Shown here in pieces: positions 1 to 64,000 of a stretch of 64,000 nucleotides of DNA. The notes beneath the pieces were generated by a model. The model saw nothing but the letters and a program-made list of their open reading frames with translations. It had not been told where the DNA came from and ran no database searches. Positions within the stretch are counted from its first letter, which is position 1; each line of letters starts with the position of its first letter. Made by a program: the position numbers and the translations under genes. Location: positions 62,001 through 126,000 of the forward strand of contig NZ_QCZJ01000006.1 of assembly GCF_003075435.1 (NCBI RefSeq), given 5' to 3'. The stretch comes from Terrimonas sp. (lineage in GTDB: Bacteria > Bacteroidota > Bacteroidia > Chitinophagales > Chitinophagaceae).

Positions 1-743
1 GAACCAATGTTGACCCTGTTGTTAATCAAACTACAGGGAACGGGCTGGTAAACAGCAAGCCCAGCGGGCCAAGAGCTACGCTGTCAACTTTTTTAAACTA
101 TTTCTTAGCTGATGAGAATGATATCAGGCTTAAACAATGGCTTTATGGTCCGCAATACTGGGATAATGGCAACCCTATTATGGTAAAAACAACCAACCTG
201 GGTTATAACCAGTTTTATTCCGGATCAGATGGAGGCAGCAGCTATGTTTATCATTTAAACATAGATACTTCTATTAAGTTGAGACAAAATCCTGCATTGT
301 TTGATTGCGGTAATGATGAAATAGCCTGGAACCAGGGCGCCCGGAATATTAAATTTTTCCCGGATGCAGGTTCAACCACCAGGAACCAAAACAATGATGC
401 CCCTGTGTCGCGCTATTCGGATGTTTTATTGATGAAGGCAGAAGCCATTCTTCGTGGCGGCGCTGCTACCTCAGGACAAACAGCCTTGTCGCTTGTAAAT
501 ATGGTTCGTGCAGAAAGAACAACATCTCCCGGGTGGGCTTCTGTTGACCTGGAAGATCTTTACGAAGAAAGATGCCGTGAATTTGCATGGGAATGTTTGC
601 ACAGAAACGATATGATACGATTTGGAAAATATGAAAATGTATATGGCTTTAAAACCAATACAGATACTTATCGCAGATTATTCCCCATACCAACAACTGC
701 AATTACAGCAAATGGTAAGCTGGAGCAGAATACAGGATATTGA
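1..743 (+). CDS. SusD/RagB family nutrient-binding lipoprotein, C-terminal part
   Basis: The reading frame is open from base 3, so the 5' part of the gene lies outside the window and only about 246 residues are seen. The segment with residues EERCREFAWECLHRNDMIRFGKY near the end is the typical C-terminal SusD signature (a conserved E-R-E-F/L-x-x-E then D-x-I-R-F-G), followed by the family's ending P-I-P-x-x-x-I-x-x-N. SusD proteins are outer-membrane lipoproteins that bind oligosaccharides and pass them to a SusC TonB-dependent channel. The missing SusC and the SusD N-terminus should lie just upstream. A strong terminator follows the stop, so this is probably the last gene of the susCD transcript. 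Confidence 0.9.
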   Translation, partial: TNVDPVVNQTTGNGLVNSKPSGPRATLSTFLNYFLADENDIRLKQWLYGPQYWDNGNPIMVKTTNLGYNQFYSGSDGGSSYVYHLNIDTSIKLRQNPALFDCGNDEIAWNQGARNIKFFPDAGSTTRNQNNDAPVSRYSDVLLMKAEAILRGGAATSGQTALSLVNMVRAERTTSPGWASVDLEDLYEERCREFAWECLHRNDMIRFGKYENVYGFKTNTDTYRRLFPIPTTAITANGKLEQNTGY

Positions 744-790
744 TTACAGTAGTAATTAATTGCCGGATAACCTGGTATTATTCCCCGGGA

Positions 791-830
791 TACAATAGCC
801 CTCCGCATTGCAGGAGGGCTATTGTATTTT
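791..830 (+). terminator. Rho-independent terminator after susD
   Basis: A perfect 14-bp stem (TACAATAGCCCTCC with its complement) encloses an 8-nt loop and runs into TTTT. It lies 48 bases after the SusD stop codon. Confidence 0.85.
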
Positions 831-926
831 ATAATGCTTGCCGCAGAAGGTTTTTTTCACCTGCTTTTACCAGGGATTTACATTATTTTTCCATACACTT
901 TATTATAAAGAAAAAAACCGGTTGCC

Positions 927-3900
927 ATGCATTCTGTCAAACAGCTTCTTTTTTGCTTCATGCTTATATCTGTTAATTTATCTGCGCAGGTAAAGCCTGA
1001 TTTTAATGTAGCGGCATTTGGAAAAATCCGTTATTGGAATGCTGCGAATAATACGGTTGGTATTCCTGTTACCTATGCCGTTTTCAATAATCTTGCAGAC
1101 CAGGATACCTTTAACATTGGTATGATGTGGTGGGAGCCAAGAGACATACAGCGTGTGGAAATACAATATGCACAAAAACCATCGCCCAAAACTTTAGAGG
1201 CTCAATTACAGTACTGGCAGGAAACCTGGCCGCAGGAGCCGCCACACATGCCAACCATTGACGACCTGGATGATGATCCGTGGAAAGGTAAATGGATAAC
1301 CGCGGCAACTGCGGTAGAGGTAAATGGCAATAAGATAGTGTATTATTTTAAGCCGATGACTGAAGATGAAAACAAAAACGCAAACTTTTTACCTGAGCCG
1401 GTTACTTACAGGCGTGCTGTTAAGCTAAGGTTGATATACCCTCAAAAGCCAACAGCAATAACTGCTATGAATGTATTCTCGATGTCGCAACTGATTAATA
1501 AATCTGTACGCATTGAAATGGGCGTTGATAAAAAACTGAAAGAAAACAGAGACATTAGTATAGAAGTATTCAATGGGCATGTGAAAAATATCAAAGGCTG
1601 GAATACCGGCAGCGGAGATAAAAAAACAGGCAGCAATAGCTTCAGGATAAATTTTAATAACAACAGCAAGGGGATTATTGCAGATATATCAGCCACAAAA
1701 GAATTGCTGCCTGGCTCTAATGATGAAACCATTGTTACTGTGAGAAGCCTGTCTGGCACATATTCTTTTTCGATAGATGACCTGGAAAAAGAGCCGGTAT
1801 ATATTCCATATTACAATGTATATATTTCAAAAGCAGATAATCCTGCTCATTTTTCTCCCGGAATTGTAAAAGGCAAAACCATACGGGAACGTATACCCGA
1901 AGTTCCGGAACAATCGTACGACAGGGCAAGGAATGAGATACCTCATCTTGATCCATGGAAAAACCAGTATGGCAACAAAATTTATTTACCGCTGGCTACA
2001 GATGGTAACTGGCAGAAATTCGCGGTGGAATGGGGTGGAGATATTTTTTTAAATAAAAGAGAAACAAAAGCACAGGGCAAAGAGCTGGCACGTTGCAACT
2101 GGAATGGCACAATACTCTCATGGAAATTCGGCGCAGGCAATACTCCTGACTTTGAACGTAATCAACAGGATTGCCAGATGTCTTTTTCAGATGACTATAT
2201 TCCTGTTATACGATCTGTATGGAGAAAAGACGGTCTTATATACAACCAGGAGTTTGTAGCTACAATGCTCTCCGGGCCTTTATCGCCGTTTGATGCTGCA
2301 AGAGATGAACAAACACCCGCAGTGCTGCTGGTAAAATTTGTTGTTTCTAATCCAACAAATATAGCAAAGCAGGCTAATATTTGGTTAAAAGCTAATGACG
2401 CAGTAACCGGGTTAAGCAACCAGCATAATTTTTTAATGGATGATATAGGCGGACAAAAATTTGTTCGCTGTTTCATACAATCATCAAACGGAAATACCAG
2501 TATTGATGAAGCTTCCGGTAACAGAACAGTAAAACAATCATTATCGCTCGCGCCAAATTCTTCTGCTGAAGTATTTTTTTATTTTCCTTTTGTGGGCGAT
2601 TTAACCGAAAAAGACCAGCCCGCTTTTGCCTCGTTTAATTATGAGAAAGAAAGGAATAAAGTAGTGGCATATTGGAGAGAGGTGGTAAATAAAAATTTAC
2701 TATTCAATGTGCCTGAAAGAAAATTCAATGAAATGGCGAAGGCGGTTATTCCGCATATCCGGATGAGTGCCACTAAAGATCCGAAAAGCGGTTTGTTTAT
2801 GGTACCTGCATCTTCGCTGGGTTATGGCGTATATGCCAATGAAGCCTGTTACCAAACTTTTTTACTCGACAGGATGGGCGACTTTAATACGTCCGCGGCT
2901 TATTTAAACACATTTGTGCAATTGCAGGGAACCCGCAGTTTGCCAGGTGATTTTACAGGTAGTCAGCAGGATGTATACTACGGTGTGCGGGTAGATAGTG
3001 TGTATGACCAAACATTTAACGGGTATAATATGCACCATGGCGTGACGCTATGGGCTTTATCACGCCATTACCTGAATGCGAAAAATAATGACTGGCTGAA
3101 AGCGAACGCATCGAGCATGAAACGCGCTGCCGACTGGCTGATAAAGCAACGCAGCTATAGTATGACCAGGGATGAAAACAATGAGCCTGTGCGTCACTAC
3201 GGTTTATTGCCTGCCGGCGTGCTGGAAGACCCCGAAGACTGGCAGCATTGGTATACCACCAACGCTTACGGGTATATAGCCATTAAAACAATGGCAAAAG
3301 CATTTGAACAGGCAGGGTTACCCGAAGCAGCACATTATAAAAATGAAGCAGCAGCATTTTATAAAGATATCAGGCGGAGTGTGGAAATTGCAAGTGAGCA
3401 TTGTCCCGTTATACGATTGCGCAATGGTACATATGTACCTTATGTGCCCATCAGGCCATACCAAAGATTCAGGTACTTTGGTGTAAAGAAAAGGGCATAT
3501 TATGAGCGTTACAAAAAAAATATTTATCCTACGCTCCGTTTATCTGCTACACGGGAAGTATTATACGGGCCAATCGTATTAATTAAGAATGGTATTATTT
3601 CGGCGGATGAGCCAATGGCGGACTGGATACTGAACGATTGGGAAGATAATATCACCATGTCAACATCTCTTAATTTAAATGCGCATGGCTGGGTTGATGA
3701 TGAATACTGGTTCAGCAGGGGCGGGATGGTTTTCCAGGCAAATTTGCAAAACCCGGTACCGGTATATTTAAGTAAACAGGATATTCCTGCGGCAATAAGA
3801 GGTGTGTACAACAATTTTGTGTCGTGCCTGTATCCCGAGGTAAATGTGTTTACGGAAGAATACCGGAAATGGGTAAACGCAAGCGGGCCTTTTTATAAAA

Positions 3901-4277
3901 TCCCTGATGAATCAAGAGCCATACAGGTGATATCAGAAATGCTGGTGCTTGAAAAAGAAAAGGAACTGTTGTTAGCCGCAGGCACGCCCCGGAGATGGCT
4001 GGAGCCAGGTCAACGTATAGAGCTAATCAATGCTTTTACAGAATACGGGCAATTGCATTATACTATACAGCCGGGTAAAATAGCTGAAACTATTGAAGCT
4101 GATATTGATCTGACAAAAGTAGATTGCCCTTCAGTGCAATTGTTTATAAGAGCCCCTTTTCAAAAACCAATAAAATCCGTGGCTTTAAATGGAGAACAGT
4201 GGCAGCATTGGGATGCTGCGAAAGAAAGCATTACTGTTCCTGCTGGCAAAAGAAACCGATTGGTTATTTCATATTAA
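927..4277 (+). CDS. Large secreted protein with alpha/alpha-toroid glycosidase-like region
   Basis: This 1116-residue protein starts with a clear signal peptide (hydrophobic LLFCFMLISVNLSAQ, cleavage after the Gln-side AQ). Residues 1 to about 560 look beta-rich. Residues about 600 to 1000 contain repeated aromatic helical segments (YGVYANEACYQTFLLDRMGD, YNMHHGVTLWALSRHYL, HGWVDDEYWFSRGG) of the kind seen in six-hairpin (alpha/alpha)6 glycosidases. The final 80 residues form a small beta domain like those that close such enzymes. I cannot assign a GH family or substrate. It follows SusD, so a role in degrading the glycan imported by that locus is likely. The ATG at 927 was chosen because the signal peptide begins there. 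Confidence is good for a secreted protein and moderate for a glycosidase. Confidence 0.7.
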   Translation: MHSVKQLLFCFMLISVNLSAQVKPDFNVAAFGKIRYWNAANNTVGIPVTYAVFNNLADQDTFNIGMMWWEPRDIQRVEIQYAQKPSPKTLEAQLQYWQETWPQEPPHMPTIDDLDDDPWKGKWITAATAVEVNGNKIVYYFKPMTEDENKNANFLPEPVTYRRAVKLRLIYPQKPTAITAMNVFSMSQLINKSVRIEMGVDKKLKENRDISIEVFNGHVKNIKGWNTGSGDKKTGSNSFRINFNNNSKGIIADISATKELLPGSNDETIVTVRSLSGTYSFSIDDLEKEPVYIPYYNVYISKADNPAHFSPGIVKGKTIRERIPEVPEQSYDRARNEIPHLDPWKNQYGNKIYLPLATDGNWQKFAVEWGGDIFLNKRETKAQGKELARCNWNGTILSWKFGAGNTPDFERNQQDCQMSFSDDYIPVIRSVWRKDGLIYNQEFVATMLSGPLSPFDAARDEQTPAVLLVKFVVSNPTNIAKQANIWLKANDAVTGLSNQHNFLMDDIGGQKFVRCFIQSSNGNTSIDEASGNRTVKQSLSLAPNSSAEVFFYFPFVGDLTEKDQPAFASFNYEKERNKVVAYWREVVNKNLLFNVPERKFNEMAKAVIPHIRMSATKDPKSGLFMVPASSLGYGVYANEACYQTFLLDRMGDFNTSAAYLNTFVQLQGTRSLPGDFTGSQQDVYYGVRVDSVYDQTFNGYNMHHGVTLWALSRHYLNAKNNDWLKANASSMKRAADWLIKQRSYSMTRDENNEPVRHYGLLPAGVLEDPEDWQHWYTTNAYGYIAIKTMAKAFEQAGLPEAAHYKNEAAAFYKDIRRSVEIASEHCPVIRLRNGTYVPYVPIRPYQRFRYFGVKKRAYYERYKKNIYPTLRLSATREVLYGPIVLIKNGIISADEPMADWILNDWEDNITMSTSLNLNAHGWVDDEYWFSRGGMVFQANLQNPVPVYLSKQDIPAAIRGVYNNFVSCLYPEVNVFTEEYRKWVNASGPFYKIPDESRAIQVISEMLVLEKEKELLLAAGTPRRWLEPGQRIELINAFTEYGQLHYTIQPGKIAETIEADIDLTKVDCPSVQLFIRAPFQKPIKSVALNGEQWQHWDAAKESITVPAGKRNRLVISY

Positions 4278-4315
4278 TGTTATTAATAGGTGTTCACAGC
4301 AGTTAATGCTGTGGC

Positions 4316-4700
4316 ATAATGCTCATAACAGTACTACAGTATGCGATGTCTGCTTGCCGGGCAGCTACCCTGCACTCACGAATAGATATTTTTAATATTC
4401 AGTGCTGTTCAGGTGCAGGGCACCTAAATACAAATATTTGTAGCCGGCAAAATGACATAGTGTGAGCCGCAGAGCGTCGCAAGATTAATTTGGTGCGTTT
4501 GTATTGTATTATTACGGTGCGCTGCACCTGAAAATGCCACACCTATATTGAATTACAAATATTATTGCTGCGCTGCAGCTATTAAACATCCCGCATACAG
4601 CACAGCCTGAATAAATGAAGATGTGTGTACAGGGTAGCTGTCCGGCAGGCAAGAGTCCACTGATGGTAGCTCTGCAGTTGATTCATAATTAAACATATCA
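4316..4700. repeat. Dispersed inverted-repeat element, copy A, between convergent genes
   Basis: This 440-base gap between two convergent genes has no credible coding sequence. Its two ends are imperfect inverted repeats: the 22-mer at 4351-4372 matches the reverse complement of 4630-4651 at 20 of 22 positions. Small palindromes such as GGTGCGCTGCACC (4516-4528) and GGTGCAGGGCACC lie inside. Read on the minus strand, the left half aligns well with the gap at 54640-54830, including the run CTCTGCGGCT, a CTGCACCTGAA block and AATATTAAAAA. It is therefore a repeated noncoding element. It may be a non-autonomous transposon remnant, or a structured RNA or terminator region. Confidence 0.65.
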
Positions 4701-4719
4701 GCTAAAGCAGTAACGATTA

Positions 4720-5739
4720 TCATTTATCGCCGCCTCTGTACGTCTCAAACATTTTCTCAGTTCGCTTCTTTAATTTTCTAACCAAATTATTTGGAGCAAC
4801 TACTCTTAGTCCTTCTCCAAAACCAAGCAGCTCACGTTCCATTTCAAGGTTGGGGATTACCTTTATGCTGAATAGTATTCCCTCTTTTGTTGTTTCAACT
4901 ATCTGCTGGCTTTCATGCAAGGGCTTGGTTTTAATATAGGGCGCCTGGTGATGATCGGCCCAAAACATTACAGTAACCGGCGGTTGATTATTGCGCGATA
5001 CACCAATGATGTCTTTAAAATAGTCAGTGCCATTAAAATCACGTTGCTCTTTATATCGTTCTACAGGCAGCGGCTCAATATTTTGTATCCTGTCAAGCGC
5101 CAGCGTAAGCAATTGCTTATCTTTTTTATGCATGCCCAATACAAACCAGCGGTTGCGGTATTCTTTTAACAGGTAAGGATAAAATACTATCTCGCCCGCC
5201 TGCCGCGCCTTAAATGATTGATAAGTAATAGCCGTAGTAGTTTTTTCAATAATACACCTGTATATAGTATCCAGCCATTCCAGCCCGGTAAGCAATTCAT
5301 TTTTTTCAAAATCAATTACAGGCGACTGGTGATGCTGCTCACTATAAATCTTATCTTCCAGCTTATTGATCATTTCACTCACTTCATTAAAATGATTAAA
5401 GCCTTTAAACTGGCGGAGCAGGTGAGATACTTCCTGCAATATGCCCAGGTCTTGTGTAGTTAAAGGAATATTGGTGATGGAATAGTCTGCATCTTCATAC
5501 GTATAATATTTTTTATCTACTACAATAATAGGCGCATTATAACCCAGTTGTTCACTGCGCATGGCGTTCAGATCGAGCCGTATGGTGCGCATACTTATTG
5601 GTTTGTCAATGCCTTCATATTCATATAATGCCTCTGAGCAGGCATTAATCAAATCTTCAATAGTCCATTTGCGGCGGCGGTTTTGCAGGCATTTATCAAT
5701 AGTACGGTAACGTATAAGCGCATTTCGGTTAACAGGCAT
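4720..5739 (-). CDS. WYL-domain transcriptional regulator
   Basis: This 339-residue protein has an N-terminal winged-helix region (residues 1-70, with TIEDLINAC and SMRTIRLDL resembling HTH_11/DeoR-type folds). The WYL domain lies at about 160-250, with ITYQSF, FYPYLLKEYRNRWFVLG and LALDRI as its landmarks. A WCX-like extension (about 260-335) follows. Proteins of this build are cytoplasmic regulators that bind DNA through the N-terminus and sense ligands, often nucleic acids or nucleotides, through WYL. It is transcribed alone, convergent with the secreted glycosidase-like gene. Its regulon cannot be read from the sequence. Confidence 0.88.
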   Translation of the reverse strand: MPVNRNALIRYRTIDKCLQNRRRKWTIEDLINACSEALYEYEGIDKPISMRTIRLDLNAMRSEQLGYNAPIIVVDKKYYTYEDADYSITNIPLTTQDLGILQEVSHLLRQFKGFNHFNEVSEMINKLEDKIYSEQHHQSPVIDFEKNELLTGLEWLDTIYRCIIEKTTTAITYQSFKARQAGEIVFYPYLLKEYRNRWFVLGMHKKDKQLLTLALDRIQNIEPLPVERYKEQRDFNGTDYFKDIIGVSRNNQPPVTVMFWADHHQAPYIKTKPLHESQQIVETTKEGILFSIKVIPNLEMERELLGFGEGLRVVAPNNLVRKLKKRTEKMFETYRGGDK

Positions 5740-5997
5740 TTTTTATTTTGAAAGATAGAAAAGATTGGCAACAGTGCAAACGCTTTGCATTATAGGTTTG
5801 CAACCGTTTAAAGGTTGCGGGCTTTGCCCGGAAAATATTTTTATTGGGTGTTGACTGATTTCTTTCATAAAATCCGGGGACGCTGTTATCTATATTGCCT
5901 AATTGCAGCAGCATTTAACCGGTTGATTAATCTTTGAACACTCTGTTTAAATCAATTAATTTAGCTTTTCATCAATAACAGTATCAATATTCACTGT

Positions 5998-7143
5998 ATG
6001 ATAAGAAAACTGGTTCTCCCCTTTTATTTAAAGTTGCTGAGTGTATTACTAATTCTTATTTGCCTGGGATATATTGCTGTTATAGGGCAAACAGTATTGG
6101 AACCGCTATTGTTTGCACTGCTTGTTTCAACTATTTTGCTGCCACTATCAAAATTCTTTGAAAACAGGTTAAATTTTCCGCGTTCTTTAGCCTGCATTAT
6201 CGCTATTCTTTTGTTTTTACTTTCTATTATTTTCCTGTTCATTATACTTGGTTCCCAGTTATCAAAGCTAAGTGAGGATTGGCCGGCTTTTCAGCAACAA
6301 CTGCAGGATTCCATACACGATTTGCAAAAATGGATATCTGCCAATTATGGTATTAAGTATAAGCAGCAGGTAACGTATATCAATAAAGCAATGTCGGATT
6401 CTCTTGGAGCAGGAACAAGCGTATTGGGACAAACCATTTTATCCATCTCATCTACACTTCTGTTATTTGTATTTACTTTATTATATACTTTTTTTCTGCT
6501 CTATTACAGAACCCATATTTCTATTTTCTTTGTTCGCCTTTTTCACGAAAATTACAAGCCTGTGGTACTGGAAGTATTCAGGCAGATACAGTTTATCGTA
6601 AAAAAATATATGCTCGGTTTGTTTATACAGATTGTGCTGGTATCTGGTATGGCATTTACTGCGTATAGTTTAATCGGGATAAAATATGCTATAATGCTTG
6701 CGCTTATCACCGGCATTTTTAATATTATTCCCTATATCGGCATAGCTTCATCGGCTATACTTACCTGTCTTATTACATTTGCTACAGCTCCGGGTTCTCA
6801 TGTATTGCTTGTAATAATGGCAATTATTATTATACATCTCATAGACAGCAATTTTATTATGCCTAAAGTTGTGGGTTCAAAAGTGCAGATCAATTCATTA
6901 ATAGCACTTTTGGGACTGGTAATTGGGGAATTGCTTTGGGGTATTTCAGGTATGTTTTTATCCATACCTGTTATTGCCATTATTAAAATTGTATTCGACA
7001 GGGTACAGGAACTGAATGTTTGGGGCTATTTGTTAGGGGAAGAAGATGGATCAACCAAACCAAAGAAGCTAAAGATCAGGCTTGCCAATGCGAAAAAGAA
7101 TAAACCTCAGCAGGACAGCAATGAAAATAGTACAATAAAATAA
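5998..7143 (+). CDS. AI-2E family transporter (PerM/YdiK-like permease)
   Basis: This 381-residue integral membrane protein has about eight hydrophobic segments. There are three near the N-terminus, an extracytoplasmic helical stretch (residues about 85-140) without long hydrophobic runs, and a C-terminal cluster. The C-terminal block with GIFNIIPYIGIASSAI and the HLIDSNFIMPKVVGSKVQIN segment is the family signature. Members of this superfamily export autoinducer-2 or ions, or have unknown substrates, so the substrate here is unknown. The tail is Lys/Asn-rich and probably cytoplasmic. It is monocistronic and ends at a hairpin shared with the convergent oxidoreductase gene. Confidence 0.9.
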   Translation: MIRKLVLPFYLKLLSVLLILICLGYIAVIGQTVLEPLLFALLVSTILLPLSKFFENRLNFPRSLACIIAILLFLLSIIFLFIILGSQLSKLSEDWPAFQQQLQDSIHDLQKWISANYGIKYKQQVTYINKAMSDSLGAGTSVLGQTILSISSTLLLFVFTLLYTFFLLYYRTHISIFFVRLFHENYKPVVLEVFRQIQFIVKKYMLGLFIQIVLVSGMAFTAYSLIGIKYAIMLALITGIFNIIPYIGIASSAILTCLITFATAPGSHVLLVIMAIIIIHLIDSNFIMPKVVGSKVQINSLIALLGLVIGELLWGISGMFLSIPVIAIIKIVFDRVQELNVWGYLLGEEDGSTKPKKLKIRLANAKKNKPQQDSNENSTIK

Positions 7144-7165
7144 AGCGGATGAATCTCACCCGCTT
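7143..7165. terminator. Bidirectional hairpin between convergent genes
   Basis: AAGCGG pairs with CCGCTT, and an inner TGA/TCA pairing extends the stem past one mismatch. A-runs lie on one side and T-runs on the other strand, so it can serve both convergent genes. It begins at the last base of the upstream stop codon. Confidence 0.6.
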
Positions 7166-7188
7166 AAAAATAAAATTATATATACGAA

Positions 7189-8223
7189 CTACTTTTCCAA
7201 AGCTTTCCTTACAACCGGTGCAACCTTTGTTCCAAACAATTCAACAGACTTCATCATCTGTTCGTGCGTAGGTGCGCCAACATCCATATGCGCGATAAAA
7301 CGGGTAATGCCAAACAACTCATGCATGTATAGTATTTTATCAGCCACTTCATTAGGGTCGCCGATAAACAATGCTCCTTCTTTTGACCTGCCGCCATTAT
7401 ATTGTTCTTTTGAATACGGACCCCAGCCTCTTTCCCTGCCTATACGATTCATCTGCGCGGCATAGTTAAAGTAATAACCATCCGTTACAGCGGCATCGTC
7501 ACTTACAAAAGTATGGGAGTGTATACCCAGTTGCACTTGTTTGGGATCATGTCCATATCGTACCCATTCCTGTTTGTAAAAATCCATCAATTGCTGAAAC
7601 TGGATCGGCATGCCTCCAATAATAGCCACCATCAGCGGCAAGCCAAGCTTTGCTGCGCGAACCACAGATTGAGGAGTGCCGCCAACCGCAATCCATATTG
7701 GTAATCTGCCATTGTTTGTTGCACGTGGATAAACCGTTTGATTAATCACCGGTGCTCTTAATGTTCCTTTCCAGTTTACTATCTCATTGTTGTTGATATT
7801 GAGCAAAAGATCAAGTTTCTCTTCAAACAATTTATCATAGTCTTTTAAATCATAACCAAATAAAGGAAAGGATTCAATAAAGCTTCCGCGCCCCACACCT
7901 ATTTCCGCGCGTCCGTTTGAAATTAAATCTATGGTAGAAAAATCCTGGTATACTTTCACGGGCTCAGCCGAGCTTAGTACCGTAACTGTGCTTGTTAGCT
8001 TTATATTTTTAGTAATGCTGGCAGCGGCGGCCAATACAATTTCCGGGCTTGATATGGCATAATCAGGTCGATGATGCTCGCCCAGTCCAAACACATCCAG
8101 TCCAACTTCATCAGCCAGCTTTATTTCTTCCAGAATCTCCTGCAATTTTTTGCCTGCATTCTCCGGCCTCCTTGTCTGCGGATCAAACGCCAGGTCGCCA
8201 AACATACCTATTCCTAATTCCAT
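7189..8223 (-). CDS. LLM-class (luciferase-like) flavin-dependent oxidoreductase
   Basis: This is a TIM-barrel monooxygenase-like protein of 344 residues. The start at 8223 (MELGIGMFGDLAFDP) begins the first beta strand. An upstream in-frame ATG would add an unrelated 26-residue extension that overlaps the promoter. Family marks are GLDVFGLGEHHRPDYAISSP (the EHH segment), TSTVTVLSSAEPVKVYQDF, GRAEIGVGRGSF and PIWIAVGGTPQSVVRAAKLG. Such enzymes use FMNH2 and O2 or F420-like chemistry, and the substrate cannot be told. A -7 promoter box lies 21 bases upstream of the start. Confidence 0.9.
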   Translation of the reverse strand: MELGIGMFGDLAFDPQTRRPENAGKKLQEILEEIKLADEVGLDVFGLGEHHRPDYAISSPEIVLAAAASITKNIKLTSTVTVLSSAEPVKVYQDFSTIDLISNGRAEIGVGRGSFIESFPLFGYDLKDYDKLFEEKLDLLLNINNNEIVNWKGTLRAPVINQTVYPRATNNGRLPIWIAVGGTPQSVVRAAKLGLPLMVAIIGGMPIQFQQLMDFYKQEWVRYGHDPKQVQLGIHSHTFVSDDAAVTDGYYFNYAAQMNRIGRERGWGPYSKEQYNGGRSKEGALFIGDPNEVADKILYMHELFGITRFIAHMDVGAPTHEQMMKSVELFGTKVAPVVRKALEK

Positions 8224-8243
8224 ACTATAATGTTTTAATAATG

Positions 8244-8251
8244 CAAAGTTA
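8244..8251 (-). promoter_or_regulatory. TAnnTTTG -7 box for the luciferase-like gene
   Basis: TAACTTTG on the minus strand matches the Bacteroidota -7 consensus. It sits about 20 bases upstream of the chosen start. Confidence 0.5.
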
Positions 8252-8537
8252 GCGGGCAGGTTTTTACGGGCACTTAATCTATGACAAGAATAGTAAAACA
8301 AAACTCATAAAAAATATCGCCGGCTATATAGTGTCATGTCGCCTAAAGAATGTCGGTATATTGTCGGTAAACGTGAGATGTGAGATAAGCTTTTACGCCT
8401 CACATTTTGCGTTTGACATAATACTGGTTGAGTGAATCTGTTCCCTTTGTAGTTCTTTGTGCAAATCTTCGTGCATCTTTGTGTCAATCTTGCTTAACTG
8501 CAACAAATTGAAATGATTTTAATAAAAATATGATTTG
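8252..8537. other. Divergent intergenic region with CTTTGTG-type simple repeats
   Basis: Between the two divergent genes there is a degenerate run of phrases like TTCTTTGTGCAAATCTTCGTG and CTTTGTGTCAA (about 8450-8490). The same kind of phrase recurs at 57400-57540. No open frame here looks real. Confidence 0.4.
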
Positions 8538-9188
8538 ATGCAATACATTGATGTGCACACGCATATTTATAAACCCGAAGAGAATATTATAAGCATTGAA
8601 AACACCTGTAATAATTTCTCAAACATTCCGGCAGGTCATCCTGTAAGTATTGGATTACACCCCTGGTATTTAGATAATACAGATAATGACATCAATGTAT
8701 TGATAGCTTTGGCGCAACAGCCTGATGTAGTGGCAATAGGAGAATGTGGATTGGATAAACTGGTAAAAACAGATTGGAATAAGCAGGTAAAATTTTTTGA
8801 TCAACAATTACAGCTTGCAACAGACCTCTGTAAACCTGTGATCATACATTGCGTTAGGGCATTTGCAGAAATATTATTCCTGTTAAAAGGCATTAAAGTT
8901 CCGGTTATTTTCCATGGCATAAACAATAAACTATCTCTTGTGCAGCCGGTGATAGCGCAAGGTTATTATCTTTCTTTCGGAAAAGCATTATTAAATCCGG
9001 GCGCGTCAATTATGCATACGTTAAAAGCCGTTCCTGCTGATCAATTGTTTTTGGAAACAGATGACACCGGAGTTTCTATAAGAGAAATATATAAATCCGC
9101 GGCTGAAATCAGGAATATTACTGAAAATGAAATTGCTTTGCAGCTACAAAAAAATTACGATTCCGTTTTTAATTATGCAGAATATTAG
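8538..9188 (+). CDS. TatD family metal-dependent hydrolase/nuclease
   Basis: The 216-residue protein carries the metal ligands of the TatD amidohydrolase fold: an N-terminal DVHTH motif, AIGECGLD, IIHC and a C-terminal ETDD motif. TatD proteins are metal-dependent 3'-5' nucleases acting on single-stranded DNA or RNA, and some are linked to D-aminoacyl-tRNA or oxidative-damage repair. It is shorter than E. coli TatD (about 260 residues), as is usual for Bacteroidota versions. The ATG at 8538 follows directly after a TTG in the same frame and starts the first strand. The end overlaps the start of tcdA by 14 bases, which implies translational coupling. Confidence 0.9.
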   Translation: MQYIDVHTHIYKPEENIISIENTCNNFSNIPAGHPVSIGLHPWYLDNTDNDINVLIALAQQPDVVAIGECGLDKLVKTDWNKQVKFFDQQLQLATDLCKPVIIHCVRAFAEILFLLKGIKVPVIFHGINNKLSLVQPVIAQGYYLSFGKALLNPGASIMHTLKAVPADQLFLETDDTGVSIREIYKSAAEIRNITENEIALQLQKNYDSVFNYAEY

Positions 9189-9900
9189 CTGGCTTTCGCG
9201 AACAACTTTATTGATTGGAGAAGAAAAATTACTGACACTCACCCGGGCGCATGTATTAATCATTGGCTTGGGCGGGGTAGGTTCTTTTGCTGCGGAGTTT
9301 ATTTGCAGGAGCGGCATTGGTACTATGACGATCGTTGATGGCGATGTGGTTGACCCATCCAACCGGAACAGGCAATTACCTGCACTTGCCACCAACCACG
9401 GGCAAAACAAGGCGGATATTATGGCGGAGCGGCTAAAAGCGATCAATCCTGAGTTGACTCTGCATATTATCAAATCTTTTGTTACGCCTGATGCGGTAGA
9501 AGCCATTCTTGATGCCGCGCAATACAATTATATTATTGACGCTATTGACAGCGTTACACCCAAAGTTACTTTTCTAACAGGTGCGCATAAACGAAATGTT
9601 CCCATAGTAAGTTCTATGGGGGCGGGAGGAAAGCTTGATCCCACTTTGCTAAAAGTAGCGGATATTTCAAAAACGATCATTTGCCCTTTTGCGCAGCAGG
9701 TACGCAAAAACCTGAAGAAGGAAGGTGTATATAAAGGTATTAAAGCAGTGTATTCTCCGGAAGCTCCTGATAAAGATTCGCTGATTTATACCGATGGAAG
9801 CAATTATAAAAAATCTGCTTATGGCACTATCTCCTACCTGCCCGCAACTTTTGGCGCGGTTTGCGCTTCGGTGGTTATAAGAGATTTGATAGAGGGATAA
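9175..9900 (+). CDS. tcdA: tRNA threonylcarbamoyladenosine dehydratase
   Basis: This 241-residue ThiF/E1-like protein has the nucleotide-binding loop VLIIGLGGVGSFAAEF followed by VDGDVVDPSNRNRQL, the IDAIDSV strand and ISSMGAGGK-like TcdA features (IVSSMGAGGKLDP). TcdA uses ATP to cyclise t6A37 to ct6A in ANN-decoding tRNAs. E1-like relatives that activate sulfur carriers normally keep a CxxC zinc site, and I see no such pair here, which favours TcdA. The start at 9175 (MQNISWLSRTTLLIGEEKL) fits the family N-terminus and overlaps the tatD end. It directly precedes the tRNA-like noncoding tract, which may be coincidence. Confidence 0.88.
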   Translation: MQNISWLSRTTLLIGEEKLLTLTRAHVLIIGLGGVGSFAAEFICRSGIGTMTIVDGDVVDPSNRNRQLPALATNHGQNKADIMAERLKAINPELTLHIIKSFVTPDAVEAILDAAQYNYIIDAIDSVTPKVTFLTGAHKRNVPIVSSMGAGGKLDPTLLKVADISKTIICPFAQQVRKNLKKEGVYKGIKAVYSPEAPDKDSLIYTDGSNYKKSAYGTISYLPATFGAVCASVVIRDLIEG

Positions 9901-9988
9901 GCTTCTTTAGGAATTTTTACAAATAAATTTTACTGTGCAAAAAGAGTGCACAGAGTAATATCAGCTTTGTGTTGTCAAGCAATTATAT

Positions 9989-10186
9989 CACTCCTTAGCA
10001 TAAAAGGAAGTGCTGCGGCAAAAGTTAACGAAGCCGTCAAGTGACCGGACAATGCCATTCAGACCATGCGTTTGGATGGGCAGCGTTTGCAGAAGCACTG
10101 AAATTTTATATAAAAAGCAGGGAAGCGCATTTGCAACCGGTCTGTTGCAGCAATGCAAAGTATGGGTTCGAATCCCATGGGAGTGA
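9989..10186 (+). ncRNA. tRNA-like module 1: normal order, anticodon region replaced by long structured insert
   Basis: The 7-nt strand CACTCCT (9989-9995) pairs with GGGAGTG (10179-10185), with one G-T wobble, and A10186 stands as discriminator. TA at positions 8-9 is followed by a D-arm (GCAT 9998-10001 with GTGC 10010-10013, loop containing GG). The T-arm is canonical: ATGGG, loop TTCGAAT, CCCAT (10162-10178). About 148 bases lie between the D- and T-arms, where a normal tRNA has about 22. They contain helices GACCGG (10043-10048) with CCGGTC (10137-10142), ATGCG (10066-10070) with CGCAT (10126-10130), and a TTGCA-GCAA-TGCAA hairpin (10145-10158). No usable 7-nt anticodon loop is visible. 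It may be a tRNA mimic or a tRNA with an insertion. Confidence 0.6.
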
Positions 10187-10353
10187 CAACAAATTGATGC
10201 CCAATGTGCTGAACGATGAACGGAGCGTCGCAAGAAAAGCTCCACAGTTATTCAGTAGCCGGCTTAAACATATTTTCCAAATGGAATAAACGACTTGCTT
10301 AACGGCAAGATGGAGATTATCATGTTAACAGCAAACCGGATGCGTGCTTTACA
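10187..10353 (+). other. Spacer inside the tRNA-like tract
   Basis: No open frame here looks real. It holds a 5-bp hairpin, GGAGC (10222-10226) with GCTCC (10239-10243). It also holds a 13-base stretch, GAGCGTCGCAAGA (10223-10235), that is identical to 4472-4484 inside repeat copy A. A CTTGC/GCAAG hairpin lies near 10295-10310. It is likely part of the same noncoding locus. Confidence 0.35.
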
Positions 10354-10391
10354 GGCGCCATAGTGCAGCGGTAGTAACCAGCTGTATGCTG
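10354..10391 (+). ncRNA. Isolated D-arm-like fragment of a tRNA
   Basis: GGCGCCA, TA, then a D-arm-like segment (GTGC, loop AGCGGTA, GT-A-AC with one bulge) and a short CAGC/GCTG hairpin follow in normal tRNA order. The T-arm that comes next (10430) does not pair with this 5' strand. The fragment therefore lacks a 3' half and may be a remnant. Confidence 0.4.
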
Positions 10392-10419
10392 TTGCGGTAA
10401 TATGAAGTTTCCACCATAA

Positions 10420-10487
10420 TCTGTGGGACAGGGGTTCGAGTCCTCTTCCTGTCGTTGACGGGATAGCTCAGTGGGTAGAGCAACAGA
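10420..10487 (+). ncRNA. Circularly permuted tRNA-like module A
   Basis: Read 5' to 3', the parts are as follows. First comes anticodon-stem 3' strand TCTGT (10420-10424) and a 5-nt variable loop GGGAC. Next is T-arm AGGGG, loop TTCGAGT, CCTCT (10430-10446) and acceptor 3' strand TCCTGTC (10447-10453). Then come a GTT loop, acceptor 5' strand GACGGGA (10457-10463), TA, D-arm GCTC-AGTGGGTA-GAGC (10466-10481), A26, and anticodon-stem 5' strand ACAGA (10483-10487). Every helix has canonical tRNA length: 7 acceptor pairs with one wobble, 4 D pairs, 5 T pairs with one wobble and 5 anticodon pairs. The order is permuted, with the break in the anticodon loop and the acceptor end closed. A local hairpin 10409-10428 could compete with the anticodon stem. 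Confidence 0.65.
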
Positions 10488-10492
10488 AAAGT

Positions 10493-10580
10493 GCGGGTTC
10501 GAGTCCCGCTCACGCTGAAAAGCGCGATGGCGAAACTGGTAGACGCTCAGGATTTAAGCTCCTGCTTGATGCAAGGAAGT
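10493..10580 (+). ncRNA. Circularly permuted tRNA-Leu(UAA)-like module B
   Basis: T-arm GCGGG-TTCGAGT-CCCGC (10493-10509) is followed at once by acceptor 3' strand TCACGCT (10510-10516), a GAAA tetraloop, and acceptor 5' strand AGCGCGA (10521-10527), with 6 of 7 pairs and one C-A mismatch. TG at positions 8-9 leads into a leucine-type D-arm (GCG, loop AAACTGGTAGA, CGC). An anticodon arm follows, CAGGA-TTTAAGC-TCCTG, with UAA at 10555-10557. A leucine-type long variable arm, CTTG-ATG-CAAG (10565-10575), ends the module. All parts of a class II tRNA-Leu are present, but the T-arm half precedes the 5' half and the acceptor is capped by a GNRA loop. As encoded it could not carry CCA. Confidence 0.65.
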
Positions 10581-10853
10581 ACGCCGCTTCTTAAAATGGC
10601 GAACATATAAAATGCTTCCGCGCTGCCCGTGATTTTATACATCAATGTATTTATAAAATACACAACCGGATTATTACCAGCATGTGATGCATTTGAGATG
10701 AGGTAACAATACACTTTTTTAATGGCAGTATAATGATATGGTTATACTAAGGTTGACAAAACTGTATTGCTGAAACACATCAACCATTACATCCGTAATA
10801 GCAGGTGGCAGGCGGAAGGATTTTATAACTAATGAACAATTAAACAAGAAGAG
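10581..10853. other. Noncoding leader between the tRNA-like tract and slipin
   Basis: There is no credible open frame. An AT-rich imperfect inverted repeat around 10632-10660 (ATACAT/ATGTAT flanked by TTTTAT/ATAAAA) could end the noncoding transcript. The bases just before the slipin ATG include AAGAAGAGATG, a plausible ribosome-binding context. I do not see a clear -7 box. Confidence 0.35.
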
Positions 10854-11954
10854 ATGAAAAATGTAAAAGTGAACGCTTATCAGCGTGGATTGGTTTTTAA
10901 GAATGAAGCATACCAACGTATGCTTACCGAAGGCAGCTATTGGTTTTGGGGTAATGAAGTGGTAAAACTGTATGACATTACCCAGGCTTTTAATGCCCCT
11001 GTTGAGCTGAATATACTTTTACAGGATGCAGCTCTGGCAGACGCGTTGAGTGTGCTGGAAGTAAAGGACAATGAAATTGCACTGCAATATAAAAACGGCT
11101 TGCTTGAAGCGGTGTTTACTGCCGGACGTTACGCGTTCTGGAAAGGAGCAGTTAATTATGCATTTGTAAAGGCAGATACCGGCAAGCTGGAAATAACTGA
11201 ACCGATTGAACGAAATGTATTATTGCATCGCCTGGTGGCACCATTTGTGCGCAGCGCAGGTGTTGAAAGCTTTGAAAAAGCGGTATTGTTTATCGACGGA
11301 AAATTTGTGCAGGTATTGCAGCCGGGCGTATACTACTGGTGAAAGAATGCTATTGCCGTGCATGTTGGTAAAATTGACACCCGGCAGCAGCAATTGGAAA
11401 TAAACGGACAGGAGATATTAACACGTGATAAAGCGGCATTGCGTATTAACGCGTGGGCGCAGTATAAAGTGGCTGATATTGAAAAGGCTTTGTTGCAAAA
11501 TAAAGAATACGAAAAACAATTGTATGTGACTTTTCAACTGGTATTGCGTGAGTATATAGCAGGTTTTGGTTTTGATGAATTGCTGGAAAAGAAAGATACC
11601 CTTGTGCCTTTTGTGTTGCAGCAGGTGAAAGCAAAAGCTGACGTGTTGGGTGTGGAAGTAACAGGTTTTGGTATCCGCGATATCATACTGCCTGGAGATG
11701 TGAAAGAGATCATGAACCAGGTATTGGTAGCGGAGAAAAAAGCACAGGCAAATACCATTATGCGCCGTGAAGAAACCGCAAGCACAAGAAGCTTACTGAA
11801 CACAGCCAAATTGATGGAAGAAAACGCGATGTTATGGAAGCTGAAGGAAATGGAGTATGTGGAAAAGATCGCAGATAAAATCATCAATATCAGCGTAAGC
11901 GGCAACGGTGTGTTGATTGAACAGTTGAAGGAGATATTTGTGCCGAAGAAGTAG
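10854..11954 (+). pseudogene. Slipin/band-7 (SPFH) family gene with one in-frame TGA
   Basis: The frame reads on through TGA at 11340-11342 without a shift and would encode 366 residues. The N-terminal half has three related strands: GSYWFWGNE, GRYAFWKGA and GVYYW-stop-KNA. In both other copies the stop position is Trp, so the TGA is almost certainly a TGG with one G-to-A change. The second half is a classical SPFH domain: VGKIDTRQQQLEINGQEILTRD, ALRINAWAQYKV, and VTGFGIRDIILPGDVKEIMNQV, followed by a helical region with AEKKAQANTIMRREETASTRS. There is no N-terminal membrane segment. Slipins form membrane-associated rings. A GTG at 11358 could restart translation of the SPFH half, but no ribosome-binding site is obvious. 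Sequencing error is possible. Confidence 0.8.
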
Positions 11955-11976
11955 CAATGTGGTTGCGGTATAAGTG

Positions 11977-12010
11977 AAATGGGTGAGATGTTAAAATATC
12001 TCACCCATTT
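11977..12010. terminator. Bidirectional terminator between slipin and leuS
   Basis: AAATGGGTGAGA pairs perfectly over 12 bases with TCTCACCCATTT around a 10-nt loop and is followed by TTT. It serves the two convergent genes. Confidence 0.85.
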
Positions 12011-12045
12011 TTTATGACTACCGGGTATCACTAAAAGAAATAATA

Positions 12046-15000
12046 TTATATCACCACATTGATCATCCTGTTTTTTACATAAATGATTTTTTTGGGTGGT
12101 TTACCCTCCAGCCATTTTTGCACGATATCATTTGCCATTACAATTGCTTCTACCTGTTGCTGGGTAGCTTCAAGATCAATACTGATCTCCGTACGGGTTT
12201 TGCCATTTATGGCTACCGGGTAGGATTTGGAAGATTCCGTTACATGCTTTTGTTCAAATACAGGATACGGCGCGTTTAATACACTGCCGCTGTTGCCGAG
12301 CTTATGCCATAATTCTTCCGCGATATGCGGCGCATAAGGGGTAAGCAATACCAGTATATGCTCCAGCACAGCTTTTTTGCTGCATTTCAAATCGGTGAGT
12401 TCATTTACCGCAATCATAAATGCACTTACTGCTGTATTGAAAGAAAAGCGTTCGGTATCTTCTTCTATTTTTTTAATGGTGCGGTGCAGTACTTTCAGTT
12501 CTTCCGGGTTGGGTGATTCATCTGTCCATACCTGGCCTTTTTGTTCATCGTAAAACAAACGCCATAATTTTTTTAAGAAGCGGTGAACGCCTTCAATGCC
12601 TTTTGTATCCCAGGGTTTGCTTTGCTCCACCGGTCCAAGGAACATTTCATACATGCGGAAAGTGTCGGCGCCGTATTTGTCAACAAGATTATCCGGATTA
12701 ACCGTATTGAATTTGGATTTGGACATTTTTTCTACTTCCGAGCCGCAGATGTATTTCAATTCCTGATTGCCAAGGCTGCAACTGAATGAAGCAGTTCCAT
12801 CTTCAAAAACAAACTCAGCGTCTGCATATTCAGGCTTCCATTTCTTAAATGCTTCAATGTCTAATTCATATCCGTCCACAATATTTACATCCACATGTAA
12901 TGGTTGTACATTATATCCTTCTTTTTGACCTGCGGATACAAACTGGTTGGTTGTTCCTGCAATGCGATATACAAACCTGCTGCTTCCCTGAATCATTCCC
13001 TGGTTCACCAATCTTTTGAACGGTTCATTAAAACCAACATAGCCTAAGTCGTACAGCACTTTCGTCCACATACGGCTGTATAACAAATGCCCTACGGCAT
13101 GCTCTGTTCCGCCAATATATAGATCCACCTGGTTCCAGTAATCAGATACTTTGCGGTCGCAGAAAGCCTTGTCATTATGAGGGTCCATATAGCGAAGGAA
13201 ATACCAGCTGCTGCCGGCATAACCGGGCATGGTGTTGGTTTCCCTCACCCCCCGCCCCCTCTCCACGAGGGTCCACTCCGGTATATTCGCCAACGGTCCC
13301 TCACCTTCAGGTCCCGGCTTATATGAATCTACATGCGGTAGTTCCAATGGTAACTCACTTTCTTTCATTGGGTAGGCAATACCATCTTTCCATATTATCG
13401 GAAACGGTTCACCCCAATAACGCTGACGGCTAAACGCAGCGTCGCGCATTTTGTAATTCACTTTTCTTTCGCCATCGCCATTGTCTTCCAGCCATTCAAT
13501 TACTTTTTCAGCGGCTTCTTTTGCTTTTAAACCCGTTATGAAATCACTGTTGTATAGGGTAACATTTTTGTCGGCAATAGCTTCTTCACCGGTATACAGA
13601 TCGCCGAATATATTGGTGATGGGTATATTAAAATGTTGGGCGAATTTATGGTCTCTCTCATCTCCTGCCGGAACCGCCATAATAGCGCCGGTACCATAAC
13701 CTGCCAGCACATATTCACTAATCCAGATGGGCACTTCTTTCCCGGTTAAAGGATTAATGGCATAAGCGCCGGTAAAGCAACCTGATATTTTCTTTTCGGC
13801 CATGCGTTCCCGTTCGCTGCGGCTTTTTACATAGGCTACATATTCATCCACCGCGGCTTTTTGTGCTGCTGTGGTAATTTGCTCAACCAGTTCATGCTCA
13901 GGTGCAAGCACCATAAAGTCAACGCCGAAGATGGTGTCGGGGCGGGTGGTGTAAACCCTCACCCCCGGAGTCGCCTCATCCCCTAACCCCTTCTCCTCGC
14001 GGAGAAGGGGAACACCGGCGTTTGTATTACTATCTTGCTTTTGTTCTACTATAGCAGTTTTTATTCTTTCAATTACACCACTAACATTATCCATCACTTC
14101 CTCATTCTTAAACCTGATAAGCCTTAAACCAAATTCATTTAAAAATTTTGTCCTGGCATCATCATAAATTTTTTGTTGTTCTTCATTATGATATGCTCCA
14201 TCTAATTCAATGATCAACCGCGCCTCCAGTAAAGCGAAATCAACGATATACCCTTTTATTGCATGTTGTCTTCTGGCTTTAATACCAAACTTGTTATTCC
14301 GGATGTTTTGCCATAATAAATTTTCCGCAGGGGTAGGATTTTTCCTGTTATGCCTGCCGTATTCTTTTAAAATATGCCAACTGTTATCCGCTGTTTTATA
14401 AAATTGCTCAGAATTCTGGAAGGCTTTTACCCCCCTCTCCCTCGGGAGAGGGGCCGGGGGTGAGGCTAATTTAAACACCACTTCAGCGCCTGAAGATTTT
14501 CCAATCCAGTTCGTCTGCATTTCCTTCATGGCGTCGCTCCACTCAAGGTTATCAAGATCACCCTGCAGGCGATCGGCATATGCTGTGATGCGCAGGTACC
14601 ACTGGCGCAATTTCTTTTTCACTACAGGAAATCCGCCACGCTCGCTTACTCCGTTTATTACTTCATCATTTGCCAGTACTGTTCCCAGCGCTTCGCACCA
14701 GTTCACTTCGCCATAGCCACAATATGCCAGGCGGTATTCCATTAAAACAGATTGTTGCGTAAACTCATCAAACAACAGCCAATCGGCAGCAGTGAATATC
14801 GGAGATTTGAAACTGGAGATTTGAAATTTGGTATTGGGTACGGGGTGATTGATATTTCCCTCTTTTTCAAAAACTTCAATCAACCCTTCTATGCTTTCCG
14901 CTTTATTTGTTTTGCGGTTATACCAGCTTTTGAATAATTGCAGGAATATCCATTGTGTCCATTTGTAATATGAAGGGTCGCTGGTGCGTATCTCGCGGCT

Positions 15001-15360
15001 CCAGTCGTAGCAAAAGCCGATATTATCCAATTGCTTTCTGAAGGTATTGATATTGTTATCTGTTGAAACAGCAGGGTGAATGCCATGATCAATAGCGTAT
15101 TGTTCAGCAGGCAGGCCAAATGCATCATAGCCCATAGGATGCAATACATTAAAACCCTTCAACCTTTTGTACCGTGCAAAAATATCGCTGGCTATATATC
15201 CTAACGGGTGCCCCACATGCAGACCTGCCCCGCTCGGATAGGGAAACATATCCAGCACATAATATTTTGGTTTGGGAGAATTGTTTTCTACCTTATACGC
15301 TTCTGTATCTTTCCATTCTTTTTGCCAATGCTTTTCTATCTCCCTGAAATTATATTCCAT
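12046..15360 (-). CDS. leuS: Leucyl-tRNA synthetase with an in-frame DUF559 domain insertion
   Basis: The protein has 1104 residues, where bacterial LeuRS usually has about 850-940. The class I motifs are present: YPSGAGLHVGHPLGY (HIGH, about residues 40-54), the CP1 editing domain motif TTRPDTIFG, AGSSWYFLRY and KMSKS (about residue 879), with the anticodon-binding region at the end. Residues about 299-468 do not belong to LeuRS. They start with SPPAPLPRERG (a translated REP) and continue into a DUF559-like domain (NPTPAENLLWQNIR, KARRQHAIKGYIVDF, LIIELDGAYH, LRLIRFKNEEVM). They end just before the editing motif. A further REP-like stretch (EWTLVERGRGVRETN) lies before GSS, and a short odd segment (NTKFQISSFKSPIF) lies near residue 180. 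The gene must still work if it is the only leuS. A promoter box lies at 15440. Confidence 0.95.
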   Translation of the reverse strand: MEYNFREIEKHWQKEWKDTEAYKVENNSPKPKYYVLDMFPYPSGAGLHVGHPLGYIASDIFARYKRLKGFNVLHPMGYDAFGLPAEQYAIDHGIHPAVSTDNNINTFRKQLDNIGFCYDWSREIRTSDPSYYKWTQWIFLQLFKSWYNRKTNKAESIEGLIEVFEKEGNINHPVPNTKFQISSFKSPIFTAADWLLFDEFTQQSVLMEYRLAYCGYGEVNWCEALGTVLANDEVINGVSERGGFPVVKKKLRQWYLRITAYADRLQGDLDNLEWSDAMKEMQTNWIGKSSGAEVVFKLASPPAPLPRERGVKAFQNSEQFYKTADNSWHILKEYGRHNRKNPTPAENLLWQNIRNNKFGIKARRQHAIKGYIVDFALLEARLIIELDGAYHNEEQQKIYDDARTKFLNEFGLRLIRFKNEEVMDNVSGVIERIKTAIVEQKQDSNTNAGVPLLREEKGLGDEATPGVRVYTTRPDTIFGVDFMVLAPEHELVEQITTAAQKAAVDEYVAYVKSRSERERMAEKKISGCFTGAYAINPLTGKEVPIWISEYVLAGYGTGAIMAVPAGDERDHKFAQHFNIPITNIFGDLYTGEEAIADKNVTLYNSDFITGLKAKEAAEKVIEWLEDNGDGERKVNYKMRDAAFSRQRYWGEPFPIIWKDGIAYPMKESELPLELPHVDSYKPGPEGEGPLANIPEWTLVERGRGVRETNTMPGYAGSSWYFLRYMDPHNDKAFCDRKVSDYWNQVDLYIGGTEHAVGHLLYSRMWTKVLYDLGYVGFNEPFKRLVNQGMIQGSSRFVYRIAGTTNQFVSAGQKEGYNVQPLHVDVNIVDGYELDIEAFKKWKPEYADAEFVFEDGTASFSCSLGNQELKYICGSEVEKMSKSKFNTVNPDNLVDKYGADTFRMYEMFLGPVEQSKPWDTKGIEGVHRFLKKLWRLFYDEQKGQVWTDESPNPEELKVLHRTIKKIEEDTERFSFNTAVSAFMIAVNELTDLKCSKKAVLEHILVLLTPYAPHIAEELWHKLGNSGSVLNAPYPVFEQKHVTESSKSYPVAINGKTRTEISIDLEATQQQVEAIVMANDIVQKWLEGKPPKKIIYVKNRMINVVI
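13249..13281 (-). repeat. REP-like GC-rich half element inside leuS
   Basis: The plus strand reads CCCTCACCCCCCGCCCCCTC then TCCACGAGGG, which contains a CCCTC/GAGGG hairpin and the same CCTCACC border as the DUF559 cassette. It is translated as TLVERGRGVRE between residues EW and TNTMP of LeuRS. Confidence 0.55.
13957..14465 (-). mobile_element. REP-bounded DUF559 (COG2852-like) cassette inside leuS
   Basis: The insert is bounded by 12-bp inverted repeats: CCTCACCCCCGG (13957-13968) and CCGGGGGTGAGG (14454-14465). Just inside each end sits a near-perfect hairpin: CCCCTTCTCC-TCGC-GGAGAAGGGG (13987-14010) and CCCCTCTCCC-TC-GGGAGAGGGG (14432-14453). Between them is an open frame, in phase with leuS, encoding a DUF559 domain of the very-short-patch-repair (PD-(D/E)XK) endonuclease-like fold. 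The E-L-D-G-x-x-H motif is kept, as are the other expected conserved residues. I see no clean target duplication. It has no transposase of its own. Confidence 0.75.
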
Positions 15361-15439
15361 ATTGTTAAATGTATCTTATAGTCTGAAGAAAATATCTCAA
15401 CGAAAAATATTCAAACTGAAACTACCGTTAAGAGGGCAG

Positions 15440-15447
15440 CAAAATTA
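15440..15447 (-). promoter_or_regulatory. TAnnTTTG -7 box for leuS
   Basis: TAATTTTG on the minus strand lies about 80 bases upstream of the leuS ATG. It is back-to-back with the ftsX box. Confidence 0.45.
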
Positions 15448-15469
15448 CGGAAAGCACTTATAAAAGCGT

Positions 15470-15477
15470 TATTTTTG
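15470..15477 (+). promoter_or_regulatory. TAnnTTTG -7 box toward ftsX
   Basis: TATTTTTG followed by CGC lies about 134 bases upstream of the ftsX start. It faces away from leuS. Confidence 0.45.
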
Positions 15478-15610
15478 CGCACGCCAGATAAGAGGTGGAA
15501 GGTGAAGGGTATAGGGGTTAAGGCTCGTCTGTCTTACTGCTTACACATATCACTTGCCATTTATTGTTTCATGTTATACAGTTTTAAACGAATTAAACCG
15601 GTTTTACTAC

Positions 15611-16483
15611 ATGAATGAAGTCAGCAAAAGTTCTATGAGAAGAAGCAAGCCTTCTTATTTTTTCAGCATACTGGGCGTAGCTTCTTTATTGATATTGGTG
15701 GGTATATTGGGTTGGTTTGTAATAAACGGCAGCAAGCTGGAAAAATATTTCCGCGGCAGTGTGCAGGTGCAGGTATACCTGCGCGAAAATGCGCCTGAAA
15801 AAGATATTGACTCATTAATGACCTATCTGCAGGCAAAGCCATACGCTGACTCTGCAAGGCATATTACCAAAGAGATGGCGAAGGAAAGGTTTTTGAATGA
15901 TGGCAACGAAGACTGGGATAAGGTGCTGAATTATAACCCGCTTCCCGCAAGCATTGACTTCAATCTTAAGTCGGACTATGTAAATAAAGATACACTTACC
16001 AATATAGTAGCCGACCTCTCCCAAAATATAATAGTAAGTGAAGTAAAATATCCTGATGCCGTAGTGGGCAACCTGAATACCGTTGTTCGTAAAGTGGGGC
16101 TGGTATTACTGGTGGCTGCCGCAATCCTGGGTATTATTGTATTGATTTTGATAGATAATACCATAAAGCTGGCTATGTTCAGCAACCGGTTTTTAATTAA
16201 AACCATGCAGATGGTGGGAGCTACCCGCTGGTTTATATCAAAGCCTTTTGATGTAAAAGCCGTAGTAAACGGGTTGGTAAGCGCCATGATTGCCATTATC
16301 GTATTGGTGATATTTATTATCGGGGTTGAAAAATGGCTGCCTGAAATTAAGGCGCTCCGCGATTATACCCTGCTAACATTGTTGTTTTTAGCCATTATTA
16401 TCATTGGTATTGTTATCACCTTTATCAGCACACACCGCAGCGTAACCAAATACCTCAAGATGAAGCTGGATGATCTGTATTAA
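15611..16483 (+). CDS. ftsX: Cell division ABC-type permease FtsX
   Basis: This 290-residue membrane protein has the FtsX layout. There is a short cytoplasmic N-terminus, one transmembrane helix (FFSILGVASLLILVGILGW, about residues 18-36), an extracytoplasmic domain (about 40-165) and three further helices toward the C-terminus. The domain contains VQVQVYLRENAPEKDI. The MQMVGATRWFISKPF segment between helices is the conserved coupling region for the ATPase FtsE. FtsEX controls peptidoglycan hydrolases at the septum. The ATG at 15611 was preferred to an upstream in-frame start because MNEVSKSSMRRSKPSYF matches the family start. No ftsE is next to it. The pheS gene follows 26 bases downstream. 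Confidence 0.93.
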   Translation: MNEVSKSSMRRSKPSYFFSILGVASLLILVGILGWFVINGSKLEKYFRGSVQVQVYLRENAPEKDIDSLMTYLQAKPYADSARHITKEMAKERFLNDGNEDWDKVLNYNPLPASIDFNLKSDYVNKDTLTNIVADLSQNIIVSEVKYPDAVVGNLNTVVRKVGLVLLVAAAILGIIVLILIDNTIKLAMFSNRFLIKTMQMVGATRWFISKPFDVKAVVNGLVSAMIAIIVLVIFIIGVEKWLPEIKALRDYTLLTLLFLAIIIIGIVITFISTHRSVTKYLKMKLDDLY

Positions 16484-16509
16484 CAGTTTTCCTTTCATAT
16501 CTTCGCGAC

Positions 16510-17544
16510 ATGGATCAATTGTTACAACAGCTTGAAGCATACCGCAAGGAAATAGAAGCGTATAATGCTCCCGGTGCTGACGGCGCTGAGCAGTTTCGTA
16601 TAACTTATTTAGGCACAAAGGGTTTGGTAAAAAACCTGATGGGCGAAATGAAAAACGTACCTGCTGACCGCAAGAAAGAATTCGGGCAGATACTCAACGA
16701 TTTTAAGCAGTTTACCGAAGCAAAATATAACAGTCTGAAAGCATCAGCTGATGCTTTGTCCGGTTCATCAGCCACCCTGGATATAGACCTTAGCTTGCCG
16801 GCGGATGAACTTCCGCTTGGCAGCCGTCACCCCATCAGCATGATGCGCAGCCGCATTGTTTCCATCTTTCAGCGTTTGGGCTTTTCCGTGGCCGAGGGCC
16901 CGGAAATTGAAGATGACTGGCACAACTTCACAGCATTAAATCTCCCTGAGCATCACCCTGCAAGGGATATGCAGGATACATTTTATATTTCCACCGACCC
17001 TGCCTGGTTGCTGCGAACACATACCAGCAATATTCAGATAAGGGAAATGGAGAAAGGCAAGCTGCCTTTGCGTATAATTTGCCCGGGCAGGGTATATCGT
17101 AATGAAACCATCAGTGCAAGAAGTCATTGCTTTTTTCACCAGGTGGAGGGATTATATATTGATAAGAATGTTTCCTTTGCCGATCTCAAACAAACCCTAT
17201 ACTTTTTTGTGCAGGAAATGTATGGTGATGATGTGAAAGTGCGCTTTCGCCCCAGCTATTTCCCTTTTACAGAACCAAGCGCTGAAATGGATATAAGCTG
17301 CCAGCTTTGCAAAGGAGCAGGCTGTAATGTATGTAAGTATACCGGCTGGCTTGAAATACTGGGCTGTGGCATGGTGCATCCAAAAGTATTGCAGGCATGT
17401 AATATCGATCCTGAAGTATACACCGGTTTCGCGTTTGGTATGGGCGTTGAGCGCCCTGCTTTGCTGAAATATGGCATTAATGATATCCGCCTCTTCAGTG
17501 AAAATGATGTGAGGTTTTTGAAGCAGTTCGGGGGGGCGGTGTAG
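16510..17544 (+). CDS. pheS: Phenylalanyl-tRNA synthetase alpha subunit
   Basis: The protein has 344 residues, the normal length for bacterial PheRS alpha. An N-terminal coiled coil (residues 1-90) is followed by the class II catalytic core: motif 2 region (HTSNIQIREME then ICPGRVYRNETISARSHCFFHQVEG), FRPSYFPFTEPSAEMDI, and motif 3 GFAFGMGVERPALLKYGI near the end. The cytosolic alpha2-beta2 enzyme charges tRNA-Phe. pheT (beta) is not adjacent, which is common in Bacteroidota. It lies 26 bases after ftsX and is probably co-transcribed with it. Confidence 0.97.
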   Translation: MDQLLQQLEAYRKEIEAYNAPGADGAEQFRITYLGTKGLVKNLMGEMKNVPADRKKEFGQILNDFKQFTEAKYNSLKASADALSGSSATLDIDLSLPADELPLGSRHPISMMRSRIVSIFQRLGFSVAEGPEIEDDWHNFTALNLPEHHPARDMQDTFYISTDPAWLLRTHTSNIQIREMEKGKLPLRIICPGRVYRNETISARSHCFFHQVEGLYIDKNVSFADLKQTLYFFVQEMYGDDVKVRFRPSYFPFTEPSAEMDISCQLCKGAGCNVCKYTGWLEILGCGMVHPKVLQACNIDPEVYTGFAFGMGVERPALLKYGINDIRLFSENDVRFLKQFGGAV

Positions 17545-17559
17545 AAATTTGAAAATTGG

Positions 17560-17760
17560 GGAATTTCCTGCCTGTCGGCAGACAGGGAAGATTTGAAAAT
17601 GTGAAAATGTGGGAATTAATGTGAAAATGTGAAAATGAGGGAACGTTTGATTGGATATATTCTATGGATGATGTGAAAGATATGATGTTTAGCATTGTTC
17701 TGCAGCACCGCCCCTCTCTGTGAGCCTGCCTGTCCGGTAGGCAGGGAGGGGAACAAGAGA
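17560..17760. repeat. Simple repeats and REP-like palindromes after pheS
   Basis: Two kinds of repeat fill the gap. The first is GTGAAAATGTGAAAATG-type tandem phrases (17590-17640), with a GCCTGTCGGCAGAC-type palindrome before them. The second is a GC-rich block (17706-17757) with CCCCTCTC, a nested CCTGCCTGTCCGGTAGGCAGG palindrome and a GAGAGTGAGG end that resembles the REP borders in leuS. Confidence 0.55.
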
Positions 17761-17791
17761 GTGAGGTGCTTTTTTAATCGCAATCTTCAAT

Positions 17792-18766
17792 ATGATATTC
17801 GTAACGGGCGGCACAGGTTTATTAGGCAGTTATCTTCTACGCGATCTTGCAGCCCGTGGGCAGGAAGTATGCGCATTGTACCGCAGCAATATTCCTGATG
17901 AACCTTACGCGAAAGCCGTACACTGGATACAGGGAGATATCCTTGATATTGTTTTGCTGGAAGAGATCATGCAAAAAGTAAAGCAGGTGTACCACTGCGC
18001 TGCTGTTGTATCGTTTAATCCTGCAAAAAAATACGAGATGCTGAAGATTAATGCAGAGGGCACGGCAAATGTGGTAAATGCTGCGCTTGCAGGCGGCGTA
18101 GAAAAATTAGTGCATGTAAGCTCTGTATCGGCACTTGGCAGAAATGAAACAGGCACGCCGATAAGCGAAGAAGATAAATGGGATGAGGAAAAAAGCAAAT
18201 CTGCCTATGGCAAAAGCAAATATTTTGCTGAGCTGGAAGTTTGGCGTGCTGTAAGTGAAGGGTTGAATGCCGTAATTGTTAACCCGTCTACCATACTCGG
18301 TGTAGGCAAGTGGGAAAAAGATGGTTCAGCCGCTATTTTTAAAAAAGCCTATGAAGAATTTCCCTGGTATACAGATGGCATTACAGGGTTTGTTGATGTT
18401 GCTGATGTTGCCAAAGCCATGATACAATTAATGGAAAGCGATATTAGCGGTCAGCGATTTATAGTAAGTGCGGAGAATGTTGCTTTTAAAGATGTTTTTA
18501 CCAGTATGGCCGGCGCTTTTAACAGGAAGCCGCCCTATAAAAAAGCGCCTGCATTTATGATAAAACTATTATGGCGCCTGGAAAAATTGCGAAGCTTTTT
18601 TTCATCAAAAGATCCGTTGATTACAAAAGAAACAGCAGGCAGTGCTCAACGGAAAACATACTATAATAATAGCAAACTGCTCAAATCTTTACCCGGCTTT
18701 CAATACAAAGCTTTGCAAAAAACAATTAAAGAATACTGTGAAGCGTATATGCACTTGCAGCGCTAA
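17792..18766 (+). CDS. NAD(P)-dependent epimerase/dehydratase family protein (extended SDR)
   Basis: This 324-residue protein opens directly with the Rossmann motif VTGGTGLLGSYL. The VSSVSALG strand and the catalytic Y-x-x-x-K (AYGKSKYFAE, about residues 142-151) follow, then a variable substrate lobe containing NPSTILGVG. It belongs with nucleotide-sugar epimerases and dihydroflavonol-reductase-like proteins, and the substrate is not evident. The Rossmann motif begins at residue 2, so the start is secure. A run of REP-like repeats separates it from pheS. Confidence 0.88.
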   Translation: MIFVTGGTGLLGSYLLRDLAARGQEVCALYRSNIPDEPYAKAVHWIQGDILDIVLLEEIMQKVKQVYHCAAVVSFNPAKKYEMLKINAEGTANVVNAALAGGVEKLVHVSSVSALGRNETGTPISEEDKWDEEKSKSAYGKSKYFAELEVWRAVSEGLNAVIVNPSTILGVGKWEKDGSAAIFKKAYEEFPWYTDGITGFVDVADVAKAMIQLMESDISGQRFIVSAENVAFKDVFTSMAGAFNRKPPYKKAPAFMIKLLWRLEKLRSFFSSKDPLITKETAGSAQRKTYYNNSKLLKSLPGFQYKALQKTIKEYCEAYMHLQR

Positions 18767-18908
18767 ACCCGCGTTAATATTTTATATAGTCCCATCAAAA
18801 AGTTAAAATGGCAGGCGTTTTGACATTTGCTAATGGCATGAGACAGAATTTACCAGTCATTTCAAAAAATAATTTTCATATTTACCCTTTGTAATAAAAC
18901 AATATTTC

Positions 18909-20015
18909 ATGCAGAAAGTATTTAAATTATTACCGCTGTTATTTTTACCCGCTATGTTATTTGCGCAGGGCAGTTTTAGTGTTGCCGGTAAAATTGTTGA
19001 TGCTGTTACCAAACAGCCCTTGCAGGGAGCATCGGTATTTTGTCAAAATACTACTGTTGGCACAGTGAGTAACGCGGAGGGAGATTTCAGTCTTAATTTA
19101 AGCAATGGGGGATATGATCTTGTTGTTTCATTTATGGGATTGGAAACACAATCCGTACGCATAAGTAACACCATGCCTGAAATTACAAACCTTGTAATAG
19201 AATTAAAGCAGAAAGAGAAAAACCTTGAAGAAGTAGCGATTGTTGCTACCACGGAAGTAAAAAATGGCTGGGAAAAATATGGGCAGTTCATGTCTGAGAA
19301 TTTTATTGGTAAAACAGGTAATGCCGGGCAATGCGTACTGGAAAACCCCGAAGTGTTGCGTTTTTTTTACAGCAAAAAGAAAAACCGTCTGAAGGTAATT
19401 ACAGATTCTGTTCTTGTTATCCAGAATAAAGCATTAGGTTATATTATCAAATACCAGCTTGATTCTTTTATACATGAGTATAATGGAAGCAAAACCTTAT
19501 ATGCCGGTTACCCGTTTTATGAACAGATGGAGGGAACCGATGAAGAAATGGCGGTATGGAAAGTCAACAGGAAGAAAGCATATGAAGGGTCTGTATTGCA
19601 ATTTATGCGTGCATATAAAGACAGTACATTAAATGGCGATGGTTATAAAATAGAAATTATTGATGATAAAACAGGTAAGGCATCCCCTGTTTTGGATCCA
19701 TACGATACTACCTATTATAATATTGATTCCGGTAAGGTGGAACTTTTTTTCCCGGGAAAACTGCGTATAGTATACTCAAAAGAAAAACCTGATCCTGTTT
19801 ATCTCTCCATTAATAAATTACCCGCCTCAACTCCTTTGCAGATATCTATTTTAGATATTGATGACGGAATAATTATAGAAGAGAACGGTTTTTATTACGA
19901 CCAGAAAGACGTATTAACACTGGGCTATTGGGCCTGGGAAAAAATGGCTGATTTTCTGCCGTATGATTATTACCCGGATGCGGAGGAACAAACCGCTGCC
20001 AATAGTGAAGAATAG
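18909..20015 (+). CDS. Secreted protein with carboxypeptidase-regulatory-like (CarboxypepD_reg) domain
   Basis: The 368-residue protein begins with a signal peptide (VFKLLPLLFLPAMLFAQG). A CarboxypepD_reg beta sandwich at about residues 24-105 follows, with AGKIVDAVTKQPLQGASVF, GDFSLNL and YDLVVSFMGLETQSVRI. The rest (about 120-360) is a conserved Bacteroidota domain of unknown role with a YNIDSGKVELFFPGKLRIVY segment. This N-terminal domain is shared with SusC-like receptors, but no plug or barrel follows here. It is probably periplasmic or on the outer membrane. It is monocistronic. Confidence 0.8.
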   Translation: MQKVFKLLPLLFLPAMLFAQGSFSVAGKIVDAVTKQPLQGASVFCQNTTVGTVSNAEGDFSLNLSNGGYDLVVSFMGLETQSVRISNTMPEITNLVIELKQKEKNLEEVAIVATTEVKNGWEKYGQFMSENFIGKTGNAGQCVLENPEVLRFFYSKKKNRLKVITDSVLVIQNKALGYIIKYQLDSFIHEYNGSKTLYAGYPFYEQMEGTDEEMAVWKVNRKKAYEGSVLQFMRAYKDSTLNGDGYKIEIIDDKTGKASPVLDPYDTTYYNIDSGKVELFFPGKLRIVYSKEKPDPVYLSINKLPASTPLQISILDIDDGIIIEENGFYYDQKDVLTLGYWAWEKMADFLPYDYYPDAEEQTAANSEE

Positions 20016-20049
20016 CAAAAGGCCAGCGGCATAGCATATATGCTATACC

Positions 20050-20754
20050 CTACTTTTTAAAGTCTCCTATCCGTATTATTTCTTTGCAAAAAGAATATTC
20101 CACTTGATCGTTGCTGCTTACTATAACCAACCGGTTTTGACAATAGTTATTAACCAGCTGGTGATATAAAGAAATGCCATCTGCATCTAAATTAGTGCAG
20201 GGCTCATCAAGCAATAAAACAGGGGTATCTGAAAAAAAAGCCTGTGCGAGCTTAACCCTTTGCTTCATGCCGCTGCTGAAATACCTGATCTGCTTATTTG
20301 TTGCGGCTTCAAGTGTAAGGATTTGTATTATATTATCAATAGTCATTGAAGGCAGTAATGGTTTGAAGCGACTGTGAAACTGTAAAAATTCCTTAAGGGT
20401 CATTTCCTCCACCAATTCAAGATACGGAGCCGCGATACTTATATACCGGTAATTCTCATCCCCAATATTGCCGGTAGCTCCCCGCTGACCGCCGGTAGCT
20501 CCCCGCTGACCGCCGGTAGCTCCCCGCTGACCGCCGATAGCCGATAGCTGATAGCTGATAGCTGATAGCTCATACCCCACTGCCCCCTCGCTCGCAGCAA
20601 TAGCGCCGCTGATAACCTGCAATAAAGTTGACTTACCGGAGCCATTCGACCCTGTAATAGCATAATGCATGCCTGGAACAAACTGGAAATTAATATGGCG
20701 GAATATCCAATCCCTGTTGAAACGTTTACCAGTATTAGTCAGCGATATCTTCAT
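20050..20754 (-). CDS. ABC transporter ATP-binding protein with repeat-derived insertion
   Basis: The ATPase has a Walker A motif (GSNGSGKSTLLQ), the signature YFSSGMKQRVKLAQAF and Walker B VLLLDEP. Between Walker A and the Q-loop region, about 35 extra residues come from tandem DNA repeats (ELSAISYQLSAIGG then three copies of QRGATGG). They extend a surface loop. The start at 20754 (MKISLTNTGKRFNRDW) overlaps the last 20 bases of lpxA, so the two are translationally coupled. It lacks a membrane partner here. In many Bacteroidota the same gene follows lpxA, and its transported substrate is unknown. Confidence 0.88.
   Translation of the reverse strand: MKISLTNTGKRFNRDWIFRHINFQFVPGMHYAITGSNGSGKSTLLQVISGAIAASEGAVGYELSAISYQLSAIGGQRGATGGQRGATGGQRGATGNIGDENYRYISIAAPYLELVEEMTLKEFLQFHSRFKPLLPSMTIDNIIQILTLEAATNKQIRYFSSGMKQRVKLAQAFFSDTPVLLLDEPCTNLDADGISLYHQLVNNYCQNRLVIVSSNDQVEYSFCKEIIRIGDFKK
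20470..20570. repeat. Tandem repeats inside the ABC ATPase gene
   Basis: Three exact 21-bp units (20470-20532) begin GCCGGTAGCTCCCCGCTGAC. They are followed by five 7-bp units of GATAGCT type (20536-20570, the first being GATAGCC). The 21-bp unit preserves the frame. Confidence 0.9.
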
Positions 20755-21541
20755 CCACACTGTTTTTGGTGTAGCGTTTAATGATACCCCTTCCGCTTTC
20801 ACGAATAAATGTTACGATTTCATCTCTTTCATCAGTTGCAGGAAATTCTTCTTCGAGTATTTCAACTGCCTGGGATGTATTTAATCCTTTATTATAGATG
20901 GTTCTGTAAATGTCGAGTATATGATTGATCTTATCAACAGTAAATCCTCTCCTTTTTAATCCTATGGAATTTACACCTGCATAGCTTAGTGGCTGGCGTG
21001 CTGCTTTTATATAGGGAGGAACGTCTTTGCCTACCAGCGATCCGCCGCCGATATAGGCGTGAGCGCCTATTTTTACAAACTGGTGTACGGCGCACATACC
21101 GCCGAGTATTGCCCAGTCGCCCATAATTACATGCCCTGCCATTTGAGTATTATTGGTGATGATGCAATTATCGCCAATACTGCAATCATGCGCTATATGA
21201 CTGTAAGCCTGGAGTAAACAATTTTTACCTACTGTGGTTTTGCCGCGCTCATGTGTGCCGCGGTTTACGGTTACAAACTCTCGGATAGTGGTATTATCTC
21301 CTATTTCTACAAGAGATTCTTCTCCTTCAAACTTCAGATCCTGCGGGATAGCGGAAATAACCGCGCCGGGAAAAATACGGCAATTGCGGCCGATGCGTGC
21401 ACCCTCCATAATGGTTACATTACTGCCTATCCAGGTGCCGTCTCCAATTTCTACATTATGGTGAATAACCGTAAACGGATCAACTTTTACATTGGTAGCC
21501 AGTTTGGCATTTGGATGAATGTAAGTATGAGGATGAATCAT
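20735..21541 (-). CDS. lpxA: Acyl-ACP--UDP-N-acetylglucosamine O-acyltransferase
   Basis: The 268-residue protein is a left-handed beta helix of hexapeptide repeats (VEIGDGTWIGSNVTIMEG, ARIGRNCRIFPGAVIS). The catalytic His region is AYSHIAHDCSIGDNCII, and the C-terminal helical domain has LSYAGVNSIGLKRRGF, which is diagnostic for LpxA. It performs the first step of lipid A synthesis, adding a 3-hydroxyacyl chain to UDP-GlcNAc in the cytoplasm. It belongs to a minus-strand cluster with lpxC/fabZ and lpxD. A TAnnTTTG box at 21621-21628 gives it its own promoter. Confidence 0.96.
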   Translation of the reverse strand: MIHPHTYIHPNAKLATNVKVDPFTVIHHNVEIGDGTWIGSNVTIMEGARIGRNCRIFPGAVISAIPQDLKFEGEESLVEIGDNTTIREFVTVNRGTHERGKTTVGKNCLLQAYSHIAHDCSIGDNCIITNNTQMAGHVIMGDWAILGGMCAVHQFVKIGAHAYIGGGSLVGKDVPPYIKAARQPLSYAGVNSIGLKRRGFTVDKINHILDIYRTIYNKGLNTSQAVEILEEEFPATDERDEIVTFIRESGRGIIKRYTKNSVDEDIAD

Positions 21542-21620
21542 TGAAGTGTTACTTATCTTGTTTTAAATGCCGGACGTATTGTTTTATACAAAAACGTCAG
21601 GCATTATCTCCTGACGAACG

Positions 21621-21628
21621 CAAAAGTA
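21621..21628 (-). promoter_or_regulatory. TAnnTTTG -7 box for lpxA
   Basis: TACTTTTG on the minus strand lies about 80 bases upstream of the lpxA ATG. It is preceded by repeats rather than coding sequence. Confidence 0.45.
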
Positions 21629-21656
21629 AGGAAAAGATAATATACAATGTTCAGGT

Positions 21657-21725
21657 TTGGCTATCAGCTATCAGGTTTCGGCTATCAGCGGTGAAAGCTG
21701 ATAGATGATGACTGACTGCTGACCG
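21657..21725. repeat. CTATCAG-type simple repeat
   Basis: Phrases GGCTATCAGCTATCAGG, CGGCTATCAGCGG and AGCTGATAG follow one another between lpxC/fabZ and the lpxA promoter. The same family is tandemly repeated inside the ABC ATPase gene and at 63830-63920. Confidence 0.7.
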
Positions 21726-21728
21726 CTA

Positions 21729-23132
21729 TCATCTCTTCACCAACTGCGCCATCAGTGTGGCTTCGGTAACTACTTTATTACCTACATATATGGTTCCTCT
21801 CATTTCACACATACCCCTGCGTATGGGAGCCTGCAGTTCCATTTTAAGTATCATGGTATCGCCGGGCACTACTTTCTGTCGGAATCTCGCATCATCCATT
21901 TTTACAAAATAGGTATCATAATCACCGGGAGGCAGGGAATTAATGGCTAAAATGCCGCCTGTTTGAGCAAGCGCCTCCATCTGCAATACCCCCGGCATAA
22001 TAGGATTTCCGGGAAAATGGCCTACAAAAAAAGGCTCATTAAAGGTTACATTTTTAATACCTACTATATGCTTATCGGTTAGCTCAATAATTTTATCTAC
22101 CAGCAAAAAAGGGTAGCGGTGCGGAAGTGTTTTTTCAATCTGCTGGGTAGTATAGATAGGCACCTGGTTAGGATCATATACCGGCACATTCATGGCCTGC
22201 TTATTCTTCCTGATATGTTGCTTCAGCTTTTTGGCAAAGCTCACATTGGTGGCATGCCCCGGGCGGTTGGCAATAATATGCGCTTTGATGGGTGTTCCTA
22301 TCAACGCCAGATCTCCCACTATATCCAGCAGCTTATGCCTTGCAGGTTCATTGGGAAAACGGAGCTCCAGGTTATTAAGGTAACCACCGCTTTTTACCTC
22401 CATTTTTTGCCTGCCGAAAGCTTTTGCCAGGCGTTCCATTTCGCCTTCCGTAACGGGTTTATCCACCACCACTATAGCATTATTAATATCGCCGCCTTTA
22501 ATCAGGTTATTATCCAGCAACATTTCCAGCTCGTGCAAAAAACAAAATGTACGGCAGGGCGCTATTTCATTTTTAAATTCGCTCATGTTTTTTAACCCCG
22601 CATGCTGGGTACCAAGCACCGGGCTGTTAAAATCAATAAGCGTAGTGATCTTATATTCTATAGCAGGCATGGCTACCATGTCCACTCTTTTTTCTTCGTC
22701 GTAAAAAGAAATATTGGTATCAAGGGTATACCAGAGCTTGGCTGCCTCTTGCTCCAGCACGCCGGCTTCTTCAATTATTTCTACAAAAGGAGCAGAGCTG
22801 CCATCAATAATAGGAATTTCAGGTCCATTGATCTCAACCAGGCAGTTATCAATGCCCATGCCTACAAGCGCTGCCAGGATATGTTCAACAGTACTTACTT
22901 TGGCGCCATTATCTTCGAGTGTTGTACCTCTTGATGTGTCTGTCACCAGGTCGCAATCTGCTTTAATGATAGGTTGTCCGGGAAGATCAATCCGCTGGAA
23001 TTGTATGCCAAATCCGGCATTAGCGGGCTTCAGTTCCATATCTACCTTTATGCCGGTGTGCAGGCCTGTGCCGGAAATAGCAACAGCCGATTTAAGCGTA
23101 TGTTGTTTATCCGGGTTAAATTTAGCGTCCAT
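21729..23132 (-). CDS. lpxC/fabZ: Bifunctional UDP-3-O-acyl-N-acetylglucosamine deacetylase / 3-hydroxyacyl-ACP dehydratase
   Basis: This 467-residue fusion is typical of Bacteroidota. Residues 1 to about 310 are LpxC: GTGLHTG near the N-terminus, VSTVEHILAAL with a zinc His, and RHKLLDIVGDLALIG with further zinc ligands. Residues about 320-467 are FabZ: LPHRYPFLLVDKI, with the catalytic His in FVGHFPGNPIMPGVLQMEAL. LpxC commits the cell to lipid A synthesis by deacetylating the LpxA product. FabZ dehydrates 3-hydroxyacyl-ACP and so competes for the same acyl donor. A -7 box sits 20 bases upstream. Confidence 0.97.
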   Translation of the reverse strand: MDAKFNPDKQHTLKSAVAISGTGLHTGIKVDMELKPANAGFGIQFQRIDLPGQPIIKADCDLVTDTSRGTTLEDNGAKVSTVEHILAALVGMGIDNCLVEINGPEIPIIDGSSAPFVEIIEEAGVLEQEAAKLWYTLDTNISFYDEEKRVDMVAMPAIEYKITTLIDFNSPVLGTQHAGLKNMSEFKNEIAPCRTFCFLHELEMLLDNNLIKGGDINNAIVVVDKPVTEGEMERLAKAFGRQKMEVKSGGYLNNLELRFPNEPARHKLLDIVGDLALIGTPIKAHIIANRPGHATNVSFAKKLKQHIRKNKQAMNVPVYDPNQVPIYTTQQIEKTLPHRYPFLLVDKIIELTDKHIVGIKNVTFNEPFFVGHFPGNPIMPGVLQMEALAQTGGILAINSLPPGDYDTYFVKMDDARFRQKVVPGDTMILKMELQAPIRRGMCEMRGTIYVGNKVVTEATLMAQLVKR

Positions 23133-23152
23133 ATCCCTTTTTTGATGAGCGG

Positions 23153-23160
23153 CAAAGATA
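23153..23160 (-). promoter_or_regulatory. TAnnTTTG -7 box for lpxC/fabZ
   Basis: TATCTTTG on the minus strand lies about 21 bases upstream of the ATG, with no coding sequence in between. Confidence 0.55.
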
Positions 23161-23400
23161 GGGAATAAGCGATAGTTGGTGGAGAACGGACTTCAAATTA
23201 GCCGGGCAGGTTTAGAGAAGATGCAGTTTCACGCTGCGAACGCTAAGGAGCAAGGGCGCAACGTGAGATAAAATTCGCTACGTCTCCGCACCGCTGCGGG
23301 CGCCGCGTGAAAAAATCACGCTGCGAATGCAGGTGTAGCCGCTCAATGGTTCCGAATTTTTTTAGAGTTCCGGAACGCTGATATCTAATCATTATTAGTA
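23161..23400. repeat. GC-rich repeat-like gap between lpxD and lpxC/fabZ
   Basis: It contains two direct copies of TCACGCTGCGAA-CGC/TGC (23228 and 23307 regions), a CGCACCGCTGCGGGCGCCGCG-like palindromic stretch, and an imperfect TTCCGAA/TTCCGGAA repeat. No open frame is credible. The block interrupts what would otherwise be a compact lipid A operon. Confidence 0.5.
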
Positions 23401-24447
23401 TTACACCTTTTCCGCCATTAACTGTTTAATCATTGCTTCCAGTTCCTTAATTCGCTTTTCCATCTCCGGCAATTTTCGGGTAATAGCCTGGCTGCGCAAT
23501 GTGCTGGTATAATCATGGGCGGGCGAACCGGTTACCGCTGAGTTAGGTTGTTTGATGGATTTGCTTACGCCGCTTTGCGCATTGATCTTTGCGCCGTCTG
23601 CAATAGCAATATGCCCAACAATACCAGCCTGTCCGCCAATCATTACGTTTTTGCCAATCTTTGTGCTGCCGCTCACGCCTGCCTGTGCCGCAATAACGGT
23701 ATTATTGCCTACTTCAACATTATGTGCTACCTGTATAAGGTTATCAAGTTTTGCACCGGCTCTTATAATAGTTGAACCGATAGTAGCACGGTCAATGGTA
23801 GCGTTTGCACCTATTTCCACATTGTCTTCAATTTCTACATTGCCTATCTGCGGCACTTTTGCAAAACTGCCATCCGGTTGAGGGGCAAAACCAAAACCAT
23901 CACCGCCAATAACACTACCTGCATGTATAGTTACTCTTTTACCAACCCTGCATTGGTGGTATATGGTAACTGAAGGATGTATAACCGTATTGTCTCCTAT
24001 ACTTACATTGTTGCCAATATAGGCATTGGGGTAAATTTTTGCACCATTACCAATAACTGCATTATCGCCTATATAAGCAAATGCTCCTATAAAAACATTT
24101 TCACCAATTTTTGCCGTGGGCGCTATGTAAGATGGTTGCTGAATGCCTGTTAATTGCTGTGCCATCATTTCCTGGTATTTTGCCAGTAAAGACGCAAAGG
24201 CTGTATATGCATCAGGCACACGCAATAATGTGCCCTTTACTTTTTCTTTCAGTTCAAGCGACTCATTTATTATTATGATGGAAGCGCCGGTGGAGTAAAG
24301 ATATTCCTCGTATTTGGGATTGGCCAAAAAAGCGAGTTGTCCTTCTTTGGCCTCTTCAATTTTACTAAAAGAACCTACACTGGCTTCCGCATCGCCTTCA
24401 ATTTTTGCATTGATAAGCATAGCAATCTGAGCAGCTGTGAACATCAT
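23401..24447 (-). CDS. lpxD: UDP-3-O-acylglucosamine N-acyltransferase
   Basis: The 348-residue protein has an N-terminal uridine-binding domain (residues 1-100, with AFLANPKYEEYLY) and a hexapeptide beta-helix domain (KIGENVFIGAFAYIGDNAVI and onward). The catalytic His lies in QVAHNVEVGNNTVIA. A C-terminal helix ends in a coiled-coil-like KRIKELEAMIKQLMAEKV. LpxD adds the second acyl chain in lipid A synthesis. It starts 9 bases after the HD-domain gene and is certainly co-transcribed with it. Confidence 0.96.
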   Translation of the reverse strand: MMFTAAQIAMLINAKIEGDAEASVGSFSKIEEAKEGQLAFLANPKYEEYLYSTGASIIIINESLELKEKVKGTLLRVPDAYTAFASLLAKYQEMMAQQLTGIQQPSYIAPTAKIGENVFIGAFAYIGDNAVIGNGAKIYPNAYIGNNVSIGDNTVIHPSVTIYHQCRVGKRVTIHAGSVIGGDGFGFAPQPDGSFAKVPQIGNVEIEDNVEIGANATIDRATIGSTIIRAGAKLDNLIQVAHNVEVGNNTVIAAQAGVSGSTKIGKNVMIGGQAGIVGHIAIADGAKINAQSGVSKSIKQPNSAVTGSPAHDYTSTLRSQAITRKLPEMEKRIKELEAMIKQLMAEKV

Positions 24448-24456
24448 ATGATATTT

Positions 24457-25662
24457 CTATTTAAGATAACAAATGTAGAATTTTTTAACAGGCGTGGAAA
24501 GGTTGGTTTGTATCAAAGCATTATCTACCTCCGATATATTCCTCACCGCTCCGTCTTTAAACAGGATATTGATTTTCTCATCATACGGATTATATGTCCG
24601 GTTTTCAGCCTCGCCGGTAAAGCCAAAAAAGGCAGCGTCTGCCTCACTGATACCAAGTTTTTCCATTGCGTTTTTACGGGCTGCCTGTAAATCAGCCAAC
24701 GCGATGGGCTCATTCTGAATTTTTACTTTAAACAGCTTTCTGTCCATCACTCCTGTGCATAATGTTGATAATACTTTGTCTTTATGATTGCTCCATTGTT
24801 TTATAGCATAGCTCACGTCTGTATCATCTAAACTGCAAAAGGCATCAAGATTAGCGGAGATATTACCGGTATATTGATTGAGCAGGAATTTTTTCAGTAC
24901 GCTGTCTTCAATATTATTTTCATCCTGTAAGCCAAGTTGCCTCGCTCTTTCCAATATTTTCACCAGTATCATTTCAGCGCCAAGCACGGTTTTATGAAGA
25001 TATACCTGCCAGTACATCAGCCGGCGGGCCACTAAAAATTTTTCTATAGAATAGATCGCTTTTTCCTCTACCATCAGCTCACCATTATATACGGCAAGCA
25101 TTTTTATGATACGGTCATAGCCAATAACGCCTTCGTTCACACCGGTAAAAAAACTATCGCGGGTTAGGTAGTCCATCCTGTCCACATCCAGCTGCCCGCT
25201 CACCAACTGGTGCAGAAACTTTTTGGGATAAGCATTGGTAAAAATATCAATCGCTGTTTCCAACTGACCACGAAACTGCTCATTTAGCTGCTTCATCAGC
25301 AAAAGCGACAATTCCTCGTGGTGCATATCCTTCATGATCACACTCTCCAGCGCATGCGAAAAAGGCCCATGCCCTATATCATGCAGCAGTATAGCTATTT
25401 TGGCTCCGGTTTCTTCCTCTTCGTTTATTTCAATGCCTTTACTCTTCAGTTCAGTGAGGGCATTACCCATGAGATGGTATGCACCCAATGAGTGATGCAG
25501 CCTCGTATGCACGGCGCCCGGATATACCAAATGTGCCAGCGCCATTTGCTTTATACGGCGTAAACGCTGATACCAGGGATGTGAAATAATTTCAAATATG
25601 AGAGGTTTGTCTATAGTGATAAAACCGTATACAGGATCGTTGATGATCTTTCTGAACCGCAT
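24457..25662 (-). CDS. HD domain-containing phosphohydrolase (dGTPase/SAMHD1-like)
   Basis: The 401-residue protein has the metal-binding HD motif in AILLHDIGHGPFSHALE, preceded by RLHHSLGAYHLM (first His) and followed by QLDVDRMDYLTRDSF (distal Asp). These are the hallmarks of the YdhJ-type HD family related to dGTPase and SAMHD1. The substrate is probably a nucleotide but is not known. The gene leads into the lpxD-lpxC/fabZ-lpxA cluster, an arrangement I recognise from other Bacteroidota. Confidence 0.9.
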   Translation of the reverse strand: MRFRKIINDPVYGFITIDKPLIFEIISHPWYQRLRRIKQMALAHLVYPGAVHTRLHHSLGAYHLMGNALTELKSKGIEINEEEETGAKIAILLHDIGHGPFSHALESVIMKDMHHEELSLLLMKQLNEQFRGQLETAIDIFTNAYPKKFLHQLVSGQLDVDRMDYLTRDSFFTGVNEGVIGYDRIIKMLAVYNGELMVEEKAIYSIEKFLVARRLMYWQVYLHKTVLGAEMILVKILERARQLGLQDENNIEDSVLKKFLLNQYTGNISANLDAFCSLDDTDVSYAIKQWSNHKDKVLSTLCTGVMDRKLFKVKIQNEPIALADLQAARKNAMEKLGISEADAAFFGFTGEAENRTYNPYDEKINILFKDGAVRNISEVDNALIQTNLSTPVKKFYICYLK

Positions 25663-25696
25663 GCACTAAAATGTTAAATAAATAAAGGATCAGCGG

Positions 25697-25704
25697 CAAA
25701 GGTA
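25697..25704 (-). promoter_or_regulatory. TAnnTTTG -7 box for the HD/lpx operon
   Basis: TACCTTTG on the minus strand lies 35 bases upstream of the HD-domain ATG, divergent from the porX box. Confidence 0.5.
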
Positions 25705-25724
25705 AAAAGCCATGAATGAATAAG

Positions 25725-25732
25725 TACATTTG
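25725..25732 (+). promoter_or_regulatory. TAnnTTTG -7 box for porX
   Basis: TACATTTG lies 26 bases upstream of the porX ATG and faces away from the HD-gene promoter. Confidence 0.5.
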
Positions 25733-25758
25733 AACTGATAAACAAAAATATAAAATTC

Positions 25759-27315
25759 ATGGCGCTGGCTAAAATACTTTGGGTTGACGATGAAATGGAG
25801 AGCCTGCAATCGCAGAAGCTTTTTCTGGAGAATAAAGGATATGAGGTAAAAACACTTACCAACGGGTTTGATGCACTGGATTTTGTGAAAGATAATATTG
25901 TAGACGTAGTGTTGCTTGATGAAACCATGCCAGGGATAACCGGGCTGGAAACCTTATCAAAAATAAAAGAGATAAACCAGCAGTTGCCGGTAGTGCTTAT
26001 CACTAAAAATGAAACTGAAAACCTGATGGATGATGCCATCGGCTCGCAGATCAGCGATTATCTTATAAAGCCTGTTAATCCTAACCAGGTATTGCTGAGT
26101 CTTAAAAAGATCATTGATAACCGCAGGCTGGTTGCAGAAAAAACTACCAGCGCCTACCAGCAGGAGTTCCGCAATCTTTTTATGGCGCTGAACAGCAATC
26201 TCAATTATAATGAGTGGATGGATCTGTATAAAAAAATTGTATACTGGGAACTGGAAATGGAGAAAAGCGATAGTCCTGAAATGCGGGAGGTTTTTCAAAC
26301 GCAGAAAAACGAAGCTAACACAGAGTTTTTTAAATTCATCAGCCGCAATTATGCCTCATGGGTTAACCCCAAAAGTATGGATGCACCTATCATGAGCCAT
26401 ACACTTTTCAGGTATAAAGTGTTGCCGCATGTAGAAAAAGGCAAGCCGCTTTTTGTAACGCTGATTGATAACCTTCGGTTTGATCAATGGAAAAGCATTC
26501 AGCCGATTTTTGCTGAGAGTTTTCGTATACAGGAAGAAGAAACTTTTTATTCTATTTTACCTACAGCAACACAGTATTGCCGCAATGCACTTTTTGCAGG
26601 TATGATGCCGCTGGAAATTGAAAAGCATTTTCCGGCGCAGTGGAAAAATGATGATGAAGAGGGCGGAAAGAACCTGCATGAAGAAGAATTTTTGAAAGCG
26701 CAGCTGAAAAGACTATATAAAGGAGATATCAGGTATTCATATACTAAAGTGGTCAATCACCAGGATGGGCAAAGGCTGGTGGATAATATTCATAACCTGC
26801 TGCAGAACGATATCAATATTATCGTGTATAATTTTGTTGATATGCTGAGCCATGCCCGCACGGAGATGGAAGTATTGAAGGAACTGGCAAGCGATGAATC
26901 AAGCTACAGGAGCATTACCGCAAGTTGGTTTGAGCATTCTCCTTTGCACCAGGCGTTGAAAAAAATAGCGGACAAAAACCTCACGGTTATACTGGCTACC
27001 GATCATGGCAGTGTAAGGGTGAAAACGCCATATAAAGTAATAGGTGATAAGCAAACCACTACCAACCTGCGCTATAAGCATGGCAGAAATCTGAATTATG
27101 AGCCAAAGGATGTGTTAGCCTTCCGCGATCCCAAGGAAGCGGGATTACCTGTGCCGAATGTAAATTCTTCTTTCATATTTGCTAAAGAAGACGGGTATCT
27201 CTGCTATCCCAATAATTACAGTTATTATTCTAACTATTATAAAAATACTTTTCAGCACGGCGGTGTTAGTATTGAGGAGATGATAGTACCGGTGGTGAGA
27301 ATGACGAATAAGTAG
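25759..27315 (+). CDS. porX: PorX-type response regulator with PglZ domain (T9SS regulator)
   Basis: Residues 1-120 form a CheY-like receiver with the acidic pair in WVDDE, the phospho-acceptor Asp in VVLLDETMPG and Lys in LIKPVNP. A helical linker (about 120-205) leads to a PglZ/alkaline-phosphatase-like domain (about 220-515). Candidate metal and nucleophile residues are visible in TLIDNLRFDQW, ILPTATQYCR, YNFVDMLSHAR and LATDHGSVRV. In Porphyromonas, PorX works with the sensor PorY and sigma P to control type IX secretion genes and has phosphodiesterase activity. The full length (518 residues) matches. T9SS cargo proteins are encoded elsewhere in the window (39451, 59231). Confidence 0.95.
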   Translation: MALAKILWVDDEMESLQSQKLFLENKGYEVKTLTNGFDALDFVKDNIVDVVLLDETMPGITGLETLSKIKEINQQLPVVLITKNETENLMDDAIGSQISDYLIKPVNPNQVLLSLKKIIDNRRLVAEKTTSAYQQEFRNLFMALNSNLNYNEWMDLYKKIVYWELEMEKSDSPEMREVFQTQKNEANTEFFKFISRNYASWVNPKSMDAPIMSHTLFRYKVLPHVEKGKPLFVTLIDNLRFDQWKSIQPIFAESFRIQEEETFYSILPTATQYCRNALFAGMMPLEIEKHFPAQWKNDDEEGGKNLHEEEFLKAQLKRLYKGDIRYSYTKVVNHQDGQRLVDNIHNLLQNDINIIVYNFVDMLSHARTEMEVLKELASDESSYRSITASWFEHSPLHQALKKIADKNLTVILATDHGSVRVKTPYKVIGDKQTTTNLRYKHGRNLNYEPKDVLAFRDPKEAGLPVPNVNSSFIFAKEDGYLCYPNNYSYYSNYYKNTFQHGGVSIEEMIVPVVRMTNK

Positions 27316-27763
27316 GAAAATGCGAATGCGCAATAGGGTAATTGCGCAATATGAAAATATATTACAGCGATATTTATGACATAGACCGCGAATAAATTTC
27401 TGAATAAGATTTTATTCAGGGTTAATTAGAAAGATGCATACAGCTAATATCAATTTCCAGGTGTTTACCACTAAAAGGCAAACCTTATGACCTTAATAAC
27501 AGGTATAACCCGCAGAAACAACCTTATTACCTTCTCATGCGTAAATAATGTAATAAGGTTGAGGTTAACAATCCGGATTTATTACTAAGGTTATAAGGTT
27601 GGGATAACTCTTTTAATACCCCGTGATAAATAGTGAGCGATTTGCATATTGGCAGAAATAATTATAAGCGCTTTATAACCAATAGATGCTGATCATTTTT
27701 TAACTTTATTACCAAATAAGTATTAAAAGATAAACATAGTTCGTAATTAATATTTGCCCGGAT
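27316..27763. other. Intergenic region with AACCTTAT/ATAAGGTT repeats
   Basis: This 448-base gap has no credible gene. AACCTTATTAC (27520-27530) and GTAATAAGGTT (27550-27560) form a perfect 11-bp inverted repeat with a 19-nt spacer. Further copies of the half-site occur as AACCTTAT at 27481 and ATAAGGTT at 27593, plus looser CCTTAATAAC forms. This spacing suggests several binding sites or a repeat. It lies upstream of the OmpA-like gene. Confidence 0.5.
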
Positions 27764-28720
27764 ATGATTACAACTTTAAAAAGAACGTTTTACCCAAAAC
27801 CCGGATGCTTACTGATCCTGTTTCTTTTTTTCAGTGCTGTTGCAGGCGCTCAGAATCTCGACACCCTGTATGTGCAGTTTGATTTTGATAAGTCTGTCTT
27901 AACCGAAAGGGGAAAACAATCTATTGATAGTTTTTTTTCTGCAATAATGCAGGCCGGCTTTATTAAGAATATTCATCTTACAGGACATACAGACAGCGTG
28001 GGTAATTTGGGTTACAACGATACGCTTTCTGTAATGCGGGTTTTTGCTATAAAAGATTATCTGTACACGAAAGGTGCAACCGATAAATTAATAACCCAGC
28101 AAATCGGCTGGGGAAAAAGAAAACCTTTATTTGATAACAGTACCGAAGAAAACCGCTGGCTTAACCGACGGGTTGAAATTGTAATAACCAGCATTCCTAA
28201 AGTAAGGCCAACGCCTGTGGTAACTACCGCGCCGCCTGCAAAACAAGCCGACACAAAAAAAACGCCAAAAACGATTGCTCCAAAACCACCCCCCAAGCCA
28301 AAAGAATTTGCGACTATATACGATTTTGTGAAAGACACTGACACAAAAACAGGCGATAATATTGTACTTAAAAATCTAAACTTTATAGGCGGCCGCCATT
28401 TTCCTATAAACGCTTCTTTTAAAGCTTTGGAAGAATTATTGCAGGTAATGCGTGATGTGCCCACCCTGAATATAGAAATACAGGGGCATATCTGCTGCGA
28501 AGTAAATGGAGGGGATGGTATTGATGCAGATACCGGCACCCGCGACCTCTCTGTGCAAAGGGCCAAGTTTGTATATGAATATTTAAAAGGTAATGGAGTA
28601 AATGCCGAAAGAATGCATTACACCGGTTTTGGATCAAGCAAAAAATTATTTGTAGAAGAACTCAATGAAGCGCAGCAACTGGCAAACAGGAGAGTGGAGA
28701 TAAAGATATTGAGTAAATAA
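27764..28720 (+). CDS. Envelope protein with two OmpA-like peptidoglycan-binding domains
   Basis: A signal peptide (LLILFLFFSAVAGAQ, residues about 17-31) is followed by a first OmpA C-terminal domain (about 35-145: VQFDFDKSVLTERGK, HLTGHTDSVG, NRWLNRRVEIVI). A Pro/Lys-rich linker (about 150-185) leads to a second OmpA domain (about 195-317: IEIQGHICCEVNG, LSVQRAKFVYEYL, ANRRVEIKIL). Each domain keeps the T/Q-G-H and N-R-R-V-E signatures. It has no N-terminal beta barrel, so it is probably a periplasmic peptidoglycan binder. The second domain has an unusual C-C pair after the H. Confidence 0.88.
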   Translation: MITTLKRTFYPKPGCLLILFLFFSAVAGAQNLDTLYVQFDFDKSVLTERGKQSIDSFFSAIMQAGFIKNIHLTGHTDSVGNLGYNDTLSVMRVFAIKDYLYTKGATDKLITQQIGWGKRKPLFDNSTEENRWLNRRVEIVITSIPKVRPTPVVTTAPPAKQADTKKTPKTIAPKPPPKPKEFATIYDFVKDTDTKTGDNIVLKNLNFIGGRHFPINASFKALEELLQVMRDVPTLNIEIQGHICCEVNGGDGIDADTGTRDLSVQRAKFVYEYLKGNGVNAERMHYTGFGSSKKLFVEELNEAQQLANRRVEIKILSK

Positions 28721-28902
28721 GAATGCATTTCACAACATAGTAGTATAGAAGCATGGGTTCACAATAGAGAATTAATATAATGCTATGCTTGCCTATAATT
28801 CTACTGTGCCTATGTGGTAAAAATTCAACTATCCACAACTGTGGAAAAAGATAAAATGTTTAGCATCAGTTATCCAGTAATTTTACAACTGAATTATTTT
28901 CA

Positions 28903-29172
28903 ATGAAATTCACACAGCCAGTATTAAATAAAATTGAAGCGATTCTTGAAGAGGCAGGATATGTTGTTCGATACGAGCGGGGCACTTTTCAAAGCGGCTA
29001 TTGTATTCTGCAGCAAAAAAAGGTTGTTGTATTGAATAAATTTTTAAACCTTGAAGGCCGCATCAATACCCTGGCAGACCTGATGCCCCAGTTGGAAATT
29101 TCATTTGACGCACTCACCCATGAGTCACAAAAGTTATACGAAGAAATCATGTCGAAACCTGCACATGAATAA
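28903..29172 (+). CDS. Small conserved hypothetical protein
   Basis: This 89-residue soluble protein has an N-terminal helix (PVLNKIEAILEEAGY) and two short strands (VVRYERGTFQSGYCIL and KKVVVLNKFLNLEGR). The C-terminal part is helical. I recognise the pattern as one found as an unnamed small protein next to metallo-hydrolase genes in this phylum, but I know no function. It stands 79 bases before the metallo-hydrolase gene, probably in the same transcript. It has no signal peptide or metal-binding motif. Confidence 0.7.
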   Translation: MKFTQPVLNKIEAILEEAGYVVRYERGTFQSGYCILQQKKVVVLNKFLNLEGRINTLADLMPQLEISFDALTHESQKLYEEIMSKPAHE

Positions 29173-29251
29173 TATTTGCAATCCGTACATTATATTTTAA
29201 CGCTTTCTATTTTACGATTGCTCGTTTTATATTTTCTTTTAGCTTTGGCGC

Positions 29252-30034
29252 GTGAGTTATCCTGATATAAAAATTACTTTTCTCGGTACCGGCACAAGCA
29301 GCGGCGTTCCAATGATCGGGTGCGATTGTGCTGTTTGCACATCTGCTGATAAAAAAGACAAACGGCTTCGTTCAAGCATACTTGTTCAATCAGCTACTAC
29401 TACCATTGCTGTAGATGCCGGTCCTGATTTCAGGTACCAGATGCTGCGCACCAATACAAAAAAGCTGGATGGTATTGTTTTTACCCATCCGCATAAAGAT
29501 CATGTGGCCGGGCTTGATGATGTACGGGGTTTTAACTACTTCATGCAAAAACCCATGCAGATATATGCCAACGACATGACGCTTGAAGTGATCATACGCG
29601 AATTCCCTTATGCTTTTACTGAGAAAAAATATCCCGGGGCTCCGGATATTAATATCAATACCATCGGTAATGAGCCCTTTCAGATTGGTGATATATCTGT
29701 AATACCCGTTCCGGTTTGGCATATGCACATGCCGGTACTGGGTTTTCGGTTTGGAAAATTTACCTATATAACAGATGCAAACCGGATTGATGAAGAGAGC
29801 AGGAAATTAATCAGGGGAAGCGAAGTGCTCGTATTAAACGCACTTCGGAAAGAAAAGCATATCTCACATTTCAGCCTTGATGAAGCAATAAATATCACAC
29901 ACGAAATGAACATTCCGCAGGCCTATCTCACACACCTCAGCCACCAGATGGGAAAGCATGAAGATGTCAGCAAAATGCTTCCGCCTGGTATTTCGCTGGC
30001 TTGTGATAAACTGGTACTTGAAATACAGGGTTAG
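29252..30034 (+). CDS. MBL-fold metallo-hydrolase (PhnP-like)
   Basis: This 260-residue metallo-beta-lactamase-fold protein opens with TFLGTGTSSGVP and a C-x-C-x-x-C cluster (IGCDCAVCTS), as in PhnP and related phosphodiesterases. The metal motif is THPHKDHVAGLDD, followed by VPVPVWHMHMPVLGF-like and YLTHLSHQMG His ligands. Such enzymes cleave cyclic phosphate esters, and some act in lipoate/octanoate-linked or RNA contexts; the substrate is not evident. Translation appears to start at GTG 29252, because no ATG lies between the upstream stop and the first strand. Confidence 0.88.
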   Translation: MSYPDIKITFLGTGTSSGVPMIGCDCAVCTSADKKDKRLRSSILVQSATTTIAVDAGPDFRYQMLRTNTKKLDGIVFTHPHKDHVAGLDDVRGFNYFMQKPMQIYANDMTLEVIIREFPYAFTEKKYPGAPDININTIGNEPFQIGDISVIPVPVWHMHMPVLGFRFGKFTYITDANRIDEESRKLIRGSEVLVLNALRKEKHISHFSLDEAINITHEMNIPQAYLTHLSHQMGKHEDVSKMLPPGISLACDKLVLEIQG

Positions 30035-30086
30035 GTTTTGCAGATATTCGCTGTTATCATTAACTTTCATACCTCATTATTGCAGT

Positions 30087-30992
30087 ATGAAAGCTAACCA
30101 ATGGAAGGAGTATTTTATCTTCACTAAAAAGGAACGTATTGGTATTATTACCATGCTGATCATTTTAACCGGCATTTGGTTTTTGCCCGCGGCATTCTCT
30201 CCCAACGATCAAACCGATATTCAAAACCTCGAAGCATTTAAAGCACGGATAGCAGCTTTACAAGTAAAAGATACTGTAGCCGAATTGAACGCCAATGATG
30301 CTTATGTTGAAAGAGGTAACACTATCGCAGTATCATTGTTTTATTTTGATCCTAATACACTTCCTGCTTCCGGGTGGAAAAAGCTTGGACTGCAAGAGAA
30401 AACGATCGCCACAATAACAAATTACCTGGATAAAGGTGGTAAGTTCAGAAAGCCCGAAGAGCTTTCAAAAATATATGGATTAAGAAAAACAGATTATGAG
30501 AGGCTGGCGCCCTATGTAAAGATTGAAGGTATTTATCACAGAGAAGGAAAACTACCTGTTGAAATGCCGGTGCAGCACGAACAGAAGCACATTAAAGCAA
30601 TTGATATTAATAAGGCCGATACAATTATGTTTATTGCTTTGCCGGGTATTGGCAGTAAGCTTGCTAACCGTATTATAAACTTCAGGCAAAAACTTGGCGG
30701 TTTTTATTCAGTTGACCAGGTAGCGGAAGTGTATGGTTTGCCTGATTCCACTTTTCAGAAAATACGCACTAAGCTGGTATGCGATTCAAAAGATATACAT
30801 AGGATAAATATCAATGCCGCTACTCTTGATGAATTGAAAGTGCATCCCTATATAAAATATCAGGTAGCTAATGCCGTTATCCAGTATCGCAACCAGCATG
30901 GAAACTATACATCGGTTGAAGCTATAAAACAGGTACAGGCGGTAACAGATGAGATATTTAAAAAGATAGAACCGTATATAACCGTTCACTAA
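30087..30992 (+). CDS. Membrane-anchored helix-hairpin-helix (ComEA-like) protein
   Basis: The 301-residue protein starts at 30087 (MKANQWKEYFIFTKKERIG). It has one N-terminal transmembrane segment (IITMLIILTGIWFLPAAF, about residues 20-37). Three helix-hairpin-helix units follow: TNYLDKGGKFRKPEEL, IALPGIGSKLANRIINFRQKLGGF, and INAATLDELKVHPYIKYQVANAVIQYRNQ. The ComEA/helix-hairpin-helix family binds DNA non-specifically, in competence or DNA uptake at the membrane. A longer upstream frame exists but overlaps the metallo-hydrolase and lacks a sensible start. Confidence 0.87.
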   Translation: MKANQWKEYFIFTKKERIGIITMLIILTGIWFLPAAFSPNDQTDIQNLEAFKARIAALQVKDTVAELNANDAYVERGNTIAVSLFYFDPNTLPASGWKKLGLQEKTIATITNYLDKGGKFRKPEELSKIYGLRKTDYERLAPYVKIEGIYHREGKLPVEMPVQHEQKHIKAIDINKADTIMFIALPGIGSKLANRIINFRQKLGGFYSVDQVAEVYGLPDSTFQKIRTKLVCDSKDIHRININAATLDELKVHPYIKYQVANAVIQYRNQHGNYTSVEAIKQVQAVTDEIFKKIEPYITVH

Positions 30993-31043
30993 CGTTTGTT
31001 AGTATGATTAAAACAACTTATTTTACATTGTTCAAACAAGATT

Positions 31044-32186
31044 ATGGATTTTGAAATAGATGAAATCACCAGGCAGATAGGAGAAACAACCCGCGATTTT
31101 GCTTTACAGCATATTAAGCCATATGTAATGCAATGGGATGAAACACAGGAGTTTCCGGTAGATGTTTTTAAGAAGATGGGGGCGCTGGGTTTAATGGGTG
31201 TATTAGTTCCTGAAAAATATGGTGGCGCCGGGTTAGGCTACCATGAATATTCAACGATAATACAGGAGGTGGCAAAGGTTTGTGGTTCGGTGGGGTTGAG
31301 CCTTGCTGCGCATAATTCGTTATGCACTGGTCATATACTGGCATTTGGTAATGAGGAACAGAAACAAAAATATCTCCCCAAACTTACTGCTGCAGAATAT
31401 ATAGGCGCCTGGGGGCTAACAGAACCCGGTACGGGCAGCGATGCCGGTAATATGAAAACAACCGCAGTAAAAGATGGCAATGACTGGGTGTTGAATGGAA
31501 CAAAATGCTGGATCACCCATGGCATATCAGGCAATATAGCGGTAGTAATTGCAAGAACAGGAGAACCCAGGGCAAAGAACAATGCCACAGCTTTTATAGT
31601 AGAAAGAGGAACGCCGGGATTCAGCGGTGGCAAAAAAGAAAACAAGCTCGGTATGCGAGCCAGCGAAACCGCTGAAATGATATTTGATAATTGCCGGATT
31701 CCGGACGCAAACAGGATGGGTAATGTGGGTGAAGGTTTTAAGCAATCACTGAAAGTATTGGATGGCGGAAGAATATCTATAGCGGCACTTGCATTAGGCA
31801 TTGCCAAAGGCGCTTATGAAGCCGCATTAAAGTATTCAAAAGAACGTGAACAGTTTGATCAGCCTATTGCAAACTTTCAGGCCATATCATTTAAATTAGC
31901 AGATATGGCAACAGAAATTATGGCCGCAGAATTATTGATTTCACAGGCGGCAGATAAAAAAAATAAAGGATTGCCCATGACGAAAGAAGCCGCGATGGCA
32001 AAATATTATGCGAGTGAAGTAGCAGTGAAGGTATCAAACGACGCGGTTCAGATTTTTGGCGGCTATGGATACACAAAAGACTTTCCTGTAGAAAAGTTTT
32101 ACAGGGATAGTAAGTTGTGTACCATTGGCGAGGGCACGAGTGAAATACAAAAGATAGTTATAGCGAGAGAAGTGCTGAATGCATAA
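31044..32186 (+). CDS. Acyl-CoA dehydrogenase
   Basis: The 380-residue protein has the full ACAD architecture. There is an N-terminal helical domain (residues 1-120), and a middle beta domain with the first signature [20 protein letters not shown] and [13 protein letters not shown]. The C-terminal helical domain carries [21 protein letters not shown] and the catalytic Glu in IGEGTSEIQ. It catalyses FAD-dependent alpha-beta oxidation of an acyl-CoA, most like short-chain or butyryl-CoA dehydrogenases. Electrons go to ETF, which is not encoded here. It is 51 bases after the ComEA-like gene and ends at a strong terminator. Confidence 0.95.
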
Positions 32187-32217
32187 AAATATTGCTTGCA
32201 AAACATGAGAGAACAAG

Positions 32218-32243
32218 AAAGGCAGTCTGAAAAGGCTGCCTTT
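32218..32243 (+). terminator. Terminator after acyl-CoA dehydrogenase
   Basis: AAAGGCAG pairs with CTGCCTTT (8 bp) around a 10-nt loop, followed by TAATTTTT. It also faces the small gene on the minus strand. Confidence 0.75.
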
Positions 32244-32268
32244 AATTTTTACACCTGTTACTTAAAAA

Positions 32269-32448
32269 CTATGCAAGAAAATCATCCTCATCTTTTTTAT
32301 AAGAATACTTGGTAAATACTTTTTCAATAGCGCCGGAAAGCAATGGAAATTTTTCCTTTGCAAAATCTTTCATCATGGTTACTGCTTTTATAGCTTGCTC
32401 TTCGGTAAGCCCAACTTCAGAAGTTAAACGATCAATCAATTCTTTCAT
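32269..32448 (-). CDS. Small helical protein of unknown function
   Basis: This 59-residue protein starts at 32448 (MKELIDRLTSEVGLTEEQAI). The longer in-frame extension contains Arg/Ile-rich sequence unlike a coding N-terminus. The whole chain is predicted helical and amphipathic by eye, with a charged C-terminal tail (YSYKKDEDDFLA). It resembles a small family seen widely in Bacteroidota without a known role. It is convergent with the acyl-CoA dehydrogenase gene. Confidence 0.65.
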   Translation of the reverse strand: MKELIDRLTSEVGLTEEQAIKAVTMMKDFAKEKFPLLSGAIEKVFTKYSYKKDEDDFLA

Positions 32449-32579
32449 ACTGCGTAGGTTATTTAAAATGAAGGTATAATAAATAAATATCCTTTCGCGC
32501 CAATCATGCCTTTGTTTTTGCCGGCAGGAAATGATTATATTTATTATCAATTGTAAAAATTAAGACCCTCTTTGTAAAC

Positions 32580-33539
32580 ATGAAAAAGCGAAACCTTCTG
32601 CTTGCTTTGGTTTTATTGTTTTCCCTGACCCAAAGTTCAGCTCAAAAAATTACCGGTTGCGGATTTAAAGTTCCTCCCCGTTCTTTGATCACCTCAAAAT
32701 TTCAATCGGTATATGAAGCAAGAGATATTTTAAAAAATATGCTCGATACCATACAATGGAAAGAGAATTTTAATATCCGCGAACAGAATGGTATACGCAA
32801 TGCTTACGCTACTATCATTAATAATGCACGCTGGATAGTATATGACAATGATTTCCTGGAAGACCTTGACGCATATACATCTACCAAATGGGCTTCTGTA
32901 AGTGTGCTGGCGCACGAAATGGGTCATCATTATTACAATCATGTTGTAAGCAGTAGTGGGAGTACTCCGCCTAAAGAAATTGAAGCGGATGCTTTTTCCG
33001 GTTATGTAATGGCAAAACTCGGCGCAACGCTTGAGCAGTCTATTGCTGCCATGAAAGCCATTGCAACAGACCAGGGCAGCTCTTCTCATCCGGGCAAAAC
33101 AGACAGGGTGAACGCAATAACAAAAGGGTGGAATGCAGCTAAAGCAACGGTTACTAACACACCCGATAAATTTCCTGGAAATACAAACCCCTCCCCTGCA
33201 CCGGCGCCAACACCACAGCCTAATTATCCGGCGCCTGTGCCGCCTACAAATTCAGGCAACACAAGCACTCCTCAAAATGACCCAAGCTGGATTGCGCTTA
33301 CTATTCAAAGCAATAAAACAGAAACCATATTACTGAGTGATGATGGCAGAAATTTTCAACAGGTGCAGATACCTGCCGGGCAGGCATTCGTATTCAAGTT
33401 CGATATATACAACTACGGCTGGCTACGGCTTAAATACTTTAACGGATACAGAACGTTTAAACTCAAACACGGTAAAGATTATTCTGTTTTGTGGAACAGG
33501 AGAAGCAATAACTGGACGGTGGTGGAAGTGCCTGAATAA
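32580..33539 (+). CDS. Secreted M48-like zinc metallopeptidase
   Basis: A signal peptide (LLLALVLLFSLTQSSAQ) opens this 319-residue protein. The catalytic zinc motif H-E-x-x-H is in VLAHEMGHHYYNH (about residues 110-122), and the third ligand and Asp lie in IEADAFSGYVM (about 137-147). A Pro/Ala/Asn-rich linker (about 205-235) leads to a C-terminal beta domain of about 80 residues with IALTIQSNKTETILLSDDGR. The protease is exported, and the C-terminal domain may bind a surface or substrate. The next gene starts 21 bases downstream and is likely co-transcribed. Confidence 0.85.
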   Translation: MKKRNLLLALVLLFSLTQSSAQKITGCGFKVPPRSLITSKFQSVYEARDILKNMLDTIQWKENFNIREQNGIRNAYATIINNARWIVYDNDFLEDLDAYTSTKWASVSVLAHEMGHHYYNHVVSSSGSTPPKEIEADAFSGYVMAKLGATLEQSIAAMKAIATDQGSSSHPGKTDRVNAITKGWNAAKATVTNTPDKFPGNTNPSPAPAPTPQPNYPAPVPPTNSGNTSTPQNDPSWIALTIQSNKTETILLSDDGRNFQQVQIPAGQAFVFKFDIYNYGWLRLKYFNGYRTFKLKHGKDYSVLWNRRSNNWTVVEVPE

Positions 33540-33560
33540 GCCTTGTTACAAACCTGCCTT

Positions 33561-34229
33561 ATGCACATTGAAAAATTTTGGTACATCCTCATTTTTGCAT
33601 TTTTTGCCGGGTGTAGCAACGGAACAGGAGACAGCGTTCATCAAAAGGACGACAGCCTTGCAAATGTTGACATTGACAGCATGGAAGCAGATACCGTAAC
33701 ACTTCTTAAACAAGGTGCTAACGATGATGATATTCCGGCGAATGATTTTTTGAGAGATACATTAAAACCCGTAAGGGAAAATCTCAAACGCATAAGCACC
33801 ATTGCAAGCTGGAGTACTATTGATACAAAAGACATAGATGCCGGCGAAGGCGGTGAGGCAAAATTTTATTACAAAGACGGGAAGCTGGAAAAAATTGTTG
33901 TGCGCCAATTAGGCGAAACTTTTCAGCAGTTAGCGGAATATTATCTCCAGGATAATAAACTATCCTTTGTATTTGAAAAGACATTCCGGTATAACAGGCC
34001 AATATTTTACGACTCAACTGTTATGAAGGAAAACAATGATACGGAAGCGTTTGATTTTAAAAAATCAACCATAACAGAAGACAGGAGTTATTTTATCAAT
34101 AATAAACTAATTCACCAGGTAAATAATGAAGATTGCGGTGCCCCTTTTGCGGGGGATCACCTGCAGGATGAACAAAAGCGGATTGAAACTGAATTTGAGA
34201 AGCTGAAGAGGCTGTCAAAAGAAAAATAA
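33561..34229 (+). CDS. Hypothetical lipoprotein
   Basis: The 222-residue protein has a lipoprotein signal (FWYILIFAFFAGCSNG) with the lipobox Cys at about residue 17. An acidic low-complexity stretch and a beta-rich domain (about 70-215: GGEAKFYYKDGKLEKIVVRQLG, YYLQDNKLSFVFEKTF) follow. The fold is not recognised. The start at 33561 was chosen because it directly precedes the signal peptide. It follows the metallopeptidase gene. Confidence 0.7.
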   Translation: MHIEKFWYILIFAFFAGCSNGTGDSVHQKDDSLANVDIDSMEADTVTLLKQGANDDDIPANDFLRDTLKPVRENLKRISTIASWSTIDTKDIDAGEGGEAKFYYKDGKLEKIVVRQLGETFQQLAEYYLQDNKLSFVFEKTFRYNRPIFYDSTVMKENNDTEAFDFKKSTITEDRSYFINNKLIHQVNNEDCGAPFAGDHLQDEQKRIETEFEKLKRLSKEK

Positions 34230-34371
34230 ACAACCTGTCTGCCTGTTTGCAATAAATTTTACCTGTTTTCCTACCTTTAGTTCTATCAATTGCATTTTGT
34301 GTATGCATAACTTCAGCATCGCTGCCACAAGTTTTAAATTTTATAAAGCTCAATTCATAAGTTCCTCGAAA

Positions 34372-37239
34372 ATGAAAAAGTATATCGTTTGTTTTGCAGT
34401 ATTATTTTCCTGTGCCCATTTGTATGCCCAGCAGCATGATCTTAAAGAGCAGCCTGAATCTCAAACCAGGGGTAAGGTTGACCGTGAATATACGTTTGAA
34501 GCAAAAATGACCGGCTATATGTCAAATGATGGAACACGCAATCCCATAGTGAGAGCTAAAAAAGGAGAGCGGGTTCGTATCACTATTGTAAACGGGGAGT
34601 TAATGACCCATGATATTGCCATTGAGAAATTAAATATCAAAACCAAAACCATTATAGAAAAAGGAGCAAAAACAGCTATTGTTTTTACAGCAACTCAAAA
34701 TGATACCTACTTCTGCTCTATCCCGGGACATAGGGTAGCCGGCATGGTTGGTAAAATTGTAATAACCAGTAATATTACCGTTGCAGCGGCAACACCCAAA
34801 GGCAGGCTTCCTGTAAAAGACGGCAAACCGCTTAACCTGAATTTTGAGAAAGGAACATTACAGGACTGGACAGCAGAAGGAGATGCGTTTACAAATGGCA
34901 TTATTGCCGTAGACTCTTCGCAAATCCAGGCTAAATACCTGCCTGTAAATAAAGAAGGAAAGTATTTTGTAAGCAGTGGCGGTATGACGGGACATGCCAA
35001 AACCGGCACATTAACTTCTGTAGCTTTTAAAGTAACACAACCTTACGCGGCATTTAAAGTTTCAGGCGGCGCTTTGCAGGATACAAGAGTGGAGCTGGTA
35101 CGCAAAAATGACGACAGTGTTTTCTTCCAGATACCTGGCACCGGAAGGGCAACCCTTCGCCCGGTTGTGGTTGATCTGCGTAAGCTATTGAATAAAGAAA
35201 TATATATACGGCTTGTTGATAACGAAACCGGCATTTCTCCTATACCTTATATTGGAAAAGATATATGGTCGCATATCAACTTTGATGATTTTGAATTTTA
35301 TACAACAAGGCCAAAATTTGATAATGAGCTCAAACCGAGTGATATCGTTGTACTACCACCGCTTGATCCAATCAAATATGCCGGATTGTCGGGCGAAAAA
35401 GCTGCAGAGGCAATAGAGCTTCCTGAAGGATTTTCTGTAACACTCGCCGCCTCAGAACCACAGGTAATAAAGCCCATTGCTTTTACCATTGACTGGAAGG
35501 GCCGCTTATGGGTGGTGGAATCTCGCACCTATCCTGTTCGTGCACCACAGGGGCAGGGAAAAGATATTATTTCGATTTTTGAAGATACCGATGGTGACGG
35601 TAAGCTGGACAGCAAGAAGATATTTTTAGATACGATGAACCTGGTGAGCGGTATTGAAGTGGGCATGGGCGGTGTGTGGGTTGGTGCCGCGCCAAATTTA
35701 TTATTCATTCCTTTTGATATTGATACCGATAGACCAACTGGTCCTACTGAAATTGTGCTTGATGGCTGGGGATACGAAGACACCCATGAAACACTTAATA
35801 GTTTGCAATGGGGCCCTGATGGCTGGCTGTACGGAACGCATGGTGTGTTTACACATTCAAATGTGGGTAAGCCCGGCACGCCTGCAAATGAACGCGTAAA
35901 AGTCGATGCGTGTGTCTGGCGTTTACATCCCATCACTAAAAAATTTGAAGTATTTGCCGAAGGCACCAGCAACCCCTGGGGCGTTGACTTTAATGATTAT
36001 GGACACGCATTTATTACAGCCTGCGTGGTGCCGCATTTATACCACATGATACAGGGAGGAAGATATATACGCCAGGGAGGGAAACATCCTGAATATACCT
36101 ATGGTGATCTGCAAAACACCGCCGATCACGTGCACTGGGTTGGCGACAAGGGGCCACATGCGGGCAATGGCAGATCAGCAAGTAAAGGTGGCGGGCACGC
36201 GCATGCCGGTGCTATGTTTTATTTGGGTGGAGATAATTGGCCTGCTCAATACCGTAACGATATTTTCATGAACAGCATACACGGCAGCAGGGTAGATATT
36301 GATGAGATCGTAAGAAAAGGTTCCGGGTATGTTGGGCATCACGGCAAAGACTTTTTATTGACAAATGATGCCTGGTCGCAATGGTTGAATTTCAGGTACG
36401 ATGCATCAGGCTCAATATATGCTATTGACTGGTATGACAAAAATCAATGTCACAGCCCTAATCCTGATGTGCATGATAAAAGCCTGGGCCGCATTTTTAA
36501 AATCAGTAACGCTAAAGACAAATTTGTAAAAGTTGATTTATCAAAAGCAACAGACCTGGAGCTTGTAGAAAATCAGCTCAACAGGAATGACTGGTATGTT
36601 CGTCAGTCAAGGCTGCTGTTAGAGCAGCGCGGTCCAAGCGAACAGGTGCATATAGCGCTGAAAAAAATATTGAGTGAGTATCCTGATGTAACGAGAAAGC
36701 TTCGCGCCTTATGGGCATTGTATGTAACCAAAGGTTTGAAAGAAGAAGATTTAATACAATTGCTTAATCATGAAAGCGAATACCTGAGAAGCTGGGCAAT
36801 ACAATTATTGGTTGAAGACAGTGACCCATCAGATGCAGCTTTGGCAAGATTTGCAACAATGGCAAAATTTGATACTTCAGCAATGGTAAGATTATATCTT
36901 GCTTCAGCAATGCAGCGCACGCCGCCTGAAAAGCGCTGGTCTGTTGTAGCATCGCTTTACCAGCATAGCGAAGATAAGGATGACAGTAACCTTCCGTTGA
37001 TGATATGGTATGCATTTGAACCCCTAGTTCCAACAAATGCTGCCAAAGCGCTGGAGATAGCTAAACAAACTGCCCTGCCAAATACACTTAAGTTTACCGC
37101 TATGAGAATTAAAGCTATGAATACGGACGAATCAAAAGCCATTATTCAGCAGCTAATAACTGAATTGAGCAAGGACAAAGGCAAAGAAACCAATCACGAT
37201 ATTTTGATGGCAATAAGCGATACGCCTATGAAGCATTAA
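34372..37239 (+). CDS. Secreted cupredoxin / PVC-type dehydrogenase-like protein with HEAT-like repeats
   Basis: The 955-residue protein starts at 34372 with a signal peptide (IVCFAVLFSCAHLYAQ). Residues about 45-130 form a cupredoxin with type 1 copper ligands: His in TAHD-like LMTHDIAI and the Cys-His-Met set in YFCSIPGHRVAGMVG. A beta sandwich (about 140-320) follows, then a sorbosone-dehydrogenase-like beta-propeller (about 345-730: PIAFTIDWKGRLWVVESRTYP, TSNPWGVDFNDYGHAFITACV, HVHWVGDKGPHAG). A HEAT-like helical repeat region (about 735-950) ends the protein. Many relatives end in a c-type cytochrome with CxxCH, but none is present here. The electron donor or substrate is unknown. Confidence 0.83.
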   Translation: MKKYIVCFAVLFSCAHLYAQQHDLKEQPESQTRGKVDREYTFEAKMTGYMSNDGTRNPIVRAKKGERVRITIVNGELMTHDIAIEKLNIKTKTIIEKGAKTAIVFTATQNDTYFCSIPGHRVAGMVGKIVITSNITVAAATPKGRLPVKDGKPLNLNFEKGTLQDWTAEGDAFTNGIIAVDSSQIQAKYLPVNKEGKYFVSSGGMTGHAKTGTLTSVAFKVTQPYAAFKVSGGALQDTRVELVRKNDDSVFFQIPGTGRATLRPVVVDLRKLLNKEIYIRLVDNETGISPIPYIGKDIWSHINFDDFEFYTTRPKFDNELKPSDIVVLPPLDPIKYAGLSGEKAAEAIELPEGFSVTLAASEPQVIKPIAFTIDWKGRLWVVESRTYPVRAPQGQGKDIISIFEDTDGDGKLDSKKIFLDTMNLVSGIEVGMGGVWVGAAPNLLFIPFDIDTDRPTGPTEIVLDGWGYEDTHETLNSLQWGPDGWLYGTHGVFTHSNVGKPGTPANERVKVDACVWRLHPITKKFEVFAEGTSNPWGVDFNDYGHAFITACVVPHLYHMIQGGRYIRQGGKHPEYTYGDLQNTADHVHWVGDKGPHAGNGRSASKGGGHAHAGAMFYLGGDNWPAQYRNDIFMNSIHGSRVDIDEIVRKGSGYVGHHGKDFLLTNDAWSQWLNFRYDASGSIYAIDWYDKNQCHSPNPDVHDKSLGRIFKISNAKDKFVKVDLSKATDLELVENQLNRNDWYVRQSRLLLEQRGPSEQVHIALKKILSEYPDVTRKLRALWALYVTKGLKEEDLIQLLNHESEYLRSWAIQLLVEDSDPSDAALARFATMAKFDTSAMVRLYLASAMQRTPPEKRWSVVASLYQHSEDKDDSNLPLMIWYAFEPLVPTNAAKALEIAKQTALPNTLKFTAMRIKAMNTDESKAIIQQLITELSKDKGKETNHDILMAISDTPMKH

Positions 37240-37300
37240 GAATAAAATAATCATTAACACACCAGGCAATAATTTCCTGGTTCAGTTTAACTGAAATAAA

Positions 37301-37325
37301 AAGCCATGCTGGGCAAGCATGGCTT
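37301..37325 (+). terminator. Terminator after the cupredoxin-dehydrogenase gene
   Basis: AAGCCATGCT pairs with AGCATGGCTT (10 bp) around a GGGCA loop, followed by AATTAT. The T-tract is weak. Confidence 0.65.
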
Positions 37326-37859
37326 AATTATGTTGAAATCGTATCAGGAGTATAATGTCTTTGGTTTAATAAGATACTGACGATTTCCGGTTCACAGGTT
37401 AGTGGTTATAAGGTTTGAGGTTGTGCTTTTCCCTGGTATTGGTTTAACGTGTTTTCAAGGTTTTTGCTGGTTGTTTCAGGATTGGATTAAGATTGGTGAT
37501 CTGAAGGATTGGGAATCTTGCTTTTCGCCGGATCTGGATTTTCAGTTTTTCTTAGGTGTTGCAAGGTTTTCGGTAGATATGGATTGCTATGGCTGTTTTT
37601 CCCGGTTTTTTGTTTTTCAGTGGATTTGGATATTGTCATCGTCATTGACAACACAAAGATGCTAAACAGCCAGGGGTTCTGAAACTTAATTCGATAAAGA
37701 AAGAAAAGGCTTCGATTTCCGGAAGAATAATATCGATAAGCAGTGTTTCATATCTATGGTTTTCTCCTGCGCTATCCAGGTAAAATCAATTTTATGATAG
37801 CGCTATAACTTCTTCTTTGCGAGAAATTTAGCATTTCCTATTTTCGTTGATTTTTGATA
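37326..37859. other. Noncoding gap with strongly T/G-skewed tract
   Basis: Between about 37400 and 37640 the plus strand is dominated by T and G with few C and A. It is full of phrases such as GGATTGGATTAAGATTGG, GGTTTTTGCTGG and TTTTTCCCGG. An 87-codon open frame lies inside, but its Trp/Phe/Cys-rich product reflects the skew and is not a credible protein. The remainder (37650-37859) shows nothing I recognise apart from the approach to the next gene. Confidence 0.5.
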
Positions 37860-38438
37860 ATGATTACCGCAAATATTGCCGAACGTTTACAGCAGAATCC
37901 GCTTTTTGTTTTTGCGCTTCCTTCAGAAGCTGCACATGAGTTTGATGATCACAACGTATTAATATGTGGCATTGGAAAAGTGAATGCTGCATATCAGCTT
38001 TCTAAAAGTATCTTTCAACACAAACCTTCATTAATAATTAATCTTGGTTCTGCAGGAAGTAAAAAGTTTAACAAAGGAAGCGTAGTGTGCTGCACCGGCT
38101 TTATTCAACGAGATATGGATGTGAGGGGACTTGGATTTCAACTTTATGAAACCCCTCTTTCCGGGCAACTGCCTTTGCTGGAATATGGCCTGGCGCTGGA
38201 GGGTTTAAGCCAGGCTGTTTGCGGAACGGGAGACAGTTTTGAAATGGCACACGCAAACGATGATTATGATGTGGTAGATATGGAGGCATATCCGTTGGCA
38301 TATATAGCAATGAAAGAAGAAATACCATTTCTGTGCCTTAAATATATTTCAGATGGTGCTGATGGAATGGCTGCCGGCGACTGGATGGTGGAAGTGCACA
38401 ATGCCGCATCTGCATTTAAAAAAATTTTATCGCTATAA
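37860..38438 (+). CDS. Nucleosidase of the purine phosphorylase / MTAN superfamily
   Basis: The 192-residue protein has LPSEAAHEF near the N-terminus, ICGIGKVNAAYQLS (the ligand-binding Gly loop), LIINLGSAGS, and the active-site segment VVDMEAYPLAYIA with the nucleophile-orienting Glu. CLKYISDGADG supplies a conserved Asp. These match 5'-methylthioadenosine/S-adenosylhomocysteine nucleosidases and futalosine hydrolases. The protein is shorter than E. coli MTAN (232), and which nucleoside it cleaves cannot be told. The ATG at 37860 is preceded by an in-frame TTG at 37854. Confidence 0.8.
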   Translation: MITANIAERLQQNPLFVFALPSEAAHEFDDHNVLICGIGKVNAAYQLSKSIFQHKPSLIINLGSAGSKKFNKGSVVCCTGFIQRDMDVRGLGFQLYETPLSGQLPLLEYGLALEGLSQAVCGTGDSFEMAHANDDYDVVDMEAYPLAYIAMKEEIPFLCLKYISDGADGMAAGDWMVEVHNAASAFKKILSL

Positions 38439-38532
38439 GGTTGCAGCAACTGATTTTAATAATGTTAAAGATACATTACAACGCATCACCTTAAAACCCG
38501 ATAATGTAAGTTGCATTGCAAATGTGTGGTTG

Positions 38533-38540
38533 TAATTTTG
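38533..38540 (+). promoter_or_regulatory. TAnnTTTG -7 box for the DJ-1/PfpI gene
   Basis: TAATTTTG followed by C lies about 50 bases upstream of the ATG at 38590. Confidence 0.5.
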
Positions 38541-38589
38541 CATAGACATTATAATACACAATCTGATTTTTCATCATTAAAACAATAAT

Positions 38590-39171
38590 ATGGCAAAAAA
38601 AATTTTAATGCTGGCTGGCGATTTTGTGGAAGACTATGAAGTTATGGTCCCGTTTCAGGCTTTACAGGCTGTGGGCTTTGAGGTACATGCGGTATGCCCT
38701 GATAAGAAATCAGGTGAAAATGTGGCTACTGCAATTCATGATTTTATTGGTTTTCAAACCTATGCCGAATTAAGGGGACATAACTTTACCCTGAATGCAA
38801 GTTTCGACAAGATTAATCCTGAAGATTATGATGGTTTATACATTTGCGGAGGCAGGGCGCCGGAGTACATCCGTCTTAATGCTAAAGTAATATCATATAC
38901 ACAGCACTTTTTTGAAAAAAATAAACCCGTTGCAGCTATTTGTCATGGTATTCAAATTTTAACGGCAGCGGATGTGGTAAAAGGCAGAACATTAACTGCA
39001 TACCCGGCAGTAGGTCCTGATATTGTTCGTGCCGGCGGCACATGGAAAGATATTCCTGTTACAGATGCGATTACCGAAGGAAACCTTACCACTTCACCGG
39101 CATGGCCGGGGCACCCTGCTATTTTAAAGGAGTTCTTTAAATTACTGGGAGTAAGCATTGCCGGTATTTAA
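38590..39171 (+). CDS. DJ-1/PfpI family protein
   Basis: This 193-residue protein is of the class I glutamine amidotransferase-like fold. The nucleophile elbow is [11 protein letters not shown] with Cys at about residue 118. The conserved Glu/Asp region is [17 protein letters not shown], and the GGRAPEYIR loop matches DJ-1/PfpI. Members include proteases, glyoxalases and deglycase-like enzymes, and the role here is undefined. It is monocistronic with its own -7 box and a strong terminator. Confidence 0.9.
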
Positions 39172-39190
39172 AAAGTTGGTGTTATAATTG

Positions 39191-39222
39191 AAAAGCGTTG
39201 CCGGATTTCCGGCAACGCTTTT
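39191..39222 (+). terminator. Strong terminator after DJ-1/PfpI
   Basis: AAAAGCGTTGCCGG pairs perfectly over 14 bases with its complement around an ATTT loop and continues into a T-run. Confidence 0.9.
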
Positions 39223-39401
39223 TTATAAAACCACTATTATATATACAATAGCCCTTTCCGTTGTTGATTAATCTCAATTAATTAAAACTGCCCTGCTAAA
39301 CACTTAATTATTGCTAAGTGTTTATACTATTTTCATAAAGTTTGGCGTTTATTTAGTCGTAAGAGTATACACCTATCATTTTGCTACTTACTATCATGCG
39401 C

Positions 39402-39425
39402 CAGACCTGGCTTAGGCCAGGTCTG
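39402..39425 (+). terminator. Hairpin with T-run just upstream of a T9SS cargo gene
   Basis: CAGACCTGGC pairs with GCCAGGTCTG (10 bp) around TTAG, followed by TTTTAAAAA. It lies 25 bases before the ATG at 39451, so it may act as an attenuator or cap the mRNA 5' end rather than end an upstream transcript. Confidence 0.55.
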
Positions 39426-39450
39426 TTTTAAAAACCTTATACCCTTTTTT

Positions 39451-40569
39451 ATGCGTATTTCTTTTAACGGTGTATCTGCCAGTTTCCTGACCGTCATCTT
39501 TTGCCTGATTTTTTCAACAGGTTGGTCTCAAACCGTAGGTAACTGGAACTTTAATAATACACTCAGCGGTACTGCTGCCGCAAATACTACCGTTAGTGCA
39601 GCTTCGCTCAGCTCTTCTGTTCCTTCAGGAGCGTATAATGGCGGCACTGTTTATTATGGCGAAAATGGATGGCCAACAGGTGCAATAAATACAAGCATGT
39701 ATCTGCAATTTACCATTACCCCTAATGCAGGATATACTTTAAACCTTACATCCGTGGAACTGAATATACGCAGGAGCACAACCGGTTCTCCTTCAGGAGC
39801 GGGCCCGCGTCAGTGGTCATTACGTTCAAGTGTGGATGGTTATGCTGCAAATTTGGGCAGCGGCTCTATTGCACTTAATTCTACTCCAACTATAAGTGTA
39901 AGCCTGGGGTTAGCATTTCAAAATCTTACGACCCCTGTAACCTTCCGCTTATATGGATATGATGTTTTTAACAACCCGGGAGGATTAAACCGTTTTGTTT
40001 ATGATAACATCGCAATAAAAGGATTGATGTTGTTACCTATCCATTTTACTGCTTTAACAGGAAAATCAAATGCAGAGAATAATACTTCATTATATTGGTC
40101 GGTTGACCAATACAGCACTATAAATTATTTTGAAGTTGAACGTTCTGATAATGGTACAGGCTTTTTTACAGTAGATAAAGTTTACAGGCATGAAGCTGCT
40201 GATTATACATTCACCGATACAAGAACCACAACAGGATCTTTTGTATGGTATCGTATAAAGTCTACAGAATTGAATGGTACCATCACTTATTCTGATATAC
40301 TTAAATTACAGGTACAGTATAACGGAGGATTTACTATAAATAACATAACCACAACAGGTGGGCAGGTCATTGCCCGGGTAAATACAACTTCAAATGGTAA
40401 TGCAAAGATTATGTTGCTTACCATGGATGGTAAAATAATTACTCAGCAAAACAGTAACCTGGTAAAAGGTGTGCAAACCATTCAGGTTAACCGTAACAAT
40501 ACGCCAGGCATACAAATTTTAACGATAGTACAGAATGGTGAAATAATCAGCCGCCAATTTGCAAACTAA
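39451..40569 (+). CDS. Secreted protein with T9SS type A-like C-terminal sorting domain
   Basis: The 372-residue protein has a long N-terminal signal (SFLTVIFCLIFSTGWSQT). A beta-rich middle follows: Ser/Thr/Asn-rich GNWNFNNTLSGTAAAN and MYLQFTITPNAGYTLNLTSVELNIRR. A fibronectin-like domain with LYWSVDQYSTINYFEVERSDNG (about 205-295) comes next. The last 80 residues end in GVQTIQVNRNNTPGIQILTI and EIISRQF, which fits the sorting signal recognised by the type IX machinery. Adhesion or matrix function is possible. PorX, encoded at 25759, is a regulator of this secretion route. Confidence 0.78.
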   Translation: MRISFNGVSASFLTVIFCLIFSTGWSQTVGNWNFNNTLSGTAAANTTVSAASLSSSVPSGAYNGGTVYYGENGWPTGAINTSMYLQFTITPNAGYTLNLTSVELNIRRSTTGSPSGAGPRQWSLRSSVDGYAANLGSGSIALNSTPTISVSLGLAFQNLTTPVTFRLYGYDVFNNPGGLNRFVYDNIAIKGLMLLPIHFTALTGKSNAENNTSLYWSVDQYSTINYFEVERSDNGTGFFTVDKVYRHEAADYTFTDTRTTTGSFVWYRIKSTELNGTITYSDILKLQVQYNGGFTINNITTTGGQVIARVNTTSNGNAKIMLLTMDGKIITQQNSNLVKGVQTIQVNRNNTPGIQILTIVQNGEIISRQFAN

Positions 40570-40592
40570 CCCGGAGACAGGTAATCAGCCTA

Positions 40593-41675
40593 TTAAAGGA
40601 ACTTGTCTCCTTTGCTTCTTTTTATTTCGGCAACATATTCTTTTATTTCCTGCTCTTTAGTACGGCTGCAGATCAACAGTACATCACCTGTATCAATTAT
40701 AATATGATTATCTATTCCCTGTAGTACAATCAATTTCTCCTGTTCTACATGGATCATATTGTTTGAAGAATCTATAAGCATTGTGTTTTTACCTGAAACT
40801 GCATTGCCTGCATTATCCTTGTCTATATTTTCATAGGCGGAATTCCATGTTCCCAGGTCGCTCCATCCAAAGCTTGAAGGAATGATGTAAACATTATCTG
40901 CCTTTTCCATAATACCATAGTCAATGGAAATACTGGAGCAAAGCGGATATATCTTCTCTATAGCCTGCTTTTCATTTGCTGTGTTCAGTTTGCTTTCTTC
41001 TGCAACAAAAAGCTCATTCATTTCAGGAAGATATTTTTCAAAGGCCTGCAAAATATTTTTCACTTTCCAAACAAATATGCCGGCATTCCATAAAAAATCT
41101 CCGCTTGCGAGGAATGTTTTAGCTATTTCAAGGTTGGGTTTTTCGGTAAACGTTTTAACCTGGTATACATTATCACTTACCTCATATTGCTCATGCTGAA
41201 TATAACCATAACCTGTATTGGGATGTGTAGGCTTAATACCAAGCGTAACCAATGCGTTATTTACACGAACAAAATTCAACGCTTCAATACATACTTTTTT
41301 AAAGGCAATTTGCTCCAGCACCAGATGGTCAGCAGGTGCGCAAATCAGGCAACCTTCAGGATTTATTTTATTGAGCTTATGCGCAATATATGCTATACAG
41401 GGTGCAGTATTTTTGCGTGAAGGCTCTCCTATAATGTTATTTTCAGGTACCCCAGGCAGCTGTTTTTTTACAATTGGTATATATTCTTCTGAGGTAACTA
41501 TATATATATTCTCTGCAGGAATAAAATCCGCAAAACGATCAAAGGTTTGTTGTATAAGCGTTTTGCCCGTTCCCAGTATATCTAAAAACTGTTTGGGATA
41601 AGATGTTCTGCTCATCGGCCAAAACCTGCTCCCAATCCCTCCGGCCATAATTGCCACGTAATGATTCTTATTCAT
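40593..41675 (-). CDS. manC: Mannose-1-phosphate guanylyltransferase
   Basis: The 360-residue protein begins with the nucleotidyltransferase motif GGIGSRFWPMSRTSYPKQ and continues with EPSRKNTAPCIAYIA, CAPADHLV (metal-binding Asp) and FTEKPNLEIA. SIDYGIMEKADNVYIIPSSFGWSDLGTW marks the GDP-mannose pyrophosphorylase family. It makes GDP-mannose from mannose-1-P and GTP for glycans. It is the short form, without a fused phosphomannose isomerase. It lies 24 bases downstream of the sugar-phosphate isomerase gene. Confidence 0.93.
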   Translation of the reverse strand: MNKNHYVAIMAGGIGSRFWPMSRTSYPKQFLDILGTGKTLIQQTFDRFADFIPAENIYIVTSEEYIPIVKKQLPGVPENNIIGEPSRKNTAPCIAYIAHKLNKINPEGCLICAPADHLVLEQIAFKKVCIEALNFVRVNNALVTLGIKPTHPNTGYGYIQHEQYEVSDNVYQVKTFTEKPNLEIAKTFLASGDFLWNAGIFVWKVKNILQAFEKYLPEMNELFVAEESKLNTANEKQAIEKIYPLCSSISIDYGIMEKADNVYIIPSSFGWSDLGTWNSAYENIDKDNAGNAVSGKNTMLIDSSNNMIHVEQEKLIVLQGIDNHIIIDTGDVLLICSRTKEQEIKEYVAEIKRSKGDKFL

Positions 41676-41699
41676 AATCTGCTAACGATAATTTCTGAT

Positions 41700-42662
41700 T
41701 TATATGATGCCCTCTCTTACAAGATCATGCAAATGTAAGACACCAATGTATACTTTATTTCTTGTAACCAATAACTGACTTACATCATTTTTCCGCATTA
41801 AATCCAGCGCTGATACCGCCAGTTGATCTTCCTCTATGCATTTAGGGTTTCCGCTCATAATATCTGCTGCTTTTACAGCGGCAAGATTTTCCCCTTTTTG
41901 CAGCATCCGTCGCAAATCTCCATCTGTAATTATTCCGCAGATAGCATTATCCTTTATTACAGCAGTTGCGCCCATGCGGAATTTGGTAATGGTTATAATA
42001 ATGTCTTTCAGATCGGCGTCCATTTCTACCCGGGGTAAAACATTACGCGCAAGCAAATCGCTTACTTTAAGATAAAGCCTTTTGCCTAATGTGCCGCCGG
42101 GATGGAATTTTGCAAAGTCGTCACTCGTAAATCCATTATTTTCAATCAGGCATACTGCTAGAGCATCACCCATAGCCAGTTGGGCAGTAGTGCTGGTAGT
42201 TGGTGCAAGATTATTAGGACAGGCTTCCTGTGCTACACTTGTATTTAATATATGATCCGAATGTGTTGCAAGAAAAGATTGCAGATTGCCTGTCATTGCA
42301 ATTACCGTGTTGCCAAAATTGCGGATTAACGGGAGTAATAATTTTATTTCCGGGCTTTCACCGCTTTTGCTGATCATCAATACAATATCGCCCGGCTGTA
42401 CAATACCAAGGTCACCATGGATAGCTTCTGCAGCATGTAAAAAAGCGGATGGCGTGCCGGTTGAATTTAAAGTAGCCACTATTTTTTGCGCAATCAATGC
42501 GCTTTTACCGATGCCGCTTATAACTATTTTGCCCTTGCATGCAGCCATCAGTCTTACAATTTCCTCAAATTGATCATCAATATATTGAGTAAGATGCTCA
42601 ACCGACTTCGCTTCAAGTAGAATAGTGCGCTTCGCTATTGTTTGAATATCAATCAGGCTCAT
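41700..42662 (-). CDS. kdsD: KpsF/GutQ family arabinose-5-phosphate isomerase
   Basis: The 320-residue protein has an N-terminal SIS domain (about residues 35-180: IVISGIGKSALIAQKIVATLNSTG, MISKSGESPEI, LAPTTSTTAQLAMGDALA). Two CBS domains follow (about 200-320: VSDLLARNVLPRV, GIITDGDLRRML). It interconverts ribulose-5-P and arabinose-5-P, the first step toward Kdo, the inner-core sugar of LPS. It shares a transcript with manC and has its own -7 box. It fits with the lipid A genes at 20-25 kb. Confidence 0.93.
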   Translation of the reverse strand: MSLIDIQTIAKRTILLEAKSVEHLTQYIDDQFEEIVRLMAACKGKIVISGIGKSALIAQKIVATLNSTGTPSAFLHAAEAIHGDLGIVQPGDIVLMISKSGESPEIKLLLPLIRNFGNTVIAMTGNLQSFLATHSDHILNTSVAQEACPNNLAPTTSTTAQLAMGDALAVCLIENNGFTSDDFAKFHPGGTLGKRLYLKVSDLLARNVLPRVEMDADLKDIIITITKFRMGATAVIKDNAICGIITDGDLRRMLQKGENLAAVKAADIMSGNPKCIEEDQLAVSALDLMRKNDVSQLLVTRNKVYIGVLHLHDLVREGII

Positions 42663-42675
42663 GTAAAAAGTTCCG

Positions 42676-42683
42676 CAAACCTA
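42676..42683 (-). promoter_or_regulatory. TAnnTTTG -7 box for kdsD-manC
   Basis: TAGGTTTG on the minus strand lies 14 bases upstream of the kdsD ATG, which implies a short leader. Confidence 0.5.
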
Positions 42684-42722
42684 CTTGAAAAATAATGGTT
42701 CACAAAACATGAGGGTATATCC

Positions 42723-42818
42723 AGGATGCATTCCAAATTGCCGCATCGCTTTTCCTGCTGCGCGGAGAGGGAAGGGTGAGGGTAATTAAAATTGCAGCGA
42801 CAATTTGGAATGCATCCT
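42723..42818. repeat. 96-bp element with perfect 18-bp terminal inverted repeats
   Basis: AGGATGCATTCCAAATTG (42723-42740) is repeated as its exact reverse complement at 42801-42818. The interior contains CTGCTGCGCGGAGAGGG-AAGGGTGAGGG, which is a half of the REP-like sequence seen in leuS. It has no coding capacity and lies between the divergent kdsD and recQ genes. It resembles a MITE or a nested REP copy. Confidence 0.8.
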
Positions 42819-43008
42819 ATATATCAGGAATGCTTATCAGATGATTTTTTTTTCATATCTTAATAGTGGAATGCTATATATCTGATTAACAGTTAATGTA
42901 TTGCAATAAAGCCTTGTTAGCCTTCGCAAAAAGCATATATTATAGTAACTTCGCCTACTTTTTAAAAATGCATGAACAGTCGTGCAAAGTGCGGAAAATA
43001 GAAATGAC

Positions 43009-45291
43009 ATGTCAACAGGAACAAAAAAAACAACTCCAAAAACAAAAGCACCTGCCAAAACCAACGGAACTATAAAAGCAGATTCTGCTAAAAAAAGCAA
43101 AATTGATTTAGAAGCCGGACTACAGGAATATTTTGGGTTTAAATCTTTTAAGGGTAATCAAAAAGCCGTAATAGAAAGCCTGCTTGCAGGCAATGATACT
43201 TTTGTAATAAAACCAACAGGTGGTGGTAAAAGTTTATGTTACCAGTTGCCTGCATTGTTAAGCCCTGGTTGTGCAATAATTGTTTCTCCGCTTATTGCGC
43301 TTATGAAGAACCAGGTTGACCTGGTTCGCGGCTATAGCAGTAATGATGATGTGGCGCATTTTTTAAATTCTACGCTGAATAAAAAAGAAATAAAAGAGGT
43401 GCAGGATGATTTGCTGAGTGGAAAAACAAAACTTTTATATGTTGCGCCTGAAACATTAACCAAACAGGAGAATCTGGATTTTTTCCGCAATCTTAATATT
43501 TCCTTTTTTGCTGTTGACGAAGCACATTGCATTTCAGAATGGGGGCATGATTTTCGTCCTGAGTACCGCCGCCTGCGTGAAATGATGACGGAAATAAACC
43601 CGGATATACCTGTAATTGCACTCACGGCAACGGCTACCCCAAAAGTACAAAGCGATATTATTAAAAATCTTGACCTGCGTAATCCAAAGGTTTTTATTTC
43701 TTCTTTTAACCGCAGCAACCTTTACTACGAGATACAGCCCAAGATTAAAAAAGAGCAAACCATAAAAAGCATTGTAAAGTTTATTGTGGGAATGAAGGGC
43801 AAGAGCGGGATCATTTACACCCTTAACCGCAAAACAACAGAAGAGTTGGCCGACATCCTGGTTGCAAATGGTATTAAGGCTGTTCCTTATCATGCTGGTT
43901 TTGATGGTAAGCTGAGAGCCGAGCGACAGGACTTATTTTTGAATGAAGATGTACAGGTAATTGTAGCCACCATCGCATTTGGTATGGGTATTGATAAGCC
44001 GGATATCCGGTTTGTGATACACTTTAATATTCCTAAGTCTATTGAAAATTATTACCAGGAAACCGGCCGTGCGGGCCGCGACGGACTGGAAGGGAAATGT
44101 ATTCTATACTACTCACATAAAGATGTAGCCAAGCTGGAGCACCTGATGCGTGATAAGCCATTAAGCGAAAGAGAAGTTGGCGCGCAGCTGATCAGCGAAA
44201 CGGTGGCTTTTGCAGAGGCAGGTGTTTGTCGCAGAAAAGTATTGATGAGTTATTTTGGTGAAGAGTATACAGAAGAAAATTGCGGACAATGTGATAATTG
44301 TCTTCACCCTAAAGAAAAAATAGAAGCAAAAGATGATGTAGTGAAAGTAATAAAAGTGGTGAAGAAATTAGATGAGCGTTTTGCAACAGATTATGTGGTG
44401 AACATAATTACAGGAAGATTAACGCCGCAGATCAATATGTATCGCCATGGCGGCCTGCCTGAATTTGCAACAGGCAATGACCAGCCTGATCATTACTGGA
44501 ATTCATTAATTCGCCAGATGCTGCTGGAAGGATTATTGGAAAAAGACATAGAAGAATACGGGGTTTTAAAAATAAGTGTAAGGGGAGAAAAGTTCTTCAA
44601 AAAGCCGGTTTCTTTCAAGATAGTATTGAACAACCAGTTTGAAGACGCGAATGAAGACGATGAGGAAGGTGCATCTGAAGCGAATGCAGGCGGCGGCACC
44701 GACGATAAATTATTTGAAATGCTGAAAGAGCTCCGCCAGAAGGAAGCTAAGAAAAAAGGGTTGCCTCCTTTTGTAATTTTCCTGGAAACTTCTTTACAGG
44801 ATATGGCCATAATGTATCCAACTACAATAACTGAACTGGAAAAATGCCAGGGTGTTAGTAAGGGTAAAGCGCTGCGCTATGGTAAGCCATTTGTTGAGCT
44901 GATAGCCAGTTATGTGGAAGAAAATAATATAGAACGCCCGGATGATTTTGTAATGAAAAGCGTGGTGAATAAGAGCGGGTTAAAAGTATATATCATTCAG
45001 CAAACAGATAAAAAAATCCCGCTGGAATCAATTGCAAAAAATAAAGATCTCCGCCTCGATGCCTTGCTGGAAGAAATGGAAACCATAGCTGCAAGTGGTA
45101 CAAAGCTGAACCTGGATTATGCCATTGATGAAATGGTAGATGAATACGACCAGGATGATATTCTCGATTATTTTAAAAGCTGTGAAACATCTTCATTGCA
45201 GGTAGCACAGCAGGAACTCAGCGATGGCAATTATACCTGGGAGCAGTTGAAAATTATGCGCATCAAATTTTTGAATGAGTACGGGATGTAA
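43009..45291 (+). CDS. recQ: ATP-dependent DNA helicase RecQ
   Basis: The 760-residue protein has the SF2 motifs: GNQKAVIESLLAGND, Walker A PTGGGKSLCYQLP, DEAH box VDEAHCISEWGHDFRPEY, TATATP, and motif VI QETGRAGRDG. The zinc-binding RQC region (CRRKVLMSYFGEEYTEENCGQCDNC, Cys4) and an HRDC domain (about 580-650, LEKCQGVSKGKALRYGKPFVELI) follow. The C-terminal extra region with an acidic DEMVDEYDQDDILDYF segment is longer than in E. coli RecQ. The first 35 residues are Lys/Thr-rich and disordered. A GTG start 27 bases earlier is possible, but the ATG is preferred. It unwinds recombination and fork structures. Confidence 0.96.
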   Translation: MSTGTKKTTPKTKAPAKTNGTIKADSAKKSKIDLEAGLQEYFGFKSFKGNQKAVIESLLAGNDTFVIKPTGGGKSLCYQLPALLSPGCAIIVSPLIALMKNQVDLVRGYSSNDDVAHFLNSTLNKKEIKEVQDDLLSGKTKLLYVAPETLTKQENLDFFRNLNISFFAVDEAHCISEWGHDFRPEYRRLREMMTEINPDIPVIALTATATPKVQSDIIKNLDLRNPKVFISSFNRSNLYYEIQPKIKKEQTIKSIVKFIVGMKGKSGIIYTLNRKTTEELADILVANGIKAVPYHAGFDGKLRAERQDLFLNEDVQVIVATIAFGMGIDKPDIRFVIHFNIPKSIENYYQETGRAGRDGLEGKCILYYSHKDVAKLEHLMRDKPLSEREVGAQLISETVAFAEAGVCRRKVLMSYFGEEYTEENCGQCDNCLHPKEKIEAKDDVVKVIKVVKKLDERFATDYVVNIITGRLTPQINMYRHGGLPEFATGNDQPDHYWNSLIRQMLLEGLLEKDIEEYGVLKISVRGEKFFKKPVSFKIVLNNQFEDANEDDEEGASEANAGGGTDDKLFEMLKELRQKEAKKKGLPPFVIFLETSLQDMAIMYPTTITELEKCQGVSKGKALRYGKPFVELIASYVEENNIERPDDFVMKSVVNKSGLKVYIIQQTDKKIPLESIAKNKDLRLDALLEEMETIAASGTKLNLDYAIDEMVDEYDQDDILDYFKSCETSSLQVAQQELSDGNYTWEQLKIMRIKFLNEYGM

Positions 45292-45343
45292 TCTGTAACT
45301 TGTACAGGTAATTCTACTTTCTAACCATTTAAATTTAATAACG

Positions 45344-45649
45344 ATGGCTAAAGCAAGACGTACTACACATCGCAGCTCTGCAGGCAAAAAGTTATATGCT
45401 GTAAGAGACGCAAGTGGAAGATTTAAAGACATCCAAACCTTTGAAAGAGCCCATAGGGCAGATTTAAAGAAAAAAAGCGCCACAGAAAAGACTGCTGCCA
45501 AAAAAGCGGCAGCAAAGAAAAAAGCAGCGCCAAAGAAAAAGGCTGCTAAAAAAGCTGTACCAAAAAAGAAAGCAGTTAAGAAAGCAGCGCCAAAGAAAAA
45601 AGTAGCGAAGAAAATTGCAAAAAAAACAGCACTCAAAAAGAAGAAATAG
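45344..45649 (+). CDS. Histone H1-like Lys/Ala/Pro-rich DNA-binding protein
   Basis: This 101-residue basic protein has a conserved N-terminal part (MAKARRTTHRSSAGKKLYAV, RDASGRFKDIQTFERAHRAD, residues 1-44). The tail consists almost entirely of Lys, Ala and Pro (AAKKKAAPKKKAAKK pattern, about 48-101), as in the C-terminal half of H1-like bacterial proteins. The tail probably binds and compacts DNA. It lies 52 bases downstream of recQ and may be co-transcribed. The repetitive tail could vary in length between strains. Confidence 0.85.
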   Translation: MAKARRTTHRSSAGKKLYAVRDASGRFKDIQTFERAHRADLKKKSATEKTAAKKAAAKKKAAPKKKAAKKAVPKKKAVKKAAPKKKVAKKIAKKTALKKKK

Positions 45650-45683
45650 TTCTTTAAAACTTTCTCAATAAAGTTAAAACCCC

Positions 45684-45691
45684 TATTTTTG
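45684..45691 (+). promoter_or_regulatory. TAnnTTTG -7 box for tRNA-Phe
   Basis: TATTTTTG followed by C lies 28 bases upstream of the tRNA 5' end. No matching -33 box is obvious. Confidence 0.5.
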
Positions 45692-45718
45692 CTGCCCGCT
45701 TGAAAAAGTGGGCAGGAT

Positions 45719-45794
45719 GGTGCGGTAGCTCAGTCGGTAGAGCAAAGGACTGAAAATCCTTGTGTCGGCGGTTCGATCCCGCCCCACACCACCA
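45719..45794 (+). tRNA. tRNA-Phe(GAA)
   Basis: It is a canonical cloverleaf of 76 bases with encoded CCA. The acceptor is GGTGCGG with CCACACC, D-arm GCTC-AGTCGGTA-GAGC, anticodon arm AAGGA-CTGAAAA-TCCTT (GAA), variable GTGTC, T-arm GGCGG-TTCGATC-CCGCC. One pair of the acceptor (position 5 with 68) is C opposite A rather than C-G. It is a normal-order tRNA and a useful contrast to the permuted modules at 10.4 kb. Confidence 0.97.
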
Positions 45795-45798
45795 ACAC

Positions 45799-45842
45799 AA
45801 AAGCCTCAAATGCAGTACAAGTACACATTTGAGGCTTTTTTT
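45799..45842 (+). terminator. Terminator after tRNA-Phe
   Basis: AAAGCCTCAAATG pairs with CATTTGAGGCTTT (13 bp) around a 14-nt loop with a partial inner stem (GTAC), then a T-run. Confidence 0.85.
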
Positions 45843-45944
45843 ATGCTTTGATTTTTAATTTTGAGAGCCGGGGTAAGAAATGATTTTTTAAGTTAAGATT
45901 TAACTGTTACCTCCCTTATTTTATTGACTGAGATTATCTTTCCG

Positions 45945-46373
45945 TTAATCATCTATCCTCAAAAAAGTTCCGTTTTTGTCAAATACGAGCGACAATCCAT
46001 TGGATAATTTTACTTCCTGCGTGGTTTTATCAAGTTCCCATTCCTTAATATGTAATATGGGGTAATTTGTTGTTACATACGCCTGGATAGAAGATGGTAT
46101 TACGCTGGATGGCAACGCGTCATTACTTTCAATATCAAAAACTTCGCCATTACGGTTAAACTCAAGTTTGGTTCCGCTGCTGAGGTAAACTTTATACGTT
46201 GTTTTCAAATCATCTACTTCTTTAACGGCCTGAAGTATTTGCTGCCCTGCAAAATGAGTATGTATATAGCTGGTGCTTGTAGCAGGAAGATCATTAGATG
46301 ATACTACTTTTTCTTTGTCGCATGAAGTCAGTACCAAAACAAAAGCCGTCATTAACAGGAAGATTCTTTTCAT
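45945..46373 (-). CDS. PepSY-like domain lipoprotein
   Basis: This 142-residue lipoprotein has a signal (MTAFVLVLTSCDK, lipobox Cys about residue 19). One beta-lactamase-inhibitor-like PepSY repeat region follows (Bacteroidota DUF2874-type), with the pattern TYKVYLSSGTKLEFNRNGEVFDIES and EVKLSNGLSLVFDKNGTFLRI repeated twice. Homologues often sit near sensor kinases and may modulate peptidase or signalling activity. No such partner is adjacent; the gene simply follows the tRNA terminator in the opposite orientation. Confidence 0.78.
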   Translation of the reverse strand: MKRIFLLMTAFVLVLTSCDKEKVVSSNDLPATSTSYIHTHFAGQQILQAVKEVDDLKTTYKVYLSSGTKLEFNRNGEVFDIESNDALPSSVIPSSIQAYVTTNYPILHIKEWELDKTTQEVKLSNGLSLVFDKNGTFLRIDD

Positions 46374-46494
46374 GATTATTCTTTTTGTTCAATAAATAGA
46401 TTTGCTGAAGCTATGACAATCACAAATGATTATACCCTTACTGGCATTTGTGAAAATTTGTTAAAGAATAATGACCATCACAATGTAGAAAGGA

Positions 46495-48321
46495 TCAGAA
46501 TAAATTAATTCCGGCATTCCATCCTATCCATCCGCTGAGCCTGTTATTATTGAACATATTTCTTTTGGCAGCACTATGTATAGCGGGGTTTTTATAGCCA
46601 TCAACAGCTGCTGTTTGATTACTGTAGTATAATGTAAAAGCCGGACCGGCAAAAAGTGATATCTTTTTCCCTATACTTGCACTAAACTGGAGATTAAACC
46701 GGTTTAAAAGGTTGGTGTATTCCCATTCGCCAAGATATGCCAGCGAAGTGCTTAGTTCCGGGTTTACAGATAACCAGGGCAGCAATTTTATGTCAGTGCC
46801 TAGTCCATATCCTGCGGTATACAGTTTCCCGTTTTTGTTACCTGCATTTGTTCCTGCCTGCAGAATGCTATATAATTTGCTGCTGCCTGTTTTAAAAGCA
46901 ATATTCATATTGGTAGTTTCATTGGTATATATGGAAAGTTTGTGATAGCCTTTAAGCACAATATTGATCAATCCTATGGTATATCCATCAGAGCTGTCTG
47001 TAATATTTATCAACCCAATCTGAACACCGTTTAACTTTCTTGTATAATTTACTATACCGCTTAACTGGATACCATCCACTTCTTTTTTGTTGAAATTGCC
47101 GACGCCTGATAACTGCATGCCTTTTAACCTGCCTTTATTATGATTGCTTACTCCGGCCAGTTGAAGACCGTTTACATCATGGCCTGTAATGTTTGATACC
47201 CCGGCTATCTGTGCTCCGGTAACATTACTTTTAACATGATTGGATACTCCGCCAACCTGTATGCCATTCATTTGCTGCAATACGGTATTGTGCACACCTG
47301 CCACCTGCACTCCTTTTGCGTTGCCACCGGTAAGGTTAAATACACCGGCTGCCTGCACAAACTGTGTATTCTTCCTGTTTATATTGAATATGCCTCCAAG
47401 CTCTGCTACTTCCACGCCGCCGGTATATCCCCCCAAAACGTTGAAAGAAAATTTGCTGATCACCTGGCTGCTCATATTTCCATTAGTGCTTAATCCCGGC
47501 ACTATTGACACTTGTATCGATTTCTCCGTAAAAAAATCCCTGATATTCAGACTTTGGGCTTTTTGCTTTGCTGTTAAAAAAAGCCTGGCCAATCGTGTTT
47601 GTTCAACAGCCCGCTGCCTTTCAATATCGGGTATATTACCGGTATCCAGCCTTGGAATTTCCAGTCCGTCGCCTGTAGTTTGGTAAATGCTGGAAGTGGA
47701 TTGAATGTTAGCGTTTACAACAGGTATCAGCGCTATTTCAAGCTGCATATTATATGCCGGACGGATGGTTACCGTAGTATCCTCAAAAAAATCTTTGCTT
47801 ACAGATAATGAAGCAGAACGGTGCCTGCTTTTAAGTTTAATAGAAAACTTTCCCTGCGCATCGCTAAGTGAAGACACAAGGTGCAGTGGTTCATAGATGC
47901 TGGCGTTGCTTATCTTTTCTCCTGTTTCTCCGTTAACAATATAGCCGGTAATAACAATATTGTTATCTGTGCCAGGGCTTTGCTGCACAATTGATGTAAG
48001 CTTTATTGCTACAAGCCTGAGTATAATATAGTTCCCGCTTTCCTTGTATTCATAACCGCTGCCCAGCAATTGCGTCAGCGCTTCCCTGATGGTATAATAC
48101 CCTGCTGTAAGATTAACAAGGCTGTCTCTTTTAATAATATTACTGCTATAGGAAAAATTAAACTCAGCGCTGTTGCTGATGATAGCTAAAGCATCATCCA
48201 GTCGCTGTTGCCTGATGTTAGCGTATATTTCCCTGTTCAATATATTTTGTGAGAAACTATTGAATGCAATGAAGCATAACATACACCATAACAGGTGTCG
48301 CCTGTTTCTTTTAATATTCAT
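46495..48321 (-). CDS. STN/CarboxypepD surface protein with GxQxxGxxN repeats (partner of sigma/FecR)
   Basis: The 608-residue protein has a signal peptide (LLWCMLCFIAFNSFSQ). An STN (secretin/TonB short N-terminal) domain lies at about 35-105 with RQQRLDDALAIISNSAEFNFSYS and YTIREALTQLL. A CarboxypepD_reg domain is at about 120-205. Residues about 290-450 hold at least seven short repeats of the form G-x-Q-x-x-G-V-x-N (GVQVAGVHN, GIQVGGVSN, GAQIAGVSN, GLQLAGVSN, GMQLSGVGN, GIQLSGIVN), like Leptospira LA_2272-type repeats, and a C-terminal beta-rich part follows. STN domains usually touch FecR-type anti-sigma proteins. No TonB plug or barrel is present. It lies 15 bases downstream of fecR. 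Confidence 0.82.
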   Translation of the reverse strand: MNIKRNRRHLLWCMLCFIAFNSFSQNILNREIYANIRQQRLDDALAIISNSAEFNFSYSSNIIKRDSLVNLTAGYYTIREALTQLLGSGYEYKESGNYIILRLVAIKLTSIVQQSPGTDNNIVITGYIVNGETGEKISNASIYEPLHLVSSLSDAQGKFSIKLKSRHRSASLSVSKDFFEDTTVTIRPAYNMQLEIALIPVVNANIQSTSSIYQTTGDGLEIPRLDTGNIPDIERQRAVEQTRLARLFLTAKQKAQSLNIRDFFTEKSIQVSIVPGLSTNGNMSSQVISKFSFNVLGGYTGGVEVAELGGIFNINRKNTQFVQAAGVFNLTGGNAKGVQVAGVHNTVLQQMNGIQVGGVSNHVKSNVTGAQIAGVSNITGHDVNGLQLAGVSNHNKGRLKGMQLSGVGNFNKKEVDGIQLSGIVNYTRKLNGVQIGLINITDSSDGYTIGLINIVLKGYHKLSIYTNETTNMNIAFKTGSSKLYSILQAGTNAGNKNGKLYTAGYGLGTDIKLLPWLSVNPELSTSLAYLGEWEYTNLLNRFNLQFSASIGKKISLFAGPAFTLYYSNQTAAVDGYKNPAIHSAAKRNMFNNNRLSGWIGWNAGINLF

Positions 48322-48336
48322 ATCCCGTCTTTAAAA

Positions 48337-49311
48337 TTATTGTAAAATAATATCGTCTCCTTTTTTTATAACCTTTAGCAGCAGGGTTTGAGAAAGCACT
48401 TCAAAAATGGTATCCAGTGATTCATTTTTGAAAGTAACATTCAGCGGCATATTTCTTAACGCCTTCCGTTCTATAATGATATTAGTGCTGTATGCTTCAT
48501 TCAGTTTATCAACCAGTTTCCACAGCGGTGTATTATCGCAAACAAAAGTGTTACTTACATAGTAATTAAAAAGCTGGTCGGTGCTATTGTTTTTTTCCAT
48601 TGGGGCAGCGTTTCCAGCTATGGTTGTTTGTTCTCCTTTTTTTAACGCTATTATTTCCTCGCCACGAATAACCTTTACTATACCTGAACGAACGATCACC
48701 TCCACTGTTGAATCGCCGGCTTTAATATTAAATGAAGTACCCACTACCTTAACTTTTACATTGCCGGCATCTATAATAAAAGGTTTGTTTTTGTCTGCGC
48801 GTATATCAAAAAAGGCTTCACCTTTTAACCTGACATTCCTTTGTTTTTTGTTAAAGACTGCCGGGTATGAAAGCTCCGCTTGTTTATTAAGCGTTATTAC
48901 CGATTTGTCCGGCAGGGTATCTGTAATTACCTGGTTAAAAGCATTCACTACAATTTCTTCTCCACTCCTGCTTTTTGCATTATTAATTAAGTATACTATT
49001 GAAGCTCCGGCGATTATTATGATCATGGCCGCAACCAGCTTCCACCAATGGAACCTTATAATGTGGACCGGAGCAGAGGACTGAATGCTGTGCAGGAATT
49101 TATCCCATGCTGCATTTTCATTAACTGCTATGCTGTTATATCCGGCAACATTGCTTTCGTTCCATATAACAGAGAGTTGTTCAAAAGAGTTGCGGTTCTC
49201 TTCGCTGCTGTCTATCCATAAAAGCATTTCAGTAACCTCGGCAGGAGAAGCTTCTCCTGCAAGATATTTTGCCATCAGCTCATTCATTTTATCGTTTTCG
49301 GCCTGCTTCAA
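48337..49311 (-). CDS. FecR family anti-sigma regulator
   Basis: The 324-residue protein has a cytoplasmic N-terminus (residues 1-85) and a transmembrane helix (WWKLVAAMIIIIAGASIVYLI, about 88-108). The periplasmic FecR domain (about 125-225) shows VITLNKQAELSYPAVFNKKQ, RNVRLKGEAFFDIRADKNKPFII and KVKVVGTSFNIKAGDST. A DUF4974-type C-terminal domain (about 250-324) ends with LSQTLLLKVIKKGDDIILQ. It passes an outer-membrane signal to the sigma factor encoded 56 bases upstream, with the STN protein downstream as likely sensor. Confidence 0.93.
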   Translation of the reverse strand: MKQAENDKMNELMAKYLAGEASPAEVTEMLLWIDSSEENRNSFEQLSVIWNESNVAGYNSIAVNENAAWDKFLHSIQSSAPVHIIRFHWWKLVAAMIIIIAGASIVYLINNAKSRSGEEIVVNAFNQVITDTLPDKSVITLNKQAELSYPAVFNKKQRNVRLKGEAFFDIRADKNKPFIIDAGNVKVKVVGTSFNIKAGDSTVEVIVRSGIVKVIRGEEIIALKKGEQTTIAGNAAPMEKNNSTDQLFNYYVSNTFVCDNTPLWKLVDKLNEAYSTNIIIERKALRNMPLNVTFKNESLDTIFEVLSQTLLLKVIKKGDDIILQ

Positions 49312-49367
49312 TTTTTACGTTTGTATGGTATATAAACTAAATACTATCATGCAAATAATGATGGAAA

Positions 49368-49943
49368 CTATCCGGTAAGCATAACTATCCCAATTGTTAT
49401 TGACAGGTATTCTGCAAGCCTTGCCCGCATCAGGCGCAAAGCTTTGCCCATCTGCACCTCTATGGTTTTAACGGAAAGCCCAAGTTTATCAGCTATTTCC
49501 TGGTATTTCAGTCCTTCAAATCTGCTCATCCTGAAAACAATGCCGCACTGCTCAGGCAACGCATTCAATGCTTCATGTATGTGCGATCTTAATTCTTCGC
49601 CAAGCACTTTGGCTTCGGCATTATCTGCATGAGCAGGCAGTTGTTTTGCAATATATTTTTCGTGTACCGATCTCACCTGCTGATGCTTCAGGTAATTAAG
49701 ACAGTAATTATAAATCGATTTATACAGGTATGCTTTTATGGAAATATCTATTACCAGCGTATCTCTGTTGCCCCACAGATTTAAAAACACCTGTTGCACT
49801 ATTCCTTCTGCAGCCGGCTCATGTTTAATAAGTGTGCACGCATAACCAAACAATTCTTTGTAAAGAGTTTTAAAGATTGTTTCAAAAGAAGATGCTGTTA
49901 CTGCAGACTTAGTATCCTTACTCCCGGTTTGTGCTTGTTTCAC
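49368..49943 (-). CDS. ECF-type RNA polymerase sigma-70 factor
   Basis: The 191-residue protein has sigma region 2 (FKTLYKELFGYACTLIKHE, VQQVFLNLW, IKAYLYKSIYNYCLNYLKH) and region 4 (LPEQCGIVFRMSRFEGLKYQEIADKLGLSVKTIEVQMGKAL). It leads the operon and is presumably held by the FecR protein encoded next. A -7 box lies 24 bases upstream, so it is read by the housekeeping factor. Its target promoters are not visible. Confidence 0.95.
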   Translation of the reverse strand: MKQAQTGSKDTKSAVTASSFETIFKTLYKELFGYACTLIKHEPAAEGIVQQVFLNLWGNRDTLVIDISIKAYLYKSIYNYCLNYLKHQQVRSVHEKYIAKQLPAHADNAEAKVLGEELRSHIHEALNALPEQCGIVFRMSRFEGLKYQEIADKLGLSVKTIEVQMGKALRLMRARLAEYLSITIGIVMLTG

Positions 49944-49966
49944 CGTTGCTTTCTTATATCCTGTAT

Positions 49967-49974
49967 CAAAGATA
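49967..49974 (-). promoter_or_regulatory. TAnnTTTG -7 box for the sigma/FecR operon
   Basis: TATCTTTG on the minus strand lies about 24 bases upstream of the sigma-factor ATG. Confidence 0.5.
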
Positions 49975-50266
49975 GTCGCTTCCAGTTAATACCTTTTATT
50001 ATATGACAAGCGAAGGAATAGATACCCTTATCCTGGTTTAAAAATTAATGATGAGGAAATAATTGCTAAAACTGATCTGAGCCAGCCTCCCTGCATTTCA
50101 AGTACTTGCTATTTGTTAAAACCTGTTAAAGCGCTTACCTGTTTGCCGCAGAAATTCCGTGGTTAATCGCAATTAATTTTCCTGCATAATTTTTCTTGCA
50201 ATTTTTGTTGCTCAAAGCGGATGATTTTAATAGTTGCCGCATCACTATTTTTTAAATACCCTTTAT

Positions 50267-51820
50267 ATGCAATTCAAAAACATGCTATCATTAAAGTTTA
50301 TTTGCGCCTGTGCAATTGCAGGCATGATGTTTACAGGTTTATACAGTTGCTCAAAAAATGATGTAACGGGCGATGATGATACAGACGGCGGCTCCGGTAC
50401 CGTTACCATTGATGAAACGGCTTATACTTCCGGCACGGCTGAAGGCTCAACAGAAACCGGCGCGGATGAAGATGACCTCGTAGAGAACAGCACATTTAGC
50501 AGTACTGTATCTATTGATTTTGGAACTTCGATAACCATAACCAACCCGCTCTCTGCTTCAGGGGTTACTGTTACGCAAACAGGATCTGATGTAGTGATCA
50601 CTTCTACCGTTAAAGAAGTGGAATATGTGTTGAGCGGAACTACAACCGACGGTTCAGTAAAAATCTATAGTGATAATAAATTTAAGCTTACATTGAATGG
50701 CGTTTCTATTACAAACGCAGATGGCCCTGCGATAAACATTCAATCATCAAAAAGAGCATTTATTGTGCTTGCGGACAATAGCACCAGCTCGCTTACCGAT
50801 GGTGCAACATATGCTACGGCTACAGGTGAGGAGGATATGAAAGGTACACTGTTCAGCGAAGGGCAGATCATATTCAGTGGAGCGGGCAGTCTTACTGTGA
50901 AAGGAAACTACAAGCATGCCATCTGCAGTGATGATTATGTGCGTGTGCGTTCTGGTAATATTACCATCAGCGGCGCTGCAACAGATGGCATACATACGAA
51001 TGACGCCTTTATTGCAGATGGCGGAACCTTATCTATTAAGGCTTCAAGCGATGGCATAGAAGCAGAAGAAGGGTTTATTATTATCAACGACGGCACATTT
51101 ACATTGGATGTTGCTGATGATGGTATTGCTGCTTCTTATGAAGAAAGCGATGCGTCCATAACACCTTATGTAACGATAAATGGCGGCACTATTACAGTTA
51201 CAACCAGCGAAGGAGAGGGCATTGAAAGTAAAAGCGTGTTGACCATAAATGACGGCAATATAGCTGTGCAAACGGCAGACGACGGATTAAATGCAGGCGA
51301 TGCGATTTATATTAACGGAGGCACAGTGTATGCATACAGCACAGGTAATGACGCGATGGATTCCAACGGCACATTCACGGTAACAGGCGGTAAGGTAATT
51401 GCCATTGGCGCCAGGTCTCCCGAAGCCGGTATTGATTGTGATGCAAGAACAGTTAAAATTACCGGAGGCCTTGTAATTGGTACCGGAGGCGCAACCAGTG
51501 CGCCAAGCGCAAGCGTATCAACAACATATTCGGTAATAATGGGTGGTGGCAATGCCAGCCAGATCATACACATAGAAGATGCATCTGGCAAAGAAGTGCT
51601 TACGTTTTTAAGCCCTACCACATATACTACCATGCTTTTTGCAAGCACTAAGTTAAGTGCAGGCACTACATACAAGGTATATACCGGTGGAAGCGTAGCA
51701 TCCGGCGAAGAAACACACGGTGTGTATACCAGCGGAACATATACGAAGGGAACATCTTCTGCAAGCTTTACTACCAACAGTGTTGTTACGCAAATTGGCG
51801 GAACGATCAGCAGAGGATAA
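50267..51820 (+). CDS. Carbohydrate-binding domain-containing lipoprotein (Cthe_2159-like)
   Basis: The 517-residue protein has a lipoprotein signal with Cys in TGLYSCSKND (about residue 28) and an acidic Asp/Gly/Ser stretch. It continues into a right-handed parallel beta-helix-like domain made of repeats such as GAGSLTVKGNYKHAICSDDYVRV, SGNITISGAATDGIHTNDAFI, DGIEAEEGFIIINDGTFTLD and GIESKSVLTINDGNIAV. This repeat pattern fits the calcium-dependent pectin/acidic-polysaccharide-binding family. The C-terminal part has SAPSASVSTTYSV. It is probably anchored in the outer membrane. The start at 50267 was preferred over an upstream TTG. Confidence 0.85.
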   Translation: MQFKNMLSLKFICACAIAGMMFTGLYSCSKNDVTGDDDTDGGSGTVTIDETAYTSGTAEGSTETGADEDDLVENSTFSSTVSIDFGTSITITNPLSASGVTVTQTGSDVVITSTVKEVEYVLSGTTTDGSVKIYSDNKFKLTLNGVSITNADGPAINIQSSKRAFIVLADNSTSSLTDGATYATATGEEDMKGTLFSEGQIIFSGAGSLTVKGNYKHAICSDDYVRVRSGNITISGAATDGIHTNDAFIADGGTLSIKASSDGIEAEEGFIIINDGTFTLDVADDGIAASYEESDASITPYVTINGGTITVTTSEGEGIESKSVLTINDGNIAVQTADDGLNAGDAIYINGGTVYAYSTGNDAMDSNGTFTVTGGKVIAIGARSPEAGIDCDARTVKITGGLVIGTGGATSAPSASVSTTYSVIMGGGNASQIIHIEDASGKEVLTFLSPTTYTTMLFASTKLSAGTTYKVYTGGSVASGEETHGVYTSGTYTKGTSSASFTTNSVVTQIGGTISRG

Positions 51821-51860
51821 TATAGCTATATATAAGGTGTATTTGTTTGGTTGTGTCTGA

Positions 51861-51890
51861 ATGTGCAGTCTTTATGGCTGCACATGTTTT
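51861..51890. terminator. Terminator between convergent genes
   Basis: ATGTGCAG pairs with CTGCACAT (8 bp) around a 9-nt loop, followed by GTTTTTTTA. It lies against the end of the hydroxyacid dehydrogenase gene. Confidence 0.75.
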
Positions 51891-51891
51891 T

Positions 51892-52890
51892 TTAGATCAT
51901 TATTGCCGGGTCGTTGGGTATTGTTGTGCCTGTGGCCAGCTCTTTTATATTCTGTAACGTTTTAACCGCTATCTGGCTAAGCGCTTCTTCCGTAAAGAAG
52001 GCCTGGTGAGCTGTTACCAATACATTAGGGAAGCTCATCAGTCGCTGTATAATATCGTCTTCAATAATGCTTGCGCTCAGGTCCTTAAAAAACAATTTCT
52101 CTTCCTGTTCATATACATCTATACCGAGATAACCAATGTGCCTTGATTTAAGCGCATCTATCGCATCTTCTGTATTGATCAGTTTACCTCTGCTGGTATT
52201 AATGATCATAACGCCCTTTTTCATGCTGCTGATGGAAGCAGCGTTTATGAGGTGTTTGGTTTTATCATTAAGCGGGCAATGCAATGAAATAATGTCAGAC
52301 TGCTGTAAAACTTCTTCCAGCGGCAAATAAGTAACACCTGCTTTAATAAGCGTTTCATCCTGCGCAATATCAAAAGCCAGCGCCTTACAACCCAGTCCCT
52401 GCATAATATTGCAAAACGCTTTACCTATATTGCCTGTGCCAACAACGCCAACTGTTTTACCGTGAAGATTAAAACCCAGCAGCCCATTCAGCGAAAAATT
52501 CTGTTCTCTTACCCTGTTATAGGCTTTATGTGTTTTCCTGTTCAGTGTAAGGATCATAGCAAGGGCATGTTCAGCTACCGCTTCGGGTGAGTATGCCGGA
52601 ACACGGCAAACCCTCAGCCCATATTGTTTTGCGGCTTCCAGGTCTACATTATTAAAGCCGGCGCAGCGCAGGGCTATGATCTTAACACCCTTTTCAGCCA
52701 ATACCTTTATCACTTCAGGAATCACCCTGTCGTTTACAAAAACGCACACCGCACCTGCTTTATCAACAGCATTTACAATATGCGGGCCGAGATGCGTTTC
52801 GAAAAACTCCAGCTCAAAGCCATGATCAGCATTATATTTATTGAAAAAGATCTTATCGTATGGTTGGGTGGAAAAGAATGTAATTTTCAT
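51892..52890 (-). CDS. D-2-hydroxyacid dehydrogenase (D-lactate dehydrogenase-like)
   Basis: The 332-residue protein has catalytic-domain motifs at the N-terminus (MKITFFSTQPYDKIFF). The NAD-binding loop is VVGTGNIGKAFCNI (about 150-163). The D-2-hydroxyacid signature SRGKLINTEDAI carries the Arg. IGYLGIDVYEQE precedes the catalytic His in LVTAHQAFFTEEAL. The pattern is closest to D-lactate dehydrogenases of the LdhA type. An upstream extension of 17 residues is rejected because MKITFFSTQPY is the usual start. Confidence 0.92.
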   Translation of the reverse strand: MKITFFSTQPYDKIFFNKYNADHGFELEFFETHLGPHIVNAVDKAGAVCVFVNDRVIPEVIKVLAEKGVKIIALRCAGFNNVDLEAAKQYGLRVCRVPAYSPEAVAEHALAMILTLNRKTHKAYNRVREQNFSLNGLLGFNLHGKTVGVVGTGNIGKAFCNIMQGLGCKALAFDIAQDETLIKAGVTYLPLEEVLQQSDIISLHCPLNDKTKHLINAASISSMKKGVMIINTSRGKLINTEDAIDALKSRHIGYLGIDVYEQEEKLFFKDLSASIIEDDIIQRLMSFPNVLVTAHQAFFTEEALSQIAVKTLQNIKELATGTTIPNDPAIMI

Positions 52891-52894
52891 AAAA

Positions 52895-52902
52895 CAAAAA
52901 TA
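52895..52902 (-). promoter_or_regulatory. TAnnTTTG -7 box close to the hydroxyacid dehydrogenase start
   Basis: TATTTTTG on the minus strand lies only 5 bases before the ATG. Transcription would begin almost at the start codon, or the box is fortuitous. Confidence 0.35.
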
Positions 52903-52990
52903 GGGAAGAAAAAATGATGAGGAAAAGCAACACTCCTGCAATTTCTTGTGTCAGCGCCGTAATACATCAACTATAGTTTCGCTCTTGTAT

Positions 52991-53695
52991 ATGAAATGCA
53001 CATCCCTGTTCCTTTTCTTTTTCATTATCTCCTGCGAGGTTAAAGCCCAGTATGCGACTGATGAAAAACCCTTGATCCTGAAGCTGGATATGCTTACCCT
53101 GGTCAATGATCTTACATTTCCTCTCGCCCAGCTTTCATTAGAAAAAAGATTATCAAAACACTTTTCCCTCTCTCCCGAAGCAGGCATTCAGCCTTATGCG
53201 CCAAGGCTGTCAAAGCTGGACACAAGTATGGTAAAATGGAATGGCTTCCGTGTTGGTATTGAGGGGAGATATTACGGACTGTTCAGGAATTACAGGAATT
53301 ACAATAAGCCGAACAGGGCATGGGCAGAAAAATATCTTTCATTGAATATTTTTTACAGGCAAAACAGGTATAATTCTTCGGCTCAGTATTATAAACCCAA
53401 CGATGCTGTTTTATATAATGATTCTTTTGCAGCATACAAAAAAGCCTGGGGCATTAATGCCATTTTTGGTATCCAGGTAACAAAGAAAAGGTTTGTGGCT
53501 AACTTTTATGGCGGCATCGGACTCTTAAGCAGAACAATTAAAAACAGGTTCCGGGAATATGATTATATCACAGATGAGTTAGAACAGCCTTCAGATATTA
53601 CAATAAGCGGAATTAAACAAGGCGCATCATTTCAGGAGAATAGCGGAACAATTGGCAATATAGTTTTAGGCATCAGGCTTGGATTAAGATTGTAG
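52991..53695 (+). CDS. Putative outer-membrane beta-barrel protein
   Basis: A signal peptide (SLFLFFFIISCEVKAQ) precedes a 215-residue mature part of alternating hydrophobic and polar residues: LSLEKRLSKHFSLSPEAGIQ, FRVGIEGRYYGLFRNY, AWAEKYLSLNIFYRQNR, RFVANFYGGIGLLSRTIKNR. The protein ends in GNIVLGIRLGLRL, a typical C-terminal barrel strand with alternating hydrophobics. A DUF3575-like or similar small barrel is likely. The start at 52991 directly precedes the signal. It may be followed in one transcript by the next gene (47 bases). Confidence 0.75.
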   Translation: MKCTSLFLFFFIISCEVKAQYATDEKPLILKLDMLTLVNDLTFPLAQLSLEKRLSKHFSLSPEAGIQPYAPRLSKLDTSMVKWNGFRVGIEGRYYGLFRNYRNYNKPNRAWAEKYLSLNIFYRQNRYNSSAQYYKPNDAVLYNDSFAAYKKAWGINAIFGIQVTKKRFVANFYGGIGLLSRTIKNRFREYDYITDELEQPSDITISGIKQGASFQENSGTIGNIVLGIRLGLRL

Positions 53696-53742
53696 TTGAT
53701 AATTCGTGTAATTGAATCATCTTTATCAACTAATAGCTGCTT

Positions 53743-54606
53743 ATGAAATATTTAATTGTTACGCTAACAATAATATGGCTTTCACCATTTGGAACTAAAG
53801 CACAAGGATTTCCAAGGGTAATGCCAGTCGGCATAGAAAATGATACTTTAATTAACAGCAGCGCAATTTTGCGTAAAGCCGGCATAAAAGAAATACAAAC
53901 TGTAAATTCAAATTCGAGGATTGTTAAAACTTTTGATACTCAGAATCGTACTATAAATACCAATGGGAAAGTAAATAAAACAGTTACCTGCTTTTGGAAA
54001 GAAAACTCCACCCAGGTTGCATTTTGTGATAGTGATACGGTGATATACAATGCCGATGGTAGAATAATATTTAGGAAACATACTTTTAAAAATGCTTTTA
54101 TAGTGTATAAAGGAACGCCGATGAATGAATATGAATGGGAGTACATTACGTTGAGCCAAATTGAATCTAATGCGCCTGATTCCATAATTGAACATGAAAA
54201 ATATAATGAGAAAGGACAAATAATTTATTTTAAAAGCGAAAATTCTGACAGGGTGCTTTTTAATAACAGATACTATTATGATGCTGATGGTTTTTTAGAT
54301 AGTATCTCGGAAGGGGATAATCAAGGGTATGTATTTAAAAAAATAATAAAAGGCAATCGGAAAATTATTGAAACAGGAAAGCCCGATGGCGATAGATATA
54401 GTTGGGAGTATAATACGCTAGGGCAATGTATACAATTCAAATATCTTGTAAAACACAAGCCCAGCATACAGTTCGTAAATAGGCATAAAAAGGATATTAA
54501 ACGCATTACGCAATATTACTATAACGAGGATGGCACGATAGCGAAAATAGTTCACAGTGGTAATGATATTAAGGAATACACCATCAGTTATACTTATATA
54601 AAATAA
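53743..54606 (+). CDS. Secreted hypothetical protein with YD-like repeats
   Basis: The 287-residue protein has a signal peptide (VTLTIIWLSPFGTKAQG). The mature part contains tyrosine-rich strands with an N/D-x-x-G motif: YNADGRIIFRKHTF, YNEKGQIIYFKSEN, YYDADGFLDSIS, YNTLGQCIQFKY, YYNEDGTIAKIVH. They resemble the YD/RHS-type repeats found in secreted proteins of this phylum. The fold is probably a beta-sheet stack. Function is unknown. The copy B repeat element follows. Confidence 0.72.
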   Translation: MKYLIVTLTIIWLSPFGTKAQGFPRVMPVGIENDTLINSSAILRKAGIKEIQTVNSNSRIVKTFDTQNRTINTNGKVNKTVTCFWKENSTQVAFCDSDTVIYNADGRIIFRKHTFKNAFIVYKGTPMNEYEWEYITLSQIESNAPDSIIEHEKYNEKGQIIYFKSENSDRVLFNNRYYYDADGFLDSISEGDNQGYVFKKIIKGNRKIIETGKPDGDRYSWEYNTLGQCIQFKYLVKHKPSIQFVNRHKKDIKRITQYYYNEDGTIAKIVHSGNDIKEYTISYTYIK

Positions 54607-54639
54607 TTGCCGAAGCCCATAGCAACGGTTCGGAACCCG

Positions 54640-54830
54640 GCATTATATTGCTCCGGATTAATATTACGCCGCTCTGCGGCTTTCTAATATATTGTTTTTG
54701 GCTTACTGCAAATATCAAGGTGTGCTGCACCTGAATTGCGCTGAGATATAATTCAATATTAAAAAGTAGTTATTTGTGTATACAGGTAGACACCGGGCGG
54801 CTTCTTGTAAAGCAGAATAGCAGCGCTGTA
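54640..54830. repeat. Dispersed repeat element, copy B, between convergent genes
   Basis: The segment CGCTCTGCGGCT at 54669, then GTTTTTGGCT-ACTGCAAATAT, GGTGTGCTGCACCTGAA and AATTCAATATTAAAAA, aligns with the reverse strand of 4380-4490. The following CAGGTAGA-CACCGGGCGGC resembles the terminal 22-mers of copy A. Like copy A it fills the gap between two convergent genes. No coding sequence is present. The remaining gap up to 54926 also holds TTTTCAAATT simple repeats near 54915. Confidence 0.6.
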
Positions 54831-54926
54831 GAATAATGCTAAACTATATTAATTACCACATCGGCTTTCAATAAAGTCAGGCTCACATTTCCACACTTCC
54901 ACATTATTTCTCCCATTTTCAAATTT

Positions 54927-55415
54927 TCAAATTCCCTCATTTTCAAATTCCCCTTCCATATACTTCAGCAACGTCTTTCTTGCATTATTCTGCACAGCTC
55001 TTTTCATAAAGCCTGTCCAGCCAAATAAAGCGCCTTTCCAGCCCAGCGCCTGGCTAATCCATGTGCTTAAACGGAAAGCATCGCTGTGCTCAACGATTTT
55101 ACCATCTTTCAGTTTCATGTAGGCTTTAACGTTATTAACCACTTTTCTGCCGGTTTTGGAAAAGATATAGCTTGCCTGCCATTTGCAGGTGGCATATTCT
55201 TCATCCAGCAATGCTATATCCGAAAAGGTTAAAGAAAACCCCTTCGCGTTTTTACAAAGCATCTCCCACATGCATTTTACCTGGTCACCTTTCAGCAACA
55301 TAAATACAGGATCGCTGAATACAATATCATCACTATAGCAGGCATTCATGTCGGCGAAATCTTTTTGTTGAAATGCTGTATAAAACCGTTCAATTATTAG
55401 TTTGTTATCCTGCAT
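54927..55415 (-). CDS. NTF2-like / SnoaL-like family protein
   Basis: This 162-residue protein has the cone-shaped alpha+beta NTF2 pattern. Helices KLIIERFYTAFQQKDFADMNACYSD and a first strand IVFSDP open the fold, and strands LTFSDIALLDEEYATCKWQASYIF and VNNVKAYMKLKDGKIVEHSDAF lie behind. The C-terminal helix region WISQALGWKGALFGWTGFM is hydrophobic. Such proteins are small enzymes or ligand binders, and function cannot be assigned. The last codons lie in an AT-rich TTTTCAAA simple-repeat run, so the C-terminus may have been extended by the repeat. Confidence 0.8.
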   Translation of the reverse strand: MQDNKLIIERFYTAFQQKDFADMNACYSDDIVFSDPVFMLLKGDQVKCMWEMLCKNAKGFSLTFSDIALLDEEYATCKWQASYIFSKTGRKVVNNVKAYMKLKDGKIVEHSDAFRLSTWISQALGWKGALFGWTGFMKRAVQNNARKTLLKYMEGEFENEGI

Positions 55416-55474
55416 AAAAAAGAAAAATTATAAAAACAAAAGGGGTGATATTTGTCTTCAAATCTACACATTAC

Positions 55475-57346
55475 ATGAGAAGTATTGTTGTTTACCTGCT
55501 TGTTTTGTTTTTGCCTGTTTACCTCTTTGGCCAGAAAGATGCGGATTCTGCATGGATAAGAGAAAATTACGTGAAGACCGAGCATTATATAACGATGCGT
55601 GATGGTATAAGGCTATATACTGCAGTGTATACGCCAACAGATACCACACAAACCTACCCGGTGCTTATGCAGCGCACGCCATACTCCTGCCGCCCCTATG
55701 GTAAAGACAATTACAGGAGAAGGCTTGGTCCAAATGTGTATCTCATGAAGGAGAAATATATTTTCGTGTACCAGGATGCAAGAGGCAGGTACAAGAGTGA
55801 AGGTAATTTCAGGGAGATGACACCGTACATTGAAAACAAGCAGTCAAACAAAGATGTAGATGAATCAAGCGATACCTATGATACAATAGAATGGCTGTTG
55901 AAGCATACCGGCAATAACGGGCGTGTTGGTATATATGGCATTTCATTTCCCGGGTTTTATTCTTCCGCTGCGTTGCCGGCCGCACATTCTGCATTAAAAG
56001 CGGTTTCTCCACAGGCGCCTATGTCTGATGAGTTTATCGGTGATGACTGCAATCACAACGGCGCATTTTTTTTACTGGATAATTTTGGGTTTTACTCCCG
56101 CTTTGATGGACCCAGGATCAATAATGGAGAAAGCTATAAGCCATTCTTTGAAACAGATTATAAAGATGCTTATAAATTTTTTCTTGAGCTTGGCCCGTTG
56201 AAGAACGCCAATACTTCAAAATATTTTTATGACAGCAACAGCACATGGAGACAAACAGTGAAGCATGACACTTATGACGGGTACTGGCAATCGAGAAATA
56301 TACGCAGGCACCTGAAAAATATCAAGCCTGCTGTGTTGGTAGTGGGTGGGTGGTTTGATGCGGAAGATCTATTTGGTGCATTAAAAACCTATGCTGCAAT
56401 TGAAAAACAATCTCCGGGAAACGATGCAAGATTGGTAATGGGCCCATGGACGCACGGCGGCTGGGCTGCTCCCTCATGGAAATCTTTTGCGGATTATCAT
56501 TTTGGCTCAGACCTGAATGTGTTTTACCAGCAGCAGGTAGAAACGCCTTTTTTTAATTATTATTTAAAAGATAAAGGCAATTTTCAACAGCCGGAAGTAA
56601 TGGTTTTTGAAACAGGTGCTAATGAATGGAAAACTTATAATACCTGGCCACCTAAACAAAGCAACCTTGTTGTATATTATTTCAATAGTAACAAACAAAT
56701 TACAAATGATAAACCTGTAAATGGAGAAGGCGTAACATCGTATGTGAGCGATCCCAATAATCCTGTGCCATATACTGATGGTATCTGGGAAGACAGGAAT
56801 AATAAATATATGGCAGAAGATCAACGCTTTGCTGCCAGGCGTGCTGATGTAGTTTATTTTGAAACAGCAGCTTTGCAGGATGATATAACATTAACCGGTG
56901 AAATTGGTGTTAACCTGTTTGTATCAACCACCGGCAGCGATGCGGATTTTATTGTAAAACTTATTGATGTATGGCCGGATGGTGCTTATTTATCAAAACC
57001 TGATTCGGCAACAGACCCTGTATCAATGAGCGGCTACCAGCAAATGGTAAGGGCTGATGTGTTCAGGGGAAAATTCAGGGAAAGTTTTGAGCGCCCCGTT
57101 CCTTTTAAAAAAGGCACAGTTGAAAAAGTTTCTTTTAACTTAAATGAAGCAGCGCATACTTTTAAGAAAGGACACCGGATTATGGTGCAGGTACAAAGCA
57201 GCTGGTTTCCGCTGGTTGACAGAAATCCGCAAACATTTGGCTATATACCAGGCATGGATAAGAAAGATTTTAAAAAAGCAACTATCAGTATTTATCACAA
57301 TGCAGCATACAGCAGTAATATTGTTTTGCCGGTGATGAAAAAGTAG
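55475..57346 (+). CDS. CocE/NonD family alpha/beta hydrolase (X-Pro dipeptidyl-peptidase S15-like)
   Basis: The 623-residue exported protein (signal IVVYLLVLFLPVYLFGQ) has the S15/CocE hydrolase domain from about residue 30. Its motifs are VLMQRTPYSC, KYIFVYQDARGRYKSEG, the nucleophile elbow GIYGISFPGFY (Ser about 158), VLVVGGWFDAEDLFGA (acid) and WTHGGWAAPSW (His). A C-terminal jelly-roll domain (about 430-610) shows VSTTGSDADFIVKLIDVWP and GHRIMVQVQSSWFPLVDRNP. Relatives hydrolyse acyl or aminoacyl esters and amides, and the substrate is open. The start at 55475 immediately precedes the signal peptide. Confidence 0.9.
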   Translation: MRSIVVYLLVLFLPVYLFGQKDADSAWIRENYVKTEHYITMRDGIRLYTAVYTPTDTTQTYPVLMQRTPYSCRPYGKDNYRRRLGPNVYLMKEKYIFVYQDARGRYKSEGNFREMTPYIENKQSNKDVDESSDTYDTIEWLLKHTGNNGRVGIYGISFPGFYSSAALPAAHSALKAVSPQAPMSDEFIGDDCNHNGAFFLLDNFGFYSRFDGPRINNGESYKPFFETDYKDAYKFFLELGPLKNANTSKYFYDSNSTWRQTVKHDTYDGYWQSRNIRRHLKNIKPAVLVVGGWFDAEDLFGALKTYAAIEKQSPGNDARLVMGPWTHGGWAAPSWKSFADYHFGSDLNVFYQQQVETPFFNYYLKDKGNFQQPEVMVFETGANEWKTYNTWPPKQSNLVVYYFNSNKQITNDKPVNGEGVTSYVSDPNNPVPYTDGIWEDRNNKYMAEDQRFAARRADVVYFETAALQDDITLTGEIGVNLFVSTTGSDADFIVKLIDVWPDGAYLSKPDSATDPVSMSGYQQMVRADVFRGKFRESFERPVPFKKGTVEKVSFNLNEAAHTFKKGHRIMVQVQSSWFPLVDRNPQTFGYIPGMDKKDFKKATISIYHNAAYSSNIVLPVMKK

Positions 57347-57660
57347 TGTATCCTTGATATATTTCCTGCGACGAACTCCGGTGTTCGCCGCGGCAGAGCA
57401 GGATTTGCTACACAAAGAGCCACAAAGTTACACAGAGCGTTTTATAATTCTTTGTGACCCTTTGTGTATCCTTCGTGTACCTCTGTGAAATAACCAGGTT
57501 GCTACACCGGAATTATTCGTGATAATGAGTGTGATTCGTGGCTAAAAGTGTACGCAATCATTATATCAAAGAATCCCCGCAATCGTTTTTAAACAGCTTC
57601 TTAATTTCTCGCGGCGGACGCAGCGATAAAGTCTTTTCTTTACGCTCACTGTATGAAATT
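57347..57660. other. Gap with CTTTGTG-type simple repeats and degenerate remnants
   Basis: The stretch 57410-57545 consists of phrases such as CACAAAGAGCCACAAAG, TTCTTTGTGACCCTTTGTG, CTTCGTGTACCTCTGTG and GTGATTCGTGGCTAAAAG. They are typical degenerate dispersed repeats of this phylum and are shared with about 8450-8490. A small open frame over it is not credible. Confidence 0.55.
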
Positions 57661-57666
57661 TTCTTT

Positions 57667-58848
57667 TCAACTTGCCTCAATAGAAGATATAATGATAGTA
57701 CAGGCTTTTTCAATCTCTTCATTACTGATGTTCAGTGGTGGCGCGATCCGTAAACAATTGGCAGCAAATAAAAACCAGTCTGTAAGTACACCGTTGACAA
57801 TGCAGGTATCAATGATTTTCTTATTGGTTTCATAACTATCAAACTCAACAGCAATTAATAAACCGGCAGACTTTATTGATTTTATTTTAGGATGCTTTAA
57901 AAGTGATAGAAATAATTGCTCCTTTGCTTTTACCGGTGGAATAATATTTTCTTCTGCTAATACTTTCATAGCAGCTAACCCTGCTGCGCAGCAAACGGGG
58001 TGACCACCAAAGGTAGTGATGTGGCCAAGCACAGGATTACTGGTCAAACTCCACATGATGTTTTTATCTGCAGTGAAAGCGCCGAGCGGCATGCCGCCGC
58101 CTAAAGCTTTGCCAAGCAATACAATATCCGGCACAATCTCAAATTGTTCAAAACCCCACAGCGATCCGGTTCTGCCGAAGCCGGTTTGTATTTCGTCGAG
58201 GATAAGCAGCGTGCCTGTTTCGGTACATTTTTGCCGCAATGCCTGCATCCATTTTTTTCCGGGCGCTATTACACCTGCTTCAGCCTGTACGGTTTCTGCA
58301 ATTACGCATGCCGTATTTTCTGTAATGAATGTAAGATCATCGAAAACATTATAATCAAGATGCAAAACATCCGGCAACAAAGGGCGATAGGCGTTACGCC
58401 AGTATTCATCACCCATGATACTTAATGCGCCCTGGGTAGAACCGTGATAGGAATTTTTAAAAGCGATAATTTGCGTACGGTTAGTATACCGCTTGGCTAA
58501 CTTCATAGCACCTTCAACTGCTTCAGCACCTGAGTTAGTAAAGTATACTGAATTAAGCGATGCAGGAAGATGTTGTGTCAGATAATGCGCATATTGCACT
58601 TCTGGTGTTTCAACCAGTTCTCCATATACCAGTAAATGCAGGTATTGATCTGCCTGATGTTTTATGGCTTCCACCACTTTCGTGTGACGGTGACCAATAT
58701 TGCATACGCTGATGCCTGCAATTAAATCAATGAGCTGTTTACCTTCGGCATCCCATAATATGCTCCCTTCTGCTTTTACTATTTCAAGCGCTAATGGTGC
58801 AGGAGAAGTTTGTGCTACGTGTTGAAGAAAAAGTTGTCGTTGGTTCAT
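57667..58848 (-). CDS. Class III aminotransferase (acetylornithine/diamine type)
   Basis: The 393-residue protein has the fold-type I PLP signature: TNSGAEAVEGAMKLAKRYT, FKNSYHGSTQGALSIMG, ILDEIQTGFGRTGSLWGFEQ with the Asp, and the Schiff-base Lys in LLGKALGGGMPLGAF. Nearest families are acetylornithine/succinylornithine and 4-aminobutyrate-type transaminases. Its role is not fixed by context, although the later genes (61-64 kb) suggest amine metabolism. Start at 58848 (MNQRQLFLQHVAQT); an upstream MRC extension is unlikely. Confidence 0.92.
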   Translation of the reverse strand: MNQRQLFLQHVAQTSPAPLALEIVKAEGSILWDAEGKQLIDLIAGISVCNIGHRHTKVVEAIKHQADQYLHLLVYGELVETPEVQYAHYLTQHLPASLNSVYFTNSGAEAVEGAMKLAKRYTNRTQIIAFKNSYHGSTQGALSIMGDEYWRNAYRPLLPDVLHLDYNVFDDLTFITENTACVIAETVQAEAGVIAPGKKWMQALRQKCTETGTLLILDEIQTGFGRTGSLWGFEQFEIVPDIVLLGKALGGGMPLGAFTADKNIMWSLTSNPVLGHITTFGGHPVCCAAGLAAMKVLAEENIIPPVKAKEQLFLSLLKHPKIKSIKSAGLLIAVEFDSYETNKKIIDTCIVNGVLTDWFLFAANCLRIAPPLNISNEEIEKACTIIISSIEAS

Positions 58849-58981
58849 GCAGCGCAAATATCGGTACTAATCGAATAAGTAATGGGTCTTAACATTTACC
58901 GGTTGTTTTCCAAATTTTCGCATAGTTATGATTGCAGGCAAAGTTTTCGTACGCATTAGTCTTACTCATAGGTAATCAGGA

Positions 58982-59101
58982 CCCCTCCTTAGGTCGGGGT
59001 GACAAGCTGTAGTACAATATTCAGCATCAGGATAAATGTTCAACAATCATACTATGGCTCAGCATAAATCCCAAAGCTTGTCACCCCGACCTAAGGAGGG
59101 G
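58982..59101. repeat. 120-bp palindromic element with perfect 27-bp inverted repeats
   Basis: Positions 58982-59008 (starting CCCCTCCTTAGGTCGGGG) are repeated as the exact reverse complement at 59075-59101, around a 66-nt AT-rich spacer. No coding content. It lies in a 382-base gap between two minus-strand genes and has the look of a MITE or a long stem-loop. The rest of the gap (58849-58981, 59102-59230) shows nothing recognisable. Confidence 0.85.
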
Positions 59102-59230
59102 CTAAGGCATATTTTATCATACGAAAAATTGAAACTCCCTTCCACAGCGTACAACATTTCTATACCAGTATCCACAACGGCATGAGGCGAAAAGCCAGGA
59201 ATTAAACGAATTTTATAATGTATTAGCCTA

Positions 59231-60934
59231 CTAGTTAAATTTTCTCGCCAGTGTAACCGCCTGCTTAAATTTCTTCGTCTTTCCCTGCAGATTATATACT
59301 TCAACCAATACTACATAAATACCCATCCCTAACCTTTGATTTTTTTCATCCAGCCCATCCCACTTAAAAAAGCCGCTTATGCCGCATAGTCCATTGCGCA
59401 CTATGTATTTAACCGCTCTTCCGGCACCATCAAACACGGTAATATTGCATATATAGCCGGGAGATGGAAATGCATAATTGATCACCAGGAAATCATTATA
59501 CCCGTCACCATCCGGAGAAAAAACAGGCGGGTCAATTTTGATATCTCCTTTTACTGTTGCCGCCGGCATCAACTGTGAATTTTGGTAACCCGGTGTACCA
59601 TGACCCGCACTTGCCGCGGCAGAATGCCAGTTGTTTTTATTTTGGGTTAATACTTTATTGTCTATTCTTTCCAATGCCACGCCACCATAATTACTGATGA
59701 GTGGAAAATGCCAGTCTTCTGCATATACCAGTTCATCAATGATATCTCCCTGCACATTTAACACAACAATATCACCACTGCTGTTGGGCAATGCAGGCAT
59801 AGAAGCAACCTGCAACAATGCGTTTTCATCTTTTATTATATAGTTTTTCTTTACAGCTTCAATATCGCCACTCAATACTTTGTATGCTCCCGGAAAGAAT
59901 ATCATATCTTCTTCGCTTAGCCTTTTCAGTGCGTTAAGGTTGCCTGCGCTGTTTCTTGTAGCGATAAACAGTTCCTTTATATTAATGGCATTAGGACTGT
60001 GGTTATATAGCTCAACATATTCCGCACCGTCATCCGGCGCATTAAACAATACTTCATTAATAATAATATCATTAGTACCGGCAATTGTAGTTAACGCAAG
60101 ATTTGCGGTGCCAGTTGCTGTAAGATTTTGCCTGCAATCAGTAATATTTTTTACTGTCAGGCTATATGTTTTTTGTGGAGATAGCTTGTTCAACAGTGTA
60201 AGCAACACGGTATTAAACAGCGGAGCCTGCGGTTCAGCTTTAACTATAGTATTACCATCTAACTGGTAGTTATTGATATTGGATGAAATCGTACTATCAA
60301 CCGGTTCGGAAAAGCTAATGGAAACATGCAGGCTATCAGTAGTGAATACACGCAGTATAGCGGGACTGTCTGTATCGGGATTATTGCCTGCAATCGAGTT
60401 TCGTAATCCCGGCGTTCCGCCTTTACTATCGATACTCGCCTTCCAGTTGCTTTTTCCACTGCATGGGTTTTTTGCATCAATCATTTCAAGCGACCATCCT
60501 TTGTCAGCTTTAACTTCATTGCCATACCAGCTTCTCTCGTATCCCACGGCATGTATCAGTTCTGCTGAAGCAGATCGTAAAATAAGCATATCTCCATTTA
60601 TACGCAGCGCTGGAAAATTGGTAACGCTTATAACGTTTGCAATAGTTGAGAGTAGGGTTTTGCCTGAGGAAGGGCTTATTACAATAAAACTATCCGGCTG
60701 CAGCATAAAATCCGTATTGATTTTTGCTGTGCTGCTGTTGTCGCTGATTGTGCAGTTACGAAGATTAAATGCCGTGGACGAAGCATTGTGGAGTTCAATA
60801 TATTTTGCCTCCGGCAACCCTGGCGAAGAAGAGGGGTTAGCCATTATTTCGCTAATCACGATATCGTATCGTTGTTGTGCAAACGTTTGTATTGTGCAAA
60901 TCATGCACATCAATAGTACAGCGGTGCTTTTCAT
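59231..60934 (-). CDS. Lamin-tail-domain surface protein with gliding-motility (T9SS type B) C-terminus
   Basis: The 567-residue protein has a signal peptide (AVLLMCMICTIQTFAQ). Two lamin tail domain-type units follow (about 25-140: DIVISEIMANPSSSPGLPEAKYIELHN; and about 275-395: DIIINEVLFNAPDDGAEYVELYNHS), with an Ig-like insert between them. A C-terminal CHU_C/gliding-motility domain (about 480-567) has PVFSPDGDGYNDFLVINY, ITVFDGAGRAVKYI, WDGLDEKNQRLGMGIYVV and KKFKQAVTLAR. The latter is the type B sorting signal for the type IX system. The protein is presumably surface-exposed. Confidence 0.9.
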   Translation of the reverse strand: MKSTAVLLMCMICTIQTFAQQRYDIVISEIMANPSSSPGLPEAKYIELHNASSTAFNLRNCTISDNSSTAKINTDFMLQPDSFIVISPSSGKTLLSTIANVISVTNFPALRINGDMLILRSASAELIHAVGYERSWYGNEVKADKGWSLEMIDAKNPCSGKSNWKASIDSKGGTPGLRNSIAGNNPDTDSPAILRVFTTDSLHVSISFSEPVDSTISSNINNYQLDGNTIVKAEPQAPLFNTVLLTLLNKLSPQKTYSLTVKNITDCRQNLTATGTANLALTTIAGTNDIIINEVLFNAPDDGAEYVELYNHSPNAINIKELFIATRNSAGNLNALKRLSEEDMIFFPGAYKVLSGDIEAVKKNYIIKDENALLQVASMPALPNSSGDIVVLNVQGDIIDELVYAEDWHFPLISNYGGVALERIDNKVLTQNKNNWHSAAASAGHGTPGYQNSQLMPAATVKGDIKIDPPVFSPDGDGYNDFLVINYAFPSPGYICNITVFDGAGRAVKYIVRNGLCGISGFFKWDGLDEKNQRLGMGIYVVLVEVYNLQGKTKKFKQAVTLARKFN

Positions 60935-61135
60935 AGTATTGAAGGTAATAAAATTGCTCTTATTTATCTATCTTCAACGCTTATTACCCGGGAACACTAT
61001 TCGTTCTTATAATGAACCATTAAGGAATTAAGAAAATTAAGTAAAACACCTTAATATGCCTTAACTTCTTAATGGTTTTCAAAACAGACATTATTTTTTA
61101 CGAACTAAATGTTGTTCCTGTTAATAACTCATTTA

Positions 61136-62458
61136 ATGTCTTCAGGAGAACCAAAAACTAACGCGCATTTATCCAGGACACTCGGCCCGCTTATGTTATG
61201 GGGGCTTGGAGTGGGGTATGTAATATCCGGCATGTACTTTGGCTGGAACCTTGGTCTTGCAGAAGGCGGAACCTATGGTTTGGGATTAGCTACCATCTTC
61301 ATTATTATTTTATACATCACCTTTACATTTTCTTATACCGAGCTGGCCTGTGCCATTCCAAAAGCGGGTGGTGTATTTGACTATGCAACAAGGGCGTTAG
61401 GAAAAGATGCCGGCTTTATCGCGGGTATGGCACAGATCATTGAATTTGTTTTTGCCCCGCCTGCCATTGCCGCTGCTATCGGGGCATATTTTCATATTTT
61501 CTTTCCGCAGGTACCGGTTACCGTTATTGCAATAGTGGCATATATTATTTTTACCAGCCTGAATATATACGGCGTAAAAGCAGCAGCCACATTCGAGTTG
61601 GTCATTACCATTCTTGCTGTTGTTGAGCTGCTCATTTTTGCAGGCGCTACGCTTCCGCATTTTGAATGGAAAAATGTAACAGAAAATGCATTTCCCAATG
61701 GTATTAAAGGCGCGTGGGCTGCCATACCATTTGCCATCTGGTTTTTTCTTGCTATTGAAGGTGTAGCTAATGTAGCGGAAGAAGCGGTGAATCCACAAAG
61801 GAATATCTTGATCGGTTTTGGTTCGGCTCTGCTGACGCTTATCATCCTTTGTATATTAACTTTTCTATCATCTGTAGGCGTTGCAGGCTGGGAAGCTATC
61901 GTGTATCCGTCACCGGGAGCTGAGCCATCAGACTCACCTCTGCCGCTTGCCTTAGCAAAAATTACCGGCAACAGCGGATGGCTGTATCATTTATTAATTA
62001 CAATTGGATTAATGGGACTGGTAGCGTCCTTTCACGGCATTATACTCGCTGCAGGCAGAGCAACATTTGAATTTGGAAGAGTTGGGTATATTCCCCTGGC
62101 TATTGGCAAGGTGCACCGCAAATTCAAAACACCGGCCAATGCTTTGCTTATTAATATGGTGGTAGGCATCATTGCTTTGCTTACCGGCAAAACATCTGAA
62201 ATTATAACCATTGCCTGCTTTGGTGCGCTTACATTATATATTTTTTCGATGATAACAGTATTGGTATTGCGGAAGAAAGAACCGGATATTGAGCGCCCTT
62301 TTAAAGTGCCTTTTTTCCCATACTTCCCTTACATTGCTTTGATAATTGCCATAATTTCGCTGATTGCAATGACTACCTTAAACCTTACCGTTGCAATGAT
62401 CTATTTTGGTATCCTGCTTGCTGGTTATATATGGTTTCATTTTTTTGTAAAAAAATAA
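61136..62458 (+). CDS. APC-superfamily permease (ethanolamine permease-like)
   Basis: The 440-residue protein has 12 hydrophobic segments and the amino acid-polyamine-organocation pattern: LGPLMLWGLGVGYVISGMYFGWNLGL, ELACAIPKAGGVFDYATRALG, AFASF-like IEFVFAPPAIAAAIGAYF, EGVANVAEEAVNPQRNILIGFGSAL and GRVGYIPLAIGKVHRKFKTPANAL. The GMYFGWNLGLAEGG segment and overall order are close to ethanolamine permeases. It lies 3 bases before the glutamine-synthetase-like gene, so it is certainly co-transcribed and the two likely form an uptake-plus-conjugation pair. Start at 61136 (MSSGEPKTNAHL). Confidence 0.88.
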   Translation: MSSGEPKTNAHLSRTLGPLMLWGLGVGYVISGMYFGWNLGLAEGGTYGLGLATIFIIILYITFTFSYTELACAIPKAGGVFDYATRALGKDAGFIAGMAQIIEFVFAPPAIAAAIGAYFHIFFPQVPVTVIAIVAYIIFTSLNIYGVKAAATFELVITILAVVELLIFAGATLPHFEWKNVTENAFPNGIKGAWAAIPFAIWFFLAIEGVANVAEEAVNPQRNILIGFGSALLTLIILCILTFLSSVGVAGWEAIVYPSPGAEPSDSPLPLALAKITGNSGWLYHLLITIGLMGLVASFHGIILAAGRATFEFGRVGYIPLAIGKVHRKFKTPANALLINMVVGIIALLTGKTSEIITIACFGALTLYIFSMITVLVLRKKEPDIERPFKVPFFPYFPYIALIIAIISLIAMTTLNLTVAMIYFGILLAGYIWFHFFVKK

Positions 62459-62461
62459 AAT

Positions 62462-63829
62462 ATGCCTTCGGTTACATCAACTTCAGCATTGCTTAAACAG
62501 CTTGCCGATAAAAAAATGCAGAAAGTAAAATTAGCTGTAACAGATATTGACGGCGTGCTGCGCGGTAAAGTCATCAGCTTTGAAAAATTTAAATCTATCG
62601 CGGAAAGCGGTTTTGGTTTTTGTGATGTGGTATTTGGCTGGGATGCGGGTGATGTGGCTTATGATAATGCCGCTATTACCGGCTGGCATACAGGCTACCC
62701 GGATGCTATGGCTGTGATTGATATTAAAACCTGCCGCTATATCCCCTGGGATAATGATATCGCTTTTTTTCTTGCAGATTTTGATACGAAAGAAGCTGCT
62801 TCTGAAATCTGCCCCAGGAATTTATTAAAGAAAGTTAATGCGCAGGTGAAGAAAGCTGGTTATCACGCTTATTGCTCACAGGAATTTGAATGGTTTAACC
62901 TGGTTGATAATTCCGATGAATTATATGCAGGAAAATTCCGCGACCTGAAACCAATGACCAACGGCATGTTTGGTTATTCAGTGTTAAGAGCATCCCAACG
63001 CAATGCGTTTTTTAATGACCTGTTTGATCTGCTGAAAAAATTTGACGTGCCGCTTGAAGGAATACATACAGAAACAGGACCGGGCGTGTATGAAGCTGCT
63101 ATTACTTATTCGGATTCGCTGGAGGCTGCAGACAGGGCTGTATTGTTTAAAAGCAGCGTGAAGGAAATTGGTTACCGCCACGGTGTGCTGCCTACATTCA
63201 TGGCAAAGTTTAATGAAAACCTGCCGGGTTGCAGCGGGCATGTGCACCAGAGCCTCTGGTCTGCTGACCTGAAACAGAACCTGTTTTACGACAAAAAGAA
63301 AAAACATAATATCAGCGCGCTAATGGAAAGTTATATAGCAGGGCAATTATATTGTCTTCCCTATATATTGCCCATGTTTGCGCCTACGGTTAACAGTTAT
63401 AAAAGGCTGGTGGAAGGCGCCTGGGCGCCCACAACGCTGACCTGGGCGGTAGATAACCGCACAACAGCTTTGCGTGCACTGCCGGCTGGTGAAAAATCTG
63501 CGAGACTGGAAACAAGAGTGGTGGGTTCTGATTCTAATCCTTATCTCGCCATTGCTGCCTGTCTTGCTTCGGGATTATATGGTGTGAAGAAAAAACTGAA
63601 ACTGGAAACACCTGTTACTATCGGCAATGGCTATGCGAATAAAACCAACGGTGTGTTGCCATCCAATTTATGGCAGGCTACACAGGCTATGAAAAACTCC
63701 GACCTGGCTAAAGAGCTTTTTGGTGAAACTTTTGTAGCACATTTTACAGCCACAAGAGAATGGGAATGGCGCCAGTTTTCAAAAGTAGTGACGGATTGGG
63801 AGCTGAAGCGGTATCTGGAGATTATTTAA
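62462..63829 (+). CDS. Glutamine synthetase family ligase (gamma-glutamyl-amine synthetase-like)
   Basis: The 455-residue protein has the GS beta-grasp N-terminus (KVKLAVTDIDGVLRGKVISF) and a catalytic domain with SQEFEWFNL (metal Glu), HTETGPGVYEAAIT, LPGCSGHVHQSLW, FAPTVNSYKRLVEGAWAP, and ATRALPAGE-like TTALRALPAGEKSARLETRVVGSDSNPYLA (Arg ligands). It differs from housekeeping GlnA and resembles enzymes that attach glutamate to amines such as putrescine or ethanolamine (PuuA/GlnA-like). The 3-base spacing to the permease and the Fe-dependent alcohol dehydrogenase that follows support amine catabolism. Confidence 0.88.
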   Translation: MPSVTSTSALLKQLADKKMQKVKLAVTDIDGVLRGKVISFEKFKSIAESGFGFCDVVFGWDAGDVAYDNAAITGWHTGYPDAMAVIDIKTCRYIPWDNDIAFFLADFDTKEAASEICPRNLLKKVNAQVKKAGYHAYCSQEFEWFNLVDNSDELYAGKFRDLKPMTNGMFGYSVLRASQRNAFFNDLFDLLKKFDVPLEGIHTETGPGVYEAAITYSDSLEAADRAVLFKSSVKEIGYRHGVLPTFMAKFNENLPGCSGHVHQSLWSADLKQNLFYDKKKKHNISALMESYIAGQLYCLPYILPMFAPTVNSYKRLVEGAWAPTTLTWAVDNRTTALRALPAGEKSARLETRVVGSDSNPYLAIAACLASGLYGVKKKLKLETPVTIGNGYANKTNGVLPSNLWQATQAMKNSDLAKELFGETFVAHFTATREWEWRQFSKVVTDWELKRYLEII

Positions 63830-63935
63830 GGTGATAGCTTTCGGCTTTCAGCTATCAGCCGTCAGCTATCAGGTGAAAGGTTTATAATTTATCGGTTCAG
63901 GCTGATAGCTGACAACTTATTTCAAATTTCAAATT
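63830..63935. repeat. CTATCAG/CTGATAG simple repeat before the alcohol dehydrogenase
   Basis: TTTCAGCTATCAGCCGTCAG, CTATCAGG, and GGCTGATAGCTGACAAC alternate in the gap, followed by TTTCAAATTTCAAATTC. This family matches 21657-21725 and the insert in the ABC ATPase. Confidence 0.7.
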
Positions 63936-63941
63936 CGATAT

Positions 63942-64000
63942 ATGTCATTCGAAAAAATTCATCAGTTTAATTTTCCTACCACTATACGTTTTGGTGCGAA
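63942..64000 (+). CDS. Iron-containing alcohol dehydrogenase, N-terminal fragment
   Basis: An ATG at 63942 opens a frame reading MSFEKIHQFNFPTTIRFGA that runs off the window end. This start is typical of iron-containing (group III) alcohol dehydrogenases. The fragment is only 19 codons, so the call rests on that match and on the neighbouring amine-metabolism genes. An alcohol/aldehyde dehydrogenase would fit oxidation of a gamma-glutamyl-amine product. Confidence 0.65.
   Translation, partial: MSFEKIHQFNFPTTIRFGA

What the first reader, a model, noticed from the sequence alone, without database searches (positions are those of the whole stretch)
9989..10580. Locus of permuted and split tRNA-like modules next to a slipin gene
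Seen: within 600 bases there are three canonical T-arms and four D-arm-like segments, but at most one (module 1) lies in the order of an ordinary tRNA. Two adjacent modules read T-arm, acceptor hairpin, D-arm. Known: bacterial Y RNAs of the YrlA type have a tRNA-mimic domain and are encoded near Ro60 and often RtcB, and band-7/slipin proteins occur in some bacterial RNA-repair neighbourhoods as far as I recall. Inference: this may be a multi-module tRNA-mimic RNA working with a slipin, with no Ro60 or RtcB in sight. Alternative: decayed tandem tRNA copies.
Basis: partly seen in the sequence, partly recalled or inferred. Interest (0 to 1): 0.93.

Follow-up and report, generated by a model that had tools for sequence, protein, structure and literature searches.

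The report
Sealed, permuted tRNA-mimic RNA beside slipin
Next to a slipin gene lies a structured RNA built from transfer-RNA parts joined in the wrong order; dozens of related bacteria carry it, usually near RNA-repair genes, so it probably helps cells cope with damaged transfer RNAs.

Summary
Before the slipin gene lie two tandem, circularly permuted tRNA modules: T-arm, sealed 7-bp acceptor hairpin, D-arm. The first has a YrlA-like closing stem; the second an anticodon arm, then a covarying H-type pseudoknot. Upstream sits a second RNA, tRNA-like in ordinary order with a structured insert of about 120 nt. Both are conserved with strong compensatory change. My detector found permuted modules before 86 of 92 slipin orthologs. 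Acceptor strands pair in the permuted register (6.09 of 7), in the ordinary one no better than chance (3.71), so this is not tRNA decay. Recurrent neighbours: RtcB ligase (54 of 92 loci), a WYL regulator, RlaP, an RNase-H-like protein, and ordinary tRNA arrays. Ro60 is in 1 of 58 relatives, not beside slipin. Citrobacter has rtcR beside slipin. It works like YrlA but fails two YrlA membership tests. Most likely an induced tRNA mimic (decoy or handle) serving a soluble SPFH scaffold and RtcB after tRNA damage; the mechanism is inferred, with no expression or binding data. This genome's slipin frame has a TGA.

The parts
9933..9953 (.). Palindrome CTGTGCA-N7-TGCACAG, predicted operator, perhaps of the WYL regulator
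   Evidence: a loose rule found a palindrome in 27 of 92 rows (L026 and L046 are one locus); about 22 of the 27 share the TGYGCA..AAAAGA-like..TGCRCA form, usually with TTTG about 12 nt downstream. No chance control was run. Regulator assignment is inference from co-occurrence with the WYL gene.
9966..9969 (+). TTTG, resembling the -7 element of Bacteroidota promoters (motif recalled); a transcript would begin just before the first RNA
   Evidence: position shared with other loci; promoter function inferred
9988..10187 (+).
   Evidence: Homologs (model R2: 10 of the 92 slipin loci above 155 bits, window 195.0; 8 of these 10 are the training sequences, L099 and L125 are new; next best 27.8). 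Covariation: 97.6% paired, 32 of 47 pairs with double changes (structure derived from the same alignment)
10294..10309 (+). 5' hairpin CTTGC-TTAACG-GCAAG
   Evidence: same hairpin, often with changed stem letters, in most of the loci printed; by eye, no statistics
10359..10395 (+). Conserved D-arm-like element CATAGTGCAGCGGTAGTAACC..GCTGTATGCTGTTGC
   Evidence: by eye
10421..10486 (+). Permuted module A: closing stem CTGT 10421-10424 / ACAG 10483-10486 (place of the anticodon stem), T-arm 10430-10446, acceptor hairpin 10447-10453 / loop GTT / 10457-10463, D-arm 10466-10481
   Evidence: Rfam YrlA 33.1 bits; closing stem in this register 3.59 of 4 pairs vs 2.75 shuffled in 41 first-of-tandem modules; one of the four best of 40 registers scanned, the others being its immediate neighbours
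10493..10564 (+). Permuted module B: T-arm 10493-10509, acceptor 10510-10516 / loop GAAA / 10521-10527, D-arm 10530-10546, anticodon arm 10548-10564 with anticodon TAA (Leu) at 10555-10557
   Evidence: R1 67.0 bits; the window sequence is in R1's training set
10576..10601 (+). H-type pseudoknot: S1 GAAG 10576-10579 / CTTC 10587-10590, S2 CGCC 10582-10585 / GGCG 10598-10601, A-rich loop 3
   Evidence: S1 plus A-run anchor in 58 of 91 loci vs 2 and 3 of 91 in two controls; best S2 helix 4.83 vs 3.51 shuffled (sd 0.10, max 3.84 of 1000). Also
10854..11954 (+). Slipin (SPFH/Band 7) gene, frame interrupted by TGA at 11340-11342 (Trp in the sister proteins)
   Evidence: '1 TGA'; orthologs
4720..5739 (-). 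WYL-domain regulator; its family occurs in 31 of 92 loci, in 29 of them upstream on the opposite strand
   Evidence: PF13280 45.1 bits; WCX 43.6 bits

Best explanation
A structured RNA made of two tandem circularly permuted tRNA mimics ending in a pseudoknot is encoded, here with a second tRNA-like RNA, just before a slipin gene in an RNA-repair neighbourhood that often includes the RNA ligase RtcB. Shown: the permuted structure, its conservation and covariation, the pseudoknot, and the gene neighbourhood. Inferred: when tRNAs are damaged, a WYL regulator (RtcR in Citrobacter) turns on the operon. The RNA's acceptor is sealed by a loop of usually 2-5 nt, so that it cannot be charged, and its second module presents an anticodon loop with U33 and a purine at 37. 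It acts as a tRNA mimic: it either soaks up tRNA-attacking or tRNA-modifying enzymes (decoy, my first choice) or serves as a handle that brings tRNA-binding repair factors to the slipin assembly. The slipin has no membrane helix and has extra beta units like SPFH1 and vault repeats, so it is probably a soluble ring or cage that holds RNA and ligase. Ordinary tRNA arrays in the same cassette replace lost tRNAs, and RtcB and RlaP mend cleaved ones. My estimates: functional tRNA-mimic RNA of an RNA-repair operon 0.9; decoy 0.4, handle or scaffold 0.25, cis-acting leader sensor 0.2.
For: Permuted register 6.09 of 7 pairs vs 3.61 shuffled (sd 0.10, maximum 3.96 of 1000) and 3.71 in ordinary order (28 cases); 100 modules from 71 loci, D-arm located without reference to the acceptor. 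Alignment A3, 20 modules picked by me: 96.9% paired, 18 of 21 pairs with double changes, score 0.737 vs 0.239 shuffled and at most 0.158 slid. Permuted modules before 86 of 92 slipins and, clear, in 18 of 20 slipin-bearing genomes of an even draw of 395. Anticodon arm after the last detected D-arm in 47 of 71 loci (19% in shuffles); arm with both U33 and purine 37 in 33 of 71 (2.6% in shuffles). Pseudoknot. RtcB in 54 of 92 loci, RNase-H-like YkuK 40, WYL 31, AAA ATPase 26, RlaP-type 15 and 14. Ordinary tRNAs upstream in 55 of 76 rows with enough sequence, no background control. Citrobacter: rtcR beside slipin and nucleotidyltransferase. Anabaena: slipin alr0740, rtcB and the trn operon are repressed by TrcR (PMC10272220, passages). 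YrlA as possible competitor of an anticodon nuclease is proposed in PMC7790460 (passage).
Against: No transcript, binding or genetic data. The anticodon varies between species, which fits a decoy but also an RNA whose anticodon does not matter. Module A has no anticodon loop. PMC7790460 reports that YrlA fragments were not detected after tRNA cleavage. In 38 of 92 loci no RtcB was found within about 6 kb up- and 7 kb downstream (some contigs are short), and G029 has slipin and RNA but no RtcB match in the genome. In L106 and L115, and in what is visible of L100, an ordinary tRNA-Tyr-like gene replaces the permuted RNA (ARAGORN calls L115's tRNA-Tyr), and Photobacterium has two tRNA-likes in ordinary order, so permutation is not indispensable. 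The RNA ends about 250 nt before the slipin ATG, so a leader role is possible. RNA 1 is in only 10 of 92 loci. This genome's own slipin frame is broken.
Confidence: 0.6

Rival explanations
1. Cis-acting leader: the tRNA mimic is part of the slipin-rtcB mRNA and senses a tRNA-binding or tRNA-cleaving activity, changing expression of the downstream genes.
For: Constant position upstream of slipin on the same strand; predicted promoter before the RNA; tRNA-like leaders are known regulators (recalled).
Against: About 250 nt lie between pseudoknot and ATG; some loci hold two independent tRNA-like RNAs, in L099 one of them after slipin; the permuted YrlA is a separate noncoding RNA (PMC7790460, passage). 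Alternative structures were not tested.
Confidence: 0.2
2. Pure scaffold or handle: the modules are docking sites for tRNA-binding enzymes, tethering them to the slipin ring, as the Y RNA of Deinococcus tethers Ro60 to PNPase.
For: Same permuted topology as YrlA; two heads joined by a short linker; Y RNA tethering of Rsr to PNPase is described in PMC7790460 (passage).
Against: Does not explain why an anticodon arm with U33 and purine 37 is kept in module B.
Confidence: 0.25
3. Bacterial circularly permuted tRNA gene: module B is ligated (by RtcB) and re-opened to give a working tRNA, as in red algae.
For: Complete cloverleaf in permuted order with real anticodons; RtcB neighbour.
Against: The acceptor loop is only 2-5 nt in 80 of 100 modules, 3 and 4 nt in the window, too short for separate 5' and 3' processing; no CCA in the window's two loops; anticodon not conserved; module A lacks an anticodon arm.
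Confidence: 0.04
4. Decayed tandem tRNA copies.
For: tRNA arrays do occur near many of these slipins.
Against: Compensatory change in all 7 acceptor pairs in the permuted register, while ordinary-order pairing is at chance; conserved pseudoknot; kept across the phylum at the same place.
Confidence: 0.01

Closest known systems
YrlA bacterial Y RNA (Rfam RF02553; PDB 6CU1)
   Same: Circularly permuted tRNA module with T-arm, sealed acceptor hairpin, D-arm and closing stem; encoded with RtcB in some operons (PMC7790460, passages).
   Different: Two tandem modules, the second with an anticodon arm; pseudoknot; no Ro60 beside it; slipin neighbour; scores at most 43.6 bits against a gathering score of 69.
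rsr-yrlBA-rtcBA operon of Salmonella, regulated by RtcR
   Same: tRNA-mimic RNA and RtcB in one regulated unit; tRNA damage as inducer (PMC7790460, passages).
   Different: A WYL protein is the recurrent regulator candidate in Bacteroidota, and slipin stands in place of Ro60. RtcA was not searched for.
Anabaena trn operon / TrcR regulon
   Same: Reserve tRNA array, rtcB and a slipin under one repressor, with the array induced by translational stress (PMC10272220, passages).
   Different: The genes lie apart there, by their locus tags; no tRNA-mimic RNA is mentioned in the passages seen.
Circularly permuted tRNA genes of red algae and archaea
   Same: 3' half precedes 5' half.
   Different: Those make working tRNAs through a longer intervening sequence (PMC3978253, search listing only; details recalled); here the acceptor is mostly closed by 2-5 nt.
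Major vault protein and stomatin/HflK-type SPFH proteins
   Same: Slipin model matches SPFH domains (stomatin 4fvg, Z 17.2, rmsd 1.4, 109 residues) and aligns along most of its length with vault protein (Z 11-12).
   Different: No membrane segment (highest 19-residue hydropathy 1.44); the vault alignment is loose (rmsd 9-10) and the N-terminal part alone gives only Z 4-7, to single units.

Membership tests
YrlA Y RNA | Circularly permuted tRNA module (T-arm, acceptor hairpin, D-arm, closing stem) | tested here: met
YrlA Y RNA | Score over the Rfam gathering threshold (69 bits) | tested here: not met
   33.1 bits in the window; best 43.6 in relatives; 0 of 58 genomes over the cut-off, though none of the 14 control genomes is over it either
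YrlA Y RNA | Ro60 (TROVE) gene nearby | tested here: not met
   TROVE in 1 of 58 relatives and 1 of the 12 slipin-bearing ones (G017), there on contig C53 while slipin is on C11. The 80 named loci were not searched for TROVE.
YrlA Y RNA | Binds Ro60 through a conserved stem | not testable with these tools
   -
tRNA gene | Ordinary order with pairing 5' and 3' acceptor strands | tested here: not met
   ARAGORN no call; ordinary-order pairing 3.71 of 7, no better than shuffled. RNA 1 does have ordinary order, with an insert
Circularly permuted tRNA gene | Intervening sequence that lets both ends be processed (criterion recalled) | tested here: not met
   Loops of 3 and 4 nt in the window; 2-5 nt in 80 of 100 modules
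tmRNA | tRNA-like domain with tag reading frame | tested here: not met
   ARAGORN finds none in the window; no Rfam tmRNA hit in the window
SPFH/Band 7 (slipin) protein | Band_7 domain | tested here: met
   PF01145 111.9 bits in the intact sister protein
Membrane-anchored stomatin/slipin | N-terminal membrane segment | tested here: not met
   Max 19-residue hydropathy 1.15-1.44 in the 6 proteins checked
Major vault protein | Repeats + SPFH shoulder + cap helix forming a cage | tested here: inconclusive
   Full-length alignment Z 11-12 at rmsd 9-10; N-terminal part alone, vault units Z 4-5; cage not testable

The most novel reading that the evidence does not exclude
A prokaryotic counterpart of the vault: a soluble SPFH cage with vault-like repeats, loaded with a two-headed, sealed tRNA-mimic RNA and RtcB, acts as a chamber where anticodon-cleaved tRNAs or their attackers are captured; the permuted tRNA module is an interchangeable bait whose anticodon each lineage adapts to its own enemies.
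Probability: 0.12. Interest if true: 0.97.

Novelty: new variant of a known kind. Interest (0 to 1): 0.9.

Why it matters
It extends tRNA mimicry by permuted RNAs beyond Ro60, adds a full permuted tRNA with an anticodon arm in bacteria, and ties a slipin subfamily to tRNA repair. An E. coli slipin-nucleotidyltransferase locus with an upstream T-arm and sealed hairpin has matches in 1624 of 5426 complete E. coli genomes, 1617 of them over at least 80% of the query (the RNA was not checked in each), so function could be tested in a standard laboratory species.

Tried and rejected
Decayed tRNAs: rejected. R1 as a stand-alone detector: rejected. In 395 genomes 49 matched, and five hit loci that I checked because no slipin was found in their genomes (L139, L145, L149, L150, L157) hold ordinary tRNA tandems. 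Counts therefore rest on slipin loci. Complementing of array tRNAs by the permuted anticodon: looked at, no pattern seen by eye. Phages: one partial match only. PADLOC: no model fits the slipin; the WYL protein matches its CRISPR-associated WYL models. The c7 neighbour has no Pfam, PADLOC or NCBIfam match. A palindrome before the window's WYL gene is weak (by eye). MAFFT alignment A1 of whole 3' domains was structurally poor and was not used further. The free pseudoknot search was indecisive for single loci, since shuffles reached the observed score in 11% of cases; searches replaced it.

Limits of the counts: L026 is the same locus as L046; it was left out (pseudoknot part), but counted in the 92 and. 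One search's printout was cut, so the row of L100 was not seen; that L100 is the sixth locus without a detected module is inferred. One search covers 100 of 186 T-arms, those with a D-arm by my rule. A3 holds 20 of those 71 loci's last modules, picked by me for short loops and a visible anticodon arm, so its anticodon-stem pairing is biased; the acceptor was no criterion. R2's structure comes from its own alignment. The 80 named loci are the best 80 of at least 508 relatives, so they are biased to close ones. Neighbour clusters beyond the eight named were not annotated; the RtcB cluster was named from its representative and from the PF01139 hits. For the fold searches, families not listed are not excluded.

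Literature: in the held open-access library listed no paper whose title or shown abstract describes this RNA; only the passages named here were read. Chen et al. 2014 on Y RNAs and Burroughs and Aravind 2016 on RNA repair were not held, so prior mention there cannot be excluded.

Full report
What is there. The window holds, from 9933 on, a palindrome and a TTTG element, then RNA 1 (9988-10187), a conserved 5' hairpin and D-arm-like element, two permuted tRNA modules (10421-10486 and 10493-10564), a pseudoknot (10576-10601), and about 250 nt later a slipin gene. ARAGORN sees no tRNA here. Rfam sees a tRNA at 38.2 bits and, overlapping it, a YrlA fragment at 33.1 bits, under that family's threshold of 69.

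Is the permuted order real? A tandem of ordinary tRNAs also reads T-arm, acceptor strand, acceptor strand, D-arm, so the question is which strands pair. I fixed the geometry from tRNA numbering (7 nt after the T-stem; 7 nt ending two before the D-stem) and found the D-arm without looking at the acceptor. In 100 modules from 71 loci the two strands pair at 6.09 of 7 positions. Partners shuffled between modules pair at 3.61 (sd 0.10, highest of 1000 is 3.96); slid by 1-3 nt at most 3.39; ordinary order (strand before D-arm n with strand after T-arm n+1) 3.71 for 28 cases. The D-arm rule placed 100 of 186 T-arms within 700 nt, so this is a subset. In an alignment of 20 final modules that I picked, 96.9% of cells pair, 18 of 21 pairs show changes on both sides, including all 7 acceptor pairs, and the covariation score is 0.737 against 0.239 shuffled and at most 0.158 slid.

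Two kinds of module. First-of-tandem modules are enclosed by a short stem in the place of the anticodon stem: 3.59 of 4 pairs against 2.75 shuffled in 41 modules, among the best of 40 registers scanned. The 59 others hardly show it: 1.83 against 1.43. This is the YrlA topology. Final modules instead tend to carry an anticodon arm one base after the D-stem. The rule found an arm in 47 of 71 last-detected modules (19% in shuffles), 36 with U33, 41 with a purine at 37, and 33 with both (2.6% in shuffles). Some last-detected modules are followed by a further T-arm, so 71 is an over-wide base and a few arms among the 47 are spurious. Anticodons differ between species: Leu (four kinds), Ile, Lys, His, Asn, Asp, Met, Thr, Arg, Pro. 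In the window and its two sister genomes they are all Leu (TAA, GAG, TAG). The acceptor loop is 2-5 nt in 80 of 100 modules, so such a mimic cannot be charged (inference).

Pseudoknot. Downstream of the anticodon arm, GAAG..CTTC flanks a loop that pairs beyond an A-run. The anchor occurs in 58 of 91 upstream regions, against 2 of 91 regions downstream of slipin and 3 of 91 on the opposite strand. The second helix averages 4.83 pairs against 3.51 for shuffled partners (sd 0.10, highest of 1000 is 3.84), and 4.82 against 3.47 for the 55 unique sequences. A fixed-register test gave 3.49 of 4 against 2.60 in 53 loci. A free search was less decisive: shuffles reached the observed score in 11% of cases.

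RNA 1. Model R2, built from 8 sequences, finds 10 of the 92 slipin loci above 155 bits (window 195.0), eight of them its own training sequences; the next hit is 27.8, and several of the lower hits fall on ordinary tRNAs, for example L060. In L099 the copy lies just after slipin rather than before it. 97.6% of cells pair and 32 of 47 pairs show double changes. No Rfam family over its threshold covers it in the five loci scanned (L097, L099, L102, L105, L118). It is a tRNA-like RNA in ordinary order with a structured insert.

Association with slipin. Slipin orthologs occur in 12 of 58 relatives. Eighty named loci, eleven from relatives and the window make 92 rows (L026 and L046 are one locus). 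T-arms precede slipin in 92 of 92 and the detector finds permuted modules in 86. L063, L029 and L123 have them by eye. L106 and L115 have instead an ordinary tRNA-Tyr-like gene between the same palindrome and slipin, and so has L100 as far as its short contig shows. In an even draw of 395 Bacteroidota genomes slipin (E at most 1e-40) is in 20. Reading the detector's output, permuted modules are clear in 18 of these and weak or unclear in two, L170 and L177. At least three of the 20 (L158, L159 and, by its identical letters, L161) repeat loci already in the 92.

Neighbourhood. By clustering, RtcB is near slipin in 54 of 92 loci, mostly downstream and often directly; a YkuK-type RNase-H-like protein in 40; a WYL regulator in 31 (29 upstream on the opposite strand); an AAA ATPase in 26; RlaP-type nucleotidyltransferases in 15 and 14; an unnamed family c7 in 13. 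Among 58 relatives RtcB is in 25: 11 of the 12 slipin genomes (all but G029) and 14 of the other 46. TROVE is in one. Ordinary tRNAs lie upstream on the same strand in 55 of 76 rows with at least 5.9 kb upstream, five or more in 28; no background rate was measured, and the window itself has none. In the window's own genome a tRNA array with c7, YkuK and AAA genes lies about 38 kb upstream, and RtcB on another contig.

Beyond Bacteroidota. The slipin's full-length relatives in plasmid records lead to Citrobacter, where rtcR lies beside slipin and a nucleotidyltransferase. They also lead to records of Burkholderia, Photobacterium and one labelled Subdoligranulum. By eye these show frames resembling RtcB (all three), RlaP (Burkholderia and Subdoligranulum) and RtcR (Burkholderia and Photobacterium). 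E. coli and Citrobacter have one T-arm followed by a sealed hairpin with different letters (ATTCATT/AATGAAT; TTTCAT/ATGAAA) but no clear D-arm; E. coli has a sigma54-like TGGCACGCTTCTCGCA upstream (motif recalled). The Subdoligranulum record has two T-arms, the second followed by a sealed hairpin. Photobacterium has two tRNA-likes in ordinary order; the order in Burkholderia was not settled. So a tRNA-like element before this slipin recurs, and permutation is frequent but not universal.

The protein. An AlphaFold2 model (11 sequences, mean pLDDT 79.7) shows repeated five-strand units before an SPFH domain. Best matches are stomatin SPFH domains (4fvg, Z 17.2, rmsd 1.4, 109 residues); vault protein aligns over about residues 3-324 at Z 11-12 but rmsd 9-10. 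The N-terminal part alone (38 sequences, pLDDT 94.4) matches single SPFH1 or vault units only, Z 4-7, and no Foldseek match reaches E 0.001. No membrane helix in the six proteins checked. The cage idea is therefore an inference from the family.

Mechanism. In Salmonella, tRNA fragments activate RtcR and with it an operon holding YrlA and RtcB; its authors suggest that YrlA might compete with the nuclease (PMC7790460, passages). In Anabaena slipin alr0740, rtcB and a reserve tRNA array belong to one repressor's regulon (PMC10272220, passages). WYL domains are predicted sensors of nucleotide ligands in defence (PMC4012209, passages), and RlaP recurs in RNA-repair systems (PMC6514570, passages). 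Together with the present neighbourhood this makes an RNA-repair role likely. The choice between decoy, handle and leader sensor rests on structure alone and is open.

Verdict. Real, conserved, structurally related to YrlA but outside that family by two tests, with a different protein neighbour. No description was found in the held library, with the stated gaps.

Noticed in passing
window 11340-11342: In-frame TGA in the slipin gene where both sister proteins have Trp; pseudogene, error or recoding not decided.
   Followed up: partly
L044 11847-16408 (own genome, contig C6, about 38 kb upstream of the slipin RNA): Array of 14 ordinary tRNAs followed by c7, YkuK and AAA genes: the other half of a cassette found in one piece in other genomes.
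   Followed up: partly
L179 6650-8930; L183 4349-6273: E. coli slipin-nucleotidyltransferase locus, matches in 1624 of 5426 genomes, with a T-arm, a sealed hairpin and a sigma54-like promoter upstream in the one read.
   Followed up: partly
L100, L106, L115 upstream of slipin; L182 6640-6780: tRNA-like genes in ordinary order stand where the permuted RNA is expected.
   Followed up: partly
L099 5247-5452: A copy of RNA 1 lies after slipin instead of before it.
   Followed up: no
window 12046-15360 (-): The leucyl-tRNA synthetase frame carries an inserted stretch that reads, by eye, like a DUF559-type endonuclease.
   Followed up: no
G017 contig C53: 169703-171398 (L126, L127): A separate TROVE gene with a full-length YrlA-like hit (34.3 bits) beside it, apart from the slipin RNA on contig C11.
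   Followed up: no
L053, L062, L066, L087 and others upstream of slipin: Family c7 (about 250 residues), recurrent in 13 loci, without Pfam, PADLOC or NCBIfam match.
   Followed up: no
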